A program made the translations under genes and the position numbers. This document shows positions 1 to 42,325 of a stretch of DNA of 42,325 nucleotides, piece by piece (position 1 is the stretch's first letter; every line of letters starts with the position of its first letter). Origin of the DNA: Fusobacteriaceae bacterium (lineage in GTDB: Bacteria > Fusobacteriota > Fusobacteriia > Fusobacteriales > Fusobacteriaceae). The stretch lies in contig JAITPM010000021.1 of assembly GCA_031289425.1 (NCBI GenBank), positions 1 through 42,325 on the forward strand, in the 5' to 3' direction. Below the pieces are notes generated by a model that worked only from the letters and a program-made list of their open reading frames with translations, ran no database searches and was not told the origin of the DNA.

Positions 1-3000
1 GTTTATCTTTATTCACTTTTACTAGGGGTCGGAATCTTATTACGCTATAACATTTGTTGCTTTATAGTTTATCTTTATTCACTTTTACTAGGGGTCGGAA
101 TCTGTCGTTTTCACAAGGTGTAATTGTTATGCGTTTATCTTTATTCACTTTTACTAGGGGTCGGAATCTCTCATGGTTTTCTATAAGAAAAATATTTAGT
201 TTATCTTTATTCACTTTTACTAGGGGTCGGAATCCAAACGACGACAAGGTCGAATTTGTAAATAGTTTATCTTTATTCACTTTTACTAGGGGTCGGAATC
301 GTAATGGCCGGTCTAAATTAAAGGGTATTGGTTTATCTTTATTCACTTTTACTAGGGGTCGGAATCGTTAGCAGTTAAAAAAAGCTTGATAACCTAGTTT
401 ATCTTTATTCAATTTTACTAGGGGTCGGAATCCTATGCGTGTATACTTCCATTCCACCATGCGTTTATCTTTATTCAATTTTACTAGGGGTCGGAATCCT
501 TTATCGGCAGATAAAAATTTGCTCCAGTGTTTATCTTTATTCAATTTTACTAGGGGTCGGAATCTCATTATGAGGATTAAAAATATTCAAGACGGTTTAT
601 CTTTATTCAATTTTACTAGGGGTCGGAATCTTAGTTAGTGCTTGTGAGAAGTTATTATGAGTTTATCTTTATTCAATTTTACTAGGGGTCGGAATCGTAC
701 ACTTTGCAACGGCTGAAGTCTACATGGTTTATCTTTATTCAATTTTACTAGGGGTCGGAATCTTCGTTCCCAAACAGAACTAAAATCATATCGTTTATCT
801 TTATTCAATTTTACTAGGGGTCGGAATCATTACCTAACATACTAAATATCTTTTTTATGTTTATCTTTATTCAATTTTACTAGGGGTCGGAATCTTCATT
901 CTTGCTTCGAAATAAAATCGACTGGTTTATCTTTATTCAATTTTACTAGGGGTCGGAATCTAGCTACGGATTCTGTAGTAGTATTAATTAGTTTATCTTT
1001 ATTCAATTTTACTAGGGGTCGGAATCATGACTGGGGATTATAAGATAACAACCCCCGTTTATCTTTATTCAATTTTACTAGGGGTCGGAATCCTTTTAAC
1101 CTCCCCCTCTTACTTTTTACCCGTTTATCTTTATTCAATTTTACTAGGGGTCGGAATCTCAATATTGCAACCAATGTTTTTGAAACCAGTTTATCTTTAT
1201 TCAATTTTACTAGGGGTCGGAATCGTGTAGACATAGCAAATGCTGCGATTATTGGTTTATCTTTATTCAATTTTACTAGGGGTCGGAATCTTTCCTGCAC
1301 CTTATATAACGTCTCTACGTGTTTATCTTTATTCAATTTTAGTAGGGGTCGGAATCTGTTAGCGCAAAAATATTAGGATTGCTTATGTTTATCTTTATTC
1401 AATTTTACTAGGGGTCGGAATCTGCGTGGAAAAAACCGATGATGCCAAACAAGTTTATCTTTATTCAATTTTACTAGGGGTCGGAATCAGGCGCAAGAGC
1501 AGGCTATGGAGCTATCTAGTTTATCTTTATTCAATTTTACTAGGGGTCGGAATCGAAGCTGGTAAGCAAGTAGAAGAAGCAAGAGTTTATCTTTATTCAA
1601 TTTTACTAGGGGTCGGAATCTTGAGGTCATTGAAATTTCAGATGTTATAAGTTTATCTTTATTCAATTTTACTAGGGGTCGGAATCTAGTCATACCATAT
1701 AAATTGGGAAAATTTTGTTTATCTTTATTCAATTTTACTAGGGGTCGGAATCTTCAGATAATAACAATCTATTTCCTTCATAGTTTATCTTTATTCAATT
1801 TTACTAGGGGTCGGAATCTACTTTCGATTTCGGTGATATAACGGGGCGGTTTATCTTTATTCAATTTTACTAGGGGTCGGAATCACGAACATGAGGAGAT
1901 AGAAAATGAATAATGTTTATCTTTATTCAATTTTACTAGGGGTCGGAATCGCAAATCCCTCATAATCTGTAGCTGTCATTGTTTATCTTTATTCAATTTT
2001 ACTAGGGGTCGGAATCATGATATACATGAAGCGATAGAAAAATTTAGTTTATCTTTATTCAATTTTACTAGGGGTCGGAATCAGCTAGCAATGGGTGTGT
2101 GGATTTGGTACAGTTTATCTTTATTCAATTTTACTAGGGGTCGGAATCAATCTTTTAGAAACTGCCAAAATATTTATCGTTTATCTTTATTCAATTTTAC
2201 TAGGGGTCGGAATCAAAGAAAAACTGCTTGAAAATAAAATAAAAGTTTATCTTTATTCAATTTTACTAGGGGTCGGAATCACTTGCTTCACCTTTCTTCC
2301 AGTAAACCTCGTTTATCTTTATTCAATTTTACTAGGGGTCGGAATCTATATTTAAGTTGTTCAATAAGCGTGCGTCGTTTATCTTTATTCAATTTTACTA
2401 GGGGTCGGAATCTGGTGGAGCTAAAGGAAAAGATAATTATGAGTTTATCTTTATTCAATTTTACTAGGGGTCGGAATCATCCTAACAGGTGATGGTCTAC
2501 TTTTCCAAGTTTATCTTTATTCAATTTTACTAGGGGTCGGAATCCAGGAAATGCACCAATTAATATAGGATATGGTTTATCTTTATTCAATTTTACTAGG
2601 GGTCGGAATCCATTATCTGTGGGCGAGACGGGAACCCAAAGTTTATCTTTATTCAATTTTACTAGGGGTCGGAATCAAGTGAAATTATACAGAAAAACAA
2701 CCTTAGGTTTATCTTTATTCAATTTTACTAGGGGTCGGAATCCGAGCAACAGGACGCCGCCGCCTCACAGGAGTTTATCTTTATTCAATTTTACTAGGGG
2801 TCGGAATCATCCCATAATATTAGATGTATTTGAAAAAAGTTTATCTTTATTCAATTTTACTAGGGGTCGGAATCAAGCTAGCAGCATAGAAGCGTGAGAG
2901 TGCCGTTTATCTTTATTCAATTTTACTAGGGGTCGGAATCTCCCGTGCGTATGCTGTTGTCACTACGTTTGTTTATCTTTATTCAATTTTACTAGGGGTC

Positions 3001-3402
3001 GGAATCATATTGGAGGGTTTTATATAAACCCAAGTAGTTTATCTTTATTCAATTTTACTAGGGGTCGGAATCTAGTAATAATCTAACATCTTACTTACAA
3101 ACGTTTATCTTTATTCAATTTTACTAGGGGTCGGAATCAAAATGCTAATGACTAGTGGTGTTAGCATTGTTTATCTTTATTCAATTTTACTAGGGGTCGG
3201 AATCTGTTCCTAGCGACTTGCTCTATATAAGCATGTTTATCTTTATTCAATTTTACTAGGGGTCGGAATCCTCAGATAATTTACTAATCAATCTAATTAT
3301 GTTTATCTTTATTCAATTTTACTAGGGGTCGGAATCGGAGGATAGTACCGGGCGACTAACTGTAAAGTTTATCTTTATTCAATTTTACTAGGGGTCGGAA
3401 TC
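1..3402 (-). CRISPR. Type II CRISPR array, at least 52 repeats and 51 spacers
   Basis: A 36-bp repeat recurs at an exact 66-bp period from base 1 to 3402, giving 52 repeats and 51 spacers that are all 30 bp. In the proposed crRNA (minus) sense the repeat starts GATTCCGACCCC and ends AAGATAAAC. The six leftmost repeats (starts 1, 67, 133, 199, 265, 331) carry C instead of A at plus-strand repeat position 16, and the repeat at 1321 has a single C-to-G change at position 22. A block of variant repeats at the left end suggests this is the old, leader-distal end. The window begins on the first base of a repeat, so the array may extend further left. Orientation rests on a minus-strand promoter beyond 3402, the tracrRNA anti-repeat at 9710-9744 and the variant block. 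Small ORFs read across the array are artefacts. Confidence 0.98.
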
Positions 3403-3415
3403 CCCTAGTAAAATT
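3381..3415 (-). other. Leader-first repeat inverted repeat (14-bp stem)
   Basis: Arm AATTTTACTAGGGG at 3381-3394 lies inside the last (leader-proximal) repeat and its exact complement CCCCTAGTAAAATT at 3402-3415 lies across the repeat-leader junction, with a 7-nt loop at 3395-3401. In the minus-strand pre-crRNA the leader end would pair with the middle of the first repeat, the part that would otherwise pair with tracrRNA. Leader-repeat RNA structures have been described for Cas9 systems and linked to preferential processing of the newest spacer; that this one does so is inference. Confidence 0.85.
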
Positions 3416-3499
3416 TTAACATAATTACTGCTAAAATACAAGAATTTTAATGCTTTTTCAAAAGAAAAATGTTAAAATTAAGAGGGTGATTTTATAAAA
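3403..3499 (-). promoter_or_regulatory. CRISPR leader with array promoter
   Basis: This short region separates the leader-proximal repeat from the divergent ATPase gene. On the minus strand it holds a good sigma-70-type promoter: -35 TTGAAA (3456-3461), a 17-bp spacer and -10 TATTTT (3433-3438), predicting a start near 3427 and a leader RNA of only about 25 nt before the first repeat. The last 13 bases before the repeat are complementary to the repeat itself (see the hairpin entry). The same 97 bp must also carry the promoter of the plus-strand gene at 3500; no clear plus-strand promoter was recognised. Confidence 0.75.
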
Positions 3500-4513
3500 A
3501 TGAGAGTGAAATTTGAATATAAAAGTATATCTAAAGAGATTATCTTATCAAAAATAAATTTATTTTATGGATATAATAACTCTGGAAAAACATATTTAGC
3601 GAAATTATTTAATGATGGATTTAATCAAAAAATTAAATCATTATTTTTGGTAAACGGAGTTCAAGTTGGCAAAAATGATTATGAAGTGATATTTGTTAAT
3701 TCAAAAGAAAATATTGATGATCATGTTAAATTTACATCAAAAAGTATTCTAAGAAAAATTTTTATGAATAAAATAATAGAAAATATAAATAAAGAAGGCG
3801 GATTTGAAGATTATTTATATAAAAAATTTGAAAGTATAAATGAAAATTTAGTAAAAATGTTAGAAAACTTTAATAATGAGTTGAATGCCAAAATAAATAT
3901 ATCTCTTGAGATGGAGACATTAGAAGATTTTATCGCAAATTATGTGAAAATAACATTTTCTCAAGATGACATTTCTTCAAGTTCAAACAAAATAAATTTT
4001 TACAAGACCATTACTGAATATGTTATTTCATCTAATAATTCAAAAATCATAATTATTGATGATTTTGATTCTTTTTTAGATGAAAAGTCCACATTAAAAT
4101 TTTTAAATATGCTTGAAAGTATTGATAAACATATATTTATATTGTTTTCTAATAAACCAACATCCCTCACATATGCTATAGGCAAATATAATATTTTTTC
4201 TATAAGGGAAAATAAACTCATTGATTTATCCAATATAAAGAAAATGATACAATATAGTTTTTTCAATGAAAGTGAAGGAAAACATTCGTTTGAAGAATAT
4301 GTAATAGAAAACAAGTTAATACTTTTGAAAGAAGAATATCAAATTCTCTTAGATTCAATATCAAAAAATATAAATATAAATTTAGGAAGGATGCTTGTAA
4401 ACAAAGAATACTCATTTAATATCAAATCAAACGAAATTATAAAAATAATTCCAAATTCAGAAATAGAAAAATCTTATTTAGAATATGTGAAACAATTGTT
4501 GGAAGAAAAATAA
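3500..4513 (+). CDS. Csn2-like P-loop ATPase (candidate adaptation protein)
   Basis: A 337-residue protein with an N-terminal beta-strand segment running straight into a Walker A motif, GYNNSGKT (residues 24-31), and a Walker B-like strand IIIIDDFD (183-190) followed by a helix and the strand HIFILFSNK (211-219). The order matches Csn2, the DNA-end-binding protein of type II-A spacer acquisition. The length fits the larger Csn2 variants rather than the roughly 220-residue Streptococcus pyogenes form. Unlike most Csn2 proteins the P-loop looks intact. The C-terminal 90 residues are lysine/isoleucine-rich and probably helical. Start ATG has GAGGGTGA about 11 nt upstream. It is on the opposite strand to cas9-cas1-cas2, divergent from the array and convergent with cas2. 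It could instead be another ABC/AAA-type ATPase recruited to the locus. ATPase fold sure, Csn2 assignment moderate. Confidence 0.6.
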   Translation: MRVKFEYKSISKEIILSKINLFYGYNNSGKTYLAKLFNDGFNQKIKSLFLVNGVQVGKNDYEVIFVNSKENIDDHVKFTSKSILRKIFMNKIIENINKEGGFEDYLYKKFESINENLVKMLENFNNELNAKINISLEMETLEDFIANYVKITFSQDDISSSSNKINFYKTITEYVISSNNSKIIIIDDFDSFLDEKSTLKFLNMLESIDKHIFILFSNKPTSLTYAIGKYNIFSIRENKLIDLSNIKKMIQYSFFNESEGKHSFEEYVIENKLILLKEEYQILLDSISKNININLGRMLVNKEYSFNIKSNEIIKIIPNSEIEKSYLEYVKQLLEEK

Positions 4514-4524
4514 GTAAACTTATT
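4509..4524. terminator. Small dyad at the convergent csn2-like/cas2 ends
   Basis: The inverted repeat AATAAG-TAAA-CTTATT spans the two stop codons of the convergent genes, which are only 6 bp apart. It is A/T-only at the ends and has no long T-run on either side, so a bidirectional terminator role is only a guess from position. Confidence 0.3.
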
Positions 4525-4852
4525 CAATAACTATTGTATCACTACTAAGATCTAAAGTATCCAAAAAAGTCCTACCTTCAGTCAATATAATCATGTTTTC
4601 ATATTGACTTTCTGTAGTTTTCAAAATTCTAATATCTCCAATTTTAGGCGTGTGTTTTTTTACCCTTACGATATGTTTCTCACAATCAGAAAGATTATGG
4701 CAGAATCTAGTATATACAGAAAACTGCAACATAAGAAACCCATCTTTCAACAGAAATCTTCTAAATCTTGTATAATCTTTTCTACATTCTGGTGTATCCA
4801 TTGGCATATCAAACATAACAAATAATCTCAATTGTTTATATATACTCCTCAT
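4520..4852 (-). CDS. cas2: CRISPR-associated endoribonuclease-fold protein Cas2
   Basis: A 110-residue Cas2. The first beta strand RLFVMFDMP (residues 9-17) carries the conserved acidic residue (D15) and is followed by a helix with RKDYTRFRRFLLKDGF and the strand MLQFSVYTR, as usual for type II Cas2. Cas2 forms the core of the Cas1-Cas2 integrase that inserts new spacers at the leader end. The start overlaps the end of cas1 by 17 bp, so the two are almost certainly translated together. It is the last gene of the cas9-cas1-cas2 operon. Confidence 0.95.
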   Translation of the reverse strand: MRSIYKQLRLFVMFDMPMDTPECRKDYTRFRRFLLKDGFLMLQFSVYTRFCHNLSDCEKHIVRVKKHTPKIGDIRILKTTESQYENMIILTEGRTFLDTLDLSSDTIVIE

Positions 4853-5762
4853 CTATAAAATTTACTCCTATTATTTCTGGTAAAATCAAATGCTCAATTT
4901 CATTGGTTTCTAGTACCCTAAGAAAACTTTTGATTACTTCATCTATCGCATAATCAATTGAACAAATTTTATTATTTATGGAAATTTTTGTGTTTAGTAA
5001 AGATATCAGCTTCTTTTTATTTGACGGAGATAAAGGAAAATCTAAAAAATTTTCATTCCAATAGCAGAAATAATCTACTATGGGTCTAAATGGCTCTATA
5101 AAATCAGAAGCCAAATTAAAAGCATTTTTATCTGATTCATGCCAAATACCTATATAAGTATTAAAACCATGTAAAATCAAAGTTCTAACAATAGAGTTAT
5201 TTAAAATAGTATATCCATAATTAAGAGCGTTTGAAACGTTATTTACAGCAAATCGTATAAATTCTTGCCCAAATATAGATTGGAAATATACTTTTGAAGC
5301 TATTCCTTCTCTATTATCAATATCATTTAATTTAACTTTCTTTTCATATTCTTCAAGCATCCTTATTGCATCTTCAGCATTTGATGTAAAAGAAATAACT
5401 ATTTTTTGATTTTTAATTTTACTTTTTACAATTTTTTGCCAAATTTTAGCTTTCAAATTTTTATTTATAGAAATTTGCATATTGTAAACTGCTAATTGAT
5501 TATAGTATTCGTTTAATGGTAAAATCTGTGTATTGGGCAAATATTCTTCATTACATAAATAAGTAGTTATACCGTATTTTGAACATTCGGTAAGTAACCT
5601 TGCAGTAATTACAGTAAATGGGTTTTCTATTAATATTGTCGAAATATCTTCTAAAGGTATAAAAATTTCTTCTAAATCATTCACATCTTTTATTATACAA
5701 AGAGCATTGTTTTTCAGCAATATTTTATGACTTTTTCTTATATAGATTTGTTTGTATCCCAT
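4836..5762 (-). CDS. cas1: CRISPR-associated integrase Cas1
   Basis: A 308-residue Cas1 of the type II family. The metal-binding residues are visible as E152 in NREGIASKVYF, H208 in GIWHESDKNAFNLASD and E223 in FIEPFRP. The N-terminal beta-rich domain (about 1-85) carries the usual LEDISTILIEN segment. With Cas2 it integrates protospacers; in type II-A this also needs Cas9, tracrRNA and Csn2. The start codon overlaps the cas9 stop codon (TAATG), so it is in the same transcript. Length and motifs look complete. Confidence 0.96.
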   Translation of the reverse strand: MGYKQIYIRKSHKILLKNNALCIIKDVNDLEEIFIPLEDISTILIENPFTVITARLLTECSKYGITTYLCNEEYLPNTQILPLNEYYNQLAVYNMQISINKNLKAKIWQKIVKSKIKNQKIVISFTSNAEDAIRMLEEYEKKVKLNDIDNREGIASKVYFQSIFGQEFIRFAVNNVSNALNYGYTILNNSIVRTLILHGFNTYIGIWHESDKNAFNLASDFIEPFRPIVDYFCYWNENFLDFPLSPSNKKKLISLLNTKISINNKICSIDYAIDEVIKSFLRVLETNEIEHLILPEIIGVNFIDEEYI

Positions 5763-8700
5763 TAGCTTATTTTACCTAATATAGATATGTTTCTAACTTT
5801 AATATTTTTTATAGTTGATACAGTTATTCGAACTCGATCTGATCCTGCTCCAGGAATTCTGCTTTTAATCAAATCAAAATCATCTCCCAAAATGCTTTTA
5901 ATTTCTATTTGACCTGAGGTGAAACCTACTGTATAAGCTAATCCTTTTCTATTTTCACTCATTTCAACTTCTATTAAAGAATATTTTGGTATTGAAAATT
6001 GTTTGATATATTCATTTTTTAATTTATCAGCTGTAATAAAATCTCTGTTTTCACTTTGCCCCCAACTTATTTCATAAATAATTTCCATATTTTGCTTTTC
6101 TTTAACAAGTTGGAAATATGATATTGGAACTATAAAATAATTTTCTGTTCCTTTCTTTTTATAAACATCTATACGGATGCATTCTGTATTTTTAGCATAA
6201 ATATTTCCTTTTAATCTTACCCTTTTTCTTGCATCTTTTGTTTCTAGAATACGAACTGTTTTTATATAATTCCCTTTCCCTTGTAAGATTGGGTATTCTG
6301 ATATTTTTTTATCATTTTTATTTTTTTCTTTTTCTATTTTATCATCAAACCATTGTTTTATTGATTCATAAACAGCTTTTTGCCCATTCTTTTGATCTAT
6401 TATTGTATCTATATTTTTTATATTTATATCATTCACCGATATTTTTTTAGTAATTTTTCCTCTCTTACTTCCAAATAATGTCTCTTCAGTAAATGCTCCT
6501 TTTATATTTTTTTTTGTGGAACGTACTGGGTATAAGACATGGACATTACTATTTTTAAATTCAAAATCTTGATAATTTGATAGAGGTTTAAGTTTATTAA
6601 TTAATATACCATGATCCCTCTCATAGACCCTATATATTATTTCCTTTCTAAAATCTTTATATGGTAACTCCAATTGTGGTTTTTTTCTTACAATTTCTCC
6701 AGTTTCTTCATCATAAGAAAAATCTATGTGCTTTGCATATTTTGTTATTTTTTGCCTTATTTTCTGATCTGCGCAGGCTATAATAGCTGCATCTAGAGCA
6801 TGATGCAAATGATTTTTTCTATCTTTTTTTATATTTTCTTGAGAAATTATAATTTGAATTTTAGTAAAAATATTTAACATCATATCATATAAAAAACTTT
6901 GATTTATATCTCTCGATTCCACTATTCCTTTCATGATATAATTACTTATATTTAGTATAGTATTTTTATTTGTTATTGCATATTTTATCTCATCATATAA
7001 TTTATTTTGATTTTTTATAAAATATTCTATGGATTTATTTAAATTTATTTCATCAGTGGATAATATCTTTTTATTAATAATTTTTAGTGATACCTTTCTT
7101 TTTTCATTAGTTTTATTATTAATTAAAGAAAATGTTATACTATCATTTGAAAATTCTATTTCTTCAAAGTTTATAGAAAAATCTGATTGCTTTTTATAAT
7201 CTTCACTAATAAAAGAATGTGTAATATCATTAAGTCCATAACATTTTTTCATCATACTGGTCATAGAGCCAGCAACAGCTATACAAATTGTAGGTTGCAA
7301 AAAACTTTTTATAATTTTCATAGCTAATCTGGATATATATTTTGTATCATTCAAATTTCTTTCTTTCCATTCTTCATAATTAAGTTCTTTCATCAATAAA
7401 ATTTCTTTCTTTTTTTGACTAATTTTTATGAATGGGTCATTTATGAATTCCATGATTTTTTCCCATTTACTATTTTTAAACGCTTCATACGGCAATCTAT
7501 CTCTTTTTTCTTGATTATATCTAGAAAAAACCAAAACTTTATTAAATGCTCTATCTTCAAATGTTTTAGAATAAGGCATGATATGATCTATCTGACATAT
7601 ATTATCATCAAATATTTGATTCTCTGATATTTTAACATTTGAGTAAGCACATTTTCCATTTTGTTCGAGATATAATCTATATTTTAAAACATCTATTGCT
7701 TTTACAGCTTTAAAATTACTAAAAAAATGTGGATATTTTTTCATAAGTAGTTCTTTAGTTTGAATGTTATCGTCCATGCTATCTCTTTGATCATATAAAA
7801 TTTGTATTCTGTCTTTGTGATTTTTAGCTAATTCCCTAGCTAATTCTATATTTATTTGATCAATGTATCCGTATTTTTTTATTATTGCATTCAGTAATTT
7901 TCTAAGTTGTACTAAAGTATGTTTAACGTTTACATTAGTGAGCTGTTCATTCAATTTATTACAGCATTCTTCAATGCTTGGTAAAAATTGATATTTTTCA
8001 ATATCTTCATTTGTTACACTGTGATTATAGCCAATATTTTCCATTGCTTTATCATATTCATTTCCTTTTAATAATTCAGGAATTAATAGTTTGCAGATAT
8101 CTGTTGATAAATTTATAGTTGTTGCTATAGATGGCATTGTACAAATAATTTCTGCAAATTCCTTTGAATAGCCTCTTTCTTTACATTCTTTTATGATTTC
8201 ATCATCGACTTTCCGAGTTGTTAAAATATAACTTATTAGATCAAAATTATAATTATTAGATAAAAAATTATTGATCTCTTCTTTTAATGATAAAGAAAGA
8301 TTATTATTAGCACCCACGTACTTTTCAAATATCTTTTTCTGAGTATGGAACCCATTTAGAGACACTGTTTTAGTGTCAAATAATTTCTTTAGAGAAAATT
8401 TTTTAAATTCATCATATTGAATTTTTGTTAATTCTTGATTTCCTTCTATCTTTTTATCTTTCTTAAATTTATTCATATTGTCTATGTATTGCTTTTTAGT
8501 TGATTCTAATCCCTTTATTTTTGTTGGTTTAATATTTAATATTTTGAAAATATTATTATATGTTAATGTTTCAACTGTCTTTGCAAATTCATAAACTTTT
8601 TCTATTTCTTTAGGTGTTAATTTTCTATAATTAAAATTCTCTCCATCAGCAATTTTCATATTGTTTAGAAAAGATAACAACACAAAAGATTCGGCTGAAA

Positions 8701-9535
8701 ATGCATTTTTAGGCGCTCTTATTTTTTTATCAAATACACATTTACCCATCATTTTTTCGATTAAGCTTATTCCGTCTTTAGCTCCAAAAGGAGAAGAACT
8801 ATTAGGGCCTTCAGAAAAACTTCTTTGTCTAGTAAATAAACCCTTTTTCTCGTCCAAAATAAAATCCTTGAAACTTTTATCAACAACTCCAAATTCTATT
8901 TGTTTATCTAACAGTTGCACTATCTCATCTATATACATTTGTCGTGTAGATGAAAATCTATAATTATCCGAAGAATTATGAATTCTAGCCTCATTTTTAG
9001 GTAATGAAGAAAAAATATTCCATAAATATTGTGTTATGGTAAGGTTTTGTTCTTTTAATTCAGTATCAACTTTAGCGAAGCGTTCTAATAAGGCTCCTTC
9101 ACTATTTTTATCTTCAACCTTACGATTTGATTTAAAACCTCTGTATTTTATGTAATGATATATGGCTATCGCTAATTCTTCCCTTGTCAATTTTTCACTT
9201 ATACCTTTTATTTTTAGTTCAAACGGATTTCCTATTTTTTTAAAGTTTAATTCAAAAAAATTAATTCCCCATTCTTTTTTAAAATAATCACTAGCCTCTT
9301 TTAATCTTAATTTTTTTCTTCTCTTTAATCGCCTTTGCCCACGTTTTTCCCTTCTTTTTGCATTTTCCAACCTGCCATCTTTATCTTCAAGTTGTTCAAA
9401 AATAATAACGCCAATATCTTCTATTCTTTGTAAATTATCATCATCATCCTTTAACAAAAGTGCCCAACCAATACTTGTAATTCCCAAATCTAGACCTAAA
9501 GAATATTTCATAATAAAGGGACTAACCCCATACAC
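5762..9535 (-). CDS. cas9: CRISPR-associated RNA-guided endonuclease Cas9
   Basis: Up to 1257 residues. RuvC-I is SLGLDLGITSIGWALL with D16 (D8 from the second Met); the arginine-rich bridge helix follows at about 60-80. RuvC-II is INIELARELA near residue 565, HNH is DHIMPYSKTFEDRAFNKV with H near 651, and RuvC-III is HHALDAAIIACAD near 911-923. All catalytic residues are present, so it should be an active nuclease. The segment QRSFSEGPNSSSPFG followed by LIEKMMGKC resembles the Staphylococcus aureus-type branch of II-A Cas9. Start choice is uncertain: AGGAGG lies only 3 nt before the first ATG (9535), while homologues normally begin at the Met equivalent to 9511 (MKYSLGLDLG), which is separated from the AGGAGG by a small GC hairpin. 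First gene of the cas operon. Confidence 0.96.
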   Translation of the reverse strand: MYGVSPFIMKYSLGLDLGITSIGWALLLKDDDDNLQRIEDIGVIIFEQLEDKDGRLENAKRREKRGQRRLKRRKKLRLKEASDYFKKEWGINFFELNFKKIGNPFELKIKGISEKLTREELAIAIYHYIKYRGFKSNRKVEDKNSEGALLERFAKVDTELKEQNLTITQYLWNIFSSLPKNEARIHNSSDNYRFSSTRQMYIDEIVQLLDKQIEFGVVDKSFKDFILDEKKGLFTRQRSFSEGPNSSSPFGAKDGISLIEKMMGKCVFDKKIRAPKNAFSAESFVLLSFLNNMKIADGENFNYRKLTPKEIEKVYEFAKTVETLTYNNIFKILNIKPTKIKGLESTKKQYIDNMNKFKKDKKIEGNQELTKIQYDEFKKFSLKKLFDTKTVSLNGFHTQKKIFEKYVGANNNLSLSLKEEINNFLSNNYNFDLISYILTTRKVDDEIIKECKERGYSKEFAEIICTMPSIATTINLSTDICKLLIPELLKGNEYDKAMENIGYNHSVTNEDIEKYQFLPSIEECCNKLNEQLTNVNVKHTLVQLRKLLNAIIKKYGYIDQINIELARELAKNHKDRIQILYDQRDSMDDNIQTKELLMKKYPHFFSNFKAVKAIDVLKYRLYLEQNGKCAYSNVKISENQIFDDNICQIDHIMPYSKTFEDRAFNKVLVFSRYNQEKRDRLPYEAFKNSKWEKIMEFINDPFIKISQKKKEILLMKELNYEEWKERNLNDTKYISRLAMKIIKSFLQPTICIAVAGSMTSMMKKCYGLNDITHSFISEDYKKQSDFSINFEEIEFSNDSITFSLINNKTNEKRKVSLKIINKKILSTDEINLNKSIEYFIKNQNKLYDEIKYAITNKNTILNISNYIMKGIVESRDINQSFLYDMMLNIFTKIQIIISQENIKKDRKNHLHHALDAAIIACADQKIRQKITKYAKHIDFSYDEETGEIVRKKPQLELPYKDFRKEIIYRVYERDHGILINKLKPLSNYQDFEFKNSNVHVLYPVRSTKKNIKGAFTEETLFGSKRGKITKKISVNDINIKNIDTIIDQKNGQKAVYESIKQWFDDKIEKEKNKNDKKISEYPILQGKGNYIKTVRILETKDARKRVRLKGNIYAKNTECIRIDVYKKKGTENYFIVPISYFQLVKEKQNMEIIYEISWGQSENRDFITADKLKNEYIKQFSIPKYSLIEVEMSENRKGLAYTVGFTSGQIEIKSILGDDFDLIKSRIPGAGSDRVRITVSTIKNIKVRNISILGKIS

Positions 9536-9558
9536 CTCCTAAAATAAACTATTTTATT

Positions 9559-9587
9559 AATTATACACCATTATCAGAAAAATATCA
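9559..9587 (-). promoter_or_regulatory. cas9 operon promoter
   Basis: On the minus strand, TTGATA (9582-9587), a 17-bp spacer and a perfect TATAAT (9559-9564) lie about 24 bp upstream of the first cas9 ATG. Predicted start near 9552, giving a short 5' leader that includes the AGGAGG site. A 26-bp palindrome sits 13 bp upstream of the -35 box. Confidence 0.75.
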
Positions 9588-9600
9588 ATATATGAAAAAC

Positions 9601-9626
9601 TATGAGTCCATTATAATGGACTCATA
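9601..9626. promoter_or_regulatory. 26-bp perfect palindrome between cas9 and tracrRNA promoters
   Basis: The sequence is identical to its reverse complement over all 26 bases; its half-site is TATGAGTCCATTA. It lies between the minus-strand cas9 promoter (9559-9587) and the plus-strand tracrRNA promoter (9650-9678). It could be an operator for a dimeric regulator acting on both. On the minus strand it is followed by GTTTTTC, so a weak terminator blocking read-through into cas9 is an alternative. Confidence 0.6.
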
Positions 9627-9649
9627 TAAAAAAATTCTCAATAAATCTA

Positions 9650-9678
9650 TTGACTTTTTATTTTTTTTGTTGTAAACT
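9650..9678 (+). promoter_or_regulatory. tracrRNA promoter
   Basis: Plus-strand TTGACT (9650-9655), 17-bp spacer and TAAACT (9673-9678), predicting a start near 9685. The -10 matches consensus at four of six positions. The placement gives an RNA of about 113 nt ending at a strong terminator. Confidence 0.55.
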
Positions 9679-9684
9679 TGTATT

Positions 9685-9797
9685 AAGTGATATGTCGGAA
9701 GTATCACTTGTATCTTTATTCAATTTTAATTAGGACTCGGAATTAACCTTTAACAGGGTGGAAAGAAACTCACATAGTGAGTTTCTTTACTTTTTTG
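9685..9797 (+). ncRNA. tracrRNA
   Basis: The anti-repeat at 9710-9744 matches the plus-strand repeat over nearly its whole length with one inserted base and a few substitutions, so its RNA is complementary to minus-strand crRNA. Pairing with the first bases of the crRNA repeat gives a G-U wobble at position 1, then seven Watson-Crick pairs, a 2x2 internal loop and a further stem: the usual lower stem-bulge-upper stem of Cas9 guides. It is followed by a nexus-like hairpin ACCUU-UAAC-AGGGU (9746-9759) and a terminator hairpin (9762-9788). Unusually, an extra 8-bp hairpin (9685-9692 with 9702-9709) precedes the anti-repeat. RNA ends are predicted, not observed. Confidence 0.85.
9762..9796 (+). 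terminator. tracrRNA intrinsic terminator
   Basis: A perfect 12-bp stem (9762-9773 with 9777-9788), 3-nt loop ATA and a T-run TTTTTT at 9791-9796. On the minus strand the stem is not followed by a T-run, so this terminator belongs to a plus-strand RNA and supports the tracrRNA orientation. Confidence 0.9.
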
Positions 9798-10014
9798 TAA
9801 AACAAAACCACTTTATTCGTTGATTCTTCTACTTAAAACAAAGAATCAAAATAATTAATTATACATAATATGAGCATTCTATTCTATGTAAGAAAATAAG
9901 CTAATATTCAATATACTTAATATATCGGCTTAAATAAACCAATGTTCTAGAAAAATTGATACCATATTTTAAGATATATAATATTATTTTTACTCATTAA
10001 TCTACTATAACCCT
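9798..10014. other. Intergenic spacer with one inverted repeat
   Basis: No gene was recognised between the tracrRNA terminator and the tsaD stop codon. The only structure seen is an inverted repeat TTGATTCTT (9820-9828) and AAGAATCAA (9841-9849) with a 12-nt loop and no T-run after it on the plus strand. It marks the border between the CRISPR locus and the housekeeping genes. Confidence 0.5.
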
Positions 10015-11040
10015 CTAATACACATCCCTCTCCAACGAAAGCGCAGCAACCCCATTCAAATCATCCCCCGCAAAAACCCTCTCCCCTTCACCTCTCGCAT
10101 TGACAAGCTTATAATACCCCCCAGCAGCAATCATAGCCCCATTATCCATACATAACTTAATAGAAGGATAAGACACATTAATCCCAAATCTCTCCCCTTC
10201 TTCTTTTAACTTCGACCTAAGCAAAGAATTAGCAGCCACTCCACCCGCAATAATAATATGCTCAGCTCCATGATTTCTAGCTGCCAAAACAGTTTTTTTA
10301 ACCAAAATATCCACCACTTTTTCTAAATAAGAAGCAGCGATATCTTCCTTTCTATATGTGATACCTTTCATTTTAGCAGTATTAACATAATTTATAGTAG
10401 CTGTTTTTAATCCAGAAAAACTAAAATCATACTGTCCAACTTTAGGATCTGTCAATTTAAAAAAATTCGGATTCCCTTGATAATATAATTTATCAATAAT
10501 AGGACCCCCTGGATATCCCAAATCAAGTATTCTCGCAACTTTATCCAGGCTTTCTCCCACAGCATCATCCAAAGTACCTCCAAGATTTGTAAACTTATAA
10601 TTTTCATCAATTAAAATAATATTCGTATGTCCCCCAGATACTACCAGCGCTATACATGGAAAACCTATTTTATTTTCTAAAAAATTTGCAAAAATATGTC
10701 CTTTTAAATGATGCACCGGAATAATCGGTATATCTTTTCCATAAGAAATACCTTTTGCAAAAGAAATCCCTACTAAAAGAGCTCCAATAAGCCCCGGGGC
10801 ATAAGTTACGGCAATATAGTCGACGTCATCCAATGTAATTTTTGCCTCTTCTAATGCTTCATTCAATACAGATGTAATATTTTTGATATGGTGCCTTGAA
10901 GCTATCTCCGGCACAACACCACCATATTCTCTATGAATTTCTATTTGAGAAGAAATTTTATTGGATAAAATTTCCTTTCCATCTTTTAAGACCGCTATTG
11001 ACGTTTCATCACAAGAACTTTCTATTCCTAGTATTATCAT
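10015..11040 (-). CDS. tsaD: tRNA N6-threonylcarbamoyladenosine transferase TsaD
   Basis: A 341-residue, full-length TsaD/Kae1 protein. It starts MIILGIESSCDETSIAVL, the family's N-terminal signature, and has the metal-binding motif HHLKGH near residue 110 and the nucleotide-binding IIAGGVAANSLLR and CMDNGAMIAAGGYY segments near the C-terminus. With TsaB and TsaE it transfers threonylcarbamoyl to A37 of ANN-decoding tRNAs in the cytoplasm. It is the last gene of the minus-strand run that includes recA, recX and plsC (33 bp after plsC). Confidence 0.97.
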   Translation of the reverse strand: MIILGIESSCDETSIAVLKDGKEILSNKISSQIEIHREYGGVVPEIASRHHIKNITSVLNEALEEAKITLDDVDYIAVTYAPGLIGALLVGISFAKGISYGKDIPIIPVHHLKGHIFANFLENKIGFPCIALVVSGGHTNIILIDENYKFTNLGGTLDDAVGESLDKVARILDLGYPGGPIIDKLYYQGNPNFFKLTDPKVGQYDFSFSGLKTATINYVNTAKMKGITYRKEDIAASYLEKVVDILVKKTVLAARNHGAEHIIIAGGVAANSLLRSKLKEEGERFGINVSYPSIKLCMDNGAMIAAGGYYKLVNARGEGERVFAGDDLNGVAALSLERDVY

Positions 11041-11072
11041 TATATTCGTATTCCCCTTTCTAAATGTATTAT

Positions 11073-11801
11073 TTAATCTTCAAAATTTTTGACTATTATA
11101 TCTCTAACTTGCTTATCCAAATTTTTTAATTCCTCTCTATCCATTTTATCTATAAATATCGGAAGATCTACAGTCATTACTACATCTTTCCCTCTATTCA
11201 TTACAAACTCTCCCCTTTTTTGAACATTAAAAGTTCCCTTTAAAGTAATAGGAATAATTATCCCTCTCGTATCAACTGCCAATTTAAAACTACCTTTTTT
11301 AAATTGATTAATTTCACCATTTTGAGATCTTTCTCCCTCAGGAAATATAAGGGTTGGATATCCATCTTTTATTATTTCTACTGCTTTTTTCATATCTTTT
11401 AGACCCTCTCTGGGATTTGTTCTATCAAGAAAAACACAATTCATTTTTTTCATCCACCTTCCATAAAAAGGCCAATTTTTCATTTCTTTCTTTGCAACAA
11501 ACCCCACTTCACCTTTTAACCCATAAATTATCGAAGGAATATCCAAATTACTTTGATGATTACAAATATATACTATTCCTTTAGTCTTATCCAAATCCTC
11601 AATAATTTTTTTGTCCTTATATATCACTTTAAGATTAATATTAGCACTTTTTATTACTGCCCTAGCAACTATTGCTATAGCTTTTCTTGCTAGTGCTACT
11701 CCTTTTCTTTTTTCAGACAGACACACTACAGGTAAATAAAAAATTGTTATAAATATAAAAAACATTAATCCTGTAAATAATACAAAAAATGTTCCCAGCA
11801 T
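11073..11801 (-). CDS. plsC: 1-acyl-sn-glycerol-3-phosphate acyltransferase PlsC
   Basis: A 242-residue membrane acyltransferase. An N-terminal hydrophobic segment (about 1-26) is followed by the HX4D catalytic motif NHQSNLD near residue 82, the FLDRTNPR block and the substrate-binding FPEGERSQNG motif near 153. It acylates lysophosphatidic acid to phosphatidic acid at the inner membrane. It starts 10 bp after the recX stop codon and is probably co-transcribed with it. Confidence 0.93.
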   Translation of the reverse strand: MLGTFFVLFTGLMFFIFITIFYLPVVCLSEKRKGVALARKAIAIVARAVIKSANINLKVIYKDKKIIEDLDKTKGIVYICNHQSNLDIPSIIYGLKGEVGFVAKKEMKNWPFYGRWMKKMNCVFLDRTNPREGLKDMKKAVEIIKDGYPTLIFPEGERSQNGEINQFKKGSFKLAVDTRGIIIPITLKGTFNVQKRGEFVMNRGKDVVMTVDLPIFIDKMDREELKNLDKQVRDIIVKNFED

Positions 11802-11811
11802 TTTTCCTCCA

Positions 11812-12369
11812 TTATTCTAATTCTAACATCACTTTCTTTATTTGTTCGTATTGAAATCCTCTACTAATCAAAACTCTTATGTTCTTTTCTCTATTATTAT
11901 TTTTAGATTTTATTAAAAAATCTTTTATTTCATTTATTTCTTTTTCTATATTTTCATCTAATATTTTTATATAAATATCAGAAGCAATATTTTTCTTTGA
12001 AAATATATACTCATATTTTTTTCTTCCGTAATGATGCAATAAAATATAAAATTTTACATAAGCTTCATCATTTAAATATTTTTTTTCTATGAATTCATTT
12101 ATTATTTTAATAATTGATGTATTTACTTCATTACTACTATACATATTTTTTTCAGAAAATTTTTTAAATAATTTTTCTTTTAAATCATTTATGCAATAAT
12201 CTTGCCGGCTTAATAAATGATAACCGTATTCTCTAATTTCGTTTTCTATTTGTTTTATCTTTTCTATTTTTTTTTCTATTTTTTCTTCTATTTTTTCTTT
12301 ATTTTCTTTATTTTCTTTTTTTTCATTTTCTTTATTTTCTATTTTTTCTTTATTTTCTTTTTTTTCCAT
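11812..12369 (-). CDS. recX: Regulatory protein RecX with charged N-terminal extension
   Basis: A 185-residue protein whose residues about 46-185 match RecX: REYGYHLLSRQDYCINDLKEKLFKKF, then helical repeats ending GFQYEQIKKVMLELE. RecX binds RecA filaments and limits RecA activity. It lies 52 bp downstream of recA, the usual partner. The first about 45 residues are almost only K, E, N and I, an expanded charged tract absent from typical RecX; the true start could lie inside it, as no strong ribosome-binding site precedes the first ATG (only a purine-rich AAAGGAAAAAGAAG). Confidence 0.88.
   Translation of the reverse strand: MEKKENKEKIENKENEKKENKENKEKIEEKIEKKIEKIKQIENEIREYGYHLLSRQDYCINDLKEKLFKKFSEKNMYSSNEVNTSIIKIINEFIEKKYLNDEAYVKFYILLHHYGRKKYEYIFSKKNIASDIYIKILDENIEKEINEIKDFLIKSKNNNREKNIRVLISRGFQYEQIKKVMLELE
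12240..12369 (-). repeat. Low-complexity K/E/N-coding tract in recX
   Basis: The 5' end of recX is built from imperfect units such as KENKEK and IENKEN (residues 1-43), read on the plus strand as runs of TTTTCTTTATTTTC. It is one of several in-frame charged tracts in otherwise conserved genes of this window. Confidence 0.75.
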
Positions 12370-12421
12370 TTTTTCTTCTTTTTCCTTTTTTCAAATTATT
12401 TATTTTATTATACTTACTTTT

Positions 12422-13447
12422 TTATTCATTTATATATTTAATTGTATCTTCTTCTATCAATTCAAATAAATCTTTATCGTTTTCCAATTTTTCTTTTACA
12501 TTTTCTTTACCTTGCCCTAGTAAAATTTCTCCATAATTATAAAAACTTCCATTTTTGAATATTATTCCTGCAGCTAATGCTAATGCTAATATTTCGCTGG
12601 ATTTACTTATTCCTTTCCCGTATATAATATCGAATGTTGCTTCTTTGAAAGGCGGCCAAAGTTTATTTTTAGTTACCTTTACTAGAGTTTCATTTCCAAT
12701 TATTTGATCCCCATTTTTTATGCCCCCAATTTTTTTTACTTCCATTCTTATAGTAGAATAAAATTTTAGAGCTTTACCACCTGTTGTTGTTGTTTGAGGT
12801 CCAAAATTATATGTATTTAGTTTTTCTCTTATTTGATTTATAAATACAAGTGTAGTATTTGATTTACTCAAATTTCCAACAATTTTTCTTAAGGCCTTTG
12901 ACATCAGTCTTGCTTGCAATGCCGTCTGTTGATCAGACATCTCTCCATCTATTTCGACTTTCGGTACTAGTGCAGCTACAGAATCTATAACAATAACATC
13001 CAAAGAACCTGATCTAACCAACATATCCGCAATCTCGAGAGCCTGTTCTCCATAGTCGGGTTGAGAGACTAAAAGGTCATCTATATTGACTCCTATTGAT
13101 CTAGCATATTTGGGATCTAATGCATGTTCTGCATCTATAAATGCTGCTATTCCATCGTTTTTTTGAGCCTCAGCGATTATATGAAGCGCAATTGTCGTTT
13201 TTCCAGAACTCTCTCCACCATATATCTCTATAATCCTTCCTCTTGGTACACCTCCATTACCCAAGGCATAATCTAATAAAAGACTTCCAGTAGAAATCGT
13301 ATCTATATCAAGACTTGGACGGTCACCCAATCTCATTATAGATCCATCACCAAAATCTTTTTTTATTTGATTTAGAGCCAAATCTAACGCTTTTTCTTTT
13401 TGTCTAATATAATTTTCCCTTTTTTTTATTTCATCTTCATTTGCCAT
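12422..13447 (-). CDS. recA: Recombinase RecA
   Basis: A 341-residue RecA. The Walker A GGESSGKT is at residues 77-84, Walker [11 protein letters not shown] at 151-160 and the FINQIRE segment at 203-209. It forms filaments on single-stranded DNA for recombination and SOS signalling. The DNA-binding loops differ from the widespread consensus: L1 reads [13 protein letters not shown] and L2 reads [14 protein letters not shown] (211-224), lacking the usual GNPETTTGG. AAAGGTGG lies 4 nt before the ATG. It starts 29 bp after the LPS gene at 13477 and may share its transcript; no separate promoter was recognised in that gap. Confidence 0.97.
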
Positions 13448-13476
13448 TAATCCACCTTTTAACTATAAAAATTATT

Positions 13477-14469
13477 TTATATTATTTTTTTAAAACTACA
13501 AATTTGATCAAAGACAAACTGAGGTGTAATATTTACCATACATCTAAAATGCCCTTTAGGGCATCTCACATCTCCATGCAAACTGCACGGAGAACATTTT
13601 TCATCGGCATATATCAAGGTATCATTTTTGTAAAATTCGAACATGTTTGGACTGGTAGGTCCAAATATTACATAAGTTTTTGTTCCTACTCCTCTACTTA
13701 TGTGAAATGGTGCAGAATCGTTGCACACAAGAAATTTACTTTTTGATAAAAGAGCACCACTTTCTTTTAATGATAATTTACCGGATAGGTTTATGCATTT
13801 ATCGTTAACCAATTGTTCTATTTTTTTTGTATCTTCTATATCTTCTTTTCCCCCGATTATTACAATTTTTTTATTGTATTTTTCATATATTAAATTTATT
13901 AATTGCGCAAAATATTCTATAGGCCATTTTTTTGTATTTTTAGAAGCTCCTGTAGATATAACGGGATAATCTATATAATTTTTCACTTTTTCCATATCTT
14001 GTTCAGAAAAACTGAATTCTAATTTTTCGCCAGTATATTGAATATCAAAATCTTTAAATGCTCCAAAATAATTTTTTACAATTGTATCATCGACTTTATA
14101 TTTTATGAGTCTTAATTTTACAAATAAAGTTTTCCATAATTTTCTTTTTTTATAAGTATAAGTTTTTACCCCAATCGTATTTGCAATAATTTTGGATCTA
14201 AATTTACTATGTAAATCAAAAATATAATCGTAGTTTTCTTTTTTTAATTTTTTTGCGAAATTCTTTATATCCATATAATTTTTCAATTTTTGTTTATCAA
14301 AAATAATTATATTATCTATATTTTTATTTCCATTTATCGCATCTTTAAAATTTTCTAATACAAGGAAATCTATTTTACTATCAGGATATTTATTCTTAAA
14401 AGCCGCTATCACTGGCGTTGTCAATATTATATCGCCGAATGAACTGAGTCTTATTACTAATATCTTCAA
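13477..14469 (-). CDS. GT9-family (ADP-heptose:LPS) heptosyltransferase
   Basis: A 330-residue two-domain GT-B glycosyltransferase. The N-terminus MKILVIRLSSFGDIILTTPV is the family signature, and the C-terminal nucleotide-sugar site is seen as SKSKFLVCNDSAPFHIS followed by YVIFGPTSP. A late cysteine cluster (CSPCSLHGDVRCPKGHFRC) is shared with the gene at 15139. It likely adds a heptose or related sugar to LPS core at the inner face of the inner membrane. Its start overlaps the kinase gene by 4 bp. Confidence 0.85.
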   Translation of the reverse strand: MKILVIRLSSFGDIILTTPVIAAFKNKYPDSKIDFLVLENFKDAINGNKNIDNIIIFDKQKLKNYMDIKNFAKKLKKENYDYIFDLHSKFRSKIIANTIGVKTYTYKKRKLWKTLFVKLRLIKYKVDDTIVKNYFGAFKDFDIQYTGEKLEFSFSEQDMEKVKNYIDYPVISTGASKNTKKWPIEYFAQLINLIYEKYNKKIVIIGGKEDIEDTKKIEQLVNDKCINLSGKLSLKESGALLSKSKFLVCNDSAPFHISRGVGTKTYVIFGPTSPNMFEFYKNDTLIYADEKCSPCSLHGDVRCPKGHFRCMVNITPQFVFDQICSFKKII

Positions 14470-15158
14470 TTTTCTCTCCTATTTTTTTTCATTTTTCTTA
14501 TTAATTCCAAGTATTTTTTCAAAATATGAGCAACTATATAAAAAAAAGAATTTTTATTATATAGACTGATTTTATCATCATGACAACTTTCTTCCAAGTA
14601 TATAAATTCGTAAGCCTTACCAAAATTTCCATAAAAATTTTTGATAAATTTAGTATCAATCAAATATATTTTATTTTCAGTTGAAATTATAAAATTTTCC
14701 AATTGGGAATCTCCATGCAAAAAGCCCAATTGATGAATTTCACTCAAAACCTTTGCCACTTCTTCTGCATTATTTGATCTAGATTGTTTTCCTTCTATAT
14801 AAAAATATAGAAAATATGAATCAATAACAAAAAATCCACATTTTTCTTCAGTTGCTATAATAGGTTTGGTGCAATTAAATCCCCATCTTTTTATTTTTTC
14901 TATATTTTTGTATTCTCTTTTACTTTCGCTTCCTCTGAAAACAGATAAAAACCTTTGCCATTTTCTTTTATTTTTTTCTCTTGGAATCTTATATATTATT
15001 TTCATATTATATATTTCGATCAAAGCTACATAACTTCTATTATCATCTTTTAGAATTTTTAAAAGCTCATAATTTTTATTTTCTATTGCGTCAAAATATT
15101 TCAAATTATCTTTTTCGCTGTAATAAACATGCTTTGAGTTAATTTTTATTTTTTCCAT
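14466..15158 (-). CDS. LPS core kinase, WaaY/RfaY-like
   Basis: A 230-residue protein-kinase-fold protein. The catalytic loop is LHGDSQLENFIIS (HGDxxxxN) near residue 147, followed by YLIDTKFI, the counterpart of the DFG metal-binding aspartate, and an N-terminal lysine in KIIYKIPR is a candidate ATP ligand. Its place between heptosyltransferase genes points to phosphorylation of LPS core heptose, as for WaaY. It overlaps both neighbours (20 bp upstream, 4 bp downstream). Exact substrate unknown. Confidence 0.75.
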   Translation of the reverse strand: MEKIKINSKHVYYSEKDNLKYFDAIENKNYELLKILKDDNRSYVALIEIYNMKIIYKIPREKNKRKWQRFLSVFRGSESKREYKNIEKIKRWGFNCTKPIIATEEKCGFFVIDSYFLYFYIEGKQSRSNNAEEVAKVLSEIHQLGFLHGDSQLENFIISTENKIYLIDTKFIKNFYGNFGKAYEFIYLEESCHDDKISLYNKNSFFYIVAHILKKYLELIRKMKKNRREN

Positions 15159-16158
15159 CTAATTCTCTCTCAATATTTTCTAAAATTATTTGTGGTTTTA
15201 TGTCCAACATACATCTAAAATGACCTGTTTTACATATGTTTCCACCATGAATCCCGCAAGGTCTGCATGGAAGGTTATTTATCTCATATACCTTACTATT
15301 TTTTGACCAAGGAAAAAATCCGAATTCTTTTACCGTAGGTCCAAAAATAGCATGTATTCTGGTCTGAGGAAAAGCTGAAGCTATATGTATTGGAGAAGAA
15401 TCATTGGATAATAAAATATCACTTTTTTTTATAACCGCAGCCAATTCCAATAGAGTCGTTTTCCCCCTCAAATCAATAATATTCCTCCCATATTCTATAT
15501 TTAGATTTTTTTCATCAGATCCGCCTATTATTCCGATTATAGTATCTTTTCTTTTGTTCAATTTTTCAATAATATAATTAAAATAATTAATAGGCCATTG
15601 TTTGGTAATCCATTTGGTACCTGGAGCAATTACAACAAATTTTTTATTTTTTATATCTCCTAAAAGTATATTTCCCTCTTTTTCATCGTTTTTTGATGGG
15701 TATATTTCTATGTTATAATTATTTTTTTTATTTTCTGATACAAATGATAAAAGTTTTTCTACCTCATGTTTATTTTTATCATATGGTATTTTTTCTGTAA
15801 ATAAAAAATTAAGTGATGCCAAATTATATCCGATTCTTTTGGGGATTCCAGATAGAAATCCTATGAGTGTACTTCTCAAATATCTGTGAAGTATAAATGC
15901 AATATCAAATTTTTCATTTTTAATTTTTTTTATTATTTTAAAAAAACCCTTTAGCCCTTTATCGTATCCTCTCTTATCATAAATCATTACATTAGAAATT
16001 TTAGGACTATTAGCTAAGATGGAAGCACCATTTTTATTTGTTAAATATGTGATTTCACAATTTTTATATGTATCATAAATTTTAGCAATAAGAGGTGTTG
16101 AAAGGACTATATCTCCTATAAAAGCAGTATGAATTATCAAGATTTTAATTTTTTTCAC
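15139..16158 (-). CDS. Lipopolysaccharide heptosyltransferase II-like protein
   Basis: A 339-residue GT9 enzyme: N-terminal IKILIIHTAFIGDIVLSTPLIAKI, the central VIAPGTKWITKQWPINYF and the donor-binding KKSDILLSNDSSPIHIA followed by HAIFGPTVKEFGF. This is the WaaF-type pattern (ADP-heptose as donor, LPS inner core as acceptor). The C-terminus has the cysteine cluster CRPCGIHGGNICKTGHFRC shared with the gene at 13477. Part of the four-gene LPS operon. Confidence 0.85.
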   Translation of the reverse strand: MKKIKILIIHTAFIGDIVLSTPLIAKIYDTYKNCEITYLTNKNGASILANSPKISNVMIYDKRGYDKGLKGFFKIIKKIKNEKFDIAFILHRYLRSTLIGFLSGIPKRIGYNLASLNFLFTEKIPYDKNKHEVEKLLSFVSENKKNNYNIEIYPSKNDEKEGNILLGDIKNKKFVVIAPGTKWITKQWPINYFNYIIEKLNKRKDTIIGIIGGSDEKNLNIEYGRNIIDLRGKTTLLELAAVIKKSDILLSNDSSPIHIASAFPQTRIHAIFGPTVKEFGFFPWSKNSKVYEINNLPCRPCGIHGGNICKTGHFRCMLDIKPQIILENIERELDGKNKN

Positions 16159-16168
16159 CTCTTACTTT

Positions 16169-17203
16169 TTATACATTAAATCTAAAATGTTTTCCTAATT
16201 CAGTTAATATTATATTTTCTGTCTCTTCGTCATATGAATTAAAATTTTTTTTCTTATAATTTTCGTTACGGTTATTTTCATCAGGAATTATATACACTAC
16301 TTTATCATTATTTAAAAGTCCCCATCTTACTTTACTACAACTAAGTTTTTCCGGGTATATTGCTATCACATCCTTTTTTAAAGCTCCCGCCATTTGAGTA
16401 GGGCCTGTTATTGGACCTAAATACAGATCTCCCATATTTATAATAGCAGCTATATTTAAAAGATCTCCACCATTTGGAAAAATATACACTCCATCCTGTT
16501 TAATTTCTTCTATAAATTTGTAGGCTCTTTCCTCTTGATTAATATCACAAAGAATAATAATTTTTACATCTCTATTTTTCTTTTTAAATTTCTTTAGAAG
16601 TGTTATATATTGCTCGTCTGTCAAATTTTTATTTGATCCACCTGTAAATGGATTGACAATTAATGTGTTTCCAATTATTTTACTTTCTTTGAAAAAAGTA
16701 TCTGCAGCTATTTTACTACTATTACTCAAATATAATTTCGTATTCAATTCATAATTATCTTTAAATAATTTTTTATTTAATTTTTTTATCAAATCCAAAT
16801 TATACTCAGCTTCATTTTTTAATGCATTTTCTCTTTTTTGAAACACCCCATGTCTATACGTAAAAAAAGAAGAAATACTGGTTATTGGGCCTATTTTAAT
16901 TTTAGCTTTACTTGCCTTAGCCAATTTTTTTACAAAGCTATCTGTATACAATGCAATAAAAACATCTGCATTGAAGTATGCTATTTTATCTTCTATTTCA
17001 CTTTTTTTATAATCATCAATTATCAATACTCTGTTGATATACGGTAAATTTCTAGCAATTTCATAATTTGATTTATTTGCTAAGACTATTATTTCTGCAT
17101 CTGGATACATTTTTTTAGCCATAAAAAAACTTGGAATTGATAGAATTGTATCCCTTATTTTGCCAGTATTTGATATTATTATTCTTTTTATCTGTTTTTT
17201 CAT
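16169..17203 (-). CDS. GT9-family glycosyltransferase, LPS core
   Basis: A 344-residue GT-B protein with N-terminal RIIISNTGKIRDTILSIPSFFMAK, a central LIVNPFTGGSNKNLTDEQY and the donor site AAIINMGDLYLGPITGPTQMAGAL. It lacks the C-terminal cysteine cluster of its two paralogues, so it probably uses a different acceptor. First gene of the minus-strand LPS-recA run, 49 bp downstream of a predicted -10 box. Confidence 0.8.
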   Translation of the reverse strand: MKKQIKRIIISNTGKIRDTILSIPSFFMAKKMYPDAEIIVLANKSNYEIARNLPYINRVLIIDDYKKSEIEDKIAYFNADVFIALYTDSFVKKLAKASKAKIKIGPITSISSFFTYRHGVFQKRENALKNEAEYNLDLIKKLNKKLFKDNYELNTKLYLSNSSKIAADTFFKESKIIGNTLIVNPFTGGSNKNLTDEQYITLLKKFKKKNRDVKIIILCDINQEERAYKFIEEIKQDGVYIFPNGGDLLNIAAIINMGDLYLGPITGPTQMAGALKKDVIAIYPEKLSCSKVRWGLLNNDKVVYIIPDENNRNENYKKKNFNSYDEETENIILTELGKHFRFNV

Positions 17204-17251
17204 AATATTCTCCTACACCTTAATAAATATTTTAATGGATACTACATCAAT

Positions 17252-17280
17252 ATTATGTGTTGTTTTTATCAATTTGTAAA
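17252..17280 (-). promoter_or_regulatory. Promoter of the LPS-recA gene run
   Basis: Minus-strand TTTACA (17275-17280), 17-bp spacer and CATAAT (17252-17257), each five of six to consensus. It is the only good promoter seen between the rubredoxin gene and the first glycosyltransferase. Confidence 0.55.
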
Positions 17281-17314
17281 GAAAAATTTTTTATTTTTTA
17301 TTTTTTATTAATTC

Positions 17315-17354
17315 ATTATAAAATAGTGCTGCTAATGCAACACCATTTTATAAT
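17315..17354. terminator. Long hairpin downstream of the rubredoxin gene
   Basis: Arms 17315-17332 and 17337-17354 pair over 18 bp with two G-T wobbles and a 4-nt loop (TAAT). It begins 6 bp after the rubredoxin stop codon. On the minus strand it is followed by A-rich DNA, not a T-run, so it is not a textbook terminator for that strand; on the plus strand CTTTATTTATTTT follows. RNA 3'-end protection or barrier function is possible. Confidence 0.5.
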
Positions 17355-17360
17355 CTTTAT

Positions 17361-17522
17361 TTATTTTGCTTCTTCGAATTCTTCTATTGCTACCCCACAT
17401 AATGGGCAAACCCAATCTTTTGGCAAATTTTCAAAAGCTGTACCAGCGGCTACTCCGTTATCTGGGTCTCCTATTGCTGGGTCGTAGATGTATCCACATA
17501 CTTTACATTCATATTTTTTCAT
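17361..17522 (-). CDS. Rubredoxin
   Basis: A 53-residue protein with both iron-binding pairs, CKVCGY (residues 5-8) and CPLCG near 38-41, and the typical [11 protein letters not shown] and DWVCP segments. It carries single electrons, probably to the superoxide reductase encoded 35 bp upstream. The start chosen is the Met before KKYECK: it has GGAGG 7 nt upstream and gives the normal family length, whereas a longer reading frame would add 26 residues with no family match. Confidence 0.95.
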
Positions 17523-17556
17523 TTTATTTCCTCCATTATTTTTTAGTAATAGCTTA

Positions 17557-17934
17557 TTAATTTTTCCATAAGCCGTGTATATTACAATATTCCTTAGCAA
17601 CTATCTTCGAACCCTTTGCTACTTTAAATAATGCTTCTGGTTCTTCATTCGGCTTTAGATATTTCCTATATAAGAAATTGTCATCAACAAGTATTTCAAT
17701 GAATTCAATAAAATGCTCAGCCAACATAGGATGCTTTGTTTCTTTTCCGACTTTTACTAAATAACCTTCATCGACTTCTTCAACATAAGGGACATGTTTT
17801 TCAATCGCAGCGTCTTGACTTTTTGCTTCTAACTCCTTAAAGCTATCTTTAAGCGCTGATACTTCACTATCTCTTGATACTATTTCTACTACTAATTTTC
17901 CAGAATTTTCTTTAAATAACTTTCCAATGCTCAT
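17557..17934 (-). CDS. Superoxide reductase (neelaredoxin/desulfoferrodoxin family)
   Basis: A 125-residue class II superoxide reductase. The iron ligands are visible as histidines in [21 protein letters not shown] and the C-terminal Cys-x2-His of EYCNIHGLW. There is no N-terminal desulforedoxin centre. It reduces superoxide to hydrogen peroxide without making oxygen, a usual anaerobe strategy. AGGAGG lies 6 nt before the ATG. It pairs with rubredoxin downstream and the PerR-like gene upstream. Confidence 0.93.
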
Positions 17935-17987
17935 ATTATTCCTCCTAATATTTTAAGTTTTTCACATTCTCAAATACTAATCAGCAA

Positions 17988-18000
17988 ATTACTTTGTAAT
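17988..18000. promoter_or_regulatory. Candidate operator upstream of superoxide reductase
   Basis: ATTAC-TTT-GTAAT is a perfect inverted repeat 54 bp before the superoxide reductase start. It is not a good match to the PerR box seen upstream of perR, so the binding protein is unknown. Confidence 0.3.
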
Positions 18001-18047
18001 ATATATTCAAGAATAAATTTAATTTTGCATGCAATCGACTTATGACT

Positions 18048-18458
18048 TTATTGATCTAGGCATTTTTTACAAACACCTTTAAAATAAATAAGTTTTTCTT
18101 TTATTTCATAACCATCTACATCTATGTTTTCCAATATGTTATTATCTATTTCAACATCATAGAGCCCACCACATTTTTCACATTTAAAATGTCCATGGCA
18201 CATCGTTACAGCATCATATCTTGTTTCATTTTCTTCGATTACTACCATATTTACAATACCATGATCTATGAATAAATTTAGCGTATTATAAACTGTTGTC
18301 TTTGATAATGTCGTAATCTCAGGTCCCAAAGCTTTGTATATCGTATCTACTGTAGGATGATTATGATTTTCAACTAAATATTGATATACTTTTATCCTCT
18401 GATACGATGGCCTAATATCTTTACTTTTTAAAAAATTCCCAATACTTTCAATTTGCAT
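18048..18458 (-). CDS. perR: Fur-family peroxide repressor, PerR-like
   Basis: A 136-residue Fur-fold regulator: winged-helix domain (about 1-80) with the recognition segment LSKTTVYNTLNLF, then a metal/dimer domain. Two CxxC zinc pairs are present (CEKC and CKKC), and the regulatory-site residues are laid out as in PerR: a His in HNHPTVDTIY, Asp in RYDAVTMCHGHF and the two His of HGH. It would repress oxidative-stress genes until its iron site is oxidised by peroxide. A PerR-box candidate over its own promoter suggests autoregulation, and the superoxide reductase gene lies next to it. Confidence 0.88.
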   Translation of the reverse strand: MQIESIGNFLKSKDIRPSYQRIKVYQYLVENHNHPTVDTIYKALGPEITTLSKTTVYNTLNLFIDHGIVNMVVIEENETRYDAVTMCHGHFKCEKCGGLYDVEIDNNILENIDVDGYEIKEKLIYFKGVCKKCLDQ

Positions 18459-18509
18459 TATTTTACCTCATTTCCGTAGTTTGAAATTATATTTTTAAAG
18501 AAAACAATT

Positions 18510-18524
18510 TTGTAATGATTATAT
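18510..18524. promoter_or_regulatory. PerR-box candidate
   Basis: The 15 bp TTGTAATGATTATAT match the PerR consensus TTATAATNATTATAA at all but two positions. It overlaps the predicted perR transcription start (about 18522), a position that would block transcription when bound. Confidence 0.65.
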
Positions 18525-18528
18525 TTTT

Positions 18529-18557
18529 ATAATATATATATTTTTACGATTTGTCAA
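18529..18557 (-). promoter_or_regulatory. perR promoter
   Basis: Minus-strand consensus TTGACA (18552-18557), 17-bp spacer and TATTAT (18529-18534), one of the strongest promoters in the window. Confidence 0.8.
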
Positions 18558-18573
18558 CTGTTTTTTTTAAAAA

Positions 18574-19017
18574 TTATATATTTTTACAGAACAAGTACCT
18601 GTCTTCGCCCAATCCATACTCATTTTTGAGGAAATTTAAATTTAAATAATTTAAATTTTCATACAGTTTTATAGCTCCTGCATTATCTGGTGAAACTGTT
18701 AGAAAAATTTTTTTTATATTATTTTCTTTTAAAATATTTTCGCTTTCTATTAAAAGTTTTTTAGCATAACCAACTCCTCTTTTGGATGGTTTTGTACATA
18801 TACCATACAAATATGCCTCTTCTTTATTAAAAGCAGCCATAAATTCAGCTACAGCTATTATGTTATTATTCTCTTCTAATACAAAAATTTTACCATAATG
18901 AGATAGAGATTTTATTAACCATCTATCTACTCCGCCACCATCAAATATTATATTTTCTAGTTCTACTATTTCATTCATTTTTTCAAGTGATAAATCTTTT
19001 ACTTCTCTAAATATCAT
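18574..19017 (-). CDS. GNAT-family N-acetyltransferase
   Basis: A 147-residue GNAT protein. The acetyl-CoA pyrophosphate loop is seen as KPSKRGVGYAKKLLIESE near residues 77-94 and the terminal NAGAIKLYENLNY strand-helix near 110-123. It transfers an acetyl group to an amine; the substrate cannot be told from sequence, and the general layout also fits RimI-like enzymes. It follows truA by 50 bp and may be co-transcribed. Confidence 0.8.
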   Translation of the reverse strand: MIFREVKDLSLEKMNEIVELENIIFDGGGVDRWLIKSLSHYGKIFVLEENNNIIAVAEFMAAFNKEEAYLYGICTKPSKRGVGYAKKLLIESENILKENNIKKIFLTVSPDNAGAIKLYENLNYLNLNFLKNEYGLGEDRYLFCKNI

Positions 19018-19067
19018 ATTTTACTTCCTTTCATTTACTCTGTATAACTATATATCTTAAGTTTATT

Positions 19068-19796
19068 TTAATAAATTATTTTTGATAAATAAAGTCCATT
19101 GGGCTCTGCGAGTGATTTAGAATACTGTCTATCAGGGTTATCCAACATTTCTTTTAAATACTTTAAGCTTTTTCTCCCAAAATATACATCTAAACTCTCT
19201 CCAACCATCAGACGTATTTGAGATTTTACAAAAGAATTTCCTCTTATCTTTATCTCCAGATTATTACTATTTTTTTCTATTTTTATAAAATAAATTTCTC
19301 TATTGGTATTTTTTTCTACTATATCCTTCAACATAAAATTTTTAAAATTATGTTTACCAATAAAAATATTCATAATTTCCTGCAATTTTTCTATATCTAT
19401 TTTTTCCTTTATATACGTCATATACCTGTATGTAAAAGGTGATTTTTCACAAGTTATGATATATTTATATTCTCTTTCTTTGGCTGAAAATCTGGCATGA
19501 AAAGTATCATCAACTTCCATTACCTCCAATACCTTGATATCCTCTGGAAGAGCGTTTTTAAGTGCACGTAAAAGGTTATCATATGGGATTACCAAATTAC
19601 TAATAAAAGTAGATACTTGTTCTAGGGCATGTACTCCCCTATCTGTTCGTCCTGCTGTTGTAATCTTTATTTCTTCTTTTAAAAGTTTATTCAATACTCT
19701 TTCTATCTCTCCCTGGACAGTACGTTTATTTGGCTGACGCTGAGAACCAAAAAAGTCACTTCCGTCATAGATATATTTTATAAGAGTATTTTTCAT
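19068..19796 (-). CDS. truA: tRNA pseudouridine synthase A
   Basis: A 242-residue TruA with the catalytic aspartate in AGRTDRGVHALEQ near residue 51, the FHARFSAKEREY block near 102 and the C-terminal GNSFVKSQIRLMVG. It makes pseudouridine at positions 38-40 of tRNA anticodon arms. Full length for the family. AGGAGG lies about 13 nt before the ATG, a slightly long spacing. Confidence 0.96.
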   Translation of the reverse strand: MKNTLIKYIYDGSDFFGSQRQPNKRTVQGEIERVLNKLLKEEIKITTAGRTDRGVHALEQVSTFISNLVIPYDNLLRALKNALPEDIKVLEVMEVDDTFHARFSAKEREYKYIITCEKSPFTYRYMTYIKEKIDIEKLQEIMNIFIGKHNFKNFMLKDIVEKNTNREIYFIKIEKNSNNLEIKIRGNSFVKSQIRLMVGESLDVYFGRKSLKYLKEMLDNPDRQYSKSLAEPNGLYLSKIIY

Positions 19797-19862
19797 AATT
19801 ATCTCTGTTCCTCCTTAAATTTATTTATAAAGTGTATTTGCAAAATGCAAAACACCATATTT

Positions 19863-21569
19863 TTATTCCAATTTATCACCATGAAGCCTATAGTAATATC
19901 CCTTTTCAGCAAGTAATTCTTTATGCGTTCCTCTTTCCTCTATTCCATTTTCAGTTAATACTATGATTTCATCAGCATTTTTTATAGTCGTAAGCCTATG
20001 AGCTACAACTATTGTGGTACGCCCTTTGCTCAAAATCTCTAGAGATTTTTGTATTAATTTTTCTGTAATATTATCAAGCGCAGATGTAGCCTCATCTAAT
20101 ATCAAAATTGGTGGGTTTTTTAGAAAAATTCTCGCTATTGCTATTCTTTGTTTTTGGCCTCCCGATAATTTAACCCCTCTTTCTCCGACATATGTATCAT
20201 AATTATCAGGTAATTCCATTATAAAATCATGGATGTTAGCTTTTTTAGATGCCTCTATTACTTCATCATCTGTAGCATTGATTTTTCCAACTATTATATT
20301 TTCTTTTATGGTACCTGTAAATAAAAATACATCTTGTTGCACAATCCCTATATTTTTACGCAGCGATTCTAATGTCATATCATATATGCTCATGTTATCA
20401 ATTAATATATCTCCATCTTCTATTTGATAAAATCTTGGTATCAAATTACAAATAGTTGTTTTTCCTCCTCCAGATGGACCAACTAAAGCCAACATTTTAC
20501 CTTTTTCCAAAATAAATGAAATGTTTTTTAATATTTTTTTATCTTCATATTTAAATGAGACATCCTTAAATTCTATTTCACCTTGGAATGTATCCATATT
20601 CTTTGCATTATTTTTATCTTTTTCTTTTTCTTCAGATATTAATTCAAAAAATCTCTTAAATCCTGTCATTCCATTTTGATATTGCTCCACAAAGGCTATA
20701 AGTCTTCTCAAAGGTTGGGTAAAAATTTTGATATATAACAAATAAGCAAATAGGTCTCCGATTGTTATCTTTTGAATATATGCAAAATATCCGCCGGCCA
20801 TTAATACTACGTAATCCAAAATATCAATAAAAAATCCAATACCTGCTCCATATTGTGCCATCACTTTATAAGCCTCTCCTCTGGCATCAATATAACTTTT
20901 ATTATCAATTTCAAATCTTTCTTTTTCACTTTCAGATATTACGAAAGCTTTAGAGACTCTGATACCTGTTATACTATTTTGCAATCTCGCATTTATAATT
21001 CCGGTTTTTTCTCTCGTTTTCATAAAAGCATCTGTCAATTTTTTTCTCATCATAATACTAAATATTACCATTGTCGGAAAAAATATAAAAATTATCAAAG
21101 TAAGCAATAAATTTACTCTTATCAAAATTAAAAAAGAGCCAATTAACATGACAAAAGATATAAACAAATCTTCCGGTCCATGATGCGCCAACTCAGACAC
21201 TTCTTGCAGATCGTTTATTATTTTTGACATGATAGTTCCGGTTTGATTATTGTCAAAGTATCTTATAGGCAACTCCTGTAAGTGTTCATATACATCTCGC
21301 CTCATATTGGCCTGCATTCCTACTCCTACCAAATGCCCCCAATACTGCATAAAATAATTACAAAACATTTTTATAAAATATATTGAAATTAAAACTAAAG
21401 CAAACAATAAAAATATTTTATAATTTTTATCTGGTAATACATCATTTATAAGTTTTCTCGTTATCATGGGATAAAATAGGTCACAAATAGCAGCTATACT
21501 TGCTACAAAAATATCTAAAAAAAACATTTTTTTATATGGATTATAATACTTAATAAAAAGTTTTAACAT
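19863..21569 (-). CDS. ABC exporter, fused membrane and ATPase domains (MsbA/multidrug type)
   Basis: A 568-residue half-transporter that would act as a dimer. The N-terminal about 310 residues contain six hydrophobic helices, the rest is an ATPase domain with Walker A GPSGGGKTT near 365, signature LSGGQKQR, Walker B ILILDEATSALD and the H-loop VVAHRL. In a Gram-negative cell it could flip lipid A (MsbA) or export drugs or peptides; sequence alone does not decide. It begins 16 bp after era. Confidence 0.9.
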   Translation of the reverse strand: MLKLFIKYYNPYKKMFFLDIFVASIAAICDLFYPMITRKLINDVLPDKNYKIFLLFALVLISIYFIKMFCNYFMQYWGHLVGVGMQANMRRDVYEHLQELPIRYFDNNQTGTIMSKIINDLQEVSELAHHGPEDLFISFVMLIGSFLILIRVNLLLTLIIFIFFPTMVIFSIMMRKKLTDAFMKTREKTGIINARLQNSITGIRVSKAFVISESEKERFEIDNKSYIDARGEAYKVMAQYGAGIGFFIDILDYVVLMAGGYFAYIQKITIGDLFAYLLYIKIFTQPLRRLIAFVEQYQNGMTGFKRFFELISEEKEKDKNNAKNMDTFQGEIEFKDVSFKYEDKKILKNISFILEKGKMLALVGPSGGGKTTICNLIPRFYQIEDGDILIDNMSIYDMTLESLRKNIGIVQQDVFLFTGTIKENIIVGKINATDDEVIEASKKANIHDFIMELPDNYDTYVGERGVKLSGGQKQRIAIARIFLKNPPILILDEATSALDNITEKLIQKSLEILSKGRTTIVVAHRLTTIKNADEIIVLTENGIEERGTHKELLAEKGYYYRLHGDKLE

Positions 21570-21585
21570 TTTTCTCCTTTCTTTT

Positions 21586-22479
21586 TTATTTTTCTAAAAC
21601 ATACCCCATTTCTTTTAAGAATGGTTTTTTCTTTCTCCAATCATCCTTAACTTTTACCCACAAAGTCAAATATATTGATATTCCCAAAAGCTTTTCTATA
21701 TCAGCTCTTGCCTCTATTCCTATTTCTTTTAATAAACTACCATTTTTCCCAATAATAATACCTTTTTGAGAATTTCTTTCTACATATATATTAATATCAA
21801 ATTTATCTCTTCCTTTTCCTCTTTTTTCTACATTTAATATTTCTATAGCTACAGAGTGTGGGATTTCATCTCTTGTCTTAAGTAAAATTTTTTCTCTTAC
21901 AATTTCAGTTATTATTTTGTAAGTAGGCATATCTGTATACATATCTTCCGGATAAAATATTATTCCATCCTCCAAAAATGGGTCTATGGCTGAAATTAAT
22001 CTTTCCATTCCGAATCCATACTGCCCGGAAATTTCTATATACTTATCAAAATCTCCCAATTTTTCTTTTATTTCATTTCTTTTTATCTCCAAAGTTGCAT
22101 CTTTTATTTTATCTATTTTATTTAAAGCTAAGATTCTCGGAACTCTTTTGGCTTCTTTGATTCGCTCCATTACAAATATATCCCCATTACCAATACTTTC
22201 TGTCCCATCAAGTAAAAATAATATAACATCTACCTCTGATAGAATATTAATAGCACTAGTTGTCATATAGCTTCCCAATAAATTTCTAGGTTTATGTATT
22301 CCCGGAGTGTCTATGAATATATATTGATTTCCTTTCAAATTTAATATTCCTTTTATATTCTCCCTTGTAGTCCCGGATTTATCCGATACAATGGCAACTT
22401 TTTCAGATACCAATTTATTTATAAGGGTAGATTTTCCTACATTGGGTCTACCAACTACAGCAATAAATCCAGATTTCAT
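21586..22479 (-). CDS. era: GTPase Era
   Basis: A 297-residue Era: G1 GRPNVGKS near residue 9, G3 DTPGIH near 57, G4 NKID near 120 and a C-terminal KH domain with the IIGKNGSLLKEIG loop. It binds the 3' end of 16S rRNA and assists small-subunit assembly. The start overlaps the upstream gene's stop codon by 1 bp. Confidence 0.97.
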   Translation of the reverse strand: MKSGFIAVVGRPNVGKSTLINKLVSEKVAIVSDKSGTTRENIKGILNLKGNQYIFIDTPGIHKPRNLLGSYMTTSAINILSEVDVILFLLDGTESIGNGDIFVMERIKEAKRVPRILALNKIDKIKDATLEIKRNEIKEKLGDFDKYIEISGQYGFGMERLISAIDPFLEDGIIFYPEDMYTDMPTYKIITEIVREKILLKTRDEIPHSVAIEILNVEKRGKGRDKFDINIYVERNSQKGIIIGKNGSLLKEIGIEARADIEKLLGISIYLTLWVKVKDDWRKKKPFLKEMGYVLEK

Positions 22480-23270
22480 TATTTATCATCACCAATTCCT
22501 ATTTTCATATATATTTCTTTTATATTTTTTAAAAAATTTTTATTATCTTTTTCTCCTACGACTTGTTCATTTATAAGTTTACTGTTTCTTATTATATTTG
22601 TTGTTATATTATACACAAACCCTGCTTTTTTTCCACATTCCATCAAATTTTTATTAAAATCTTTTTCTATTTTTTTATCAAAAATATTTTCATCCGGATA
22701 TGTTATTGAATATTCTTTTAATTTATTTTCTATATTCTTAGAAAATTTTTTAATTATAAATTTCCCCTTTTTCATTAGAAGCAAACTTTTAAAATCATAT
22801 CTTCTTACATCCCGCATCTCCAAAGAGAAAATATCTGTATTTTTTAGAGATGTTTCATATATTATTTCCGTAAGAATTCTGTCTCTTTGTCCTTCTCTTG
22901 TGTTTTCAAATTGTTCTAATAGTTTTTGATACTCTTCTAGTGTTGGTATTTTCTCATTATTTGAATTATTTATATTAAAATCATAATTTCCAATTGGAAT
23001 TTTTTTTATAACTTTAGATTCAAGCAAATATTTATAAAAAATTCTAATAGAACTAAGCTTTCTATAGGCTGTTTTTACTTTATACTTACCCATTAAGTGA
23101 GATACATATTGCCCCATCAAATCAATATCAATGTTTTCTATAGCTATATTTTTGTCTATCAAATATATTTTAAGATCACTTATATCTTTTTCATATACTC
23201 TAAACGTATCATCACTTATATTTCCTATATTTTTTGCATTTTCTAAAAACTGCCAGATATAGTCAATCAT
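22479..23270 (-). CDS. Xer-like tyrosine recombinase with lost catalytic residues
   Basis: A 263-residue protein with an N-terminal SAM-like core-binding region (YVSHLMGKYKVKTAYRKLSSIRIFYKYLL, about 55-83) and a C-terminal tyrosine-recombinase outline. The catalytic set is eroded: the first Arg of the usual GLR motif is K143 in SLKNTDIFSLEM, the HxxR box reads NIIR (225-228), the second His is absent, while a Tyr remains at 254 in KEIYMKIG. It probably binds DNA but may not recombine it. It is translationally coupled to era and follows recN by about 30 bp. It may be a fast-evolved XerC/D or a repurposed accessory protein. Confidence 0.7.
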   Translation of the reverse strand: MIDYIWQFLENAKNIGNISDDTFRVYEKDISDLKIYLIDKNIAIENIDIDLMGQYVSHLMGKYKVKTAYRKLSSIRIFYKYLLESKVIKKIPIGNYDFNINNSNNEKIPTLEEYQKLLEQFENTREGQRDRILTEIIYETSLKNTDIFSLEMRDVRRYDFKSLLLMKKGKFIIKKFSKNIENKLKEYSITYPDENIFDKKIEKDFNKNLMECGKKAGFVYNITTNIIRNSKLINEQVVGEKDNKNFLKNIKEIYMKIGIGDDK

Positions 23271-23299
23271 TTTTTGCTCCTTAACAGTATATGCATATT

Positions 23300-24955
23300 T
23301 TAGTTTAATAGCTCTTTCGCATGTTCTATCACACTGTCTGTAATCCTATCTCCGGCCAACATTCTTGCTATTTCTTTAACTCTTTCTTCTTTATTTAATT
23401 TTGTCACTGTTGTAGTAGTCTGATTATCTATAGTTTCTTTTTTTATATATAATTGTTCATTAGCTTTAGATGCAATTACCGGTGAATGTGTTATTGAAAT
23501 CACTTGAGTATGTGAGCCTATATCTTTTAATTTATTAGCTATTTTTCTTATTGTTTCTCCGCCAACACCTGTATCTATTTCATCAAAAATAAGTATAGGG
23601 ATATTATCAATTTTAGAAAAGATAACTTTCAATGCCAACATTATTCTACTTACTTCTCCTCCGGATGCGATTTTCCAAAGCGGTTTTACATCCTGTCCTA
23701 TGTTAGTTGATATAAAAAACTCTACATCGTCCACACCATTATATAATATGTCGTCTCTTTTTTCAATTCTTACCTCAAAAGTAGTGTCTTCCATTTGCAA
23801 TTGTTTCAATTCTTCTTCTAATAAAATTTTGATTTCATTGGATTTTATAAATCTCATGTCGGATAAAATTTTCGCTTCTTCATAATATTCTTTTTTTATT
23901 TGTTCTCTTTCCAATAATAAAGTATCAATCAAATATTGACTTTCGTCGAAAGTCTTAACTTTTTTAGAAATAGCATCTCTAAATTCCAATATTTCTCCTA
24001 TTGTAGAACCATATTTCAATTTTAATTTGGTTATAGCATCCAATCTTTCTGACATATATAAAAGTGACTTTTCATCAATTTCAATACTATTTTCAAATGT
24101 TTTTAATATATCATCGCAATCTTCTAGCTCATAATAGACCTCTTCTACTCTTTTCAAAATATTAGTATACTCATCATCATATTTTGCAATACCTTCTATA
24201 TTTTTTATAAGATTATTTATTTGATTTAAGATATTTTTATCATTTTCCCTTATAAGAAATCTTGAGTTTATAAGTTTTTCTTTTATCATCTCAGCATTAA
24301 ATGCTTTTTTATATTCTTCCTCCAGGCTTATATCTTCATCAATTACCGGATTGACAGTATTTATTTCATTTAATTGAAAATCGTATAATTCTTTTTTTTC
24401 TACAGTTTCTTTTCTTAATCTTTCTGTATTTTCTATTTGTGCTATAATTTCATTATATTTTTCATATAAGTTATTAATTTTTATCCTTTGTTTTTTCCCA
24501 CCATCTCCCAAAAATTTATCTAACAACTTTATGTGATTAGATTTATTTAAAAGCATTTGATGACTATGCTGCCCTACTATATCTATAAGATTCCTTGCAA
24601 TATCTTTTAAAGCATTTAGAGTAACTCTTACATTATTTACAAAGGCTTTTCCCTTCCCATCTTTATCGTAAATTCTTCTAACTATCAGATCTTCATCAAA
24701 TAATAAAATTCCTAATTTTTCTATTTCTTTTTTTTTCTCTTCATCTAGGCTAAATACACCTTCTGCAATAAGATTTTCTTCTCCTTTTCTTATCATATCG
24801 AAAGTTGCCTTTTCACCTATGAGCAAATTTATCCCGCTCAAAATGATTGATTTCCCGGCTCCGGTTTCTCCAGTTAAGACAATCAATCCATTATCAAATT
24901 CCAATGATACACTTTTTATTATTGCCAAATTTTCTATTTTTAATTCCTTTAGCAT
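23300..24955 (-). CDS. recN: DNA repair protein RecN
   Basis: A 551-residue SMC-like ATPase. The N-terminus LKELKIENLAIIKSVSLEFDNGL and Walker A TGETGAGKS are at residues 1-36, a long coiled coil occupies about 150-360, and the C-terminal half has the signature SGGEVSRIMLALK and Walker B ILIFDEIDTGVGG. RecN tethers broken DNA ends for repair. Its start overlaps nadK by 7 bp, a common gene pair. Confidence 0.96.
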   Translation of the reverse strand: MLKELKIENLAIIKSVSLEFDNGLIVLTGETGAGKSIILSGINLLIGEKATFDMIRKGEENLIAEGVFSLDEEKKKEIEKLGILLFDEDLIVRRIYDKDGKGKAFVNNVRVTLNALKDIARNLIDIVGQHSHQMLLNKSNHIKLLDKFLGDGGKKQRIKINNLYEKYNEIIAQIENTERLRKETVEKKELYDFQLNEINTVNPVIDEDISLEEEYKKAFNAEMIKEKLINSRFLIRENDKNILNQINNLIKNIEGIAKYDDEYTNILKRVEEVYYELEDCDDILKTFENSIEIDEKSLLYMSERLDAITKLKLKYGSTIGEILEFRDAISKKVKTFDESQYLIDTLLLEREQIKKEYYEEAKILSDMRFIKSNEIKILLEEELKQLQMEDTTFEVRIEKRDDILYNGVDDVEFFISTNIGQDVKPLWKIASGGEVSRIMLALKVIFSKIDNIPILIFDEIDTGVGGETIRKIANKLKDIGSHTQVISITHSPVIASKANEQLYIKKETIDNQTTTTVTKLNKEERVKEIARMLAGDRITDSVIEHAKELLN

Positions 24956-25797
24956 AAATTATCGCCCCATTTTAATTTTTCTCTAAGAATACTGTAATAA
25001 TTTCTGTCTCTTGGAATGATCATTTTTAATGTTTTTTCATAATATTTAATTTTTATTATCTCAGAATTATTAATAGTTTCGCTTATTTGTCCGTCTATAA
25101 GGATAATGCCCTTTCTATTTTCATCTATTATTTCTATATCTATTTTTTCGTCACCATGGATAACTATAGGCCTTGTATTTAAGTTATGAGGGGCAAATGG
25201 AGTAATTATAATCACTTTAGTATTAGATTTTACTATTGGTCCTCCTGCTGACATAGAGTAGGCAGTGGAACCTGCGGGAGTAGATACTATTACTCCATCT
25301 CCCTTATATACACACATATATTCGCCATCTGATGAAAATTTTGTTCTTATTATCTTAGAAATAGCATATTCTTTAGAAATTAAAACTTCATTTAGAGCAT
25401 AATGTTTTTTACCATTACAATCAATTTCAAGAATATGTCGCTCCTCCCATTTGAAATTTTCGGATATGAAATCATCATATATTTCAAACATTTTTTCATG
25501 TTTTATTTCTGTTAGAAACCCAAGATTTCCAGCATTTATAGCTATCACAAATAAGTTTTCATTTCCTATTATTTCTCTAAACCCACGAAGTAATGTTCCG
25601 TCTCCTCCTATAACTACAACAAAGTTTGCAGTTGCAATTTCTGATATGGGTATTACTTCAATATTTTTATCAAGAAAATATTTGAGACTATCGCAATATA
25701 TTGTTTGAGCCAATTTTTTTTCTTTATTATAAATTATAACTACTCTTTTAATTATTTCTCTTTTAATTATTTCTTTTTTCATTATTTCTTTTTTCAT
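24949..25797 (-). CDS. nadK: NAD kinase
   Basis: A 282-residue NAD kinase with the GGDGTLLRG motif near 69, the NAGNLGFLTE segment near 90, the ALNEV motif near 133 and the glycine-rich TPAGSTAYSMSAGGP near 170. It phosphorylates NAD to NADP. The first about 18 residues are tandem copies of a five-residue unit (MKKEI, MKKEI, IKREI), so several start codons are possible and the conserved fold begins at VVIIYNKEKK. It heads the nadK-recN-xer-era group. Confidence 0.95.
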   Translation of the reverse strand: MKKEIMKKEIIKREIIKRVVIIYNKEKKLAQTIYCDSLKYFLDKNIEVIPISEIATANFVVVIGGDGTLLRGFREIIGNENLFVIAINAGNLGFLTEIKHEKMFEIYDDFISENFKWEERHILEIDCNGKKHYALNEVLISKEYAISKIIRTKFSSDGEYMCVYKGDGVIVSTPAGSTAYSMSAGGPIVKSNTKVIIITPFAPHNLNTRPIVIHGDEKIDIEIIDENRKGIILIDGQISETINNSEIIKIKYYEKTLKMIIPRDRNYYSILREKLKWGDNLC

Positions 25798-25923
25798 TAT
25801 TTCACCTTGAATGACAAAATATTTTATCTACATAAGAATTTATAACATATTTAGAACTAAAATACAAATGTTAATATTCATTTATTTATTCTTTTATATA
25901 TAAATATTTATACTAAACTAAAA

Positions 25924-25961
25924 TAATGATAATTATACTTAAAACATAGGATATTTTTCAA
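25924..25961 (-). promoter_or_regulatory. nadK operon promoter with Fur/PerR-like box
   Basis: Minus-strand TTGAAA (25956-25961), 18-bp spacer and TATAAT (25932-25937). A 15-bp site at 25924-25938 matches the PerR consensus at 12 of 15 positions and covers the -10 box, so NADP supply may be under Fur-family control. A second possible promoter (TTGTAT-17-TATAAA) lies nearer the gene. Confidence 0.45.
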
Positions 25962-26002
25962 TCTAAGTCTATGATATTTCTCATTTTAATTTATTTATAA
26001 AT

Positions 26003-26025
26003 AGGCGGCCACAAAATGGTCGCCT
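26003..26025 (-). terminator. Terminator after the EnvC-like gene
   Basis: AGGCGGCCA (26003-26011) and TGGTCGCCT (26017-26025) form a 9-bp stem with one wobble and a 5-nt loop just beyond the stop codon at 26032. A-rich and T-rich flanks on both sides allow bidirectional action. Confidence 0.7.
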
Positions 26026-26031
26026 TTATTT

Positions 26032-27132
26032 TTAAAAATATGGTACAGGATTTATCGGTTTCGAATTAAATCTTAATTCATAATATAAATTTGGTTTTTT
26101 ATCAGATGATAAGCCCAATATTCCGATTTCCTCTCCTTTTGTCACTTGTTGATTTAATTTGACTGATAGTGAAATCAAATTACCGTATACTCCGATTGTA
26201 TTATATCCATAATTTATCATTACGACACTGCCCAGGCCTTGAAATTTATCGGCATATACTACTTTTCCATTAGCAGCAGCCGTAATCTTTGTTCCCACTT
26301 TAGCGGCTATTTCGATTCCATAACTTTCTACTGCTCCGCCCTTAGTTTGACCAAACCCTACTACTATACTTCCGGATACTGGTCTTTTCAATTTTCCTAT
26401 TTTTAATGCTGCTTGACTAATAGTCGCAATTGATGTATCTCGTGTAGTACTAGAATTTATAATTCTTGTAATTTCTCTATTGATTCTTTCTTTTTCTCTT
26501 CGCAAATTAGCAATATCTTTAGTATGCCCTTTTTGTTCTTTGCTCAATTGAGCTATAAGATCGTTTTTTTCATCTCTCTTGGCATCCATATTTTTTCTGT
26601 TTTGATTAAGTTTTGCTTGCAATTCTCCCAATTTTTTTCTTTCACTCTCTATTTCAGTTTTTACTTTTTTTATATCAAATTGTACATTTTGGATATGTTC
26701 CATTCTAGAAAGATCTCCATATAAAAGACTCCTAAAATTTTTTCTGACAAGAGATTCCTCTGGACGATTTCCTCTATTTTTTATATATTTATCCCAAACT
26801 AATATCTTAGCTCCGTATTCAGATTTTTTATTTTTTAATTCAACCGATGTGAGAGCTAATGATTTCTCACCATAATCTATATTTTTGGAAACAATACTTA
26901 TCTCTTTAATAATTTCATTTTGATCTTTTTCAATAGAATTTATTTCTTTTTCTATTTCGTTTATTTGATTAGCGATAGTATTTTTTTCTCCATCAATTGT
27001 TTTTATTCTATTGGTCTTAACTTCTATTTGCTTATCTATTACCTTTACTCTATTTTCTAAGTTGCTGACATCTTTTGCAAAAATATTAATCTGAATAATA
27101 GATAAAAAAATTATTGCAAGTGTTTTTTTCAA
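26032..27132 (-). CDS. EnvC-like cell-division factor (coiled coil plus degenerate LytM domain)
   Basis: A 366-residue exported protein. Residues 1-19 form a signal peptide (KKTLAIIFLSIIQINIFA), about 20-225 is a long coiled coil, and 250-366 is an M23/LytM domain. Zinc ligands of active M23 peptidases are missing: the HxxxD region reads ESYGIEIA and the HxH region reads YYELRF. This is the pattern of EnvC and similar amidase activators rather than a hydrolase. It overlaps ftsX by 4 bp, matching the known FtsEX-EnvC partnership at the septum. A role in activating a peptidoglycan amidase is inference. Confidence 0.8.
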   Translation of the reverse strand: MKKTLAIIFLSIIQINIFAKDVSNLENRVKVIDKQIEVKTNRIKTIDGEKNTIANQINEIEKEINSIEKDQNEIIKEISIVSKNIDYGEKSLALTSVELKNKKSEYGAKILVWDKYIKNRGNRPEESLVRKNFRSLLYGDLSRMEHIQNVQFDIKKVKTEIESERKKLGELQAKLNQNRKNMDAKRDEKNDLIAQLSKEQKGHTKDIANLRREKERINREITRIINSSTTRDTSIATISQAALKIGKLKRPVSGSIVVGFGQTKGGAVESYGIEIAAKVGTKITAAANGKVVYADKFQGLGSVVMINYGYNTIGVYGNLISLSVKLNQQVTKGEEIGILGLSSDKKPNLYYELRFNSKPINPVPYF

Positions 27133-28031
27133 TAGTCATCACCACTATTCCGTTTAGAAGGCCAAAATGGTGTAATAATTATTAATAAACAAAAAACTAA
27201 AATTGTTGCAATCTGAGGAACTAAAAATTCTTTCAGACTCAAAATTGTATAACTATAACTTATACCTATAAAAATATCTCTTAAAAATACATATATATTT
27301 AAAAATATAAGAGTTCCTATAGTAGCCGAAATTCCCATTGGAATTATATTTGTCCATTTTGCACCAATTCGTACTTTTCTTTCATCAGAATAATTATTAT
27401 ACTTATTCAAAAATTCAATAGAAAAACCATTATAAAAAATAAACACAATTAAAATAAATGAAGGAATCAAAAATACTCCTGCTAATATTATTACCAAAAG
27501 TTTATAAAATTTGGCCTGTTCTTCTCTATAGCTTATGTGAGTAAGGTCAATAAAAGCTTCTTTTACATTTTCCATTGATTCCAAGCGATCTTGTAAATTT
27601 GATAGGTCATTTTTATTTTTAAAATATACTATCATAGAATCAGATAATGAGTTTTCACTCTCCGGAATAGCTATTCCCAATTGTTCTTGTAATTCTTTAA
27701 AAGACGATTCGTGGGATACATATTTTACACTTTTTACCCCATAAATTTCTAATATATTCTTTTCTATATCTTCCTTAACCAATTGAGATAAATTTGGTCT
27801 CAAGTCTATAGAAAAAAAGTAGTTGTTTTCAATTTTTTTTGCTATAGAATAAAAATTAAAGATAGAAGCCAAAATAACATTAAGAAATATAAATGTTATT
27901 ATAAATGGTACAATCGTCCATCTTTTTAATTCTATTTTTGTTGTTTTCTCATTATAATTATCATTATAGTTCTCTCTATAATTTCCTCTATAATTTTCTG
28001 TATTTTCTACTTTTTTTATACCTAATACCAT
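27129..28031 (-). CDS. ftsX: Cell-division protein FtsX
   Basis: A 300-residue membrane protein with the FtsX plan: cytoplasmic N-terminus, one helix (about 36-58), an extracytoplasmic domain (SIDLRPNLSQLVKEDIEKNI through VKEAFIDL), then three helices. FtsX transmits FtsE ATPase strokes to the periplasmic EnvC-type partner. No ftsE gene adjoins it; upstream is a transketolase gene. The N-terminus carries a four-residue repeat (NYRG, NYRE, NYND, NYNE, about residues 13-28). AGGAAGG lies 6 nt before the ATG. Confidence 0.82.
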   Translation of the reverse strand: MVLGIKKVENTENYRGNYRENYNDNYNEKTTKIELKRWTIVPFIITFIFLNVILASIFNFYSIAKKIENNYFFSIDLRPNLSQLVKEDIEKNILEIYGVKSVKYVSHESSFKELQEQLGIAIPESENSLSDSMIVYFKNKNDLSNLQDRLESMENVKEAFIDLTHISYREEQAKFYKLLVIILAGVFLIPSFILIVFIFYNGFSIEFLNKYNNYSDERKVRIGAKWTNIIPMGISATIGTLIFLNIYVFLRDIFIGISYSYTILSLKEFLVPQIATILVFCLLIIITPFWPSKRNSGDDY

Positions 28032-28124
28032 AATTTGCCTTCCTATATTTTAAAATAACCTATAAATTCTAATTTTACATGAATAATTCAGACATAAAAT
28101 ATCTATTACTTTATGATATTTTTA

Positions 28125-29054
28125 TTATATATTATTTTTTATTGTTTTTATTATATTTGTTGATGTCAACCCATATTTTTCCAATAATTCCAATGCTTTA
28201 CCACTTTGTCCGAATTCATCATTTATGCCTATTTTTATAATTTTGGTCGGATAAATTTCACTCAAATATTCAGATACTGCACTTCCTAGTCCACCTATCA
28301 CACTATGTTCTTCTGCAGTAACTATAAATTTAGTCTCTTTCGCAGCTTTTAACAATGATTCTCCGTCAATTGGTTTTATTGTGCCGAAATTTATTACCCT
28401 TGCAAAAATGTTTTCTTTTTCTAATTCCTTTGCAGCTGTTAGTGCTTCATAAGTCATAAGACCTGTAGAAATGATAGTTACATCATTGCCCTCTGTCAAT
28501 GTATTTGCTTTTCCTATTTCAAATTCATAATTATTTTCATCAAAAATTGTCTCTACATCCAATCTTCCCATTCTTATATAAACAGGCCCATCATATTCTA
28601 CAGCCGCATATATCATTTTTTTTGTTTCTATTGCATCTGCCGGAGAAAGCACTACCATATTTGGAATTACCCTCATAAGAGCAATATCTTCTATTGCTTG
28701 ATGCGATCCACCATCCTCGCCCACAGAAATTCCGGCATGTGTAACGGCTATTTTTACATTTAATTTTGAATAAGCTACTGTATTTCTTATTTGTTCATAA
28801 GCTCTCCCCGCTGCAAATAATGCAAAAGTCGAAGCAAACGCTATATTCCCACATGCTGCTAATCCGGCCGCCGTTCCTATCATATCAGCCTCAGATATAC
28901 CCATATCAAAATGTCTATTTTTAAATTCTTTTTGAAATATATTTGTTTTTGTTGATTTTGCCAAATCAGCATCTAGAACTACTATATGTTTATTTATTTT
29001 TCCAAGTTCAGCCAAAGCCTCTCCGTAAGCCTGTCTTGTGGCCTTTTTACTCAT
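28125..29054 (-). CDS. Transketolase, C-terminal subunit
   Basis: A 309-residue protein holding the pyrimidine-binding and C-terminal domains of transketolase: KKATRQAYGEALAELGK, the DADLAKSTKT segment, FDMGISEADMIGTAAGLA with the catalytic Glu, and the C-terminal IVTAEEHSVIGGLGSAV. Together with the N-terminal subunit encoded 18 bp upstream it forms an active enzyme of the pentose phosphate pathway. Confidence 0.94.
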   Translation of the reverse strand: MSKKATRQAYGEALAELGKINKHIVVLDADLAKSTKTNIFQKEFKNRHFDMGISEADMIGTAAGLAACGNIAFASTFALFAAGRAYEQIRNTVAYSKLNVKIAVTHAGISVGEDGGSHQAIEDIALMRVIPNMVVLSPADAIETKKMIYAAVEYDGPVYIRMGRLDVETIFDENNYEFEIGKANTLTEGNDVTIISTGLMTYEALTAAKELEKENIFARVINFGTIKPIDGESLLKAAKETKFIVTAEEHSVIGGLGSAVSEYLSEIYPTKIIKIGINDEFGQSGKALELLEKYGLTSTNIIKTIKNNI

Positions 29055-29072
29055 CTTTATTCCCCCTACATT

Positions 29073-29888
29073 TTATTTGGATAATTCAACTAATGCCCTG
29101 TCTCTCTCTTCTAAGGTAGGAGCAACACCATGAAATTCGCAAACATTTTCCATAAAAGAAACGCCTTTTCCCTTTGTTGTCTTAGCTATTATAATTGTTG
29201 GTTTACCTTTGGTTATTTCAGCTTTTTCCATTGCATCCAAAATTTCATTATAATCATGCCCATTGATTTTTATAACATTCCATCCGAAAGATTCCCATTT
29301 TTTATCTATCGGTTCTATTCCCTTTATTGTACTTACATTTCCATCTATTTGCAAATTATTATAATCCAAAAAAACACATAAATTATCCAACTTATAATGT
29401 GGTGCACTCATTGCTGCTTCCCAAATTTGACCTTCCTGTATTTCTCCATCTCCAAGTATAGTATAAACTCTGTAATTTTCATTAAAAATTTTAGCATTTA
29501 TTGCCATTCCATTAGATACAGATAGTCCTTGACCCAAGGATCCTGTCGACATTTCAACTCCTGGTATTTTTCTCATATCCGGATGCCCTTGAAAAATAGA
29601 ACCATATTTTCTTAAGGTAATCAACCCTTCCTTTGGAAAAAAGCCTCTTTCTGCCAAAGTAGAATAAAGAGCAGGAGCGCCATGTCCCTTAGATAATACC
29701 AATCTATCTCTTCCTTTCATCTGTGGGTTTTGTGGATCTATATTCATTTTGTTAAAATATAATGCTGTTAAAATTTCAACAATTGACAGGGATCCACCCG
29801 GATGTCCTGATTTAGCTTCATAAATTATTTGAATTATAGATTTTCTTATGTTTTTTGCTTTTTCCTCCAAAAATTTTAAGTTATTCAT
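29073..29888 (-). CDS. Transketolase, N-terminal subunit
   Basis: A 271-residue thiamine-diphosphate-binding half of transketolase: the SGHPGGSLSIVEILTALYF segment, LSKGHGAPALYSTL, GSLGQGLSVSNGMA and the GDGEIQEGQIWEAAM cofactor motif. The split into two genes is common in anaerobes and archaea. The start has only GAGG 2-3 nt before the ATG; a better AAGGAGG lies 28 nt upstream, separated by a hairpin. Confidence 0.94.
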   Translation of the reverse strand: MNNLKFLEEKAKNIRKSIIQIIYEAKSGHPGGSLSIVEILTALYFNKMNIDPQNPQMKGRDRLVLSKGHGAPALYSTLAERGFFPKEGLITLRKYGSIFQGHPDMRKIPGVEMSTGSLGQGLSVSNGMAINAKIFNENYRVYTILGDGEIQEGQIWEAAMSAPHYKLDNLCVFLDYNNLQIDGNVSTIKGIEPIDKKWESFGWNVIKINGHDYNEILDAMEKAEITKGKPTIIIAKTTKGKGVSFMENVCEFHGVAPTLEERDRALVELSK

Positions 29889-29975
29889 TTCCTCTTGTGC
29901 AATAAATTTATTACACCCTCCTTTATTTCATTTCTATCTATATTAATTATATGCTTTTATTAGGCCACTTGTCAA
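29889..29975 (-). promoter_or_regulatory. Transketolase promoter and 5' leader with hairpin-separated Shine-Dalgarno
   Basis: TTGACA (29970-29975), 18-bp spacer and TATAAT (29946-29951) on the minus strand give a start near 29939. In the leader, AAGGAGG (29917-29923) is followed by a 20-nt self-complementary stretch (29897-29916, one G-T wobble) and then AAGAGGAA and the ATG. Folding the stretch would place the AAGGAGG about 8 nt from the start codon. Confidence 0.6.
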
Positions 29976-29998
29976 GAACAAGGTATTCCAAAATATTT

Positions 29999-32998
29999 TT
30001 ATTTTGACATAAAACTTTTTTCATATTCATTGAAAAAGTCCTTAAGCTCTCCAAAATATATGATTGCATCTTGGCTTTTTTTATGTCTTGCTTTCTGATC
30101 CGATAGCATTTTTATTAATATTTCTCTGTTGATATCTTTTAATTTGCTATTATTAAATTTTATGAAATATCCATCATCTTTTTCTTCTATTGCTGAAATC
30201 CCATAATTTTCTGCTTTCATTTTTATTGATAAATAATCAAATAATTCTATAACTTCCTGAGGGATTGGGCCAAATCTATCTTTTATTTCGTTTTTCAATT
30301 CGTCTAATTCTTCCTCATCCTCTATTTCGACCATTCTTTTATAAATAATTATTTTTTCATCTTTTTCTATATATGTATCAGGTATATAGCCGTAATTTAA
30401 TACTTTTATTTCGAGCTCTTCTTTATCTTCCTGATATTCTCCCTTTATTTTAGCGATCTCTTCTTTAAGCATTTTTATATACATATTATATCCAAAAGTT
30501 TCGAGTGCCCCATGTTGTTTTTCTCCCAAAATTTCTCCGGCACCTCTGATTCTCATGTCATCCAAGGATAATTGGAACCCTCCACCTATTTTTTTTAGTT
30601 CCTTTATTGTTTCAGTTCTCTCTTTTACTTTTTTACTCTTAGATTCACTATTTAGTAGATAACAATATGCCTTTTTTTCTCCTCTTCCAATTCTTCCTCT
30701 CAATTGATATATTTGAGATAGCCCCAATTTTTCTATTCCTTCTATTATCATAGTATTGGCATTTTCTATATCAATTCCATTTTCTATAATAGTAGTAGAA
30801 ATTAAAACATCTATTTCTCCATTTTCAAATGCTCTGATTTTTCTTTTTATATCCCGAGGCAACATCTGGCCATGTATATAATCTACTTTTATATAATTTG
30901 GCAAATATTTTTGAAGTTCCATTATTTTTGATTCTACTCCATTTATAGAATTATAAATATAAAAAGTTTGTCCCTCTCTTGATATTTCTTTCATTATTGC
31001 ATCTTTTATAATGCTATCTTCTTTTTCTATAAATATTGTATCTATAGGTTTCCTTCCTTCCGGAGGTGTATCTATAATTGATATATCTCTTATTCCAAGT
31101 AGCGATAAGTTCAAAGTCCTTGGAATAGGTGTTGCCGTCATTGTCAAAACATTTACTTTGCTTTTTATTTTTTTTAATCGTTCTTTAGCTTTTACTCCAA
31201 ATTTTTGCTCTTCATCTATTACCAAAAGACCTAAATCTTTAAATCTTATATCTTCTGATAAAATTCTATGGGTTCCTATTAGAATATCTATTGTTCCCTT
31301 CTTTACTTTATCTAAAATTTCTTTTTGTTCTTTTGCAGTTTTTAATCTACTGACACTTTCGATTATAATTGGATAATTTTGAAATCTTTCAGTAAACCTC
31401 TCATAATGTTGTTGTGCTAGTACCGTAGTTGGAACTAATATAGCTACTTGTTTTCTATCTATAGCAGCTTTAAAAGCAGCACGCAATGCAATCTCTGTTT
31501 TTCCATAGCCTACATCTCCACATATAACCCTATCCATAATTCGACCGGATTCCATATCTTTTTTTACATCATTTATTGCTTTCAATTGTGAACTAGTTTC
31601 TTTATATGGAAATCCTTCTTCAAATTCCTCTTGCCATATGGTATCTGGGGAATAAAAAAATCCTACTTCTTTTTCCCTTCTAGCTTGTATCTCGACTATT
31701 TCTCTGGCAAATTTTACCATATCGCCTTGTAGTTTTTCTTTTTTGTGCTTAAATCCACGTCTTCCCAGATTATATATTTCTGGTATTTCACCGGGAGTGC
31801 ATACGTATTTTTCAATACTTTTTATATTTTCCACAGGGACAAATAGCTTGTCCTCGTCTGCATATTTTATTTTTAGATAATCTCTTCCATCTATTATTTC
31901 TATCCCAAGATATATTCCAACTCCAAAATTATTGTGAATTATATAATCATTTTCTTTTATCTTAGAAACATCTATATATCTCAATCGCTTTTTTATATTT
32001 TCTCTTTTGTTTATTTTTATCCCTTTTAATTCTCTATCAGTCAAAAATAATTTTGTTTTTTTTGTATTTTCTTCTTTGAAACCTTCAAAATACTTATTTT
32101 TTGCTATTTTTATTTTAGTTCCAGAAAGTAGTTCCTGATATCTTTTTTCTTCATAAGAAAATAAATGTATATCAATATTTTTGTTTTCGGCCAACTTCTT
32201 TAATTCATCTATATCTCTATATTGTTCTAGTTCTTTTTCTGAAAATGTTTTTATTTCTATTTCGGTTCCTATGTTATATAAATCCAAAAATCTTTTTTTA
32301 ATAACATCTTCTATATCACGATTTTTTAGTACAATCTCTTCAAATTTATATGCTAATATCTCCGAATTTTCAAAATAAATCATTTTATTAGAATCCTTAT
32401 CTATACCTAAAAATTCCAAAAAAGAGATAGGATTATTTTTATTACTATCTATATACATTTCCAAATACTTTATTTTTTCAATACTTTTCTGTGTTTCTAT
32501 ATCAAAATATGTTATCCTATCCAGAATATTGTCAAAAAATTCCAATCGCACCGGATAATCTCCACTTATGGGAAAAATATCGAAAATATTACCTCTTATA
32601 CTATAACTTCTTCGTTTTTCTATAAGATAATTTTTTTCATAATTGCTGTTTATTAATTTTTTTTCAAGAAAATTTATTTTTTTTTCTTTTCCTGTTTCAA
32701 AGATTTCTGCATTAGCCTTTTGATAAAAATCTCTGAGAAAGCCTTCCAAAGAAAGTAATATAATATATTTTTTTTCATTTTTTAAAATATCTAATAACTC
32801 GTAATTTTTTTTATCCTTTTCTGAAATTTCGTTTAAACTCTCAACTTTCAGAACTTTTCCATCATAAAAATCATATAAATAATTATAATAATCTTCTATA
32901 TTTCTATTAGAAGAACAAACATAAATGATTTTTTTGTTTTCCTCCTGCAAAATCAGTGGAATTTTTCCTCTATATTCTATTATTTTTTCCTTCTTCAT
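29999..32998 (-). CDS. mfd: Transcription-repair coupling factor Mfd
   Basis: A 999-residue Mfd. An N-terminal UvrB-like region (about 1-320) with YSIRGNIFDIFP is followed by the RNA polymerase-interacting domain near 350-400 (NDYIIHNNFGVGIYLGIE), then a superfamily 2 motor with GDVGYGKTE near 495, the DEEQKFG box near 594 and TATPIPRTL, and a C-terminal TRCF domain ending in LKDFFNEYEKSF. It removes stalled RNA polymerase and recruits UvrA. Somewhat shorter than E. coli Mfd, mainly in the N-terminal part. Confidence 0.97.
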   Translation of the reverse strand: MKKEKIIEYRGKIPLILQEENKKIIYVCSSNRNIEDYYNYLYDFYDGKVLKVESLNEISEKDKKNYELLDILKNEKKYIILLSLEGFLRDFYQKANAEIFETGKEKKINFLEKKLINSNYEKNYLIEKRRSYSIRGNIFDIFPISGDYPVRLEFFDNILDRITYFDIETQKSIEKIKYLEMYIDSNKNNPISFLEFLGIDKDSNKMIYFENSEILAYKFEEIVLKNRDIEDVIKKRFLDLYNIGTEIEIKTFSEKELEQYRDIDELKKLAENKNIDIHLFSYEEKRYQELLSGTKIKIAKNKYFEGFKEENTKKTKLFLTDRELKGIKINKRENIKKRLRYIDVSKIKENDYIIHNNFGVGIYLGIEIIDGRDYLKIKYADEDKLFVPVENIKSIEKYVCTPGEIPEIYNLGRRGFKHKKEKLQGDMVKFAREIVEIQARREKEVGFFYSPDTIWQEEFEEGFPYKETSSQLKAINDVKKDMESGRIMDRVICGDVGYGKTEIALRAAFKAAIDRKQVAILVPTTVLAQQHYERFTERFQNYPIIIESVSRLKTAKEQKEILDKVKKGTIDILIGTHRILSEDIRFKDLGLLVIDEEQKFGVKAKERLKKIKSKVNVLTMTATPIPRTLNLSLLGIRDISIIDTPPEGRKPIDTIFIEKEDSIIKDAIMKEISREGQTFYIYNSINGVESKIMELQKYLPNYIKVDYIHGQMLPRDIKRKIRAFENGEIDVLISTTIIENGIDIENANTMIIEGIEKLGLSQIYQLRGRIGRGEKKAYCYLLNSESKSKKVKERTETIKELKKIGGGFQLSLDDMRIRGAGEILGEKQHGALETFGYNMYIKMLKEEIAKIKGEYQEDKEELEIKVLNYGYIPDTYIEKDEKIIIYKRMVEIEDEEELDELKNEIKDRFGPIPQEVIELFDYLSIKMKAENYGISAIEEKDDGYFIKFNNSKLKDINREILIKMLSDQKARHKKSQDAIIYFGELKDFFNEYEKSFMSK

Positions 32999-33041
32999 TT
33001 ATTTTGCTCCCTAAGTCGTACTATAACGATATATACCAAAT

Positions 33042-33359
33042 CTAAAATTTAATATATAACCATCCAAAAAAAATAAATTGTAAAAATAAAAGAAATGGTA
33101 CCGTATATGTAAAATACCATTTTTTTATTTCTTGTCTAAAATGATACATTCCAAGTAAAATTCCTATTCCACCTAATAATAATACATAAAAATATAATTT
33201 CTTAATTTTTATTTCTTCTTTATTTTTTTTTATTCTTATTTTATTTCTATAAATACTTAAATATCCCCAAAAATTTATAAATAATAAGTAAATAGCAAAA
33301 AACTTTAAATATTTGATATTTCTTATATAACTAATTGTATCGCTTACCAAAAGATTCAT
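33042..33359 (-). CDS. Small membrane protein, DUF1294-like
   Basis: A 105-residue protein with three or four hydrophobic helices. The central LLGGIGILLGMYHFRQEIKKWYF resembles the LGG-x-G-x-LLGM-x-x-FRHKT core of DUF1294 proteins, though the family's usual HKT is here QEI. Function unknown. It lies between mnmG and mfd, 31 bp from mnmG. Confidence 0.6.
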   Translation of the reverse strand: MNLLVSDTISYIRNIKYLKFFAIYLLFINFWGYLSIYRNKIRIKKNKEEIKIKKLYFYVLLLGGIGILLGMYHFRQEIKKWYFTYTVPFLLFLQFIFFGWLYIKF

Positions 33360-33390
33360 ATATTCTCCAAATGTATATAAACAATAATAT

Positions 33391-35355
33391 TTATTTTATA
33401 TTGCCTATCAAAAATGCAAGATCATTTCCGGTTATCCCGCTTATTCTGGATGCCTCTCCGACTGAAAGAGGTCTTATTTCCATTAAAGATGATTTGGCGA
33501 TATTTGATAATCCCTTTATTTTATTATAATCCAAATCTTTTGGTATTTCAATTTCTTCTAATTGTTTAAACTTTTCTATTTGTTTATTTTCTCTTTCAAT
33601 AAAAATATCATATTTTATTATTGTTTCTATTTCATTTTTGACAAAATATGGATAATTTTTTATATCTATTATATTCTTTAAACTATCATAAGTAACTTCT
33701 TTTATTTTTAAAAGCTCATATGCCGTTAAACCCTTAGTCACCTCTTGTTTAGATTTTACATCTGCTAATATTTCTTTTATTATAGCCAGAGGAATTTTTA
33801 TATTTTTTAAATTTTCTATTTCATTTTCGACAATTTGAACAGCATTTTCCATATAATCTCTTTTGCTTTCTGATAAAATTCCAATTTCTCTCGATTTTTT
33901 ATATAGTCTCATAAATGCATTATTAAAACGTAAAGTCAATCTATATTCCGCTCTAGAGGGTAAAACTCTATATGGTTCTGGTGTGTTTTTATGTATTATG
34001 TCATCTATTAAAACTCCAATATATCCTTCGCTTCTATCTATTATTATAGGAGGTTTATTTTGATTTTTCTTAGCTGCATTCACCCCTGCCATAAATCCCT
34101 GGCTTGCTGCTTCCTCATAACCTGAAGTACCATTTATTTGTCCTGCACAAAATAATCCTTCTATTTTTTTACTCTCTAACGTAGGAAACAATTGACTGGC
34201 TGGGGCATAATCATACTCTACCGCATAGCCATACCTCATAATAGATGCATTTTCCAACCCAGATATTGTATGCAAAATAGCCTCTTGCACAAAAGGCGGC
34301 ATAGCTGTTGTGAGACCATTCACATATATCTCTTCACTATCTTCTGATTCCATTTCGAGAAAAATTTGATGATTGGTTTTTTCTGGAAAATTCATGACTT
34401 TCCTATCAATAGATGGACAGTGTCTGGGTCCATGAGATTGTATCATCCCGCTCATGATTGGAGAAAATTTTAACATTTCTCTGACTATACCTATGGTCTT
34501 TTCTGTAGTATATGTGAGCCATGTTGGAAATGGGTTTTCTTCCTTTGGTTCTGTAAAAATAGAAAAATATTGAGGGTGTTTTTCTCCATGAAGTTCTTTT
34601 ACCTTTGAAAAATCTATGGTTCTTCTATCTATTCTTGGAGGAGTAGCTGTTTGATATCTTTTTATATCAATACCATTTTCTCTCAAACTATCAGATAATT
34701 TTTCGGCAGAAATTTCTCCTTGTCTTCCAGCACTATAGGATACATCTCCTATTACTATTTTCCCTTTAAGGAAAGTCCCTGTTGCTAAAATTATAGATTT
34801 TGCATAATATTTTATTCCTAAGTTTGTTATTATTCCTATTATTTTCTTTTTACTATTATTTGCTTCTTTTTTTATTTTTTCTTTTATCTCTTTTTCTTTT
34901 ATCTCTTCTTTTTTTATTTCTTCTTTTTTTATTTCTTCTTCTTTTATCTCTTCTTCTTTTATCTCTTCTACTATTATTTCATCTACACATTGTTGAATTA
35001 AACTTAAGTTTTTTGTATTTTCAAGCAAAGTTTTCATTTTTTTCCTATATAAATATTTATCTGCTTGGCCTCTTGTTATTCTTGCCGCAGAACCCTTGCT
35101 CTCATTGAGGATTTTTAACTGCAAATTATATTTATCAATATGTGTCCCCATTTCTCCACCCAAAATATTCATTTCCATGACCAAATTACTTTTACCTGGC
35201 GCCCCTATTGATGGATTACAAGACATCATTCCTATATTATCCAGATATAATGTAAAAAGTGCAGTTTTTTCTCCAAGGCGTGCTGCTGCTAATGCAGCTT
35301 CACATCCAGCATGACCTCCACCCACTACAATTATATCATAAGATTTTGAATTCAT
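33391..35355 (-). CDS. mnmG: tRNA uridine 5-carboxymethylaminomethyl modification enzyme MnmG
   Basis: A 654-residue FAD protein: the dinucleotide-binding VVGGGHAGCEAALAAARLG at 10-28, SCNPSIG at 45-51, the FLKGKIVIGD region and a C-terminal GEASRISGITGNDLAFLIGNIK. With MnmE it modifies U34 of several tRNAs. About 45 residues near 128-172 are a charged tract of repeated KEEIK-type units inserted in a surface loop between two conserved strands. It is separated from mnmE by a terminator-like hairpin. Confidence 0.97.
   Translation of the reverse strand: MNSKSYDIIVVGGGHAGCEAALAAARLGEKTALFTLYLDNIGMMSCNPSIGAPGKSNLVMEMNILGGEMGTHIDKYNLQLKILNESKGSAARITRGQADKYLYRKKMKTLLENTKNLSLIQQCVDEIIVEEIKEEEIKEEEIKKEEIKKEEIKEKEIKEKIKKEANNSKKKIIGIITNLGIKYYAKSIILATGTFLKGKIVIGDVSYSAGRQGEISAEKLSDSLRENGIDIKRYQTATPPRIDRRTIDFSKVKELHGEKHPQYFSIFTEPKEENPFPTWLTYTTEKTIGIVREMLKFSPIMSGMIQSHGPRHCPSIDRKVMNFPEKTNHQIFLEMESEDSEEIYVNGLTTAMPPFVQEAILHTISGLENASIMRYGYAVEYDYAPASQLFPTLESKKIEGLFCAGQINGTSGYEEAASQGFMAGVNAAKKNQNKPPIIIDRSEGYIGVLIDDIIHKNTPEPYRVLPSRAEYRLTLRFNNAFMRLYKKSREIGILSESKRDYMENAVQIVENEIENLKNIKIPLAIIKEILADVKSKQEVTKGLTAYELLKIKEVTYDSLKNIIDIKNYPYFVKNEIETIIKYDIFIERENKQIEKFKQLEEIEIPKDLDYNKIKGLSNIAKSSLMEIRPLSVGEASRISGITGNDLAFLIGNIK
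34863..34971 (-). repeat. 15-bp tandem repeat coding KEEIK units inside mnmG
   Basis: About seven imperfect 15-bp units (plus-strand look: TTCTTCTTTTTTTAT and variants) encode EIKEE, EIKKE and EIKEK in a row. Length changes by whole units would keep the frame. Confidence 0.8.
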
Positions 35356-35399
35356 TTTTCCCCCAAAAATTAAATAATAATATTTAACACTATAGAAAG

Positions 35400-35418
35400 A
35401 GGCGATTTTTTATCGCCT
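35400..35418 (-). terminator. Hairpin after mnmE
   Basis: AGGCGAT (35400-35406) and ATCGCCT (35412-35418) form a perfect 7-bp stem with a 5-nt loop, ending 1 bp beyond the mnmE stop codon. The T-run is better on the plus strand, so on the minus strand termination may be partial and allow read-through into mnmG. Confidence 0.55.
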
Positions 35419-35419
35419 T

Positions 35420-36799
35420 TTATTTCCCTACACAAAAATTTTTAAAAATATGATCCAATAGGTCTTCACTTGATATTTCTCCGGTAATTTCTCCAAGATA
35501 ATCCAAAGCATCCCTTATATCAATTGCCATTAAATCCATTGGAAAGCCTTCTCTTATTATATTTAACAAATTATTTATTGCTACCATCACCTTGTCTAGA
35601 GATGATTTATGTCTTATATTTGTTATTATGATTTTATTTTGATATTTTTCTACTTTTTCTTTTATAATAAAATCATAAATCTCATTTTCCATTTTATTTA
35701 TTCCTTCATTTGTAAGTGCAGAAATCTCTATCCATTTTTTTATTTTATCTACCTTATCCAAATGTAGTATTTTTTTAATATCAATCTTATTTATAATACC
35801 AATTGTTTTATCTATTTTTTCTTCTAATAAAGAATTGTAAATTTCAATATCCTCATTTTCTAATTCTTTTGAGCTATCTATAATAAATAATATTAAATCT
35901 GCTTTTTTTAAGATTTCTTTCGCTTTTGTTACACCGATATTTTCTATAAAATCATTTGTATTTCTAATTCCGGCAGTATCTGTAAGAAGTAAATTTATTC
36001 CCTTTATCTTTATACTTTCCTCTATTACATCTCTTGTGGTTCCTGGAATATTTGTAACTATAGCTCTTTCTTCTTTGATTAAAGCATTTAAAATGCTTGA
36101 TTTACCTACATTAGGTTTACCAATTATTGCCGTTTTTATTCCATCTTTTATAATTTTTCCAGATTCATAGGAATTTATTAAATCACCTATTTCTTTTTTT
36201 ACAATTTCTAAATTTTCTACCAAATTAGAAGGTATCGGATCATCTATCCCCTCTTCAGGGTAATCTAAAACAACATTTATATGTGCGGCTACATCCAAGA
36301 TTAATTTTTTTAAACTTTTTATTTTATCAGATAAATCACCACGAAGCTGATTAATGGCTAAAACATTAGACTTATCATTTTTACTATTTATTATATCTAT
36401 AGTGGCTTCTGCTTGAATTAAATCAATTCTTCCATTTAAAAACCCTCTTCTTGTAAATTCTCCCTTTTCTGCTAATCTTACCCCATTTTTTAATACTATT
36501 TCTAATATTCTATTGACTAAAAAATAACCCCCATGACAATTTATTTCTATAATATTTTCTCCACTATAAGTCTTATGCCCCTTCATAACAGATACTAAAA
36601 CCTCATCAATAATAGAAAAATTATCATGTATATGCCCATAATTAATAGAAAAATTACTTAAATCATTTATTTTTTTTCCAGATTTTGGAATAAAAATTTT
36701 TTCTAAAATATGCAGTGCATCTTCTCCAGATATCCTTACAATCCCAATTCCACCATCACCAACAGGGGTAGAAATAGCAGTAATTGTATCAAATATCAT
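35420..36799 (-). CDS. mnmE: tRNA modification GTPase MnmE
   Basis: A 459-residue MnmE: the N-terminal tetrahydrofolate-binding domain starts [22 protein letters not shown], the embedded GTPase has GKPNVGKSS near 228, DTAGIR near 274 and NKID near 338, and the C-terminus ends FCVGK with the essential cysteine. Partner of MnmG in U34 modification. 10 bp after khpB, in the rpmH-led gene run. Confidence 0.97.
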
Positions 36800-36809
36800 A
36801 ACTTTCCCC

Positions 36810-37778
36810 CTATTTTTTTCTTTTTATAACTATGTACCTTTTGGGATCTTTACCCTCGCTATAAGTCTCCAATTGTGCATATCTATTCATAACTTCATGT
36901 ATTATTTTTCTTTCCTTGGCAGGCATAGGATTAAGTTTTATCATCTTATTTGTTTTTAAGGTTTTTTCTGCCATTTTCCTTGCTAATTTTTTTAGAGTGT
37001 CATATCTTTTTTCTTTAAATCCTTCTACATCAACTTCGATTCTGTATCTTTTAAATATAGACTTTAGTATATATTCAAAATTATTTAATGTTTTTCCTTT
37101 TTTACCAATTATTATTCCATTATCTTCTCCATATATATTTACAAGATAAGATCTTTCAGAATTTTTTATTACTTTTGCTTCTAAATTTAAACCCATCTTT
37201 TCCAGTAATATTTCAGTCTTTTCCAATAAAGATTCACTTATATCTTCGAAAACAATATTGTTAAGTTCGTTACTACTTCCCTCTAAAACATATTGGTTAA
37301 CTGTTTTTTCTTCTGTTTTATCTAGTAATTTATTATATTGATTAACTTTATCATCATATTTTTTTTCTGGTACATATATATCTTTTTTATTCTCTTCTCT
37401 TTTATTCTCTTCTCTTTTATTCTCTTCTTTTTTATTTTCTTCTTTTTTATTCTCTTCTTTTTTATTTTCTTCTCTTTTGTTTTCTTCTCTTTTTATCTCA
37501 TCTTTTTTACTTTCTCTCTTTTTATTTTCATCTTTTTTTATTTCTTTTTGCGTAATGTCAACCTTTGCATGAGTTTCATTTTTATAGCTTACTTTCTTAT
37601 CTTTATCTATTTCTATAGAATAAACCCCCTCTTTAGTGAAAAGTCCTAAAAAGGATTTACTTTTTTGTATTTCTATTATGTTTACTATATTTTCTTCCCT
37701 AGCTTCAAATATATTTAGAGCTCTCTTTATTGCCTCTTCTTTTGTCATAGCTTTTATTTCTATAGTTTTACTACTCAT
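36810..37778 (-). CDS. khpB: RNA-binding protein KhpB (Jag/EloR) with repeat linker
   Basis: A 322-residue protein: N-terminal Jag domain ([21 protein letters not shown] and [12 protein letters not shown]), a charged linker of about 55 residues, then a KH domain with [18 protein letters not shown] and a C-terminal R3H domain ([15 protein letters not shown]). It binds RNA with KhpA and influences envelope growth in other bacteria. The linker at residues 96-130 is seven copies of a five-residue unit (KREEN or KKEEN). One bp separates it from yidC. Confidence 0.94.
37386..37493 (-). repeat. 15-bp tandem repeat coding [10 protein letters not shown] units inside khpB
   Basis: Seven consecutive 15-bp units encode [30 protein letters not shown] and KREEN. 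Units differ at single bases but all keep the frame. Confidence 0.9.
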
Positions 37779-37779
37779 A

Positions 37780-39225
37780 TTATTCTCCTCTTTTCATAAT
37801 CCAATATTGTTGGACTACAGATAAAACAGTCGAAATAAGCCAATATAATTGTAAACCAGACGGCATCTTTAAAGATATAAATACCATCATTAAAGGCATA
37901 ATTACTCCCATGTTTTTCATCATAGGATTGTCCCCTGAACCAGTGCTCATCATCTTTTGTTGAAGATATGTTACTACCCCAGTCAAAACAGGTAAAATAT
38001 AATAAGGATCAGGATTTACCAGATCCAACCATATAAATACCGGACCAATCATATATGAATATAAATATTTCATTGTAGTTCCACTTTCTAAAGTGATAGC
38101 TTCAGAAAATACCCTTGAAAATTCAGGTATTAGACCACTTCTTAAAACACCAAACAATGCAAATAATATTGGCATTTGTAGAAGTAGAGGTAAACACCCT
38201 GCCATTTGTGCCATTGGACTAAGTCCATGTTTTTTATATACTTCTAAAGTTGCCTGTTGCTCCATTTGTGGATTACCTTTATGCTTTTCCTTTGCTTTCT
38301 CTATTTCAGGTTGTAATTTTTTCATAATTTTCATAGACTTATCTTGTTTTATCGTAAGTGGAAGCAAAATTATTTTTATAATAATAGTTGACAAAATTAT
38401 AGCCATTCCATAATTCTTTGTCATATTATATACTCCCAAAATAAGTCTAGCTATTACATCTTTGATTGTTTGCCAAACAATATTACCTTTTTTTATTACT
38501 CCATATTTTTCTTCCCTTATTCCTGTTTCACTTACAATATTCTTCATATTTTCTATAAATTCTTTTTCTGCATCTGAAGAATTTTCATTTATTTTAATAT
38601 CTATTGTTTTTTCATCCAATATTTTTTTAATTAAAGAGGATATTTTTTCTGAATCCTTATCATTAAGATTAGATTTTAATACTTTTATTTTTTCTATTTT
38701 TTCATTACTTGTTGTTACTTCAACTTCCATAAAATCATCAGAGATTTTAGCGACAGATAAAAAAGTACCTATTGGTAATTTATCTACTTTATCTCTCAAT
38801 AGTTTTGATGAGAAGGTTTCTGCTTTTTTTACTGCATTTAAAAGTAAATTATATATATTTTTGTCTTCGTTGTTTAGTTTGTTTTCTTTTGTTTCCACTT
38901 CTTTTTTATTTTTTATTTGTTCCAAAAAAAATTCTGCTTTTTCTTTATCTTTAAGAATATTATCATTTTTTTCTATTTTTATTGATTCAATTTTTTCTTT
39001 ACTAAAATTTACAGATATGACATCACTAATTTCCTTAACTTGATTTTCTTTTCCTTTACCTAAAATACTACTTAAAAAACCTTTCTTTTCACTCTCTCCG
39101 ACTCTTTCGTAAAAAACGCCTTCTTTGTATTCTATTTTTTTATCTGTTTCTTTTGGTTTACTCATCATAAAGTAAACTACCATAAAGATAATGATCATGG
39201 GTAAATATTTTTTTATGCTTTCCAT
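37780..39225 (-). CDS. yidC: Membrane protein insertase YidC
   Basis: A 481-residue YidC of the Gram-negative plan: an N-terminal anchor (KKYLPMIIIFMVVYFMMS), a periplasmic domain of about 220 residues, and the conserved core with NYGMAIILSTIIIKIILLPLT, the QMAGCLPLLLQMPILFALFGVL block and two further helices ending in VVQQYWIMKRGE. It inserts proteins into the inner membrane with or without SecYEG. Lies directly after yidD. Confidence 0.95.
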   Translation of the reverse strand: MESIKKYLPMIIIFMVVYFMMSKPKETDKKIEYKEGVFYERVGESEKKGFLSSILGKGKENQVKEISDVISVNFSKEKIESIKIEKNDNILKDKEKAEFFLEQIKNKKEVETKENKLNNEDKNIYNLLLNAVKKAETFSSKLLRDKVDKLPIGTFLSVAKISDDFMEVEVTTSNEKIEKIKVLKSNLNDKDSEKISSLIKKILDEKTIDIKINENSSDAEKEFIENMKNIVSETGIREEKYGVIKKGNIVWQTIKDVIARLILGVYNMTKNYGMAIILSTIIIKIILLPLTIKQDKSMKIMKKLQPEIEKAKEKHKGNPQMEQQATLEVYKKHGLSPMAQMAGCLPLLLQMPILFALFGVLRSGLIPEFSRVFSEAITLESGTTMKYLYSYMIGPVFIWLDLVNPDPYYILPVLTGVVTYLQQKMMSTGSGDNPMMKNMGVIMPLMMVFISLKMPSGLQLYWLISTVLSVVQQYWIMKRGE

Positions 39226-39261
39226 TTTATTTTAATTCCTCCTGAAACAGCTGATATATTT

Positions 39262-39486
39262 TTATTTTTTTTTAGGTACTGGATCATAACCTCCAGGATG
39301 GAAGGGATGACATTTTAATATTCTTTTTATTCCTAAAAAAAAACCTTTTATAAATCCATGCACTTCTATTGCTTCATAAGTATAAGCTGAACAGCTAGGA
39401 TAAAATCTACAATTTGTTCCTAAAAATATACTTATATATTTTTGATAAAATTTTATTAAAAAAAGTGCAATTGTTTTCATTTTCAT
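39262..39486 (-). CDS. yidD: Membrane protein insertion efficiency factor YidD
   Basis: A 74-residue YidD with the family's [15 protein letters not shown] (three-cysteine region) and [18 protein letters not shown]. Small inner-membrane-associated protein thought to help YidC. Located between rnpA and yidC, the standard place. Confidence 0.95.
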
Positions 39487-39525
39487 TTTCCTAATTAAAA
39501 ATAAATAAAAAATTCAATATAAAAT

Positions 39526-39867
39526 TTATAACATAAAAAGATTGCTAGTTTTAAAAATTTTTACCATATCTTTTTCGATATCTTCATATTTTATGTTTTT
39601 TATATTTTTACCAGCAATTTTTTTACAAACAAAAATAATATCATAACTTTTTTTTATAAATTTTTCATTTTTCCTGTAGTATTCCCTGTATAATCTTTTT
39701 AGACGATTACGACAGACAGCATTTCCAATTTTTTTACTTGCAACAAATCCACAATTATTGGCATTGTTTGAATTCTTTTTAAAAAAAATAAGGGAGTAAT
39801 ATCCGAAAGTTTTTTTACCTTGATTATAGATAGATTGGAACTCCTTATCTTTTTTTAATGTATTCAT
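39526..39867 (-). CDS. rnpA: Ribonuclease P protein component
   Basis: A 113-residue RnpA. The conserved RNR signature is in KKIGNAVCRNRLKRLYREYYR (about 45-65), preceded by the KKDKEFQSIYNQGKK N-terminus. It binds RNase P RNA for tRNA 5'-end maturation. 67 bp after rpmH and very likely in the same transcript. Confidence 0.96.
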   Translation of the reverse strand: MNTLKKDKEFQSIYNQGKKTFGYYSLIFFKKNSNNANNCGFVASKKIGNAVCRNRLKRLYREYYRKNEKFIKKSYDIIFVCKKIAGKNIKNIKYEDIEKDMVKIFKTSNLFML

Positions 39868-39934
39868 AAAAATTTACTCCTAATTTTTTCCTAATTTTTT
39901 ATACAAATTATAAAAAATTATAAAACATATGAGT

Positions 39935-40069
39935 TTATGCTGCTAATTTGTATCTACCTTTTAATTTTCTTCTTTTTAATACTTTTCTTCCATTTTTGGT
40001 TTTCATTCTAGACATAAAACCATGATCTTTTTTTCTTTTTCTATTATTTGGTTGAAATGTTCTTTTCAT
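39935..40069 (-). CDS. rpmH: Ribosomal protein bL34
   Basis: A 44-residue L34: it starts [14 protein letters not shown], contains [16 protein letters not shown] and ends [16 protein letters not shown] lies 6 nt before the ATG. Head of the rpmH-rnpA-yidD-yidC-khpB-mnmE run and the usual marker of the bacterial chromosomal origin region. Confidence 0.97.
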
Positions 40070-40104
40070 TGTTTCACCTCCAAAATTTATTATCTCAGAT
40101 ATTT

Positions 40105-40133
40105 ATTATAAAAGATTTTTCTCATTTAGTCAA
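40105..40133 (-). promoter_or_regulatory. rpmH promoter
   Basis: Minus-strand TTGACT (40128-40133), 17-bp spacer and perfect TATAAT (40105-40110), start near 40098, 36 bp before the rpmH ATG. Confidence 0.8.
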
Positions 40134-40821
40134 GCATTTATTAGATTTTTTATTTGTTTTTTCTTTTCCTGTTTAAAAAATGTTTTTATTGTATTCTTAG
40201 TTTTATGTACAGACTAATTTAAAATAATAATTTTGTTTTTCTTAGAATTTTAGTTAAAAAAAAGATGAAAAAAATAAATTTATATTATTGCACATATACA
40301 AATGATATTTTTCTATTTTTACTCATTTTTTATTTTTTAATGGATGTATTTTTTATTAAAAAATTTGATTTTTAATATTATTGTTAATATGAATTAATAA
40401 AATATGAGAAGTTTATGTATTTTTATAAATTTTGAAAACATAAAAATAGGAAAAAAATTAAGATTTTTTTATTTTTAACAATATACAAACAAAAAATGCT
40501 GCAATTTTGATATTAGAACATTTTTTAATTATTTTTATACTTGGTAAAAATAGGGATAAAAAATGAAAAGGTTAAAAATAAAAAAATATTATTGAGAATA
40601 AACATAACTATGAAGAAAAAAAAATTTAATATTTATTTTTGTTCGTATACATATAATTTATTAAGATTTTTTATTTAAAATATTAAAGGCATATAACAAA
40701 AAAATTATAGTTTGGGTTTTATTTAACTTGCATTTTATTTCTATTGATATACATAAAAATTTTTTTCAATATATTTTTAGGTTAAATAGTTAAATTTTAT
40801 CTCTTATAAATAAAAATAAGG
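40134..40821. other. AT-rich intergenic region, candidate replication origin
   Basis: About 690 bp without a gene lie between the divergent rpmH and initiator-gene promoters. It is extremely A/T-rich with many A- and T-runs. No consensus DnaA box (TTATCCACA or close variants) was found by eye; the nearest is TTATGTACA near 40203. A motif TTAAGATTTTTTATTT occurs at 40458 (one extra T) and 40661, with a shorter relative at 40141, and TAAAAATAGG occurs at 40441 and 40545 with a variant at 40811. These may be iteron-like or only chance in such DNA. Position next to rpmH and an initiator gene is the main support for an origin. Confidence 0.45.
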
Positions 40822-40850
40822 TTGAAATACTTTGACTTTTATTATATAAT
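40822..40850 (+). promoter_or_regulatory. Promoter of the replication initiator-like gene
   Basis: Plus-strand TTGAAA (40822-40827), 17-bp spacer and perfect TATAAT (40845-40850), predicting a start near 40857 and a 33-nt leader with TAAGGA 8 nt before the ATG. Confidence 0.8.
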
Positions 40851-40889
40851 TCTAATAATTATTTATAAAAAATTTTAAGGATAACAACT

Positions 40890-42325
40890 ATGAGTGAAGA
40901 AGCAATCGAAGTAATGGATTTAAAAAATGAAAATCAAGAAATCGTTGATAGTCTTATAATATCAAATTCGGGATCTCTTTTAGAGGACATTACCAATTTG
41001 GAAAATATTAATGATTTTGAAATTACAAGTAGCCAGGTTCCGGATATAGAATTAAAAGAAATAGTAGTAAAGGGAACTGGTAACTTTCTTAATTTGCAGG
41101 AAAATGTAGTAAATATTCCCATAGAAATGATAGTTTTTCCTTTTTTCACTTACCAAAAACAGAATAAAAGAAAAAATTTTGAATATGATTTTCGTGATTT
41201 AGGCGTAAAAATGTTCAGCATTCTTACAGCCAAAAGTGCTTCAGATAAAGTTTTTCAACCTTCGACGTTTGAAGAAAAAATTTATACATATTTGATCTCC
41301 ATGTATGAATGTAAAAAAGAAAAAAATGACAATGAAGATTATATCGAATTTGAAATATCTGATTTTATAACCAATTTCCTTGGAAATAAAATGAATAGGA
41401 CATATTATATAAAAGTGGAACAAGCATTAAAAAATCTAAAAAGCACAGAATATCAATTTATTATATCAAATCATACGAATTTAGGAAAATATAAATTCGA
41501 AGATGCAGAATTCAAATTACTTACTTATCAAAAATTAAGTAAAGGCAAAAAAAAATATTATAGAGTTATTTTAAATAAAAATGTTAGACAGAAAATAAAA
41601 AGTAAAAGATATATTATATATAATTCCAAAGCACTCTTAGAAATACTTACAAAAGATCCTATAGCCGGAAGAATATATAGATATATCAGTAAAATAAGAT
41701 ACGATAAGGGGATAGGAAGTATAAATGTGAGAACTTTAGCTGCTATTATCCCATTAAAAACAGAACAAATTACAACAAGAAAAGATAAAAAAGGAAAGGA
41801 TAAAGAATATACACTATGCAGATTAAAACAGGTTGTAAAAAGAATTGAAAAAGCATTTGATTGTTTAGTCGAGTTGGGTTATATATTAGAAGGCTATTTG
41901 GTAGAAGAATCTAAAGCTGAAGATACATATTATATAAAATATAGATTCAATCCAGAAAAAGATGGGAAATGTCATATTTCAGAGTATATAATTAAAAATA
42001 AAAAAAGAGAAAAAGAAGAGATAGAGGATGCTCAGATAATAACAGAAAGAAATTTAACTGTTTTAAATGGAGCTTCTCAAAAATTAAAGACAACTTATAT
42101 GGTGGATAAAGAGAATCAAACTATTTTTCCTGAAAGTTTATTGGAATCTATAAAATTGGTCAAAAAGAACATTTATGTAAAAAAAGCATGGAATATAGGG
42201 ATTGAAAACAGGCTTTTAAAAATTTTAGATGAATATGGAATAAATACAGTAAAAGAAGTATTAAATAGATTATACAGAAGGAAAACTCCAATTAGAGCTT
42301 TAGTTCAATTCGTGAATGGAATTTT
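40890..42325 (+). CDS. Plasmid-type replication initiator (Rep)-like protein, partial
   Basis: An open frame of 478 codons with no stop, cut by the right window edge. A 75-residue acidic N-terminus precedes a segment NIPIEMIVFPFFTYQKQNKRKNFEYDFRDLGVKMF (split over about 75-109) and QPSTFEEKIYTYLISMYE (123-140). This layout resembles the first winged-helix domain of plasmid RepA/Rep initiators, where a 'P-F-F' strand is followed by a helix starting at a T-F-D/E motif. A second winged-helix-like part spans about 245-355 (LLEILTKDPIAGRIYRYIS through VKRIEKAFDCLVELGYI), and a helical tail follows. No AAA+ Walker motifs and no DnaA domain IV signature occur in the part seen, so it is not DnaA although it occupies the dnaA place beside rpmH. 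Start has TAAGGA at 8 nt and a strong promoter. Family assignment is by recognition only. Confidence 0.65.
   Translation, partial: MSEEAIEVMDLKNENQEIVDSLIISNSGSLLEDITNLENINDFEITSSQVPDIELKEIVVKGTGNFLNLQENVVNIPIEMIVFPFFTYQKQNKRKNFEYDFRDLGVKMFSILTAKSASDKVFQPSTFEEKIYTYLISMYECKKEKNDNEDYIEFEISDFITNFLGNKMNRTYYIKVEQALKNLKSTEYQFIISNHTNLGKYKFEDAEFKLLTYQKLSKGKKKYYRVILNKNVRQKIKSKRYIIYNSKALLEILTKDPIAGRIYRYISKIRYDKGIGSINVRTLAAIIPLKTEQITTRKDKKGKDKEYTLCRLKQVVKRIEKAFDCLVELGYILEGYLVEESKAEDTYYIKYRFNPEKDGKCHISEYIIKNKKREKEEIEDAQIITERNLTVLNGASQKLKTTYMVDKENQTIFPESLLESIKLVKKNIYVKKAWNIGIENRLLKILDEYGINTVKEVLNRLYRRKTPIRALVQFVNGI

Follow-up and report, generated by a model that had tools for sequence, protein, structure and literature searches.

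DnaA is regarded as the initiator that all bacterial chromosomes share, and iteron plasmids commonly need the DnaA of their host. In laboratory integrative suppression, a plasmid Rep and its origin drive the chromosome of a dnaA mutant. Exceptions without dnaA are known among symbionts, organelles, and some cyanobacteria, none of them with a known substitute at the former dnaA locus (PMC7198777). The free-living cyanobacteria without dnaA, Geminocystis and Cyanobacterium, have irregular skew, and as of 2020 no dnaA-less free-living species had been reported outside the cyanobacteria (PMC7198777). RctB, the initiator of Vibrio cholerae chromosome 2, is regulated by extra binding sites outside the core origin (PMC5991422). 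For Fusobacteria, the presence of DciA has been reported, in a paper that mentions DnaA without remarking on any absence of it there (PMC5109545). We found no statement in the open-licence literature, to which the search was confined, that DnaA is missing from Fusobacterium or the Fusobacteriaceae, and an earlier mention in subscription papers or preprints is possible.

The window, by which we mean the whole stretch of DNA analysed, is an entire contig of 42,325 bases (G000:C43) from a Fusobacteriaceae genome of 123 contigs that is 97.8% complete (G000). Its comparison with related genomes makes it very likely, in our judgement, that a plasmid-type Rep replaced DnaA in place together with an iteron origin, that initiation runs through Rep, DciA, and DnaB, and that the iterons limit Rep.

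The rep gene and its protein

The window carries rpmH, rnpA, yidD, yidC, khpB, mnmE, and mnmG as a full block beside a divergent, Rep-like open reading frame at 40890-42323 (+), in the layout that the initial annotation had described. The neighbour that marks the dnaA place is rpmH (39935..40069, minus strand, identified by its translation), which is divergent to dnaA in the outgroup loci that cover rpmH. The reading frame, hereafter rep, is truncated by the end of the contig, which is also the end of the window, so that its 478 codons are the 5' part of the gene and the 478 residues an incomplete protein; orthologues across the family are ~580-650 aa long and share ~54-66% identity. A 102-aa open frame that opens another contig of the same genome (G000:C38:3-311) has weak likeness to the Rep C-terminus (E=0.12) and is followed by rplS, which likewise follows rep in a congener (G051), and for these two reasons it is probably the missing 3' end of rep; we kept the two parts as separate contigs. 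The downstream neighbour of rep is rplS in the window's genus and recF in many other lineages of the family. Low-complexity repeats of the KEE/EEIK type occur in mnmG and khpB (34800-35108 and 37338-37649, minus strand), and a similar repeat, at the start of C38, lies close to the point where rep is interrupted by the contig end.

The initial annotation had also proposed a strong promoter for this gene. A TTGAAA-17-TATAAT element matching the consensus at 11 of 12 positions is indeed present at 40822..40850 (+), with an overlapping alternative at 40832-40859, and we retain it as a candidate rep promoter, but such elements are no commoner here than expected by chance: the AT-rich stretch has 11 promoter-like matches, versus 13.1 in shuffled sequences.

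Among the plasmid initiator families to which the initial annotation had pointed, the window protein matches RPA (replication initiator protein A, PF10134) with 28.4 bits at a cut-off of 27, whereas the Rep3_N and Rep3_C profiles of Rep_3 (PF01051) gave no match. Relatives score 27.6 (L036, F. mortiferum-type) and 32.1 (F. gastrosuis) against PF10134 at the same cut-off, and a score only just above a curated cut-off is a caveat on the family assignment. NCBIfam and PHROG had no match for the window protein. We rejected the protein as a DnaA, as both the AAA+ Walker motifs and domain IV are missing: no Walker A motif was found in it, and PF00308, TIGR00362, and PF08299 had no match at the window's rep gene.

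A sequence search of the PDB with Rep returned only chance matches (ETS factors and cullin), so we turned to fold comparison. An AlphaFold2 model of Rep built from 15 aligned sequences reached a mean pLDDT of 60.9, a moderate confidence, and its winged-helix-like regions of secondary structure lie largely between 60 and 90; a second model, of a full-length relative, was less confident. The best Foldseek match of the window model is RctB (5tbf and 5ubf; E=3.3e-6 for 5tbf), followed by RepE of plasmid F (2z9o, E=1.3e-4) and a plasmid Rep bound to unwound-strand DNA (8ac8, E=5e-4), and all PDB matches at E<0.001 belong to this RctB/RepE/plasmid Rep group. The predicted fold supports the assignment of Rep to the tandem winged-helix initiators of the Rep_3/RctB superfamily, and agrees with the earlier description of a protein with two winged helices and no Walker motifs. 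In addition, the C-terminal region of Rep recurs in plasmid-borne Reps from this host family whose remaining sequence is of the Rep_3 type; one of these (L182) is 38% identical to Rep over 215 residues and has strong Rep3_N and Rep3_C matches. This common region is a direct sign of plasmid ancestry. Rep is strongly conserved, with an invariant MIVFPFFT..QKQNK, and a conserved segment of 25 residues, used as a protein query against the window's own genome, re-found the rep gene alone.

DnaA and Rep across the Fusobacteriota

We surveyed 98 Fusobacteriota genomes, comprising 61 Fusobacteriaceae and 37 from five other families. None of the 61 Fusobacteriaceae genomes, the window's own included, has a DnaA above the TIGR00362 cut-off or a match to DnaA domain IV (PF08299). 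Outside Fusobacteriaceae, PF08299 is over its cut-off in 36 of the 37 genomes, and TIGR00362 scores reach 336-556 bits in 36 of the 37, the exception being a genome that is 82% complete (G086); four Streptobacillus-like genomes fall just under the TIGR00362 cut-off of 343.9, and all four have PF08299. DnaA thus appears to be gone from the entire family Fusobacteriaceae, Fusobacterium included. The initial annotation had expected Fusobacterium to carry dnaA next to rpmH; the whole genus lacks the gene, and the arrangement belongs instead to Leptotrichiaceae and other families. The annotation's other suggestion, a Rep protein working alongside DnaA, is excluded insofar as a DnaA would be detectable.

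A strong Rep orthologue (>400 bits) is present in 56 of the 61 Fusobacteriaceae genomes, at the dnaA place by rpmH in related genomes, and two more have fragments at contig ends. The three genomes with no rep orthologue are 93% (G040), 70% (G046), and 76% (G060) complete. The genera with Rep include Fusobacterium, Cetobacterium, Ilyobacter, Propionigenium, and Psychrilyobacter. The sole relative outside the family, at 42% identity, lies on a 298-kb plasmid of Haliovirga (G062), which has DnaA on its chromosome.

In the other Fusobacteriota families, rpmH and dnaA are divergently oriented wherever rpmH is covered, and recF lies downstream of dnaA in most; many Fusobacteriaceae have rep in the same position, divergent to rpmH and upstream of recF, and dciA, gyrB, and gyrA come after recF in the rep loci examined. 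Because this rpmH/recF frame is the same in rep loci and in outgroup dnaA loci, Rep occupies the dnaA position, and gene order indicates that it took the place of dnaA in situ. The chromosomal Reps form a single clade in our tree (47 rows, support 100/99), and outside it fall the Reps encoded on second replicons of ~1 Mb in Ilyobacter and genus g14, on a 124-kb plasmid, and on the plasmid of Haliovirga; long branches make finer statements from this tree unsafe. Location on a plasmid or megaplasmid is confined to the outer branches, and the window's clade is chromosomal.

Several replicons in the survey are of interest in their own right. The ~1-Mb and 124-kb replicons of Ilyobacter and genus g14 (G042:C2/C3, G043:C2, G054:C3, and G059:C1; L145-L147, L149, and L155) carry diverged Reps of the same superfamily at ~35% identity, and these multi-replicon cells have plasmid-type Reps on chromosome and second replicon alike. 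A 22-kb contig (G009:C6, L154) holds a second rep copy, a decayed copy of the gene, and the iteron array duplicated in inverted orientation, a set that reflects either a true duplication or an artefact of assembly. The F. vincentii record NZ_CP084075.1 (L196), which is 2.1 Mb long and filed as plasmid pSB055A, has rpmH, iterons, rep, recF, gyrB, and gyrA, and is in all likelihood the chromosome.

The rpmH-rep gap and its iterons

The gap between rpmH and rep (40070..40889) spans 820 bp at 15% GC, and we consider it the putative chromosomal origin, with iterons and a probable unwinding region. For three genomes assembled as single contigs, with rep away from the contig start (G016, G027, and G039), we sampled GC skew in stretches of 20 kb. 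In all three, skew turns from negative to positive at the rpmH-rep gap, within ~1-2 kb; the opposite switch is roughly antipodal in G016 and G027, the far side of G039 is noisier, and one G027 stretch ~100 kb from rep has the opposite sign. Skew also changes across the gap in the window (-0.30 to its left, +0.24 in rep), and the F. vincentii record has the same local switch, a signal that reports long-term origin position and not the identity of the initiator. No DnaA box (TTATNCACA) lies near the gap, and the 42-kb window has one, versus 2.4 expected, and no cluster. A phage origin was considered and rejected: phage records gave no match, and no match in viral contigs was confirmed.

When applied to just the window, automated repeat finding returned mostly AT-rich noise, and the iteron surfaced only from pooled relatives. 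Motif learning on the pooled gaps of relatives, which rewarded repeats within a gap, yielded a 22-bp iteron close to AATATTATTGTTnATATACATA. Applied to the window, which was left out of its training, the resulting PWM picks up six + strand copies in the gap, whereas simulated sequences of the same composition average 0.02 copies and have at most 1. These are iteron 1, TATATTATTGCACATATACAAA (40281..40302, score 8.3); iteron 2, AATATTATTGTTAATATGAATT (40374..40395, score 6.0); iteron 3, a weak copy, TTTATTTTTAACAATATACAAA (40468..40489, score 3.3); iteron 4, AATATTATTGAGAATAAACATA (40585..40606, score 7.3); iteron 5, TTTATTTTTGTTCGTATACATA (40632..40653, score 9.9); and iteron 6, TTTATTTCTATTGATATACATA (40734..40755, score 4.9). 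Direct repeats of ~17-22 bp beside rep, the mark of an iteron-type (theta) replicon, are therefore present. Every gap examined has 2-7 same-strand copies; the commonest spacing is 104-106 bp, a peak that would bear on helical phasing, although the periodicity scan was not clean. The 20-kb stretch that holds the origin has 21, 14, and 11 iteron matches in G016, G027, and G039, respectively, and the other stretches have 0-3. The motif is missing at the Rep genes of second replicons and plasmids, so the iteron is specific to the chromosomal Rep clade. We infer that the iterons are Rep-binding sites and that Rep has a role in initiation. In many species iterons lie close to the rep start, which suggests autoregulation. 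The six iterons, and an arrangement that is family-wide with dnaA absent, go beyond what the initial annotation had seen.

Iterons also occur outside the gap, and in the genomes examined they are concentrated in the 100-200 kb around it. Exact 18-mer iteron cores outside the gap fall within 120 kb of the origin in 16 of 20 cases in G026 (P = 7e-16 for origin-proximal clustering), 15 of 23 in G027 (3e-13), and 14 of 16 in G028 (1e-14), three genomes of one genus that are not fully independent. The window itself has an extra-origin iteron, AATATTATTGTTTATATACATT, just past mnmG (33370..33391, minus strand, PWM score 10.9), with a counterpart past mnmG in G027 (L099:15100). The plainest reading of the origin-proximal iterons would be a Rep-binding pool that is doubled early after initiation and so takes up Rep, similar to titration in iteron plasmids or of DnaA, and their position suggests titration control. 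Another contig of the window's genome has five iterons grouped in an intergenic stretch (G000:C28:50306-50764; L122:10306-10764), downstream of dnaN and an amidohydrolase-like gene and near a tyrosine-recombinase gene; this group is possibly a site of Rep titration or control.

Proposed mechanism, rival explanations, and known systems

We propose that, in an ancestor of the Fusobacteriaceae, the Rep of a plasmid or megaplasmid, from the RPA/Rep_3/RctB structural group, displaced dnaA at its locus together with an iteron origin. Rep would bind the iterons, then melt the AT-rich gap and recruit DnaB with the helicase operator DciA, giving bidirectional replication. DnaB is present in the family genomes tested, as is DciA, often in a cluster rep-recF-dciA-gyrB; no clear resident DnaC/DnaI loader was found in these genomes, the exceptions being one match in G016 and, for the genome of the window, a weak phage-side one. 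The iterons near the rep start and those scattered near the origin may cap free Rep through autoregulation, handcuffing, and titration, and a limiting Rep would couple initiation to gene dosage, so that plasmid copy-number control would be put to timing the main chromosome. It is likely that Rep is the sole starter of the main chromosome in an entire free-living family with no DnaA, and that timing is set by titration on iterons within ~100 kb of the origin. The absence of DnaA, the conservation of Rep, the skew, the iterons, and the relatives on plasmids and second replicons all fit the initial annotation's alternative of a captured plasmid initiator that starts the chromosome.

The true initiator could instead be an over-divergent DnaA or another AAA+ protein, with Rep a regulator or licensing factor at the origin. 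Origins can carry accessory binding proteins, and some family genomes do have weak TIGR00362 matches, but even the best of them are short P-loop matches (at most 65 bits, profile positions 66-283, in G023), unevenly distributed among species, and that of the window's genome sits on a 5-kb contig beside phage-like genes. Given that domain IV is missing from the whole family, that Rep occupies the dnaA place, and that the neighbouring families score so high in the same search, we regard this explanation as unlikely, and a divergent DnaA as such was rejected on PF08299 and TIGR00362 over the 98 genomes. It is very unlikely that the family needs no dedicated initiator and that Rep is a remnant or serves another role: DnaA-independent replication is known in cyanobacteria (PMC7198777), but those dnaA-less cyanobacteria have irregular skew, whereas the switch here is sharp and single, Rep retains its invariant motif, and iterons are kept in all gaps examined.

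The chance that rep is merely a plasmid integrated at the origin in single strains, with no part in chromosomal replication, is next to nil. Relatives of Rep do reside on plasmids and megaplasmids of Ilyobacter, Haliovirga, and others, but the 47 sampled family members form one orthologous clade whose chromosomal locus is shared and free of surrounding plasmid genes, with dnaA absent, and this family-wide conservation and synteny refute an integrated plasmid. Nor did we find, for the gene in the window, a dnaA nearby with boxes, a profile match to a non-initiator family, or confinement to a single strain.

If in-place replacement by Rep is correct, the bacterial initiator would have been exchanged in nature and the exchange become fixed, and its occurrence in the medically important Fusobacterium family would show that the initiator itself is replaceable. 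It would also mean that the copy-control circuitry of a plasmid is able to set the timing of a main chromosome, and DnaA-free, Rep-dependent chromosomal initiation would become directly testable in Fusobacterium. Tools that define a chromosome by dnaA would be affected, the F. vincentii record filed as a plasmid being an example.

Among known systems, RctB at ori2 of V. cholerae chromosome 2 is, like Rep, a plasmid-derived winged-helix initiator with origin repeats on a chromosome-sized replicon, and it is the top fold match. Extra binding sites outside the core origin are a further likeness, which in Fusobacteriaceae are predicted iterons only. RctB, however, serves a second chromosome in a cell whose main one uses DnaA, whereas Rep lies at the main chromosome origin with DnaA gone, and the RctB repeats are tandem 12-mers with 39-mers, whereas those of Rep are 22-bp sites most often ~105 bp apart. 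The RPA (PF10134) and Rep_3 (PF01051/PF21205) plasmid initiators, such as RepE of F and TrfA of RK2, resemble Rep in the RPA profile, the fold (RepE and plasmid Rep), the iterons upstream of the gene, and the C-terminal region that Rep has in common with Rep_3 proteins; they replicate plasmids, whereas the Fusobacteriaceae Rep occupies the place of dnaA on the chromosome of cells that lack DnaA. Geminocystis and Cyanobacterium are, like Fusobacteriaceae, free-living and without dnaA, but have no identified substitute at the old locus, whereas Fusobacteriaceae combine one sharply defined origin with an evident substitute. Integrative suppression likewise puts a plasmid Rep and origin in place of DnaA; compared with it, the Fusobacteriaceae case would be natural, fixed in the whole family, and situated at the dnaA locus itself, with dnaA lost.
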